Assembly: GCA_001798885.1 (NCBI GenBank)
Contig: MGQW01000001.1
Coordinates: 1-32,046 of the forward strand
Length of the DNA stretch: 32,046 bases
Reading direction: 5' to 3'
Source of the DNA: Deltaproteobacteria bacterium RBG_16_64_85
GTDB taxonomy: Bacteria > Desulfobacterota > Deferrimicrobia > Deferrimicrobiales > Deferrimicrobiaceae
Part shown: positions 1-32,046 of the stretch, in pieces
Layout: each line of letters starts with the position of its first letter
How positions within the stretch are numbered: the first letter of the stretch is position 1
Translations under genes and position numbers: made by a program
The notes under the pieces: model-generated
What the model was told of the DNA's origin: nothing
Database searches by the model: none
Seen by the model: the letters and a program-made list of their open reading frames with translations, nothing else

Positions 1-157
1 ACCGCTTCCCGATCGCCTCGGAGGCAGGGACGCCCGTGATGCGCTCGGCCGCGCGGTTGAAGGACGTGATGCGCCATTCCTGGTCGACCGTGAAGACACC
101 GTCTGCGATCGAGCTTAGTATCGTTTCGAGAAACTGCTTATCCTGGACCGGATTCAT
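1..157 (-). CDS. PAS-domain protein, N-terminal fragment (left edge)
   Basis: Only the first 52 codons are present; the gene leaves the window at base 1. The start is the ATG whose first base is 157, with AGGA about 10 bases upstream. The visible part is the beginning of a PAS sensor domain (SSIADGVFTVD, then ITSFNRAAERITG). It is strikingly close to residues 18-59 of the complete sigma54 activator at 1599-2990, with the same DGVFTVD and ITSFNRAAE blocks. It is therefore probably a paralogue, either another sigma54-dependent activator or a PAS histidine kinase. The output domain is outside the window, so its function cannot be read. It is divergent from the truncated thioesterase at 385. Confidence 0.75.
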   Translation of the reverse strand, partial: MNPVQDKQFLETILSSIADGVFTVDQEWRITSFNRAAERITGVPASEAIGKR

Positions 158-384
158 CGTCAGCTAAATCCTATCACACGCATTTGCATGAAACAACAAT
201 GCTCCCATTATTGAAATACTATGTTGAACTACTTAAATTTCAACGAAATTATTGGCGAACCTCGGATTGAACCTGCAGATATTCTCCAAATGGCGTTCCA
301 ATTGTGAAACGTGTCTGGTTTCAGGTTTCCGTCGTGATCTCCCGGAACGCCTGCATCGACAGCCGACCCATTCCAGGAGGAATC
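158..384. promoter_or_regulatory. AT-rich divergent intergenic region with an inverted repeat
   Basis: This 227-bp gap between the leftward PAS gene and the rightward thioesterase remnant is much more AT-rich than its surroundings. It contains an inverted repeat GTTGAA-N10-TTCAAC at 223-244. Its right arm is part of TTCAACGAAAT (239-249), an 11-mer that recurs exactly at 1520-1530 between the other PAS regulator and the DUF134 gene. A weak promoter-like TTGCAT lies near 184. A regulatory role is inference. Confidence 0.35.
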
Positions 385-690
385 ATGACCGAAAAGGTCT
401 TTCAGGATTACTATCCCGACAATGTGGCTCATTGCTACGGCTGCGGGCGATTGAACGCGCATGGCTACCGAATCAAAACTTTTTGGCGGGGCGATGAGAC
501 CGTCACGCGCTTCCGCCCGGAGGAGTTCCATACGGCGATTCCCGGCTACGTGTACGGCGGATTGCTCGCGTCGCTGATCGATTGCCACGGAACGGGGACC
601 GCCTTCATTGTGCGGCGTGTCCGTGAGGCCCGTTGCCTTGGTTCGCGCAGGCTGTCGCCGGAGTCACTTCCCGTAATGTTCCGTTCTTGA
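385..690 (+). pseudogene. PaaI-like hotdog thioesterase, truncated at the 3' end
   Basis: The ATG at 385 is chosen because AGGAGG lies at 375-380. The reading frame is open further upstream, but that part lacks family features. Residues 1-73 look like the front half of a hotdog-fold thioesterase of the PaaI family: a short Cys-containing YGCGR stretch, then PGYVYGGLLASLIDCHGTGTA, the first long helix of the fold. Family members normally continue for 70 or more further residues with the central beta-sheet. Here recognisable sequence stops at about base 603. The remaining 28 codons are merely the antisense of the NifX-like gene, which ends at 605. The gene thus seems to have lost its C-terminal half in a rearrangement and is probably non-functional. 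The RBS and N-terminal reading frame are intact, so the event may be recent. Confidence 0.7.
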
Positions 691-991
691 AAGCGGCCAC
701 CGTCTCCTCGACTGTCGGGTGCTCCGAAAAAAAGACGCGGATGTTCGCCGTTTTCAGTTTGCCGAGTGCGCCCATCCCGATACCTCCGACCACCATGGCG
801 TCCAGCCTCTCGCCCGCGAGTTGCGCGAGCGGTCGGCACATGCCGTGTTCGTGGTGGAGATTGCGGTTCGTGATGGCCCGGCAGCTCCCGCTTTCCGTGT
901 CGACGACCATGAAGATCGGTGCCGAACCGAAGTGAAGGCTCACGGGGCTCCGGATGCCGTTGTCCCGGGTGATGGGGATACAGATGTTCAT
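605..991 (-). CDS. NifX/NifB-family (MTH1175-like) iron-molybdenum cluster-binding protein
   Basis: This 128-residue protein starts at ATG 991, with AGGAG 8 bases upstream, and has a typical NifX-family N-terminus (MNICIPITRDNG). The order HFGSAPIF, HHEHGMC at about residues 46-52 and MVVGGIGMGAL at about 66-76 matches small stand-alone proteins of the dinitrogenase iron-molybdenum cofactor family, including MTH1175 and the Desulfovibrio orange protein. Such proteins bind or carry Fe-S or Mo-containing clusters; the His/Cys-rich HHEHGMC and the His-containing tail are likely ligands. It lies 43 bp downstream of the DUF134 gene on the same strand, a likely two-gene operon. It is not evidence for nitrogen fixation, because no nif structural gene is present. 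The exact cofactor is unknown. Confidence 0.85.
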   Translation of the reverse strand: MNICIPITRDNGIRSPVSLHFGSAPIFMVVDTESGSCRAITNRNLHHEHGMCRPLAQLAGERLDAMVVGGIGMGALGKLKTANIRVFFSEHPTVEETVAAFKNGTLREVTPATACANQGNGPHGHAAQ

Positions 992-1034
992 GACGTTTTC
1001 TCCTTCTTGGTTGAGGGTTCGCTGCGGACTCGAC

Positions 1035-1469
1035 TCAGACATTCCTGCAGTCCATCCTCCGCCGCATGCGGCGGCATGGGGGGACTTCCGCTTCCATCGG
1101 CGCCGACTTCCCCTCCGCGCCGCCCACGTCTCCCGTTCGACTGCACCGTGGACACTCGCAACGGGGGGAACGCAGCCGTTCCACGCGGATGGTTCCGCCT
1201 TCGATCTTGAGGGTCTTGCCGTGGGCCAGAGCCTCGGCAACCTTGCGGTGGGCGGCCGCCAGGATACGGCCGAAGGTCGGGCGCGAAACGCTCATCCGCT
1301 CTGCAGCCTGTTCCTGGTACAACCCTTCCAGATCGGCCAGCCGGATCGCTTCGAACTCATCAAGCGTGAGGACGATCTCGACCAGCTCGCGGGCCGGAAT
1401 TCCTGCCGGATGGAACACGGACGCGACCGGTCTCCCGGCTATCCGGCGGCAACATCGTGGTCTGGACAT
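1035..1469 (-). CDS. DUF134 family DNA-binding protein
   Basis: This 144-residue protein has the DUF134 signature: an N-terminal RPRCCRRI motif, then LTLDEFEAIRLADLEGL (about 35-50). A sigma-factor-like helix-turn-helix follows (QEQAAERMSVSRPTFGRIL, about 52-70). The C-terminal part holds a Cys pair (CECPRC) that could bind metal. DUF134 proteins are presumed transcription regulators and very often sit beside NifX-like genes, as here. The ATG at 1469 is supported by GAGGTG about 8 bases upstream. It is divergent from the sigma54 activator gene, and two perfect palindromes lie just upstream of its start, candidates for autoregulation. The regulated genes and signal are not known. Confidence 0.85.
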   Translation of the reverse strand: MSRPRCCRRIAGRPVASVFHPAGIPARELVEIVLTLDEFEAIRLADLEGLYQEQAAERMSVSRPTFGRILAAAHRKVAEALAHGKTLKIEGGTIRVERLRSPRCECPRCSRTGDVGGAEGKSAPMEAEVPPCRRMRRRMDCRNV

Positions 1470-1485
1470 GGCAGCACCTCGCAGG

Positions 1486-1505
1486 TATAATTATAAGCAT
1501 ATGCT
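1486..1505. promoter_or_regulatory. Two abutting palindromes with a -10-like element before DUF134
   Basis: TATAATTATA (1486-1495) and AGCATATGCT (1496-1505) are each perfect 10-bp palindromes lying end to end, 16-36 bp upstream of the DUF134 start. Read on the minus strand the first contains TATAAT, a plausible -10 box. No good -35 at 17 bp was found. The arrangement suits an operator over a promoter, but this is inference. Confidence 0.4.
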
Positions 1506-1598
1506 CAAATAGGTCATGCTTCAACGAAATACGCGCATAAATGGGATTTTAAAGAGCGGTGTCACGGTCACCGGGGAAAAATTGCAGGTTGAATCGTC

Positions 1599-2990
1599 AT
1601 GCCCGTGAACAAGAAAAGAGAAAATAAACCCGAAGGGCCGGCCCCGACGAATGCCATCCTGGAGAGTATCTCCGACGGCGTCTTCACGGTCGACTTGGGA
1701 TGGCGGATCACCTCGTTCAATCGTGCGGCCGAGGAAATTACGGGAATATCAAGGGAAGAAGCCATCGGCCGGCTCTGCCCCGAGGTGTTCCGCTCCAGCA
1801 TGTGCGAGGCCGAATGCGCGCTTCGGCGAACCCTGAAGACCGGAAAGCCCGTGATCGGCCGGTCGGGTTTCATCGTCGACGCGGACGGAACCCGCATCCC
1901 CATCAGCGTATCCACGGCGGTGCTTCGGGATGCCGGGGGTCATGTCGTGGGCGGGGCGGAAACCTTCCGCGACCTGAGCGAGGTCGAGGCGTTGCGCCGG
2001 GAACTGGAAGGACGCCTCCGGGTTGGCGACCTGGTCAGCCGCAGCCCCGTCATGCAGAAGGTGTTTGAAGTCCTTCCCGCCATCGCCGCCAGTCCCAGCA
2101 CGGTGCTGATCCTCGGCGAAACGGGGACCGGCAAGGAACTGGTCGCGCGGACGATTCACTCCTTGAGCCCGCGATGCAAGGGCCCCTTCGTCGCAGTCAA
2201 CTGCGGCGCCCTTCCGGATACGCTCCTGGAATCGGAGCTGTTTGGCTACAAGGCGGGGGCTTTCACCGGGGCGACCAGGGACAAGCCGGGGCGTTTTGCC
2301 GTGGCCAAGGGGGGAACCCTTTTTCTGGACGAGATCGGCGAGGTGAGCCCGGCGATGCAGGTGCGGCTCCTGCGGGTGCTCCAGGAGCGGTCCTATGAAC
2401 CGTTGGGGGGCACTCGCTCCGAAACCGCCGATGTGCGGGTTATCGTCGCCACCAACAAGGACCTGGCGGAACAGGTGCGCCGGGGCGCTTTCCGCGAAGA
2501 TCTTTACTATCGCGTAAACGTGGTGCGCGTGGTGTTGCCGCCGCTCCGCCTGCGCAAGGAGGACATTCCCGTCCTCGTGGAGCAGTTCATCGTCCGGTTC
2601 AACCGGCTGCAACGGAGATCCGTCCAGGGGGTCGAATCCGAAGCGCTGTCCATGCTCATGGCCCATGACTGGCCCGGGAACGTCCGCGAACTGGAGAACG
2701 CGATCGAACGCTCCTATATTCTGTGCGACGAGGGCTTCATCGGGCTCGGGCATCTGCCGGAGGAACTGACGGCGCGCGGTTCTGCGCGAACCTCCGGTTC
2801 CAGGATGAGAGCGGCCCGGGAGCTTCTGGAAGCGCACACCATCCGGAAAGCCCTGGAACGAAACGCCGGGAACCGCACGGCCGCGGCAAAGGAACTCGGC
2901 ATCCACAAGAGCACCCTGTTCCGCAAGATCAAACGGCTGGCGATCCCTGCGTTTTCGACGGATAGGCGGCGCAACGACCGACGGTCGTAG
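1599..2990 (+). CDS. PAS-domain sigma54-dependent transcriptional activator
   Basis: A 463-residue enhancer-binding protein of the NtrC class without a receiver domain. A PAS sensor spans about 17-125. The AAA+ domain spans about 145-380 with Walker A GETGTGKE (173-180), the sigma54-contacting GAFTGA loop (220-225) and Walker B LFLDE (241-245). The Fis-type helix-turn-helix lies at about 415-446 (NRTAAAKELGIHKSTLFRK). All catalytic motifs look intact. The PAS domain carries three closely spaced cysteines (C60, C69, C73), which could bind a metal or Fe-S cluster or act as a redox switch. The ATG at 1599 has only a weak RBS. Paired inverted repeats and a sigma54 promoter directly downstream point to the gene at 3198 as its target. 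The sensed signal is unknown. Confidence 0.93.
   Translation: MPVNKKRENKPEGPAPTNAILESISDGVFTVDLGWRITSFNRAAEEITGISREEAIGRLCPEVFRSSMCEAECALRRTLKTGKPVIGRSGFIVDADGTRIPISVSTAVLRDAGGHVVGGAETFRDLSEVEALRRELEGRLRVGDLVSRSPVMQKVFEVLPAIAASPSTVLILGETGTGKELVARTIHSLSPRCKGPFVAVNCGALPDTLLESELFGYKAGAFTGATRDKPGRFAVAKGGTLFLDEIGEVSPAMQVRLLRVLQERSYEPLGGTRSETADVRVIVATNKDLAEQVRRGAFREDLYYRVNVVRVVLPPLRLRKEDIPVLVEQFIVRFNRLQRRSVQGVESEALSMLMAHDWPGNVRELENAIERSYILCDEGFIGLGHLPEELTARGSARTSGSRMRAARELLEAHTIRKALERNAGNRTAAAKELGIHKSTLFRKIKRLAIPAFSTDRRRNDRRS
2974..2988. repeat. 15-bp palindrome in the 3' end of the activator gene
   Basis: ACGACCG-A-CGGTCGT is a perfect palindrome about a central base. It overlaps the last codons of the activator and lies next to the paired GTCGC/GCGAC repeats. 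It may be part of the same enhancer region or only reflect Arg/Asp codons. Confidence 0.4.
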
Positions 2991-3038
2991 TCGCACTTCT
3001 GCGACCCGTCCGACGGGTTGAAGTCGCACGAAAGCGAC
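2990..3038. promoter_or_regulatory. Paired inverted repeats, candidate enhancer for the sigma54 activator
   Basis: Two copies of GTCGC-N6-GCGAC are seen at 2990-3005 (GTCGCACTTCTGCGAC) and 3023-3038 (GTCGCACGAAAGCGAC). Their centres are 33 bp apart, about three helical turns, so both would face the same side of the DNA. Between them is a further palindrome CCCGTC-C-GACGGG (3005-3017). The second repeat lies about 90 bp upstream of a sigma54 promoter. This is the usual layout of an upstream activator sequence for an oligomeric enhancer-binding protein. The second repeat extends to AAGTCGC/GCGACTT and could alternatively serve as a weak transcription terminator. Confidence 0.6.
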
Positions 3039-3126
3039 TTAGCCCTTTTCCGCCGACCCCCTTCCCGATCTCAAAGATCCTTTCTTTACGGACGGTTTCA
3101 GTATCCGGCTTCGACCTCGCGGGTTG

Positions 3127-3142
3127 TGGCACGCCCGATGCA
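3127..3142 (+). promoter_or_regulatory. Sigma54 (RpoN) promoter upstream of the NifX/zinc-ribbon gene
   Basis: TGGCACGCCCGATGCA matches the -24/-12 consensus (TGGCACG-N4-TTGCA) at all but one position. The invariant GG (3128-3129) and GC (3140-3141) are separated by exactly 10 bp. Transcription would begin near 3152, about 45 bp before the start codon of the gene at 3198. A sigma54 activator gene ends 137 bp upstream. Confidence 0.8.
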
Positions 3143-3197
3143 CTCTTTCGAATCATAAACCGTTCGATCCGGCGACCCGGAGAAGGGACACCAAGGA

Positions 3198-3800
3198 ATG
3201 AAGGCGGCATTTGCGGTCTGGAACCACCGAATCGCCCCGGTCTTCGATTTCTCCCGGGAGATCCTCCTGGTGGATGTCGAGTCGGGGCGTGTCGTCGGCG
3301 AAGCCCAGGAGTCCCTTCCGGGCGATCCGGGGACAGGGAAGTGGCTTCGCCTGGTCGAGCTGGGTGTCGACACGCTCGTTTGCGGAGCCATTTCCCGCCC
3401 CCTGCAAGCCATGGTCGCAGCCAACGGCATCCGGGTCATCCCGTTCGTGGGCGGCGACCTGCAAGAGGTAATTCAGGCGTGGGTGAGCGGCAGGCTCCAA
3501 GATGATCTCTTCGTCATGCCCGGCTGTCGCGGGCGCGGAGACCGCTTCGAACATAGACAGGGCTTCGGCGGAAAGGAGGACTTCATGAAGGGGAGGAACC
3601 GTGGCGGAATCGGATCGGGCAGCGGGCAGGGGCGGGGTCGTGGCGGCCAAGGAGCAGGCCGGATGGGCGGGCCTTCCGCGGCAGGACCGGGCGGCTTCTG
3701 CGTGTGCCCGCGATGCGGCCGCAAGGAACCGCATGAACGGGGAGTTCCCTGCATGCAGAAGCAGTGTCCCGCGTGCGGAGTCGCAATGACGAGATCGTAG
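3198..3800 (+). CDS. NifX-family domain fused to a glycine-rich linker and zinc ribbon
   Basis: A 200-residue protein. Residues 1-100 form a NifX/NifB-like cofactor-binding domain (MKAAFAVWNHRIAPVFDFSR, VDTLVCGAISRPLQ, IPFVGGDLQEVIQAW). It lacks the HHxHGxC loop of the shorter family member at 605-991. Residues 122-167 are a low-complexity Gly/Arg-rich linker. Residues 168-193 carry CVCPRCG...C-x4-CPACG (C168, C170, C173, C185, C190, C193), a rubredoxin-like or zinc-ribbon knuckle. The start at 3198 follows AAGG very closely, with GGAG further upstream. It lies behind a sigma54 promoter and 23 bp before the DUF5320 gene, so both are probably co-transcribed. A role in metal-cluster handling is inferred from the family only. 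Confidence 0.85.
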   Translation: MKAAFAVWNHRIAPVFDFSREILLVDVESGRVVGEAQESLPGDPGTGKWLRLVELGVDTLVCGAISRPLQAMVAANGIRVIPFVGGDLQEVIQAWVSGRLQDDLFVMPGCRGRGDRFEHRQGFGGKEDFMKGRNRGGIGSGSGQGRGRGGQGAGRMGGPSAAGPGGFCVCPRCGRKEPHERGVPCMQKQCPACGVAMTRS

Positions 3801-3823
3801 GAGAACGAGAAGGAGGCGCTGTC

Positions 3824-4156
3824 ATGCCAAGAGGAGACGGAACGGGGCCCATGGGAATGGGCCCGAGGACCGGACGCGCAGCCGGAACCTGCGCGGGATA
3901 TTGGACGCCCGGCAATTCGTATCCCGTCCCCGGGCGCGGCTTCGGGATGGGATTCGGGCACGGGTGGCGGCACTGGTTCCACGCCACCGGCGTGCCGGAC
4001 TGGATGCGATTCGGCGGGCATGCCCCGGGATATCCGCGGCCCGATCCGGAGCTGGAGAAGCAGGGGCTCAGAAACATTGCCGAGACGCTGGCGTCGGAGT
4101 TGGAGGCCATCCGGAAGCGGATCAGCGAGCTCGAAACCGGTTCCGCGGAGAAGTGA
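3824..4156 (+). CDS. DUF5320-type glycine-rich protein with C-terminal coiled coil
   Basis: A 110-residue protein starting at ATG 3824 behind a perfect AGGAGG (3811-3816). It opens with MPRGDGTGPMGMGPRTGRAAG, the hallmark N-terminus of DUF5320 proteins. A Gly/Trp/His/Pro-rich middle follows, then a charged helix at about 73-105 (LEKQGLRNIAETLASELEAIRKRISELE) likely to form a coiled coil. The function is unknown. Such genes are commonly found beside NifX-like and DUF134 genes in anaerobes, which agrees with the neighbours here. The short spacing behind the gene at 3198 suggests sigma54-driven co-expression. It faces serS tail to tail; the 141-bp gap between them shows no clear terminator. Confidence 0.8.
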   Translation: MPRGDGTGPMGMGPRTGRAAGTCAGYWTPGNSYPVPGRGFGMGFGHGWRHWFHATGVPDWMRFGGHAPGYPRPDPELEKQGLRNIAETLASELEAIRKRISELETGSAEK

Positions 4157-4297
4157 AACCGGCGGGAGCGGAATCACTGCTTCAATTCCACTCCATCCCA
4201 ACCGCTTCTATATCTCGAGCACCGTAGTAAAGAATGGCCTTCGCCTGCATAGCGACGTGCGATGCCAGGCAACAGGGGGACTCCGGCCGGGGCGTCT

Positions 4298-5575
4298 TCA
4301 GCGCCTCGTGATCCGCTCCAGGCCGTTCATGTAGGGGCGCAGCGGCCCGGGGATCAGGACGGTGCCGTCCGCCTGCTGGAAGTTCTCGAGGATGGCGACG
4401 ACCGAGCGCCCCACCGCCAGCCCGGAGCCGTTCAGAGTGTGCGCCAGGCGGGTCTTCCCCGTCGCGGGGTCGCGGAAGCGGATCTTCGCGCGCCGCGCCT
4501 GGAAGTCGGTGAAGTTGCTGCAGGAGGAGATCTCCCGGTACCGGTCCTGCGACGGCAGCCACACTTCGAGATCGTACGTCTTGGCGGAGGAGAAACCCAG
4601 GTCCGCGGTGCGCAGCGTCACGACCCGGTAGGGCAGGCCAAGCCTTTTCAGGATGTCCTCCGCGTCGGCGGTGAGCGACTCGAGCTCCGCCCACGACTCC
4701 TCGGGGCGGCAAACTTCCACCAGCTCCACCTTGTTGAACTGGTGCTGGCGGATCATCCCTCGCACGTCCTTGCCGTACGAGCCCGCCTCCGCGCGGAAGC
4801 AGGGGGTGTAGGCCGTCATTTTCAACGGGAGCCTCTCTCCCGGCAGGATCTCGTCGCGGACGATGTTGGTCACCGGCACCTCCGCGGTCGGGACGAGGAA
4901 GTAGTCGGTCCCCGCCACCCGGAAGAGATCTTCCTCGAACTTGGGCAGCTGCCCCGTGCCGAAAAAGGACGCGGAGTTGGCCAGGAAGGGAGGCAGCACC
5001 TCCAGGTACCCGTGCTCCCGCGTGTGGACGTCCAGCATGAAGTTGATGAGCGCCCTCTCGAGAAGCGCACCGGCCCCCAAGCTCAGGCAGAAACGGGCCC
5101 CGGCGATCTTCGCCGCCCGCTCGAAATCGAGGATCTCCAGGTCGGCGCCGATGTCGACGTGATCGCGCACCGGGAAGGGAAACGACGCGGGCGTCCCCCA
5201 CGTCCGGACGATAGCGTTGTCCTCTTCCCCCGCTCCCTCGGGAACCGACGGATCGGGGACGTTGGGGATGTTCAGCAGGACCTCCTCCATTTGCCGCTCC
5301 AGCTCCGGAAGGCCGGCCTCCATTTCCTTGATCCGGGCCGCGACCTCCTTCATCTTCTCCATGAGGGCGGAGGCGTCCTTCTTCTCCCTGCGCAGTCGGC
5401 CGATCTCCTCGGAGGCCGCGTTTCGCTCCGCCCGCAGAGCCTCCACCGACGACAGAAGCGCCCGCCGCTTCCGGTCGATCCCGACAAACCCTTCGAGGTT
5501 CGCCGTCGACCCGCGCCGGCGCAGCGCCTCCTCGACGGCCGGGACGTTTTCACGGACGAACTTCACGTCGAGCAT
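4298..5575 (-). CDS. serS: Seryl-tRNA synthetase
   Basis: A 425-residue class II synthetase that charges tRNA-Ser (and tRNA-Sec where present) with serine in the cytoplasm. The N-terminal [10 protein letters not shown] and the long antiparallel coiled-coil arm (about 30-105, rich in Arg/Glu/Lys) bind the tRNA. The catalytic core shows motif 2 ([20 protein letters not shown], about 260-279) and motif 3 ([16 protein letters not shown], about 383-398). TAEVP (230-234) helps bind serine. Length is normal for bacteria. The ATG at 5575 has GGGAGGGG upstream and overlaps the mqnC stop by 13 bp, so translation is probably coupled to the menaquinone gene. It is the last gene of a long minus-strand run. 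Confidence 0.97.
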
Positions 5576-6690
5576 GGCGGCCCCTCCCGTTTCAGCGGCT
5601 GGAATCCCGCGTCCCGGATCGTTGCGACGATTTCCTCCTCCGACATCCGGAAAGCGACCCCCGCGGAGGCCACGACGTTCTCCTCGATCATCGTGCTCCC
5701 GAAGTCGTTCGCGCCGAAGAACAGCCCCAGCTGGGCCACCTTCGCCCCCATGGTCACCCACGACACCTGGACGGTCCGGATGTTCGGGATCAGCAGCCGG
5801 GAGACCGCGAGGACGCGCAGGTATCCCACGGCGTGGCCGAACCCCGCCAATGCGCTTTCCCCGAAGCCGGGATCGCCCGACAGAGCCGTATTCCCCGGCT
5901 GGAAGGTCCAGGGGATGAAGGAGGCGAAGCCGCCGGTCCGGTCCTGGAGGTCCCGGACCCGGAGCAGGTGCCTGGCGATCGATTCCGGGGCCTCGACGCT
6001 GCCGAACATCATCGTGGCGGAGGTGCGCAGCCCCTGCCGGTGCGCCTCGCGCATCACGGCGGCCCATTGCTCCCAGCCGATCTTTCGCGGACTGATTTTC
6101 GCCCGGACCTCGTCGTCCAAGATCTCCGCGCCGCCGCCGGGGATGGAGTCGAGCCCCGCGGCGACCAGCCGGACGATGACCTCCCGGATCGTCAGCCCCG
6201 ACCGATTCGCGAAGTGCCAGACCTCCGGGGGGGAAAAACCGTGGAGCCGGATCGGATACCGCTTCACCGCGCGGACGAGGCGTTCCGCCTCCTCGATCCC
6301 CCAGTCGGGGTGCAAGCCTCCCTGGAGCAGAACTTGCGTCCCGCCGAGCGAAAGCGTCTCCTCGATTTTCTTCGAGAGCGCCTCTCCGGAGAGCACATAG
6401 GCGTCAGGGGCCGACGGGTCGCGGAAGAAGGCGCAGAAGGAGCAGCCGCACACGCAGATGTTGGTGTAATTGATATTGCGGTCCACGATGTAAGCGACGG
6501 CGCCGTCGGGGTGCAGGCTCCGCCTCACGCGGTCCGCTGCCCGCCCGAGCGCGAACAGCGGCGCCTCCCGGAGCAGGAGCGCCGCATCCTCGACGGTCGG
6601 GCGCTCCGAATCCGCCCGGCGGAGGATCTCCTCCCATCGGCCCCCTGTGCTCCCGCGGCTCCCCGTTCCCGGGGCTGCGCTTCCCTCCAT
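5563..6690 (-). CDS. mqnC: Cyclic dehypoxanthine futalosine synthase (radical SAM)
   Basis: A radical SAM enzyme of the futalosine menaquinone pathway that cyclises dehypoxanthine futalosine. With the start at 6690 it has 375 residues. The [4Fe-4S] motif is C79-x3-C83-x2-C86 (sequence CVCGCSFC, with an extra Cys inside). [14 protein letters not shown] and [16 protein letters not shown] are characteristic of MqnC/MqnE-type enzymes. The ATG at 6690 shares one base with the mqnE stop (TGATG). An in-frame ATG at 6702 is possible but lacks a Shine-Dalgarno. The gene directly follows mqnE, its close paralogue, and overlaps serS. The first residues (about 1-20) are Gly/Ser-rich and not conserved, so the true start may differ slightly. 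Confidence 0.93.
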
Positions 6691-7781
6691 CAAGCCTGCC
6701 ATTGCGGCCACTCGCGCACGACGTTGTAGACCGTGTCGCGCTCGACCGGCACCCTTCCCGCCTGCCGGATCATCGTCACCAGCTCGGAGACGGTCATCTC
6801 CTGCCCGGCCTGCGCCCCGGCGGCGTGCGTGATCTTCTCCTCGACCACCGTCCCGTCGATGTCGTTCACGCCGAAGTGCAGGGAGACCTGGGCGAGCTTG
6901 GGGCCCACCATGATCCAGAACGACTTGATGTGCGCGAAGTTGTCGAGGTAGAGCCTCCCGACCGCGAGCGACAGGAGGTCCTCCAGGCCCGTCGTGTCCC
7001 CTTTGGCGATCTGCGTGTTCTTCGGGTGGAACGCCAGCGGGATGAACGACTGGAACCCGCCGGTCCGGTCCTGGAGCTCCCTGAGGCGCCGCATGTGGTC
7101 GACCCGCGACTCGAGCGTCTCCACGTGTCCGTACAGCATCGTCGCGTTGCTGCGCAGCCCCGCGGCGTGCACGGCTTCCATCACCTCGAGCCACCGGTCC
7201 CCGGAGATCTTCTCCGGGCAGATCCGGTTCCGGACCTCGGGATCGAAGATTTCGGCGCCGCCTCCCGGCAGGCTCCCCAGGCCCGCCTCCTTCAACTGAT
7301 GGAGGACTTCGTCAAGTGTCAGTCCCGCGATCCGGGAGAAGTAGTCGATCTCCACCGCGGTGAAGGCCTGGAGGTGCATCTCGGGGAAGCGCTCCCTCAG
7401 GGTCCTCAGCGTGAGCAGGTAGAAATCGAACGGCAGGTCGGGGTGCAGCCCCCCGACAATGTGGAGCTCCGTCGCTTTCTGGAGGCTGGCCTCCTCTGCC
7501 CTGCGCAGGATCTCCTCCATCGTCATCGTGTAGGCCAGGGGCTCCCCCTGGGTCTTGCTGAACGCGCAGAACTGGCACCGGTTGACGCAGATGTTCGTCG
7601 GGTTGATGTGCCGGTTGACGATGAAATACACCCGGTCGCCGTTCTTCCGCCGGTTGGCGAAGTCCGCCATCTCCCCCACAAGGAGGATGTCCCGGGTTCG
7701 GAAGAGGGCGAGGGCGTCCTCCTCCGAGAGCCGGTGCCCCGCATGCACCTTATCCCGGATGGTTCTTAGCGCCGCTTCCAT
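6690..7781 (-). CDS. mqnE: Aminofutalosine synthase (radical SAM)
   Basis: A 363-residue radical SAM enzyme that joins 3-[(1-carboxyvinyl)oxy]benzoate (from MqnA) to the adenosyl part of SAM, giving aminofutalosine, the early intermediate of futalosine-route menaquinone synthesis. The cluster motif is C65-x3-C69-x2-C72 (CVNRCQFC), preceded by NRHINPTNI. TELHIVGGLHPDLPFDFY, GLGSLPGGGAEIFDPEVR and LHFGVNDIDGTVVEEKI fit MqnE rather than MqnC. The ATG at 7781 has GGCGGAGG just upstream and lies 32 bp inside the end of the histidine kinase gene. mqnC follows immediately; mqnA, mqnB and mqnD are not in the window and must be elsewhere. Confidence 0.95.
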   Translation of the reverse strand: MEAALRTIRDKVHAGHRLSEEDALALFRTRDILLVGEMADFANRRKNGDRVYFIVNRHINPTNICVNRCQFCAFSKTQGEPLAYTMTMEEILRRAEEASLQKATELHIVGGLHPDLPFDFYLLTLRTLRERFPEMHLQAFTAVEIDYFSRIAGLTLDEVLHQLKEAGLGSLPGGGAEIFDPEVRNRICPEKISGDRWLEVMEAVHAAGLRSNATMLYGHVETLESRVDHMRRLRELQDRTGGFQSFIPLAFHPKNTQIAKGDTTGLEDLLSLAVGRLYLDNFAHIKSFWIMVGPKLAQVSLHFGVNDIDGTVVEEKITHAAGAQAGQEMTVSELVTMIRQAGRVPVERDTVYNVVREWPQWQA

Positions 7782-10215
7782 TGCCTCCGCCTTTGCGCAT
7801 CTGCTCCAGGATCCGCTCCTCCGCCCCTGCCTCCTTCGGAACGCGCGGCAGGAAGACGGAGAAGGTTACCCCTTTCCCCTCCCGGTTGTCCAGCTGGATC
7901 GACCCACCGTGCTTCTCCACGATCGCGTGGACGATGGGGAGCCCCAGGCCCGTTCCCTTCGCCTTGGTCGTGAAGAAGGGGTTGAAGATATTATGGACCA
8001 CGTCGTGGGGGATCCCGCCCCCGGTGTCGCCGACGAGGAAGACCACGCCGTCCCCCTCGTCCGGTTGCGCGGGGCGCGTGGCAACGGTGAGCCTCCCGCC
8101 GCCTTCCATCGCCTGGATGGCGTTGGAGAACAGGTTCCACAGGACCTGGCGGAGCTGGTCCGGGTCGGCGGAGAGGTCCGGGGTCTCCGCCGAGAGGTCC
8201 AGGTCGGTCAGGATCCGTGCCTCCTCCAGATCCTCCCGGAACAACACCAGCGCCTCGCGGATCTCGTCGTTGAGGTCCACGCGCTTCAGCGCGGGCACTA
8301 CTTCCCGGGAGAAGTACAGGGTCTGATGGACGATCCTCTCCAACCGCTGGACCTCCTTGAGAATGATGCGGGCGTACCGGCCGGACGTCGCACCGTCGGG
8401 TTCCTTCCCCTGCCCCTTGCGCGCCAGCCTCGCCGCGAATCCGCCGATGACCGTCAGCGGGTTCTTGATCTCGTGGGCGATCTTGGCGGCCATCTCCCCG
8501 AGCGCCGCCAGCTTTTCGCTGCGCACCAGCCGGTCCTGGGTCGCGCGCAGGTTCACCAGCGCATTCTCGAGGCTCTCGTAGAGCGAGGCGTTCTCCATCG
8601 CCAGGCAGGCCTCGGAGGCGAACATCGTGAGGATCTGGATGTCCTCGTCCGTGATCTCCCGTTCCCGGAACTGGTTGTCCACGTAGATGGCCCCGCGCGC
8701 CTCCCCCTTGAAGATGAGCGGCACGACGGCGAAGGCGTCGGGGTGGTTCCCGCAGAACCCCCGGGCCGGCTCCGGGGGAGAGAGGCCGCATCCGGTCCCG
8801 GTGCGGACCGGCCGTTTTTCCAGGACGGCTTTTGCCACGAGGCATCCAGATCTCGGGATGGGGAAGCTCAGCCGCTCGACGTCTTTCCACAATAGTTTGC
8901 GGAACTCCTCCCCTTCCGCCGCCGCCTCGCCATTCTCCTGCGCCTCCTGCGGAAGGTCGGCGGCCCGCCGCGCGTCCTTCCGGTCCCGCGGCCCCATCCC
9001 CATGCGGGCAATCAGCGCGAGGCCATCTTCAGAGATCAGGAACAGGATCGCGCGGCTGAAATTCAACCCCGTGGGGGAGGTGAGGGAGCGCAACATGATG
9101 TGGAGCAGACGTTCGGTCTTGACGGTGGACATCAGCGCACTCGACTGGTTGTAGAGCGTGGAGAGCTGCTGCACCTTGAGCTGGTTCGACTGGGCCAGCG
9201 CCTGCGCCTCGCGGTACATCGTGGAGTTCTCGATCATGTTGGCGAGCTGGCTGCAAACGGTCTGCATCAGGCTTACGACTTCCATGTCGAAGGCGACGTT
9301 CGGGGAGCTGGAGTAGTAGTTGATGATGCCGAGCACCTTCCCCTTGGAGAGGATCGGGAGCCCGAGGAAGGAGCTGATCCCCTGCCGGGAGAGAGCGAGG
9401 TACATGGGCGAGTCTTCCGGCCCGTTGATGAGGAGGGGGCGCTTCTCCCGGAAGATCTGGCCGGCCAGGAGCTTTCCGTGCGCCCGCAGCTCGCGGCGCA
9501 TGCCCGGACGGGCATATCCTTCGTCGATCATCACTTTGAGGGCGACGCGCCCCTCCGCCGCCAGGCGCACCGTGCAGCCATCCGCCAGGAGGAGCCGCGA
9601 GGTGGTTTTCGCCACGTACGCCAGGATGTCCCGCACGTGGAACGTCGATGTGATCGCCCGCCCTATTTCGTTCAGTGTGATCAGCTCCGAGACGCGCTTC
9701 CGGGCGTCGTGATAGAGCCGGCTGTTGCGGATCGCCCCCGCGACCTCGGTGGCCACCGCGCGCAGCAGATGGATGGTTTCCTCCGAATAGTTCGCCTGAG
9801 CAACGGTGGAGACGTTCATCACGCCGTAGAGATACACGTCGTCCATGACAGGGACGGAAAGGATCGACGTGAAACCGTGCTGCTCCTGGGAAACCGCCAG
9901 CGGGGGCGGGTCCGCTTGTACGTCCGGGTAGAACACCGGTACCCGTTTCTGGGCGGCCTTCCCGGCGACTCCTTCCCCGACCCGGATCCGGAAATGGTAG
10001 AGCGTGCACTCGTCGATCTGCAGGCAGGAGGAGACCCAGGGGAGCAGGTCCTCTCCGCGGTGTTCCCTCCTGTGGATGCAGACGCTGTCCGCGCCGGTCT
10101 CCAGCGCCAGGAAGTCGCAGATATACTTGAGACGGTTCTCGATCAGGATGTTCGAGTTGGAAATCTCGACCACCCGCGAGAGAAGGGGGAAACGCTTGTC
10201 CGTACCGCTTTCCAT
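7750..10215 (-). CDS. Soluble sensor histidine kinase with three GAF domains
   Basis: An 821-residue protein with no membrane segment, so presumably a cytoplasmic sensor. Three GAF-like domains are read at about 15-165, 175-335 and 350-545 (the third has a charged insert near 405-440). A HisKA domain follows with the phospho-acceptor His581 in IAHEIKNPL. The HATPase domain has N-box residues N694/N698, G1 DTGGG (730-734) and G2 GTGLGL (754-759). The kinase motifs are intact. No receiver domain or response regulator is encoded nearby, so the partner is unknown. The start at 10215 lacks a good RBS and lies 19 bp after the glgA stop. Its 3' end overlaps mqnE by 32 bp, making transcription with the menaquinone genes likely. 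Ligands are not predictable. Confidence 0.92.
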   Translation of the reverse strand: MESGTDKRFPLLSRVVEISNSNILIENRLKYICDFLALETGADSVCIHRREHRGEDLLPWVSSCLQIDECTLYHFRIRVGEGVAGKAAQKRVPVFYPDVQADPPPLAVSQEQHGFTSILSVPVMDDVYLYGVMNVSTVAQANYSEETIHLLRAVATEVAGAIRNSRLYHDARKRVSELITLNEIGRAITSTFHVRDILAYVAKTTSRLLLADGCTVRLAAEGRVALKVMIDEGYARPGMRRELRAHGKLLAGQIFREKRPLLINGPEDSPMYLALSRQGISSFLGLPILSKGKVLGIINYYSSSPNVAFDMEVVSLMQTVCSQLANMIENSTMYREAQALAQSNQLKVQQLSTLYNQSSALMSTVKTERLLHIMLRSLTSPTGLNFSRAILFLISEDGLALIARMGMGPRDRKDARRAADLPQEAQENGEAAAEGEEFRKLLWKDVERLSFPIPRSGCLVAKAVLEKRPVRTGTGCGLSPPEPARGFCGNHPDAFAVVPLIFKGEARGAIYVDNQFREREITDEDIQILTMFASEACLAMENASLYESLENALVNLRATQDRLVRSEKLAALGEMAAKIAHEIKNPLTVIGGFAARLARKGQGKEPDGATSGRYARIILKEVQRLERIVHQTLYFSREVVPALKRVDLNDEIREALVLFREDLEEARILTDLDLSAETPDLSADPDQLRQVLWNLFSNAIQAMEGGGRLTVATRPAQPDEGDGVVFLVGDTGGGIPHDVVHNIFNPFFTTKAKGTGLGLPIVHAIVEKHGGSIQLDNREGKGVTFSVFLPRVPKEAGAEERILEQMRKGGGNGSGAKNHPG

Positions 10216-10234
10216 CGCGACGGTCGCTTTGGCC

Positions 10235-11692
10235 TTAACGGCCCCTCTTCCGAAGCGCCTTCTCGTACAGCGCCACGTACTCCCGCGCCGAGGGGCCCCA
10301 GGAGAAGTCCTTCTCCATCGCTCTCCGGACGATCCCTTCCCACCGAGGGCGGTCGGCGTAGGCGGCGAGGGCCCGCGACACGGCGGCCTTCAGCCCCCCC
10401 GCTTCGTACCCCGGGAAATTGAACCCCGTGCCTCGCTGCGAGTCCTCATCGGCGTCGATCACCGTGTCGGCGAGCCCGCCGGTGCGCCGGACGATCGGCA
10501 CGGTGCCGTACTTGAGGCTGTAGATCTGGTTCAGGCCGCACGGCTCATAGCGCGACGGCATGAGGTAGATGTCGGCACCGGCCTCGATCTTGTGGGCCAG
10601 CCGATTGTCATAGGCCAGGCGAACGGAGATCCGGTCCGGGTATTTTCTGCCCAGTTCCGCCATCGCCTCCTCGTACGACCGTTCGCCGAATCCCAGGATG
10701 ACGACCCGCACCGGCTGCCGGGCCAGCCACTCCCCGATCTCCGAGAGAAGATCCAGTCCTTTTTGCGGCGTGAGGCGGCCGACCATGCCGATCACCGGCT
10801 CCTCCACCGGGCCGTTCCATCCGAACTCCGCGAGGAGGTCGGCCCGGCACGCTTTCTTCCCCGTGAGATCCTCCAGAGAGAAGGGAGCGGCGATCAACCG
10901 GTCCGTGGCGGGGTTCCATTCGTCGTCGTCGATTCCGTTGATGATCCCGTACAGGTCCTCCCGGCGCTCGTACAGGACCCCCTCCAGCCCGTGCCCGTAT
11001 TCCGGGGTCTGGATCTCGCGGCTGTAGGTGGGGCTCACCGTGGACAGGATGTCGGCGAACACCAGCCCCGCCTTCATCAGGTTCAGCTTTCCATAGAATT
11101 CCAGCCCCTTCGGGGTGAACAGGTCCCAGCCGAGTCCCGTCAGCGGCAGGTCGTGGTTCCAGAACAGGCCCTGGTACCCCAGGTTGTGGATCGTAAACAC
11201 GGTTGCGGCCGACCGGAACGCCTCCTCTTGCGAATAGAGCGTCCGGACATAGGCGGGAAGGAGCGCGGTCTGCCAGTCGTTGCAGTGCAGGACGTCGTAT
11301 TTGCGGCCCGTGCGCACCAGCCACTCCATCACCGCCCGGCAGAAGAACGTGAAGCGCTCGCAGTTGTCGACGTACTCCCCTTCCTTGGTGCCGTAGAGGA
11401 ACTCCCGGTCGAAGTACCGGTCATTGCGGACCAGGAACGCCTGAACGTCATCGCCCGCGTCGGTCTCCTCGACGACCCCCGTCTCCTCCCGGTTCCCCAG
11501 GGGAACTTGAATCTGCGGCCCCGCCGGGGTCATCGGAAACCGGTCGCGGTCGACGGACCGGTAGAGGGGAAGGACGCAGTCGGCCTCGACGCCGATGCGC
11601 CGCAGCGCCTTGGGAAGCGCACCCGTGACATCCGCCAGCCCGCCGGTCTTCGCGAACGGAACGATTTCGGAGGATGCGATCAGGACTTTCAC
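10235..11692 (-). CDS. glgA: Glycogen synthase (ADP-glucose type, GT5)
   Basis: A 485-residue glycosyltransferase of family GT5 that extends alpha-1,4-glucan chains from ADP-glucose. The nucleotide-sugar motif KTGGLADV is at 15-22. HCNDWQT (136-142), GRLTPQKG (305-312), SRYEPCGL (380-387) and RRTGGLADT (402-410) are all present and in family order. The start is GTG at 11692 (GTG AAA GTC CTG, giving MKVL), the expected family N-terminus. It lies 20 bp downstream of the galT-like gene, indicating a sugar-nucleotide/glycogen unit. Length and motifs are normal. glgB and glgC are not in the window. Confidence 0.96.
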   Translation of the reverse strand: MKVLIASSEIVPFAKTGGLADVTGALPKALRRIGVEADCVLPLYRSVDRDRFPMTPAGPQIQVPLGNREETGVVEETDAGDDVQAFLVRNDRYFDREFLYGTKEGEYVDNCERFTFFCRAVMEWLVRTGRKYDVLHCNDWQTALLPAYVRTLYSQEEAFRSAATVFTIHNLGYQGLFWNHDLPLTGLGWDLFTPKGLEFYGKLNLMKAGLVFADILSTVSPTYSREIQTPEYGHGLEGVLYERREDLYGIINGIDDDEWNPATDRLIAAPFSLEDLTGKKACRADLLAEFGWNGPVEEPVIGMVGRLTPQKGLDLLSEIGEWLARQPVRVVILGFGERSYEEAMAELGRKYPDRISVRLAYDNRLAHKIEAGADIYLMPSRYEPCGLNQIYSLKYGTVPIVRRTGGLADTVIDADEDSQRGTGFNFPGYEAGGLKAAVSRALAAYADRPRWEGIVRRAMEKDFSWGPSAREYVALYEKALRKRGR

Positions 11693-11712
11693 GGCTCTTG
11701 CCTAGGCCTCCC

Positions 11713-12708
11713 TCACTCGGGCAACTCCCGCAGGTACTTGGCCGATTCCTCCGGAGGGGTCGGGTTGATGTAGAAGCCCGATCCCCGCTCGAACCCCGCC
11801 ATCTTGGTCAACCTGGGCATGATCTCGATGTGCCAGTGATAAGAATCCCCTGCCCATTCCTGGAACGCCGCACTGTGGATGATGAAGTTGAAGGGGGGGT
11901 TCTCGAGGCCCAGGTTGAGCCGGCGCAGCGTCCGCCGGAAGATGGCGGACAGTGCCTTTGCCTGGTCCCGCTCGATCATCTCGTAGGCGCACTGGTGGCG
12001 CTTCGGGATGATCCATGTCTCGAAGGGGAACCGGGGGGCGTAGGGAGCGCAGGCGAGGAACTCCCCGCTCTCCTCGACGATGCGGACCTTCTGTTCCATC
12101 TCCTGGACGATGATGTCGCAGAACAGGCACCGGTCGCGAAAGCGGAAGTACTCCCGGCAGCCCGTCATCTCCTCGGTCACCAGCTGGGGAGCGACGGGAA
12201 GGGCGATGAGCTGGGAGTGGCTGTGGGTGAGCGACGCCCCGGCGGCGGCACCGTGGTTCTTGAAGATGATGACCGACTTGAAGCGCCGGTCCTTCTTCAG
12301 GTCCAGCATCCTCTCCCGGTACGCCCAGAGCACGTCCTCGAACCGACTCTCGGACAGGTCGAACAGGTCCATGTCGTGCCGTTCCGTCTCAATCACGACC
12401 TCGTGCGCTCCGATCCCGTTCATCCGGTCGTAGATCCCGTCGCCGGCTTTGCCCAGGTCCCCCTCGATGCGCAGCGCAGGGAACTTGTTGGGGACCACCC
12501 GCAGCGTCCACCCCGCCTCGTTTCCGGTGCCGGACTGGCGGAAAGACAGGATCTCCGGGGGGGTCATCCGCTCGCTTCCCGGACACAAGGGGCACATCCC
12601 CTCTTTCCGGACGGGCTGCTCCTGCGGGAACTCTTGGGGGCGCTTCGCGCGCTCGGTGGAAATGATGACCCACCGGCCCACGATGGGGTCCTTTCGCAAT
12701 TCCGTCAT
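11713..12708 (-). CDS. galT: Galactose-1-phosphate uridylyltransferase family protein
   Basis: A 331-residue GalT-family (HIT superfamily) nucleotidyltransferase. The N-terminal DPIVGRWVII and the two CxxC pairs (C39/C42, C194/C197) fit metal-binding members. The active-site triad is H162-S-H164-S-Q166 (THSHSQ), where classical GalT has HPHGQ. HWHIEIMPRL is at 291-300. Classical members transfer UMP between UDP-glucose and galactose-1-phosphate in the Leloir pathway. Some relatives instead act on ADP-glucose. Location directly before glgA, an ADP-glucose user, makes that alternative worth considering, so the symbol is by family rather than proven substrate. ATG 12708 follows GGAGGATCT. Confidence 0.85.
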   Translation of the reverse strand: MTELRKDPIVGRWVIISTERAKRPQEFPQEQPVRKEGMCPLCPGSERMTPPEILSFRQSGTGNEAGWTLRVVPNKFPALRIEGDLGKAGDGIYDRMNGIGAHEVVIETERHDMDLFDLSESRFEDVLWAYRERMLDLKKDRRFKSVIIFKNHGAAAGASLTHSHSQLIALPVAPQLVTEEMTGCREYFRFRDRCLFCDIIVQEMEQKVRIVEESGEFLACAPYAPRFPFETWIIPKRHQCAYEMIERDQAKALSAIFRRTLRRLNLGLENPPFNFIIHSAAFQEWAGDSYHWHIEIMPRLTKMAGFERGSGFYINPTPPEESAKYLRELPE

Positions 12709-12745
12709 AGATCCTCCGTGAGGGCGCGGAAGGAACCGGAAGGGC

Positions 12746-13102
12746 TTATTTCAGTTCTTCCTCTTCGGCCACGGTCTTGCAGTCGATGCACATCGTGGTC
12801 ATCGGGCGCGCGATCAGACGCTTCTCCTCGATTTCTCCCCCGCATCCCTCGCAGATCCCGAACGTCCCGTTTTCGATCCGCTTGATCGCCTCCTTGACCT
12901 TCGCCAGGAGCTTGCGCTCCCGGTCGCGGATCCGGAGGGTGAAGTTCCGGTTCGACTCGAGGAGAGCGCGGTCCGTGGGATCGGGGAAATTTTCATCGAG
13001 GACGGTCGTCATGTCGGAGACCGTCTTGCCCGCACCGGCCAGAAGCTCGTCCGTCTGGCGCTGGAGTTCCTCACGGCATTTTTCCAAGACCCTGCGGTCC
13101 AT
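12746..13102 (-). CDS. dksA: DksA/TraR-family zinc-finger transcription factor
   Basis: A 118-residue protein, shorter than E. coli DksA (151). It has an N-terminal helical hairpin with the DPTDRALLE tip sequence (41-49), which in DksA reaches into the RNA polymerase secondary channel. A C4 zinc finger follows (C84-x2-C87, C105-x2-C108). It probably modulates rRNA and amino-acid promoters with ppGpp, as the family does. ATG 13102 has GGGGGC upstream, and a TATAAT -10 element lies about 30 bp before it. It appears to be the first gene of the minus-strand block dksA-galT-glgA-kinase-mqnE-mqnC-serS. Confidence 0.9.
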   Translation of the reverse strand: MDRRVLEKCREELQRQTDELLAGAGKTVSDMTTVLDENFPDPTDRALLESNRNFTLRIRDRERKLLAKVKEAIKRIENGTFGICEGCGGEIEEKRLIARPMTTMCIDCKTVAEEEELK

Positions 13103-13131
13103 CGCTTGCCCCCGGAAAGCGGCTATACAGA

Positions 13132-13137
13132 ATTATA
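13132..13137 (-). promoter_or_regulatory. -10 element for dksA
   Basis: TATAAT on the minus strand, about 30 bp upstream of the dksA start. No convincing -35 hexamer stands at 16-18 bp. The -10 lies inside the loop of a long imperfect inverted repeat (CCCCCGGAAAG at 13109-13119 with CTTTCGGGGG at 13147-13156). Confidence 0.4.
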
Positions 13138-13172
13138 ATCTATCTTCTTTCGGGGGAGGGTGCAAAGCCTGT

Positions 13173-13925
13173 CTACCGGAGGTGGAACCGGACCGGAACC
13201 TCGAACCAGCCGGGTGTGGACGGGAGCGGAGCGGCGCGGACGACGCCGCTGCGGGCGGCCTCGTCGAGCGCCCTGGCGCCGCTGCTGCGGGCCACGCGGA
13301 TCTCCTTCGGGATTCCCTCTTCGCCGACGCGGATGCGCAGGAGCACCTCCCCCTCCTGTCCGAGGCGGATCGCCTCCTCCGGGTAGGCGATGCGGGACTC
13401 GATCCGCTCCCGCAGGAGGCGGATCTCCGCCCCTTCCCGCCCGCCGCTCCCCCCGCCCGCGGTGCCGCCAGACGGAAGGACGGCAAGCATCCTCCCGCTT
13501 CCGGGATCTTTCGCATCCCGCGGCGAGGTCTCGTGCGCTCTTCCAGCCGCCCCGGCGGGCGCCGGAACCGGCGCCTCTCCGCCCGGCCGCATGACAACGC
13601 CGGGGGATTGCGGCGCCGGACCTTCCGGAGATGGATCCCGGATCACCGCCAACGAGGGCGCGGCCGGGAGGCCCTCCGTCGCCGGGCGGATCCCCTGCCT
13701 CCGCGGTTTGTCCGCGGGGGGGGCGGTGAGGTCTTTTTCTCCCGCGGAAACAGCGTTCGTGGTCCCATCGATGAGGACGACTTGGGCTACGCCGGGGAGA
13801 TTCGGGCTCGTAGACCCGCCCCAAATGAGGAAGCATGCCAGAAACGCAAGATGTCCCGCCGCCGAACCGATGAGCGGCCGTCCGATCCCGGCCGCCCCAC
13901 CGCCCGTTTCCCGCCCTGCCCGCAT
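13173..13925 (-). CDS. tonB: TonB-family energy transducer
   Basis: A 250-residue periplasm-spanning protein. It has one N-terminal membrane helix (about 21-37), a long Pro/Ala/Gly-rich linker and a C-terminal TonB domain (about 170-250: RIAYPEEAIRLGQEGEVLLR, then GARALDEAA and a FEVPVRFHLR end). It would pass proton-motive energy from ExbB/ExbD to outer-membrane receptors. It lies 36 bp behind the BtuB-like receptor with AAAGGGGG before ATG 13925, so it is most likely the dedicated TonB of that cobalamin receptor. No exbB/exbD are nearby. The linker has a poorly conserved, low-complexity composition. Confidence 0.88.
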   Translation of the reverse strand: MRAGRETGGGAAGIGRPLIGSAAGHLAFLACFLIWGGSTSPNLPGVAQVVLIDGTTNAVSAGEKDLTAPPADKPRRQGIRPATEGLPAAPSLAVIRDPSPEGPAPQSPGVVMRPGGEAPVPAPAGAAGRAHETSPRDAKDPGSGRMLAVLPSGGTAGGGSGGREGAEIRLLRERIESRIAYPEEAIRLGQEGEVLLRIRVGEEGIPKEIRVARSSGARALDEAARSGVVRAAPLPSTPGWFEVPVRFHLR

Positions 13926-13961
13926 CGACGCTTCGACCCCCTTTCGATGGGCTCCGCCCCG

Positions 13962-15866
13962 TCAGATTTTCAACTCGGCGCCCAGGAGGAAGTTGATCCC
14001 CGGGGCGGGGAACTCGATCCGCTCCTCGTATTTCCGGTTCAGAAGGTTCTGGATCTTGCCGAAGAGCGCAATCTCATGGACGTCGGCGCCGGTGACCTCC
14101 CGGCGGTACTTGGAGTAGACGTCCACGCGCGCGTAGCCGGGGCGCCGGGTGGCGGCGCCGTTCAGGGGAACGTCGACCTGATCGCTCTCGACGAGCCAGT
14201 CCGCCCTCGCCTGGAACGACGGAGCCGGGGACAGGAGCAGCGTCGTCATCGCCCGGTGCCTGGGAATTCCGATGATGCGTTTTCCGCCGGCCCCGTCCCA
14301 GGTGTTCGAGTAAGTGTACGAAAACGCCGCTTCCGCCTGCGGCGCGACGAGGAACGATGCCTCCGCCTCGACCCCCCGCGAGAAGGCACGGCCCTTGTTC
14401 CGCAGCTGCCCGAAGCCGAGCGGCCCGGGAACCGTGGAGTCGAACTGGATCAGGTCGCGGAACGCCTGGTAGAACCAGGTCCCCGAAAGCTTCCCCCGCT
14501 TGCCGGCGAACGCAATGTCCGAGCCCGCCTCGTACGAGACCACCACCTCGGGAGAAAGCGCAGGGTTCCCCACGAAGACGTCCTGTTTCTCCGAGATCGT
14601 CGGGACGCGGAAGCCGCGCCCCACGGTCCCTCGTACCCTCATCCCGCCGGCCCCGAACTCCCGGTAGATCGCCGCTTTCGGGTTGAACTGCGTCCCCGCC
14701 TCCGAGTTCCTGTCCAGTCGGGCCCCGAGGCTGATGCCCGTGTGCTTCCACGGCCGTAACTCCTCCTGGACGAAGACCGAACGGTTGAAGGTCGAGGAAG
14801 CGAGGTCGGTGTCGCCGAAGCCCGAACGGAAGGCATCGGTGGCGCGGTCCTTCTCGTACTCCACCCCGAGGAACGTGGTGGAGATGGGGCCGGGGGCGAA
14901 ACGCCCCTCGAGGCGGAAATCCATCTTTCGCGTCTTGGTGACGTCATCGAACACGAAGGGGAAGGCCTCTCCCGGGTCCCCCGGGTCCTTCTCGTTGAAA
15001 AATTCGTCGAACACCATGCCGGACGACGAGATCGTCACCGTCTTCGAGACGGCCGCCTCCCACCGCGCACCGGTCATAAAGCTCCGCCGGTTCAGCCGGT
15101 GGTTGATATCCCTGGGCGTCCCGAAATCGATGGGGATCCCTTTCTCCTGGTCCGTGGAAAGCACGATCGCATGCAGCCGGTTTCGGCTGCCCACCGCGGC
15201 CTCGCCGGTCCCCAGGAGGGAAACCAGGGAGGTGTCGTCATTGGGGAGGGTGCCGTCGCTCCGCCATCCTCCGGCCCCCAGGTGGAGGTTTCCGTCCTTA
15301 CCGGCCCCCTGCGCGAACGCGGTTCCCCTGACGGAGTTGAAACTCCCACCGGCAATCCCCAGCCCGTACTGCCGCCCCTCTTCTCCTTTCCGCGGGATGA
15401 AGTTCACCACTCCCCCCATCGCGCCGGAGCCGTAAAGGGCGCTTTGCGCGCCGCGGACCACCTCCACGCGCTCGAAATCGTCCACCGGCAGCGAGCCGAT
15501 ATCGAACGAGCCGAGCGTGGGGCTGTTGACGGGAAAGCCGTCGATCATCACCAGGGTGTGCGCCGCCAGGCCTCCGCGGATCTTGATGTTTTCGCGGTTG
15601 CCCGGGCTCCCGCTCCGCTGGACGTCCACGCCGGGAATTCCCCTCAGGACGTCTCCCGCGACCGCGGGGGTTTTCAGCTCGATGTCCTCGCGCGTCACCA
15701 CGCTTACCGACGACGCCTGCTCCGACGCCTTTTGCTCGATGCGCGTCGCGGTGACCACGATCGGCTCCAGCTTCGTCGCTTCCTGCGCGAATGCGGCCCC
15801 CCACAATCCCGCCACAAAGCACAGCGACCCGACACCCTTCCTCCATCCCGACTTCATTCCGACCAT
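13962..15866 (-). CDS. btuB: TonB-dependent outer-membrane receptor, probable vitamin B12 receptor
   Basis: A 634-residue receptor with a signal peptide (1-27, AFA|QEA) and a TonB box EPIVVTATR (34-42). The plug domain (about 46-158) includes IKIRGG, VMIDGFPVN and VEVVRGAQSALYGSGAMGGVVNF. A beta-barrel makes up the rest. Assignment to cobalamin rests on the B12 riboswitch directly upstream and on btuFCD in front; the fold alone would not distinguish B12 from siderophores. ATG 15866 is preferred over 15857 because GGAGGG ends 4 bases before it. The last residue is Ile rather than the aromatic residue usual for barrel proteins, a minor oddity. tonB follows at 36 bp. Confidence 0.9.
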   Translation of the reverse strand: MVGMKSGWRKGVGSLCFVAGLWGAAFAQEATKLEPIVVTATRIEQKASEQASSVSVVTREDIELKTPAVAGDVLRGIPGVDVQRSGSPGNRENIKIRGGLAAHTLVMIDGFPVNSPTLGSFDIGSLPVDDFERVEVVRGAQSALYGSGAMGGVVNFIPRKGEEGRQYGLGIAGGSFNSVRGTAFAQGAGKDGNLHLGAGGWRSDGTLPNDDTSLVSLLGTGEAAVGSRNRLHAIVLSTDQEKGIPIDFGTPRDINHRLNRRSFMTGARWEAAVSKTVTISSSGMVFDEFFNEKDPGDPGEAFPFVFDDVTKTRKMDFRLEGRFAPGPISTTFLGVEYEKDRATDAFRSGFGDTDLASSTFNRSVFVQEELRPWKHTGISLGARLDRNSEAGTQFNPKAAIYREFGAGGMRVRGTVGRGFRVPTISEKQDVFVGNPALSPEVVVSYEAGSDIAFAGKRGKLSGTWFYQAFRDLIQFDSTVPGPLGFGQLRNKGRAFSRGVEAEASFLVAPQAEAAFSYTYSNTWDGAGGKRIIGIPRHRAMTTLLLSPAPSFQARADWLVESDQVDVPLNGAATRRPGYARVDVYSKYRREVTGADVHEIALFGKIQNLLNRKYEERIEFPAPGINFLLGAELKI

Positions 15867-15909
15867 TTTTCCCTCCTCTCCCTCGAAAGGGGCGTTTTGG
15901 ATATCGAGC

Positions 15910-16058
15910 GGCCCGGGTCTTCTGGCTTCCGGCCTCCTACTCCCCGCGCCTTCCCGGGGGGAAATTCCCTCCCCCAGTGGCGATGCCGCGGGTTTCGTTC
16001 CGGTCACAGATGCGGGGCAGCGACGGATTCCCACCGCCTTCCCCGGTTTCCGCCCTAT
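15910..16058 (-). ncRNA. Cobalamin riboswitch upstream of btuB
   Basis: Read on the minus strand, the conserved B12-box segments appear in order: AAGGCGGTGGGAATCC, GCTGCCCCGC followed by CTGTGACCGG, GCCACTGG, GGGAAGGCGCGGGG and GAAGCCAGAAGACC. The 5' end coincides with the btuD stop codon (16055-16057), so this element sits inside the operon. No intrinsic terminator with a U-tract is seen between it and btuB. A small CCCT-UUCG-AGGG hairpin lies just before the Shine-Dalgarno, so control is more likely at translation initiation. High cobalamin would be expected to repress btuB. Confidence 0.9.
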
Positions 16059-16846
16059 GTCGTACTCCTCAGCGGAGTCACGCGGACCGCTCCCGTTGCC
16101 GGGTTGCGGTCGCACGTCACCGCCACGCCGTATGCCTCCCAAACGTTTTCCGGGGTCAAAACCTCCTCCGGCTTCCCCGACGCCATCACCCGGCCGGCCG
16201 AGAGGAGGACGATCCGCTCCCCGTATTCGGCGCACAGCGACAGGTCGTGCGAGGCGACCAGGGCGCTGATGCCGCACTCCTCTTTCAGGCGCGTCACGAC
16301 TTCGTAGAAGGCAACCCTGTGGTAAATGTCGAGAAACGCCGTCGGCTCGTCCAGCAGCATCACCTTCGCCCCCTGGCAGATCGCCCGGGCGACCGCGGCC
16401 CTCTGGCGCTCGCCCGCCGAGATCTCCCCCAGGCCACGCCTGCGCAATTCCATGAGCCCGGTCATCGCCAGCGCGCGCTCCAGCTGCTCCCGGTCTTCCG
16501 CGGTTGACCCGCCGAAGAACCCCTGGTGCGGAAACCGCCCGAGCGCCACGTACTCTTCCATGGCCATGGGGAAGTCAACGGGAAGATCCTGTCCCACGAC
16601 GGACAGCATTCGCGCCATCTCCCTGCGGCCGTAGGAGGTCGGCGGGCGCCCCAGCAGGGACACTTCTCCCGAATGGGGAGGCAAAAGCCCCGAAAAGATT
16701 TTCAGGAGCGTGCTCTTCCCCACGCCGTTGGGCCCCAGTAGGATGACCACCTCTCCATCCCCCATCTCCAGGTCCACGCCGGCAAGAACCTCCTGTTCCC
16801 GGTAACGGAAGCGGACTTCCCTGGCGGAAAGGAGCGCGGCGCTCAA
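16055..16846 (-). CDS. btuD: Vitamin B12 ABC transporter ATPase
   Basis: A 263-residue ABC ATPase with Walker A GPNGVGKST (38-46), a Q-loop at VVGQD, signature ISAGERQ (142-148), Walker B VMLLDEP (162-168) and H-loop His200. It powers the BtuC permease. The start is read as TTG at 16846. It overlaps the btuC stop as TTGA, has GGGGGAAAGG just upstream, and gives a complete first beta-strand. The first ATG (giving MGDGEV) would cut into the nucleotide-binding fold. The C-terminal 40 residues after the ABC core are typical for FecE/BtuD types. The stop codon abuts the second cobalamin riboswitch. Confidence 0.9.
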   Translation of the reverse strand: MSAALLSAREVRFRYREQEVLAGVDLEMGDGEVVILLGPNGVGKSTLLKIFSGLLPPHSGEVSLLGRPPTSYGRREMARMLSVVGQDLPVDFPMAMEEYVALGRFPHQGFFGGSTAEDREQLERALAMTGLMELRRRGLGEISAGERQRAAVARAICQGAKVMLLDEPTAFLDIYHRVAFYEVVTRLKEECGISALVASHDLSLCAEYGERIVLLSAGRVMASGKPEEVLTPENVWEAYGVAVTCDRNPATGAVRVTPLRSTT

Positions 16847-17850
16847 GCCTTTCCCCCGTTGCGGCGCAGAAGGTACAGGAAAAACGGCGCCCCCGACAGA
16901 GCGGTGACCGCCCCCACCGGCAGCTCGCCGGACGGGCTCACCGTCCTCGCAGCGATGTCCGCAAGGATCAGGAACGTCCCTCCCAGGAGGAACGCGGCGG
17001 GGACCAGCCGCCGGTGACCTGAGCCGACAAGAACCCTTGCACCGTGCGGGACGATCAGCCCCACGAAGCCGATCAGGCCGGAGACCGCCACCACGGACCC
17101 CGCCAGCAGCGACGCCGTGACGTAGGTGGCGGCCTTCACCTTTTCCACGGGAAGCCCGGCCTGAAACGCGGCGTCGTCGCCCAGCAGCATCAGGTCGAGG
17201 CCGCGGGAAAGGAGGAACAGGACCGCCGTCCCGCCGGCGACGTAGGGGAGGAGCATGCCGACACGCCGCGGGGTGCCGAGCCCCAGGTCCCCCATCAGCC
17301 AGTAGACGGCTCCGGGGATTCTCCCCGGAGGGGCAAGCGCCACCATGAGCATGATGAGGGCGTTCAGGAACGCGCCCACGATCACCCCCATGAGAATGAG
17401 CCGCTCGCGCGACACCCCGCTGCGGCGCCGGGCCAGCAGGAACACGGCGGAGGCGGCGATCACGGCGCCGAGGAACGCGCAGAAGGGCAAGGGGAGGAAG
17501 GCGTCGCCCGGCAACAGAAGCGCGGCGCAGAGCGCCCCCACCGCCGCGCCGGCCGAAACGCCCAGGATGTAGGGGTCGGCCAGCGGGTTGCGGAGCAGCG
17601 CCTGGAACGCCACCCCGGAGGAGGAGAGCGCCCCGCCCACGAGGCACCCCAGCAGCGCCCGCGGGAGCCTGAGCGAAAGGACGATCCGCTCCGCGGTCTC
17701 CGCCGCCGGAGTCCACGCGGCGCCCCGGCCCGCCAGGGCGTCGAGGACCTGCCGGGGGGAGACGTCGGCGGGCCCGGTGGCCAGCGACAGGACGATCGCG
17801 GCGAGAGCGGCCGCCCCCAGCGCGGCGATGACGGAGCCTGCGCGCCTCAT
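16843..17850 (-). CDS. btuC: Vitamin B12 ABC transporter permease (FecCD family)
   Basis: A 335-residue inner-membrane protein with about ten hydrophobic segments. FecCD-family landmarks are LRLPRALLGCLVGGALSSSG, LLRNPLADPYILGVSAGA and GLIGFVGLIVPHGAR, the last being the coupling region to the ATPase. It forms the channel that receives cobalamin from BtuF. ATG 17850 overlaps the btuF stop (ATGA). The permease family also serves siderophores and heme, so the B12 assignment comes from the riboswitches and neighbours. Confidence 0.92.
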   Translation of the reverse strand: MRRAGSVIAALGAAALAAIVLSLATGPADVSPRQVLDALAGRGAAWTPAAETAERIVLSLRLPRALLGCLVGGALSSSGVAFQALLRNPLADPYILGVSAGAAVGALCAALLLPGDAFLPLPFCAFLGAVIAASAVFLLARRRSGVSRERLILMGVIVGAFLNALIMLMVALAPPGRIPGAVYWLMGDLGLGTPRRVGMLLPYVAGGTAVLFLLSRGLDLMLLGDDAAFQAGLPVEKVKAATYVTASLLAGSVVAVSGLIGFVGLIVPHGARVLVGSGHRRLVPAAFLLGGTFLILADIAARTVSPSGELPVGAVTALSGAPFFLYLLRRNGGKA

Positions 17851-18773
17851 CGTTTTCCCCGGTCCTCTCCTGCCGCCGCGGCGCGATGGCGTTTCCGCCA
17901 GGCATCGAGAACCCGTGACACCTCCTCCAGGGCCGTGACCATCCGGGGCCCTGGCCGTGTTACCAGGTCGCCGTCGAGGGAAACAACTTCCCCGTCCCGG
18001 AAGGCGGGAATCTCCCTCCAGCGGGTCACCTCCCGGGAGAATTTTTCGACCCCCGCCATGGCCGCAATGAAGACGATGTCGGGCTTTCCCGCCAGCAGGT
18101 TTTCGGCGGTCAACCTGGGATACCTCCCGGAAAACGGCGAGGCGGCGTTTTTCCCTCCCGCAAGGCGCAAGAGCTCGTCCATGAAGGTCCCCTTCCCCGC
18201 CGCGATGATCGGCGAGGTCGAGACCGCGAAAAGCACGCTCGGGACGGGATTCACGACTTTTCTTGCAGCCCGGTCCGCGCGGCCCCGCAAGACGTCTGCT
18301 TCCCGCCGTGCGTCGTCCGGGACGCCCAGAAGCGCCCCGATCCGCTCAATGGCCGCGTAGATTCCGGAGAGGTCCTGCGGTGCCACCGCGAAACACGGGA
18401 TCCCCATCTCCTCGAGGGCCCGAACCTTCTCCTTGGGGTTGCCGTCCGTCGTGCACAGGACGAGATCCGGTGCAGCCGCAACGATCCTCTCGATGTCCGG
18501 GTCGGCGATTCCCCCGACTTTCGGCAGCTCCTTCGCCGGCGGCGGGTAATTGCAGTACCGGGTGACACCGACGAGCCTCTTCTCTTGTCCAAGGAGGAAG
18601 ACCATCTCGGTAAGACTTGGGGCAAGGGAGATCACACGGCGGGGCGCGGAGGACAATCTCACGGCAACGCCGCGATCGTCCTTCATCTCGATGGGGAAGG
18701 CGGCACGCGCAGAGGAGACGAGGACCAGGTGAGCCAGCAGGACAACCGCGAAAGTGCCTGGAATCCGACGCAA
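17847..18773 (-). CDS. btuF: Vitamin B12 ABC transporter substrate-binding protein
   Basis: A 308-residue periplasmic binding protein of the BtuF/FecB class. It has a signal peptide (about 1-24, ending SSARA) and class III binding-protein motifs RRVISLAPSLTEMVFLLG, VGGIADPDIERIVAAAPDLVL and PDIVFIAAMAG. The start is TTG at 18773 (TTG CGT CGG, giving MRRIPG). No in-frame ATG or GTG before the hydrophobic core would preserve the signal peptide. The TTG lies only 7 bases after the 3' arm of an intrinsic terminator, whose G-run is the only candidate ribosome-binding sequence. It is the first gene of the cobalamin operon, with the stop overlapping btuC by 4 bp. Confidence 0.88.
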   Translation of the reverse strand: MRRIPGTFAVVLLAHLVLVSSARAAFPIEMKDDRGVAVRLSSAPRRVISLAPSLTEMVFLLGQEKRLVGVTRYCNYPPPAKELPKVGGIADPDIERIVAAAPDLVLCTTDGNPKEKVRALEEMGIPCFAVAPQDLSGIYAAIERIGALLGVPDDARREADVLRGRADRAARKVVNPVPSVLFAVSTSPIIAAGKGTFMDELLRLAGGKNAASPFSGRYPRLTAENLLAGKPDIVFIAAMAGVEKFSREVTRWREIPAFRDGEVVSLDGDLVTRPGPRMVTALEEVSRVLDAWRKRHRAAAAGEDRGKR

Positions 18774-18821
18774 AAGAAAACCCCCCAGCCTCTTCTCCTT
18801 CTCAGGAGAAAGGTTGGGGGG
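18773..18821 (-). terminator. Rho-independent terminator in the btuF leader (riboswitch expression platform)
   Basis: On the minus strand, CCCCCCAACCT (18811-18821) pairs with AGGCTGGGGGG (18781-18791) with one mismatch. The stem continues inward as TTCTCC/GGAGAA around a TGAGAA loop. TTTTCTTTTG follows immediately. This is a strong intrinsic terminator placed between the riboswitch and the btuF TTG codon, fitting cobalamin-induced premature termination. The same 3' arm may also hide the ribosome-binding site. Confidence 0.85.
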
Positions 18822-18883
18822 AAAGAGGTGTCACGCGCTTTACCGTCCCGACCCTTCGCCCGCGAAAGGTGTTCCGGGAAAAT

Positions 18884-19050
18884 CCCTGTCGGGCCGGTCT
18901 CCTGGCTTCCGGTTCGAGCCTACTCTCCGCGCCTTCCCTGGGGGTCCATCCCCGGTGGCCTATTCGCGGATTTCGTCGCCGGTTACAGTTGCGGGGCAGC
19001 GATGGATTTTCACCATCTTCCCTTGACGCCCATCCTGGGCGCCCGACGGG
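18884..19050 (-). ncRNA. Cobalamin riboswitch upstream of btuFCD
   Basis: Minus-strand B12-box segments in order: AAGATGGTGAAAATCC, GCTGCCCCGC followed by AACTGTAACCGG, GGCCACCGG, GGGAAGGCGCGG and GAAGCCAGGAGACC. The closing stem P1 can be drawn between CCCGTCGGGC (19041-19050) and GCCCGACAGGG (18884-18894). It is followed about 60 nt later by the terminator in front of btuF. The 18774-19133 stretch has no other gene: it holds this riboswitch, a linker with a small CCTTTCG/CGAAGGG hairpin, and the terminator. Confidence 0.93.
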
Positions 19051-19133
19051 AACTTCCGATTTGTGCTTTCATTCTGCCGGGCGCGGCGGGAACAGTCAAG
19101 CCCGGCGGTTCCCTCAACAGCCCGGCGGTTCCC

Positions 19134-20165
19134 TCAGCGGTCCCACTCCTGGAGCCGCTCGCGGACGAGCCGCTCCATCTCTGGCCGTCGGCCGTTCGAA
19201 ACGGCAAGGAACGAGGCGTAGGCTTCCCTCGCCTTGTCGCGGTTCCCGGCCCGTTCGTAGACCGTCCCCAGGTGGTAGAGGACGTCAGCGTTCGAAGGGA
19301 AGGCTCGCCGGGCGGCCGCAAGAGTCTCCTCGGCCTCCGCAATCGCCCCTCGCCTCGCCTGGGAGATGGCCAGATTGACCCTGGGCGCCGGGTTGCGGGG
19401 GTCGAGCGCGGCGGCGCGTGCGAAGAACGGCGCGGCTTCCGCGAGGCGTCCGTCCCGCAGGCGCAGGAGGCCGGCGTTCAATAACGCTGCGGGGTAGTCC
19501 GGATCGAGAGAGAGGGCCTTCCGGAACGCCCGGTCCGCTTCGGGGAGTTTCCCAAGACGCAGAAGTGCGTTCCCGAGGTTGTTCCACCCTTCGACGATCG
19601 AAGGATCTTTCGAGACCACCTCCTGGAACAGGCGAGCGGCGGACTCCCAGTCTCCCCCTGTCTGGGCGGCGATTCCCTCGTTGAAACGCGTGAGCTGCGA
19701 AGCCCTGCCGTCTTCCGACTGCGCGGTAGCTGCCGGCACGGAGGGGGCGGTATCCCTGCGAGACTTGGCAGCGGACCTTGCACGGACCTGCGGCGCGTCC
19801 CGAGAGATCCGCGCCGAGGCGCGGGGCGTGGCCGGCGCCGGAGCACGCTCCTGGGCCGGCAGGTTCTGTTCCGGCAGGGACGAGGACGGGGAGGGGAGGG
19901 GTAACGGTGTCGGTTGCGCCGAAGGTGCGGAAGCCTGGGGCGACGGCTGCAATGCCTTTATCGATCCTTCCCGCGGGAAGCGGGTAAGGAGAATCACCGC
20001 ACCTGCTCCAAGCAGGACCACCGCGGCGAGTGCCACGCCGGCCCACAGCCGCCGGCGCGTGGCGGACCTTGCGCCGCCCCCGTCCGGAAGAGGGCTCCCG
20101 ATCGACGGGACGTTGCCTCCCTCCCCCTTCTGCGCCTTGCGAAGCGCGTCCTGCAGGAGGCTCAA
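19134..20165 (-). CDS. MshN-like TPR protein of the pilus/secretion cluster
   Basis: A 343-residue protein with a short cytoplasmic N-terminus (MSLLQDALRKAQ), one membrane helix (about 41-61), a Pro/Ser-rich linker and four or five tetratricopeptide repeats (about 170-330, e.g. VEGWNNLGNALLRLGKLPEADRAF). The start is TTG at 20165. It overlaps the upstream stop as TTGA, has GGGAGG 6 bases before it, and gives the N-terminus usual for MshN/GspB-type proteins. No in-frame ATG fits. It is the last gene of the cluster; MshN-like proteins are thought to help assemble the secretin or pilus. The downstream gap leads into the cobalamin riboswitch. Confidence 0.82.
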   Translation of the reverse strand: MSLLQDALRKAQKGEGGNVPSIGSPLPDGGGARSATRRRLWAGVALAAVVLLGAGAVILLTRFPREGSIKALQPSPQASAPSAQPTPLPLPSPSSSLPEQNLPAQERAPAPATPRASARISRDAPQVRARSAAKSRRDTAPSVPAATAQSEDGRASQLTRFNEGIAAQTGGDWESAARLFQEVVSKDPSIVEGWNNLGNALLRLGKLPEADRAFRKALSLDPDYPAALLNAGLLRLRDGRLAEAAPFFARAAALDPRNPAPRVNLAISQARRGAIAEAEETLAAARRAFPSNADVLYHLGTVYERAGNRDKAREAYASFLAVSNGRRPEMERLVRERLQEWDR

Positions 20166-21064
20166 AAGATCCTCCCGTACGCGGCGAGCAGTCCGCAAAG
20201 GATGGCGAGCGGCGCGGCCACCCATGGGACCCACCGGAGCACCCGCCTTGCCGCGCCTCCCGGGGCGGCCAGCGACTCCGACGCCCGGCGAACGTCCTCC
20301 CGCTCGACCTTGGCGGAAGCTCGAAGATAGGCGGAAAGGAACGCCCGGTCGCAGAGCATGTTGATGAGGCGGGGCACCCCGACGGCGCGCCGGTAGATCG
20401 CTCCCTCGGCCCCCGGGGAGAGGAGGGTGCGCCCTCCCCCGCCCGCCACGCCGAGCCGGTGGTCGATATACCGTGCAGTCTCCTTCTGCGACAGCGGACG
20501 AATCTCCGAGCGCACGGTGACCCGCTGGTTCAGCTGCCGGAGCGCGGGGAGGGAAAGCTTTTCCTTGAGCTCGTTCTGGCCGATCAGGACGATCTGGAGG
20601 AGCTTGCGCTTCTCCGTTTCCAGGTTGGAGAGAAGACGGACCTGCTCCAGAAGCCCCGGGGGCAGGTTCTGCGCCTCGTCCACGATCAGGACGGGGCGCT
20701 TTCCCGTTTCCGCCTCCGCGAGGAGGAAGCGGTTGAGCGCGTCCAGGATGTCCTTCTTGGTGCCCGGCGGCGGCACCCCGCCGAAGTCCTCCAGCACCGC
20801 CCGGACCAGCTCCTTCTCGGTCAGCAGCGGGTTCACGATCAGGGAGGTGGTGAAGCGGTCCGAGAGCCGCGAGAGGAGCGCGCGGCACACGGTCGTCTTC
20901 CCGACGCCGATGTCCCCCGTGACCACGATAAACCCTTCGCCGCTCTCCAGGCCGTAGAGGAGATGGTCCAGCGCCTTCTGGTGACTCTCCGAAAGGAAAA
21001 GGAACTCCGGGTCGGGGGTCAGGGAGAACGGCTTCTCCTTCAGGTCGAAGTAGGATTCGTACAT
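20162..21064 (-). CDS. ExeA/MshM-type AAA ATPase
   Basis: A 300-residue protein opening with MYESYFDLKEKPFSLTPDP, the signature start of the ExeA/MshM family. Walker A is GDIGVGKTT (50-58), Walker B VLIVDEAQ (125-132) and a sensor motif LIGQNEL (160-166). A single C-terminal membrane helix (about 278-296) would anchor it. Members of this family help place or assemble the secretin in the cell envelope, in ExeA through a peptidoglycan-binding domain that is absent here, as in MshM. ATG 21064 lies one base after the secretin stop, so translation is coupled. A longer frame to 21181 exists but lies inside the secretin gene. Confidence 0.92.
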   Translation of the reverse strand: MYESYFDLKEKPFSLTPDPEFLFLSESHQKALDHLLYGLESGEGFIVVTGDIGVGKTTVCRALLSRLSDRFTTSLIVNPLLTEKELVRAVLEDFGGVPPPGTKKDILDALNRFLLAEAETGKRPVLIVDEAQNLPPGLLEQVRLLSNLETEKRKLLQIVLIGQNELKEKLSLPALRQLNQRVTVRSEIRPLSQKETARYIDHRLGVAGGGGRTLLSPGAEGAIYRRAVGVPRLINMLCDRAFLSAYLRASAKVEREDVRRASESLAAPGGAARRVLRWVPWVAAPLAILCGLLAAYGRIF

Positions 21065-21065
21065 G

Positions 21066-22763
21066 TCAGTCCCAGGGCGCAAGCCCTTTGAGCTCCCCCT
21101 CGGTGCCGTATATCCATGGCTTTCCTCCCACGTGGTATCCCCGATCGGAGCGATACAGCCTCTTCTCCTCCTCGCTCGCAAATTCCGCCGCGTTGCTTTC
21201 CGAAAGGATCCTCGGCGTAATGAGGATGACGAGCTCCGTCTTTTTCTTCTTCTGGTCCGTGTTCCGGAAAAGGGCGCCCAGGAACGGGATGTCTCCCAAC
21301 AGGGGTACGCTCTTTATGATTTCCTGCGTCCGCTCCTGCATCAGTCCTCCGATGAATACGGTCTCTCCATCCGGGACGGTCACCATCGTGTTCGTTTCCC
21401 GGACGTCGACGATCGGCGCGGTGTTCCCGTCGGGGGCCGCAGCCGAGCCCACCTTCTCGGTAATGGAGGGATGGATGGCGAGCATGATCTTCCCGTCCCG
21501 CCCGATCTGCGGCGTCACGCTCAGGATGATCCCCACCGTGATCGTGTCGGGCGTAAAGGTCACGAAGGCCGCAGAGGTCGTCGTCGCGGGCGTGACCACC
21601 GCCCGGAAGAAGACGTCCTGCCTGCCGATCCGGATGATCGCCTTCTGGTTATTCAGCGTCGACACCTTCGGGGCGGAGAGCACGTTGATCTGCCCCTGCT
21701 GGGCAAGAGCGTCGATGACCGCGTTGAACTTCCCGCCGGCAACCCCGATCTGGAAGGAGGTGGTCCCGGCGGAGAGGCTCTGGATCGCGGTGGCGCCGCC
21801 CGCGAGGTTTCCCCGGAGGGACAGCGACGACAGGTCGGGCAGCGCGGTCCAGTTGATTCCGTATTGCGTCTCGTCGTCGAGGGTGACTTCGAGGATTTTC
21901 GTCTCGATCATCACGCCGTTCCGCATGCGTGACTCGAGCACCTTCAGGTAATCGCCGACCCGGTCGAGGTTCGCAGGATAATCGGTCACCGCCAGCGTCC
22001 CGGCCGCTCGGTTCACCACCGCTTTGGCGTCTCCGCCCGAAAGGAGCGACTGCACTTCATCCTGGATCCCCGTCCAGAGGTCGAACTTCTCGTCCGTGTT
22101 GATCGTGTTGCGGCTTTCGCTCTCCCCGCCGCCGCCCCCCGTGGACCCGCCGGGCGAGGCGGTGCCGCCGGTGGTGGACGTGCCGCCGCCCCCCGTGGAG
22201 GTGGAGGCGGTGAGGGATCCCGAGCCGGCCCGGGTCGTCAGCAGGTAATCCAACCGGAAGATCCGCGTCGTGCGCTTCTCGGGAAGGACGCGGACCGTTT
22301 TCCCCGAGAATTCCACGCGACAGCCCAGGAGCCCGCACACCTCCTCCATGATCTCGGGGGCGGTGGCCTCCTTGATGTCCATGGTCACCGCGCCGGAGAC
22401 TTCCGGGGAGAGGACGAGGTTGAAGTCGTTCTCCTTCGCCAGGGAGAGGAACAGTTCCCTCGCATCGGCTCCCGCCATCACCAGGGTGTACCGGCGAGCC
22501 GCCTTGCGGAACTCCTCGGGGGACTGTTTCGCCCCCTCCGCCGCCTCCAGGGGCGCATCCGGGAGAGGCTTACCGGAGCGGCCTGCACCTCGAAGCGAAT
22601 CGACCCGTGAAGGGGCAGGAGCCTCCCGCGTCGCCGACACCTTTGGCGGCGGTTCCTTCCGGACCACCTCGCGCTTCGCGCACCCCCATCCCGCCATGCA
22701 GAACCCGACGCAGGCCACAACGAACATCCCGAACGGCAGCCTGCCCCGCAGCGCGAGCAGCAT
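21066..22763 (-). CDS. MshL/PilQ-type outer-membrane secretin
   Basis: A 565-residue secretin. It has an N-terminal signal sequence with Cys28 in MAGWGC as a possible lipid-attachment site, like MshL. A secretin N-domain (about 95-165) is followed by a Gly/Ser/Thr-rich spacer near 190-225 and the secretin core (about 290-530: VMIETKILEVTLDDETQYGINW, GQINVLSAPKVSTLNNQKAIIRIG, VPDGETVFIGGLMQE, IPFLGALFR, ELVILITPRI). It would form the outer-membrane pore for the pilus or secreted protein. ATG 22763 follows the PilP-like stop by two bases (TGAGAATG); a GTG at 22769 is an alternative. Confidence 0.93.
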   Translation of the reverse strand: MLLALRGRLPFGMFVVACVGFCMAGWGCAKREVVRKEPPPKVSATREAPAPSRVDSLRGAGRSGKPLPDAPLEAAEGAKQSPEEFRKAARRYTLVMAGADARELFLSLAKENDFNLVLSPEVSGAVTMDIKEATAPEIMEEVCGLLGCRVEFSGKTVRVLPEKRTTRIFRLDYLLTTRAGSGSLTASTSTGGGGTSTTGGTASPGGSTGGGGGESESRNTINTDEKFDLWTGIQDEVQSLLSGGDAKAVVNRAAGTLAVTDYPANLDRVGDYLKVLESRMRNGVMIETKILEVTLDDETQYGINWTALPDLSSLSLRGNLAGGATAIQSLSAGTTSFQIGVAGGKFNAVIDALAQQGQINVLSAPKVSTLNNQKAIIRIGRQDVFFRAVVTPATTTSAAFVTFTPDTITVGIILSVTPQIGRDGKIMLAIHPSITEKVGSAAAPDGNTAPIVDVRETNTMVTVPDGETVFIGGLMQERTQEIIKSVPLLGDIPFLGALFRNTDQKKKKTELVILITPRILSESNAAEFASEEEKRLYRSDRGYHVGGKPWIYGTEGELKGLAPWD

Positions 22764-22765
22764 TC

Positions 22766-23311
22766 TCACCGGTCTCCTCCTCTGCCCTTGCCGCCCGTAG
22801 GCGCGGGCTTGAAAAGCTCCACCACGCGGACCTCCTTCCCCTTGCGCAACGAGACGCCGTAGGGGTCCACCCGTTCCACCGTCCACTCCCCGATCGTTTC
22901 TCCGAGCGGCACAATGCGGGTGCCGAAGATGGCGATCCCCGAATTCCCCGAGATCACCGTCCCCCGCAGTCCTGACAGGCCTTCCGCCCCCGCCTGGCTC
23001 TCGGCGACGGCCGCGATCCCACCGGCGCCCCTCTCCCTCCACTGGGGAAGGAACGGGTTCCTCCCCCACGACCACGCGATCTCCCCCGCCGGACGGGCCT
23101 GAGGAGCCGGCGTTCCGGCCTCGGCCGGGGGCTGGGCCGGCGCGGGGATGCCCTGCGGCTGGCCGGTTCCCGGTGCAGGGGGAGGGGAGACTACCGGGGG
23201 CTTCCCGGCGCTCCCGGGAGTAAACCGGTAGATGACAAGGAGCACGGCCAGCGCCGCCAGCGCAGCCGCCAACCGCCGGTCCTGCATCCATTCCCGCACC
23301 GTCTTCTTCAT
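22766..23311 (-). CDS. PilP/MshK-like inner-membrane lipoprotein-type assembly protein
   Basis: A 181-residue protein with a short N-terminal membrane helix (about 14-30), a Pro/Ala-rich linker, then a small beta domain (about 110-170: GLRGTVISGNSGIAIFGTRIVPLGETIGEW split by turns, VDPYGVSLRKGKEVRVVEL). The order and position match PilP or MshK/GspC-like proteins linking the inner-membrane platform to the secretin. There is no lipobox, unlike classical PilP. ATG 23311 overlaps the PilO-like stop (ATGA) and has AAGG upstream. Confidence comes mainly from domain layout and gene order rather than sequence motifs. Confidence 0.75.
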   Translation of the reverse strand: MKKTVREWMQDRRLAAALAALAVLLVIYRFTPGSAGKPPVVSPPPAPGTGQPQGIPAPAQPPAEAGTPAPQARPAGEIAWSWGRNPFLPQWRERGAGGIAAVAESQAGAEGLSGLRGTVISGNSGIAIFGTRIVPLGETIGEWTVERVDPYGVSLRKGKEVRVVELFKPAPTGGKGRGGDR

Positions 23312-23925
23312 TTCGCCTTCCGGTAGAACGCCGAGAGCTCCAGCGTCGTCTCCATCTCCCCGTCCTTTTCCCTGACGGCGACCGACCGTATCGACAGCAG
23401 CCGTTTCATCCTCGGCATGCCGTCGACGAACTCGGCCATGTCCCGATACGTGGAGAAGAAGGAGAGGCGTAGCCGGAGTTCCTCCGCGAACTTGTTCTTC
23501 TCCTGCACCGCACCCTCCGTGAAAGCGCCGGGCCCTTCCACCGTGCCGCTCCTCCCGGCTTTTGCGTCCGTGGAGATGGTCAGCCGGAACCCCATCAGGT
23601 TGTGGAGGACCACCTGCCGGACGATTTCCGCCATGAGCCCGTCCGTCTCCGGGGTCTCGGGCACCCTCTCGCGCCACGCCATCACCTGCTCTTCCCAGTG
23701 CCGGCTTTCCTCGCCGCCGGTGCGGGCCATCCTCCCCCAGAGCCGGATTACGGCGCCCATCTCGGTCTGCCTGACCTCAACCTCCTCCCGGAGCCGTTGG
23801 ACTTCCCGAATCTTCGGCGCAAAGACCAGGAAGTAGGAGACGGCGGAGAGGGCCGCCAGCACACCGAGGAGGGGAAGCACCCCTCCTTTCTTAAGGCGTT
23901 CTTTCACCGGTTGTCTCCTTGCCAT
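23308..23925 (-). CDS. PilO/MshJ-like inner-membrane assembly protein
   Basis: A 205-residue protein with one N-terminal membrane helix (about 16-35), a coiled-coil stretch (about 38-60, REVQRLREEVEVRQTEM) and a C-terminal ferredoxin-like domain (about 145-203, with FSTYRDMAEFVDGMPRMKRLLSIRSV). This is the layout of PilO, which pairs with PilN in the inner-membrane alignment complex of type IV pili. The start at 23925 has no Shine-Dalgarno but lies 35 bp inside the PilM-PilN gene, so coupling is likely. Confidence 0.82.
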   Translation of the reverse strand: MARRQPVKERLKKGGVLPLLGVLAALSAVSYFLVFAPKIREVQRLREEVEVRQTEMGAVIRLWGRMARTGGEESRHWEEQVMAWRERVPETPETDGLMAEIVRQVVLHNLMGFRLTISTDAKAGRSGTVEGPGAFTEGAVQEKNKFAEELRLRLSFFSTYRDMAEFVDGMPRMKRLLSIRSVAVREKDGEMETTLELSAFYRKAK

Positions 23926-25483
23926 CCGACGGCAGGCGGAACGTCAACAGAAACTCCTGCTCGTACCCGGCGCCTTCCTCCGCGCGAAGCGGCCGAACCT
24001 CAACCGGGGCGTACTGCGCCTCGGCGGCCAACCCCTGCCTGCGGACCGCGGCAAGAAATCCATTGACCTTCTCCTGCCCCTCTGCCGCATTTTTCCCGCG
24101 GGCCTTCCCCCGAAGCTCTCCGCGATAAACGGCCCCTGTCTGGTCGACCGTCAGGCTCGTAAACGCCATCTCCGCCGGGACCGGTGCTCCCAAAGAGGCA
24201 AAAAAGGCTTTCCACCGCGTGAAGGAAGTCTGCAGGGCCCGCTCCTCGGCGGAGGCCTCCGACACCGATTTGCGCAGGGAGAACCAGCGTGTAAACCCTT
24301 CCTGCATGCCGACGCTGCGGTGCGAAACCTCGGCGGCCCCGGCGAGCACCTCCCGGTAGCGATTCGCCGCGTTGTTCAGCCCTAGGTAGAGGCCGATGTT
24401 CGCGATCAGGAACGCCGCGGCAACGACGACCACCGCCGCGAGGATCCCCCGGCGCTTCTTCCGGCGGAGATACCCTTCCGGCAGGAGGTTGACCTGGTCC
24501 GGCACCTGGCCCGCGACCGCCAGCCCGATGGGGACGGCGAACTCCGCCGGGTCCCCTGACAGCTCCGGTCCGAAGACCGCCGCGGCAACGGCGGGATGCG
24601 GCGAGATCTCCAGCTTCAAGCGCTCCCCGATGAGGCGCGTCACCGCGGGAGAGGGTTTTTCCCCGCTCCAGTAGAGCCGCGAGATGGCTCCTCCCCGGGA
24701 CAGCTGCCGGAAGTAGAGGAGGGAACGGGTCAGCTCCGTCACCATGCGCTCCGCCAGCGCCTCTTCGTCGGAGGGGCCTGACGCCTCCGGCGCCGGCGTC
24801 GCTCCGCCCAGGTCCAGGGTCTTGTAGTCAAGAAAATCGGGGGCCGTCGCGGCGCGGGCCGGCATCTCGAGCGTGAACTCGCGGGCGAACCGCAGCTTTC
24901 CCCCATCCGAGACGCTGATGATGCCGCGTCCCGGTTCGGAATGGAGAAATCCCGCGAGGACCTCTTTCTGGTCCTCGGGATGGAGCGCCGTGAGCGCCAG
25001 CGGCACGGAGGCCACCCGCGCCGGAGAAATCCCCGCTTCGATCAGGAGGAAGGTAAGGCGCCGGATTTCGAACTCGGGGGTGAAGACCGTGAGCACCTCG
25101 TGGCGCTCCACCCCGCCCTCCATCACCTTCCCGACGACCTCGCCGGAGACCCGCAGTTCCGCGACCGGCGTGGAGATTTCCTGGGCGACTTTCCCCCGCA
25201 GCAGCTCCTCGCGCGACTCGCTGCCCACGGGGGGCGTCGAATAGATCCGGTGCTCGATCACCGGACCGGAATAGCTGACCAGCGCCCGATTTGCCGTAAT
25301 CCCGCGCTCGGCGAGGAATCTCCGCAGGACCTGCCCCACGGCGGCCGGCTCCCCGCCAGGCCGCTCCATCCCGGCGGCGTGGGTAACCTGCACGGGGGAG
25401 GTGTTCGGGACGATCTCCGCCACCCGGATCACCCGGGGGGAGATCTCCACGGCCAGCATCCTTCCCTTTGTGCTAAGCGTCAT
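23891..25483 (-). CDS. PilM-PilN fusion protein (MshI-like)
   Basis: A 530-residue protein combining two normally separate pilus proteins. Residues 1-320 resemble a PilM/MshI actin-like cytoplasmic domain (MLAVEISPRVIRVAEI, VFTPEFEIRRLTFLLIEAGI, LTRSLLYFRQ, and a late AVPIGLAVAG). Residues 330-530 resemble PilN: the conserved VNLLPEGYLRRKKRR, one membrane helix (about 346-370), a coiled-coil region and a periplasmic domain. In most organisms the PilN N-terminal INLLP peptide docks onto PilM, so the fusion fixes this contact covalently. The frame is continuous across the junction. ATG 25483 lies 3 bases after the upstream pilin stop. Confidence 0.85.
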   Translation of the reverse strand: MTLSTKGRMLAVEISPRVIRVAEIVPNTSPVQVTHAAGMERPGGEPAAVGQVLRRFLAERGITANRALVSYSGPVIEHRIYSTPPVGSESREELLRGKVAQEISTPVAELRVSGEVVGKVMEGGVERHEVLTVFTPEFEIRRLTFLLIEAGISPARVASVPLALTALHPEDQKEVLAGFLHSEPGRGIISVSDGGKLRFAREFTLEMPARAATAPDFLDYKTLDLGGATPAPEASGPSDEEALAERMVTELTRSLLYFRQLSRGGAISRLYWSGEKPSPAVTRLIGERLKLEISPHPAVAAAVFGPELSGDPAEFAVPIGLAVAGQVPDQVNLLPEGYLRRKKRRGILAAVVVVAAAFLIANIGLYLGLNNAANRYREVLAGAAEVSHRSVGMQEGFTRWFSLRKSVSEASAEERALQTSFTRWKAFFASLGAPVPAEMAFTSLTVDQTGAVYRGELRGKARGKNAAEGQEKVNGFLAAVRRQGLAAEAQYAPVEVRPLRAEEGAGYEQEFLLTFRLPSDGKETTGERTP

Positions 25484-25486
25484 GCG

Positions 25487-26266
25487 TCATCTCAGGTACA
25501 GGCCCAGCTGCGCCTGCTGGTTGTTGCCCGGCACATACACCACCGCCTGCCCGGTCGCCGCCGCCGGGCTCCCGACGAGCTGGCAGGTCCCCGTCACCGC
25601 GTGCAGCCCCGCGTGGTAGCCGTTGAACGAATACGGGGGCCCGACCCCGGTGGGCGGGACCGTGATCGACACGCTGGTCTGGTTCCCGTTGTTGGAGTAA
25701 AAGTACGTCACTCCCATCCCCGTAACCTGGGCGGGCGTCGGGTTCTGGCGATACTGCCCCGCGGTGTTGTCCCACACGTAAAGGTTGACGAGCAGCCGGC
25801 CCGTGAAGGTCACGGCGTTGGGAGGATAGATCAGGTCGTCCGCGTTTCCCATGACCCGGTCCGGCCCGGCGCTTCGGATCTGGCCCGCCCCGGGGTTGCC
25901 GTATGCGTAGGGCGTCCCCCACGCGTCGTTCAGATAGCCCTGCGGGTCGAACCCGGTGTTCACGTACGGCCCGAACCACCCGAACTTCACTCCCAGCAGT
26001 CCCGTGCTTCCCAGGGGCTGTGCCCCCTGCACGTTGAGCTCCGTGATGCTGTTCGGCAGCCTCCCCATGTCCCCCACGGTTCCGCCGGTCGGGACCTTGG
26101 GATCCCCCAGGATGGTGTTGTAAAGCTCCTCCATCTCCTTGCGCGTGCTCTCCTCCCGCGATTTGTCGATCAGCTTGGCCGCGTACGGGACCGCCATCGA
26201 CGCCAGGATCGAGAGGATGGCGATGGCGATGATCACCTCGATCAGGGTGAACCCCCCCCGCCTCAT
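25487..26266 (-). CDS. Type IV prepilin/GspG-like pseudopilin, larger
   Basis: A 259-residue prepilin with a class III leader: MRRGG then FTLIEVIIAIAILSILASMAVPY, so cleavage is expected after Gly5 with Glu at mature position 5. The long globular part includes DAWGTPYAYG and SAGPDRVMGNADDLIYPP, which resemble the calcium-binding DPWG/GPDG...DD region of GspG. The C-terminal half (about 150-259), rich in Asn/Thr/Gly/Tyr, is not recognised. The start at 26266 follows the MshG-like stop by 4 bases, with GAGG before it. It may be a major or minor pilin; placement resembles MshB/MshA. Confidence 0.87.
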   Translation of the reverse strand: MRRGGFTLIEVIIAIAILSILASMAVPYAAKLIDKSREESTRKEMEELYNTILGDPKVPTGGTVGDMGRLPNSITELNVQGAQPLGSTGLLGVKFGWFGPYVNTGFDPQGYLNDAWGTPYAYGNPGAGQIRSAGPDRVMGNADDLIYPPNAVTFTGRLLVNLYVWDNTAGQYRQNPTPAQVTGMGVTYFYSNNGNQTSVSITVPPTGVGPPYSFNGYHAGLHAVTGTCQLVGSPAAATGQAVVYVPGNNQQAQLGLYLR

Positions 26267-26270
26267 CGCC

Positions 26271-27482
26271 TCACTTCCCTCCTCCCATGACGCCGACCAT
26301 CTTGTAGAGGGCCAGGAAAAAGGAGAGGGCGGCCCCCAGGACGACCGTGGCCAGGACCAGGATGATGACCGGCTCGAGGATCGCGAACGTTTTCTTGACC
26401 ACCTGGGGGATCTCCTGGTCATAATAGTTCGACACGTTCTCCAGCGTCTCGTCCAGGTTCCCGCTCGTCTCCCCGGCGGAGACCATGCGCAGGACCATCG
26501 GCGGAAACTCCCCCGACCTGCGGAGGGCCGCCGAGAGGGCGCCCCCGGCGATGAGCTCCTCGCGCGCGTCGCGGATTACCGAGGCGATGACCCGGTTCCC
26601 GATGAGCCTCTCCACCACCCAAAGGGATTGGGTCATCTCCACGCCCGACCGGAAAAGGGAGGCGAGGTAGTGGCTGAACTGGCTGATCTCGATGGCGCGG
26701 ATCAGCTTCCCCAGGACGGGAATCCGGAGCTTCCAGCCGTCCACCTCGAGCCGCCCCCTCTCGGTGCGCCGGTAGAGGTAAAGCAGGAGGACGCACAGGG
26801 CGATGCCCGCGAGGAGGTACAGCCCGTAGTCCCGGAAGAACTCGCTCACCGCGATCACGATCCGTGTGGGGAGGGGAAGCTCCACCTGCGCCGCCTTGAA
26901 GATCGTGATGAACCGCGGGAAGACGAAGGCGAACAGGACGAAGATCAGCCCCGCGACGGCGCTCACCACGGTGATCGGATAGTAGGTCGCCTGCTTGATC
27001 GTCCGGGACAGCTCTTCCTGCCACGTGAGGAACCGCACGAGGTCCGCGAGGGCGCTCTCGAGGTTGCCTGTCGTCTCGCCGGCGCGTACGATGCTGACGT
27101 AGATCTCGGGGAACATCGCGGGGTGGAGCGCGAAGGAGTCGGATAGCCCCGCCCCCGACTGGAGGTTTCTGCGGATGTCCTGGATCACGTCGCGAAATCC
27201 GGGATGCTCGGTCTGGTCGGCGAGGTCGCCCAGGGCGGCGACGATGGAAACGCCGGCCGCGATCAGGGTCTTCAGGTGAAACGTGAACTGGATGAGGTCG
27301 GCCCGCTTGATTCCCTTCCGGAAGAGGGGAAGACCGCCCCCCGGCGACCGTTCACGGGCGTTGAGCAGGTGAAGCCCCATCCCCGTAAGCGCGGTGCGCA
27401 GTCCCTTCTCGTCCGCCGCGAACAGCGTCCCCCGGGCCTTTTTCCCGTAATCGTCGATCGCGTTGTACTCGTACCGCGGCAC
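26271..27482 (-). CDS. PilC/GspF/MshG-type inner-membrane platform protein
   Basis: A 403-residue protein of the T2SF family. It has an N-terminal cytoplasmic MPRYEYNAIDDYGKKARG segment and two T2SF repeats (about 70-190 and 275-395), each with a GE-T-GNL motif (RAGETTGNLESAL, SAGETSGNLDETL). Three membrane helices lie near 170-195, 222-240 and 370-395. It forms the platform that couples the ATPase to pilin assembly. The start is GTG at 27482. It lies 12 bp after the ATPase gene. Confidence 0.95.
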   Translation of the reverse strand: MPRYEYNAIDDYGKKARGTLFAADEKGLRTALTGMGLHLLNARERSPGGGLPLFRKGIKRADLIQFTFHLKTLIAAGVSIVAALGDLADQTEHPGFRDVIQDIRRNLQSGAGLSDSFALHPAMFPEIYVSIVRAGETTGNLESALADLVRFLTWQEELSRTIKQATYYPITVVSAVAGLIFVLFAFVFPRFITIFKAAQVELPLPTRIVIAVSEFFRDYGLYLLAGIALCVLLLYLYRRTERGRLEVDGWKLRIPVLGKLIRAIEISQFSHYLASLFRSGVEMTQSLWVVERLIGNRVIASVIRDAREELIAGGALSAALRRSGEFPPMVLRMVSAGETSGNLDETLENVSNYYDQEIPQVVKKTFAILEPVIILVLATVVLGAALSFFLALYKMVGVMGGGK

Positions 27483-27494
27483 CGTTTCTCCTTG

Positions 27495-29192
27495 TTAGGT
27501 CGTCCGCACCGCTTCTTCCAGCGTGGTCAATCCCCGCATCGCCTTGGCGACGGCGTCTTCCCGCATGACCGTCATCCCCTCCGCGCGCGCCGCGGCGAGC
27601 AGGTCCTGGCTGTTCGCCCGCTCCATCACGAGGCGGGTGATCGTTGGAGTGACCTCCATGATCTCGAAGGCGCCCACCCGCCCGCGGAAGCCGGTCCCCC
27701 CGCAGCGCTCGCACCCCTCCCCCTTGATGAAGGTCCCGCCGGCCGACTCGGGGGGCAGGCCCGCGCGCTCGAGCGTCTCCGCCGGAGGGGTGTAGGTCAC
27801 CTTGCAATGCGTGCAGTTCGTCCGGAGGAGCGCCTGGCCGACGACCGCGCGGATCGACGAGGCCACGAGGAACGGCTCCTGCCCCATGTTGATGAGCCGC
27901 GGGATGGCCCCCGCCGCGTCGTTCGTGTGCAGGGTGGAGAACACGAGGTGGCCGGTCAGCGCGGAGCGGATCGCCAGCTCCACCGTCTCGGCGTCGCGCA
28001 TCTCGCCCACGAGGATGACGTCCGGGTCGTGCCGCAGGATCGCCCGGAGGCCCGACGAGAACGTCAGGCCCGCCTTCACGTTGATCTGGCACTGGCGGAT
28101 GATCGGAAGCTCGTACTCCACCGGGTCTTCGAGGGTGATGATGCTGCGGTCGAGCGCATTGATGTAGGAGAGGGCGGAATACAGCGTCGTGGTTTTTCCG
28201 GATCCGGTGGGCCCGCAGACAAGGAGGATTCCGTGCCGGCTCTCGACCGCCCGAAGGAAACGGGCCAGGGTCTGCTCGTCGAACCCCAGCGATTCGAGCC
28301 CGACCACCAGCCTCGCCCGGTCGAGGACGCGAAGGACCATGTTCTCGCCGAAGACGGTGGGGAGGGTCGAGACGCGCATGTCCACTTTCCGCTTCCCCAC
28401 GAAGAAATTGATCTTGCCGTCCTGCGGCAGGCGGGTCTCCGCGATGTTCATCCCCGAGATGATCTTGATGCGGGCGGTCACCGCGGGCTGCAGCGCTTTC
28501 GGGAGAGAAGGGCCGGGTCGAAGCTTCCCGTCGATCCGGAAGCGCGCCCGGAGGATCCGCTCCTCCGGCTCGAAATGGATGTCGGTCGCCCCCTCCTGCA
28601 CGGCCGTGAGGAAGAGCTGCTCGACCAGCCGGACGATCGGCGCGCCGGCGGCGAGATCGGTCTCCGAGACGCGTCCGGCTTCCACCTGCCGGACCGATTT
28701 CTGGATGATCTCCTCAAGGGAGATCCCCCCCGCGTAATACCGGTCGATCGATTGGAGGACGCTCGACTCCGTGGCGGAGACCACGTCCACGATGAGCCCC
28801 GTCGCCCGCTGGACTTCGTCGATCGCCAGGACGTCGAAGACGTTCGCCATGGCGATGGTCAAGCGCGGGGGCTCGAGCAGGATGGGGATGATCTTGTGCC
28901 GCCGGGCTGCCGTCTCGCTTACGTGCTTGAGCGCGGCGGGCTCGATCAGGTAGTTTTCCAGATGGACGAAGGTGACCCCGGCCTCCGAGGCCAGCACCGA
29001 GGAGATCAGCTCCTGGGTGACGAACCCCAGGTTGACGAGGATTTCCCCGATCCGGTCCCCGGTCCTCTTCTGCTCCCGAAGCGCGAGGTCAAGCTGGTCG
29101 GGCGTGACCAGCCCGGACTCGATGAGCCTTTCCCCCAGAAGCTTCCGCTTCGTGGGGGCCTTGGGCGGAGCGTCGGTCCTCGGCTGCGTCAT
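27495..29192 (-). CDS. PilB/GspE/MshE-type assembly ATPase with MshEN domain
   Basis: A 565-residue hexameric ATPase. Motifs: Walker A GPTGSGKTTT (327-336), Asp box IITLEDPVEY (351-360), Walker B DVILVGEMRD (391-400), His box HLVFSTLHTN (415-424). A zinc site lies at C460-x2-C463 and C494-x2-C497, as in extension ATPases. The N-terminus has two repeats of the pattern LGxxLxxxGLVxxxxLxxALxxQ (18-41 and 47-70), the MshEN type that binds cyclic di-GMP in MshE. The enzyme extends the pilus or pseudopilus. ATG 29192 has GGGAG just upstream. No PilT-like retraction ATPase is present in the window. Confidence 0.96.
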   Translation of the reverse strand: MTQPRTDAPPKAPTKRKLLGERLIESGLVTPDQLDLALREQKRTGDRIGEILVNLGFVTQELISSVLASEAGVTFVHLENYLIEPAALKHVSETAARRHKIIPILLEPPRLTIAMANVFDVLAIDEVQRATGLIVDVVSATESSVLQSIDRYYAGGISLEEIIQKSVRQVEAGRVSETDLAAGAPIVRLVEQLFLTAVQEGATDIHFEPEERILRARFRIDGKLRPGPSLPKALQPAVTARIKIISGMNIAETRLPQDGKINFFVGKRKVDMRVSTLPTVFGENMVLRVLDRARLVVGLESLGFDEQTLARFLRAVESRHGILLVCGPTGSGKTTTLYSALSYINALDRSIITLEDPVEYELPIIRQCQINVKAGLTFSSGLRAILRHDPDVILVGEMRDAETVELAIRSALTGHLVFSTLHTNDAAGAIPRLINMGQEPFLVASSIRAVVGQALLRTNCTHCKVTYTPPAETLERAGLPPESAGGTFIKGEGCERCGGTGFRGRVGAFEIMEVTPTITRLVMERANSQDLLAAARAEGMTVMREDAVAKAMRGLTTLEEAVRTT

Positions 29193-29213
29193 CTCCCGCT
29201 ACGGAATACCGCC

Positions 29214-29792
29214 CTACCGGATGCGGACCCCAACGTCGTCTCCACCCGTCACGGTCGTTGCGGCGTTGATGCTGGTCTCGACGATCCCGTTCGGCCCCGC
29301 GGAGAGGACCCACACGGGGATGGTCGCCGCTGCCGTGAAGTCCGCCGCGTTGATCACGTACGGCCTGCCCCAGGGGTCGACGGGGAGCTGGGCGGAGTAC
29401 GGGCCGGCCCACTTGTTGTCGCCGGTCGCGGGGTAGGTATGCCCGTTGTTGACCAGGTGGGTGTCGAGCTGGTTCCAGGTGGCGCCGGGAGCGGCCCAGC
29501 CGGTGGCGGTTCCGAAGAAGGCGAGGGCGGGAGTTCCCGCCGCCGGGCCGGTGAAGAGCCCGCCGTAATTCGCCACGGCGGTGTTCCGGTTCGGCCAGCG
29601 GCCCAGGTCTTTATAGGCGTTGGTCACCGCCGCGGCGATCACCTGCGCCTCGTTCTTCGCCCGGGCGGTCTGCGCGTCCGAGATGTACTTCGTGATAAAG
29701 GGGGTCAGAATCGCCGCCAGGATGGCGATCACCGCAACGACGACAACGACCTCGATCAGGGTGAAACCATCTTGCCTTCGTCTTCCCGTCAT
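29214..29792 (-). CDS. GspG-like major pseudopilin/prepilin
   Basis: A 192-residue prepilin: leader MTGRRRQDG then FTLIEVVVVVAVIAILAAI, with expected cleavage after Gly9. The C-terminal half has the GspG calcium-site pattern: WAGPY, LPVDPWGRPYVI, LSAGPNGIVET and a final GGDD. It is the first gene of the cluster, with AAGGAGGGGAGG immediately before ATG 29792 and an AT-rich promoter region upstream. The strong RBS and first position fit a highly expressed structural subunit. Whether it builds a surface pilus or a secretion pseudopilus cannot be told from sequence. Confidence 0.9.
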   Translation of the reverse strand: MTGRRRQDGFTLIEVVVVVAVIAILAAILTPFITKYISDAQTARAKNEAQVIAAAVTNAYKDLGRWPNRNTAVANYGGLFTGPAAGTPALAFFGTATGWAAPGATWNQLDTHLVNNGHTYPATGDNKWAGPYSAQLPVDPWGRPYVINAADFTAAATIPVWVLSAGPNGIVETSINAATTVTGGDDVGVRIR

Positions 29793-29859
29793 CCTCCCCT
29801 CCTTCTTTGTCGCATGTCGTCTAAATTAAACACAGAATATTCGAGATATACATTAATTA

Positions 29860-29888
29860 TGCATAATCATATTCTATTTATATGTCAA
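29860..29888 (-). promoter_or_regulatory. Candidate promoter of the pilus/secretion cluster
   Basis: On the minus strand a consensus -35 TTGACA (29883-29888) is followed after 17 bp by TATGCA (29860-29865), a weak -10. Other AT-rich hexamers are available nearby (CATAAT). The 29815-29900 stretch is exceptionally AT-rich for this DNA. It is the only sizeable gap upstream of the pilin gene, so transcription of the cluster should start here. Confidence 0.5.
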
Positions 29889-29955
29889 GCATATTTTCAT
29901 AAACTCCACGCGTGTTTACCGGGAAATGGAACGGCTTTTTTCGCTTGGAGGGATC

Positions 29956-30945
29956 TCAGTGGGATCGCAGAACGATGTAATCCGAAAGCAACAGGAGGGC
30001 GGCGCGTGCCTTCGAATCGGGAAGCGCGGAGAGAATCTCCTTCCCCCGGCTCACGTACGACCTGGCCGTGCTCGCCGTGTACTCGATCCCTCCACGGCGT
30101 TGGACAAGCCGCGCGAGGAACGCGATGTCCCGCTCGGAACGCTTCTTCCGGGCGAGGAGCGCAGCAACCTCCCCGCGTTCCCCGGAACCTGCCTCCCGGA
30201 GCGCATGGAGGAGCGGAAGAGTGACCTTTCCCTCCCTCAGGTCCTGGCGCGGGGGTTTCCCCAATTCCTTCTCGGTTCCGGTGTAGTCCAGGATATCGTC
30301 CATGAGCTGGAAGGCGATCCCGACCGACTTTCCGAATTCGAACATCCGGCCGCGCAGGGTCTCGCCCGTCCCGGCCAGCACCGCGCCCGTTTCGCTCGCG
30401 GCGGCGATCAGCGACGCGGTCTTGTTGAAGACGACGCGGAGGTAATCCTTCTCCGAGATCCCCGGGTCGCCGGACTTCGTCAATTGGAGGACCTCCCCTT
30501 CGGAGAGGGAGACGAGCGTGCGGGCGTAGATGCGCAGGACGTCGATGTCGCCGTCCTCGGTCATCAGCTGGGAGGCGCGGGCAAAGAGGAAGTCGCCGAC
30601 CAGGATGCTCACGGAATTGCCGAAGAGGATATTGGCGGACGGCCGCCCGCGGCGCACGCTTCCCAAGTCGACCACGTCGTCGTGCAGAAGCGTCGCCGTG
30701 TGCATGTACTCGGTCACGACCGCCAGGACGGTCCGGCGCGGGCCGGTGTATCCGCACGCCTCCGCCGACAGGAGCAGGACGGCGGGACGGAACCGCTTGC
30801 CGCCGGAGAGAGTGATGTGCTTCCCCACGACGGGGATGAGGGGAACGGGGGATTTCAGGTTGGAAACGAGCGCCCGTTCCACCTTGCGCAGATCGTCTCG
30901 CAGATAGCCGAAAACGCCGTCGATGTCGACCGGTTTTCCCAACAT
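29956..30945 (-). CDS. Polyprenyl diphosphate synthase (IspB/HepT type)
   Basis: A 329-residue trans-isoprenyl diphosphate synthase. GGKRFRP is at 48-54, the first Asp-rich motif DDVVD at 89-93 followed by RRGRPSAN, KTASL near 175-179, and the second Asp-rich motif DDILD at 216-220 followed by GKPPRQDLREGK. It adds isopentenyl units to a short prenyl diphosphate. DDxxD synthases of this size make C30-C50 chains for quinones, and the mqn genes in this window suggest menaquinone as the destination. Exact chain length cannot be read. ATG 30945 has a poor RBS. It is divergent from rlmE with a 61-bp gap. Confidence 0.92.
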   Translation of the reverse strand: MLGKPVDIDGVFGYLRDDLRKVERALVSNLKSPVPLIPVVGKHITLSGGKRFRPAVLLLSAEACGYTGPRRTVLAVVTEYMHTATLLHDDVVDLGSVRRGRPSANILFGNSVSILVGDFLFARASQLMTEDGDIDVLRIYARTLVSLSEGEVLQLTKSGDPGISEKDYLRVVFNKTASLIAAASETGAVLAGTGETLRGRMFEFGKSVGIAFQLMDDILDYTGTEKELGKPPRQDLREGKVTLPLLHALREAGSGERGEVAALLARKKRSERDIAFLARLVQRRGGIEYTASTARSYVSRGKEILSALPDSKARAALLLLSDYIVLRSH

Positions 30946-31006
30946 GGGCAGAATGAATCTATCGTAGGGGGTTTCCCGCTGTCAACCACGCCGGGGTTCC
31001 GATAGC

Positions 31007-31612
31007 ATGGGAAACATGTACCGGCGGAAGGACCGTTATTACCTGCAGGCCAAGAAGGAAGGGTACCGGTCGCGGTCTGCCTACAAGCTCACACAGATCG
31101 TCCAGGCGGGGAGGATGGTGCGCCCCGGAGACTTCGTCATCGACGCGGGCGCAGCCCCCGGGGGCTGGAGCCAGGTGCTGCTTCCGCTCGTGGGGAAGAA
31201 GGGGAAAGTCGCCGCCGTTGACATCCTGCCGATGGAACCGCTGCCCGGTGAAAATTTCCGCTTCTTCCAGGACGATCTCTCCCTCCCCTCCCTGCCCGGA
31301 AGGATCCTGGAGTTCTTCGGGCGAAAGGCGGACGTCGTCGTCTCCGACGCAGCCCCGAACACAATGGGGATCGCGTTCACCGACCAGGCCCGCTCCGCCG
31401 ACCTCGTGCGGGTCGTCTTCTCCCTCGCGCGGAACACGCTGAAAGAGGGCGGCTCGCTCCTCGCCAAGATCTTCGAGGGGCCGGAAGCCGACAGGGTGTT
31501 CAAGGAGCTGCAGGCGGAGTTCGAAAAGGTCCGCCGGATCCGCCCGCCCGCGACCCGCAAGGAGTCGTTCGAGCTTTACCTCCTGGCGAAGGGCTTCCTC
31601 GCTCGCTCCTGA
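31007..31612 (+). CDS. rlmE: 23S rRNA (uridine-2'-O)-methyltransferase RlmE (FtsJ/RrmJ)
   Basis: A 201-residue SAM-dependent methyltransferase expected to 2'-O-methylate U2552 in the A-loop of 23S rRNA. The SAM-binding segment is DAGAAPGGWSQVLLP (46-60). The catalytic K-D-K-E tetrad is Lys27 (RSRSAYKL), Asp114 (SDAAPN), Lys154 (LLAKIFEG) and Glu189 (ESFELYLLA). Spacings of 87, 40 and 35 residues nearly equal those of E. coli RlmE (K38, D124, K164, E199). The ATG at 31007 is used; ATG 31016 (MYRRKD) is an alternative start. Neither has a strong RBS. Confidence 0.95.
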   Translation: MGNMYRRKDRYYLQAKKEGYRSRSAYKLTQIVQAGRMVRPGDFVIDAGAAPGGWSQVLLPLVGKKGKVAAVDILPMEPLPGENFRFFQDDLSLPSLPGRILEFFGRKADVVVSDAAPNTMGIAFTDQARSADLVRVVFSLARNTLKEGGSLLAKIFEGPEADRVFKELQAEFEKVRRIRPPATRKESFELYLLAKGFLARS

Positions 31613-31617
31613 TCCAT

Positions 31618-31635
31618 GCAGCCGCAATCGGCTGC
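31618..31635 (+). terminator. Hairpin after rlmE, terminator-like
   Basis: GCAGCCG-CAAT-CGGCTGC is a perfect 7-bp stem starting 5 bases after the rlmE stop codon. It is followed by GTTCCCTCC, not a T-run, so it may stabilise the mRNA end or support Rho-independent termination only weakly. Confidence 0.4.
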
Positions 31636-32046
31636 GTTCCCTCCGCCGCACCCGGCGATGTTCACATGCAGCCCGCACGGAAGTCGCTGCGCCTCAGGGG
31701 GGTTCGAACCCTCAGGGCGTCCCAGGCATTACGTATCTCGCCATTCGGGCTCGAACCCCGAGCCCGCGCCGACGAACAGGAGGAAGAGCCCGACCTTGCG
31801 GAGGGCAAAAGCGGGCGAGGCGGCCGCAACGGCCGATGGCGTGATCGCCGAGGCTCATGCGGACTCGCTTGCGATCCGCCACGCCGCTCCTATCCGGAGC
31901 GGTCCGCCTCGGCAAGCTGCCGGCGACCTCTTGGGCGCCTTTTCCTCGCTACTCGCTCGGCGCTTGCCTCGGAGCTCGAACCCTCCTTATAAACTCTATC
32001 GGTTGGGTTCTCGCTCCCCGGCTTCGTCCAGCAAACGTGCCCCCAC
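31636..32046. other. Right-end region without a recognisable gene
   Basis: No reading frame here resembles a protein; the longest are low-complexity Arg/Ala/Ser frames without a Shine-Dalgarno. Structure seen: a 12-bp palindrome GGGTTCGAACCC (31700-31711) flanked by direct copies of CTCAGGG (31693-31699, 31711-31717), and a perfect hairpin GGGCTCG-AACCC-CGAGCCC (31747-31765). Further [GA]GCTCGAACCC-like words occur near 31750 and 31975. The T-arm-like TTCGAAC words prompted a tRNA search by eye, but no cloverleaf could be drawn. Confidence 0.35.

Follow-up and report, generated by a model that had tools for sequence, protein, structure and literature searches.

We analysed a 32,046-nucleotide stretch (the window) of contig MGQW01000001.1 from Deltaproteobacteria bacterium RBG_16_64_85. 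On its minus strand lie, in this order, a cobalamin riboswitch (RS1), a terminator, btuF-btuC-btuD, a second cobalamin riboswitch (RS2), btuB and tonB (Table 1). A sequence-only reading had proposed the same order on one strand, and the Rfam and Pfam/NCBIfam assignments agree with it; the interval it gave, 13173-19050, covers the operon but clips the first 11 nt of RS1. The covariance-model search by which the riboswitch ends were to be fixed placed RS1 and the core of RS2 as listed in Table 1, with both scores well above the RF00174 gathering threshold of 31.5 bits. RS1 and RS2 are the two RF00174 matches of the whole 2.2-Mb genome, a search of which found no third. The best NCBIfam match of btuB is the 'TonB-dependent vitamin B12 receptor' family, TIGR01779, under that family's cut-off. 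The stop codon of btuF and the start codon of btuC overlap (ATGA, 17850-17847). Beyond tonB, a TATAAT-like box upstream of dksA (minus strand, 13130-13140) suggests a separate dksA promoter, and the order btu operon-dksA-galT-glgA is kept across much of the family.

Table 1. Features of the btu operon, in window coordinates.
Feature	Position	Strand	Evidence
Candidate operon promoter, TTGACT-N17-CAGAAT	19071..19099	-	pattern scan
RS1, cobalamin aptamer RF00174, full length including P1 and P2	18875..19061	-	cmscan 100.8 bits, E 2.4e-24, model 1-189
RS1 L5 region GCUGCCCCGCAACUGU, C-rich loop	18985..19000	-	in every family RS1 at a btu operon; role by homology (PMC10653944)
RS1 P13 hairpin, split stem CCCG/CGGG + CCUUUC/GAAGG, L13 CGGG	18847..18878	-	motif in relatives
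RS1 intrinsic terminator, stem 18821-18781 then U-tract	18771..18821	-	fold, -29.8 kcal/mol
btuF, periplasmic B12-binding protein, UUG start	17847..18773	-	PF01497 5e-30
btuC, FecCD-type permease	16843..17850	-	PF01032 1e-93; best NCBIfam matches BtuC
btuD, ABC ATPase, start approximate	16055..16846	-	PF00005 6e-31; best NCBIfam match corrinoid ABC transporter ATPase
RS2, cobalamin aptamer, without P2	15906..16055 (core 16044-15915)	-	cmscan core 83.1 bits, E 2.9e-19; P1 strands in relatives
RS2 expression platform, P13 CCCCUUUC[GAGG]GAGAGGAGG, btuB SD in 3' strand	15871..15892	-	motif in family RS2 leaders
btuB, TonB-dependent B12 receptor, ATG start	13962..15866	-	PF00593/PF07715; TIGR01779 1.3e-62, below cut-off
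tonB-like gene, TonB C-terminal domain	13173..13925	-	PF03544 8e-14; TIGR01352 above cut-off

We compared the locus with those of 23 relatives from the same family. Both riboswitches were found in 12 of them, that is, in 13 genomes from 8 genera when the window's genome is included; the layout RS1-btuFCD-RS2-btuB lies on a single contig in 9 family genomes and is split between contigs in 4 more. Both RS1 and RS2 look like ordinary cobalamin aptamers by sequence, and their cores are about 79% identical. The RS1 cores cluster in a single clade to the exclusion of RS2 (support 0.987), indicating that the two switches are old and that each has been kept as an ortholog of its own. RS2 is absent from some relatives, among them G001 (same genus as the window organism), G003 and G007, and in G013 the gap between btuD and btuB is too short for it. 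In G001 (L032:3548-3620) short P1-like and platform-like remnants, GGCGGACCGG and GGGGAGGGAGAGGAGGGG, are left between btuD and btuB, as if the RS2 aptamer had recently been deleted. The RS2 of G006 (L038:5281-5446) carries a G-rich insertion at the position of the C-rich L5 and just reaches the Rfam cut-off; it may be decaying. G018 (L048:7314-7837) has a direct tandem of two cobalamin riboswitches, spaced by about 160 nt, ahead of a TonB-dependent receptor that is diverged (28% identical to BtuB), with the dksA-galT-glgA block nearby in the opposite orientation.

The promoter-like element of RS1 ends 10 nt upstream of the aptamer, and such an element (8-9 of 12 matches) is found directly upstream of RS1 in 15 of 16 family loci. 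The P13 hairpin was recovered in each of the 13 leaders examined, and by analogy with characterised riboswitches the C-rich L5 of RS1 is expected to kiss L13. The strong intrinsic terminator that had been read after RS1 is borne out: a hairpin of -29.8 kcal/mol is followed by UUUUCUUUU, and hairpins of -20 kcal/mol or lower before a U-tract occur in 13 of 15 family RS1 leaders, where dinucleotide shuffling predicts 2.2. A simple terminator pattern scan missed this terminator, the stem of which is bulged, so that silence of such a scan does not mean absence. P13 and the terminator stem are two separate hairpins. In the window, the 3' side of P13 and the 5' arm of the terminator gave the best pairing of 223 11-mers. 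Over 13 family loci, however, this putative antiterminator pairing was on average no better than that with shuffled arms (-10.9 versus -10.8 kcal/mol).

The reading frame of btuF opens at a UUG directly after the U-tract of the terminator. All 15 family RS1 leaders have this UUG in the btuF frame, and in the 13 that have the terminator it sits 6-8 nt past the terminator G-run; if the loci are independent, the probability of an in-frame UUG at 13 terminator loci by chance is about (1/3)^13. The run GGGGGG in the 3' arm of the terminator is predicted to be fully paired (unpaired probability about 0) and is the sole Shine-Dalgarno (SD)-like sequence at that distance from the UUG in the window. 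From its sequence and position it is likely to be the SD of btuF, although a weak one. Dual expression platforms are recognised by a terminator no more than 10 nt from the start codon (PMC2258182), and RS1 fits this distance rule at 13 of 13 loci. Because the UUG and the likely SD of btuF sit at the 3' arm of the terminator, RS1 is probably not purely transcriptional, having instead a dual terminator/ribosome-binding-site output.

P1 of RS2 is formed by GGGCGG (16055-16050) and CCGCUC (15911-15906), and the stem opens with the final G of the TAG that stops btuD (16057-16055). A ribosome terminating at this codon would thus sit on the first aptamer strand (16057-16050). A longer P1 reaching into btuD (GAGCGGUCC/GGGCCGCUC), taken from the minimum free energy fold, was discarded, as what relatives conserve is GGGCGG/CCGCCC, immediately before the core. 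CCCCUUUCGAGGGAGAGGAGGGAAAAAUG forms the end of the leader, and all 13 family RS2 leaders carry the platform motif CCC(U)UUCGAGGG..AGGAG upstream of the ATG, which can also be written CCCUUUCGAGGG..AGGAGG. In the P13 of RS2, CCUUUC pairs with GARAGG, the latter including the first part of the SD. Its loop GAGG(G) can, by analogy, face the C-rich L5, as does L13 in characterised cobalamin riboswitches (PMC10653944). A reading with GGUGNNAAUCC as the L5 loop and UUUCG as L13, which made both switches look activating, was dropped, since PMC10653944 gives a C-rich L5 and CGGGA as L13. An alternative hairpin, CCC-UUUCGA-GGG, is possible, and the isolated SD hairpin P13 is more stable than it in 13 of 13 leaders. 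RS2 probably blocks translation of btuB.

RS2 was said to show no terminator and to end by the ribosome-binding site of btuB, and the family agrees on both counts. From RS2 into early btuB, 12 of 13 family loci, including the window, lack any compact, stable hairpin followed by a U-tract, and the thirteenth gave a single marginal call of -10.0 kcal/mol. These results bear on the possibility that RS2, too, is transcriptional, through a terminator, hidden or Rho-dependent, within its leader or beyond it; the two switches would then share one mechanism. A shut btuB start could leave untranslated RNA open to Rho; nevertheless, given the dearth of such terminator hairpins, we regard a transcriptional RS2 as improbable. 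The proposal that the two riboswitches use different output mechanisms thus stands in that the terminator belongs to RS1 only and the SD hairpin to RS2 only, both being conserved; it needs amending in that RS1 is probably dual.

A further reading would divide the locus into two transcription units, with a btuB-tonB promoter inside btuD and RS2 as the leader of a separate transcript. In its favour, 50-110 nt lie between btuD and RS2 in some relatives, and a precedent exists in Bacteroides thetaiotaomicron, whose uptake operon 1 contains an internal promoter and a further riboswitch ahead of btuB1 (PMC12751083). However, the best promoter-like element near RS2 in the 13 family loci has only 5-7 of 12 matches, while RS1 has one nearly everywhere, and in the window P1 of RS2 begins within the btuD stop codon. 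Two units are therefore unlikely, if slightly less so than a transcriptional RS2. One transcript, as originally proposed, is supported by the same two observations, a conserved promoter before RS1 only and the start of RS2 in the stop codon.

All in all, the locus is quite probably an uptake operon that B12 represses through two gates in series, both for the same ligand and on one transcript. Here we infer that adenosylcobalamin is bound, that it represses, that transcription runs on from btuD into RS2, and which strands act as switching partners. At high B12, RS1 would permit the terminator hairpin to form, stopping transcription of the whole operon; on any transcript that escaped termination, this hairpin would conceal the ribosome-binding site of btuF. 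RS2 would close the P13 hairpin holding the btuB SD, so that mRNA that had escaped RS1 would yield little BtuB receptor. btuFCD would then be under one gate acting at two levels (RS1) and btuB under two gates. With RS1 already gating the whole operon, RS2 would be a second gate on btuB and not an independent control. The sequence-only reading also supposed that inner- and outer-membrane uptake could be tuned at different B12 levels, which is a speculative step, as sequence does not reveal affinity. More tentatively, and with somewhat less than even confidence, we propose that this recurring two-gate operon, with a dual terminator/ribosome-binding-site RS1 on the inner-membrane transporter and a translational RS2 on the receptor, sets an unequal BtuB:BtuFCD ratio as B12 rises, with the receptor shut tighter.

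The direction of control could in principle be the opposite, one or both switches activating with B12, like the cobT riboswitch of Alkalihalobacillus halodurans, the one activating corrinoid riboswitch known (PMC10653944). In pairing tests on the 13 family loci the OFF states of RS1 and RS2 were visible and the ON states were not seen: the antiterminator pairing is no better than with shuffled arms, and the SD hairpin of RS2 is more stable than its alternative. Yet the P13 of A. halodurans cobT overlaps its terminator (PMC10653944), whereas here the two are separate hairpins, and according to PMC10653944 all other known corrinoid riboswitches repress. We thus consider activation very unlikely, far more so than either of the other alternatives, and retain repression by B12.

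The closest relative of RS1 in the literature is the repressing, transcriptional metE riboswitch of Priestia megaterium (PMC10653944), which shares the split P13 stem with an internal loop, the CGGG L13, the C-rich L5 and a downstream terminator. They differ in that the P. megaterium antiterminator was proven by mutation (PMC10653944), while that of RS1 is putative, and in that the RS1 terminator also abuts a start codon. In the latter respect RS1 is no different in principle from the dual terminator/RBS platforms of Barrick and Breaker 2007 (PMC2258182). RS2 resembles E. coli btuB and env8HyCbl, where P13 and a ribosome-binding-site hairpin shut translation of the next gene; those, however, are single leaders, whereas RS2 lies inside an operon and has the SD within P13 itself.

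As in the SAM-II/SAM-V bi-mechanism tandems (PMC9481103), one ligand would be sensed twice, at transcription and then at translation. RS1 and RS2 have the anatomy of such a pair, and a single transcript and ligand would complete the likeness. The SAM tandems, though, combine two aptamer classes in one leader (PMC9481103), whereas here there is one aptamer class and the switches do not share a 5' leader before one gene, as btuF, btuC and btuD intervene. Operon 1 of B. thetaiotaomicron likewise begins with a riboswitch and has another ahead of btuB1, but its internal promoter is active and termination has been proposed for its riboswitches (PMC12751083). The combination of the RS1 and RS2 designs was not found described in the open-licence literature searched. 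Because the layout is conserved in relatives, we regard it as real, but of a mostly familiar kind of regulation.

We also searched more widely, with a model built from 21 aptamers and a comparison of genes, and with taxon names as in the database records. The arrangement riboswitch-btuFCD-riboswitch-btuB occurs in several Nitrospira metagenome-assembled genomes (MAGs), one Syntrophaceae MAG, one Acidobacteria MAG and another genome of the same phylum. Five Nitrospira-type loci repeat the split between the two switches, with a terminator of -19 to -21 kcal/mol at RS1 and none at RS2.

As to the supply of B12, a few protein-family searches, short of a full pathway reconstruction, found neither CbiG nor CobS in the genome, and the CobQ/CobB-type glutamine amidotransferase family gave no match over the cut-off. 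The genome does encode proteins with B12-binding domains and a MetE-type match. Since CbiG and CobS were not found, uptake is probably the sole source of B12 for this organism.

The operon would be a natural case of two copies of one aptamer class acting at different levels within a single operon. What a second gate on a single late gene adds could be measured against the relatives that lack RS2 (G001, G003 and G007). Our results also suggest that same-class bi-mechanism control may be commoner in B12 uptake than single-leader surveys show, since a survey of this kind covers riboswitches with a common leader and passes over those located within operons.
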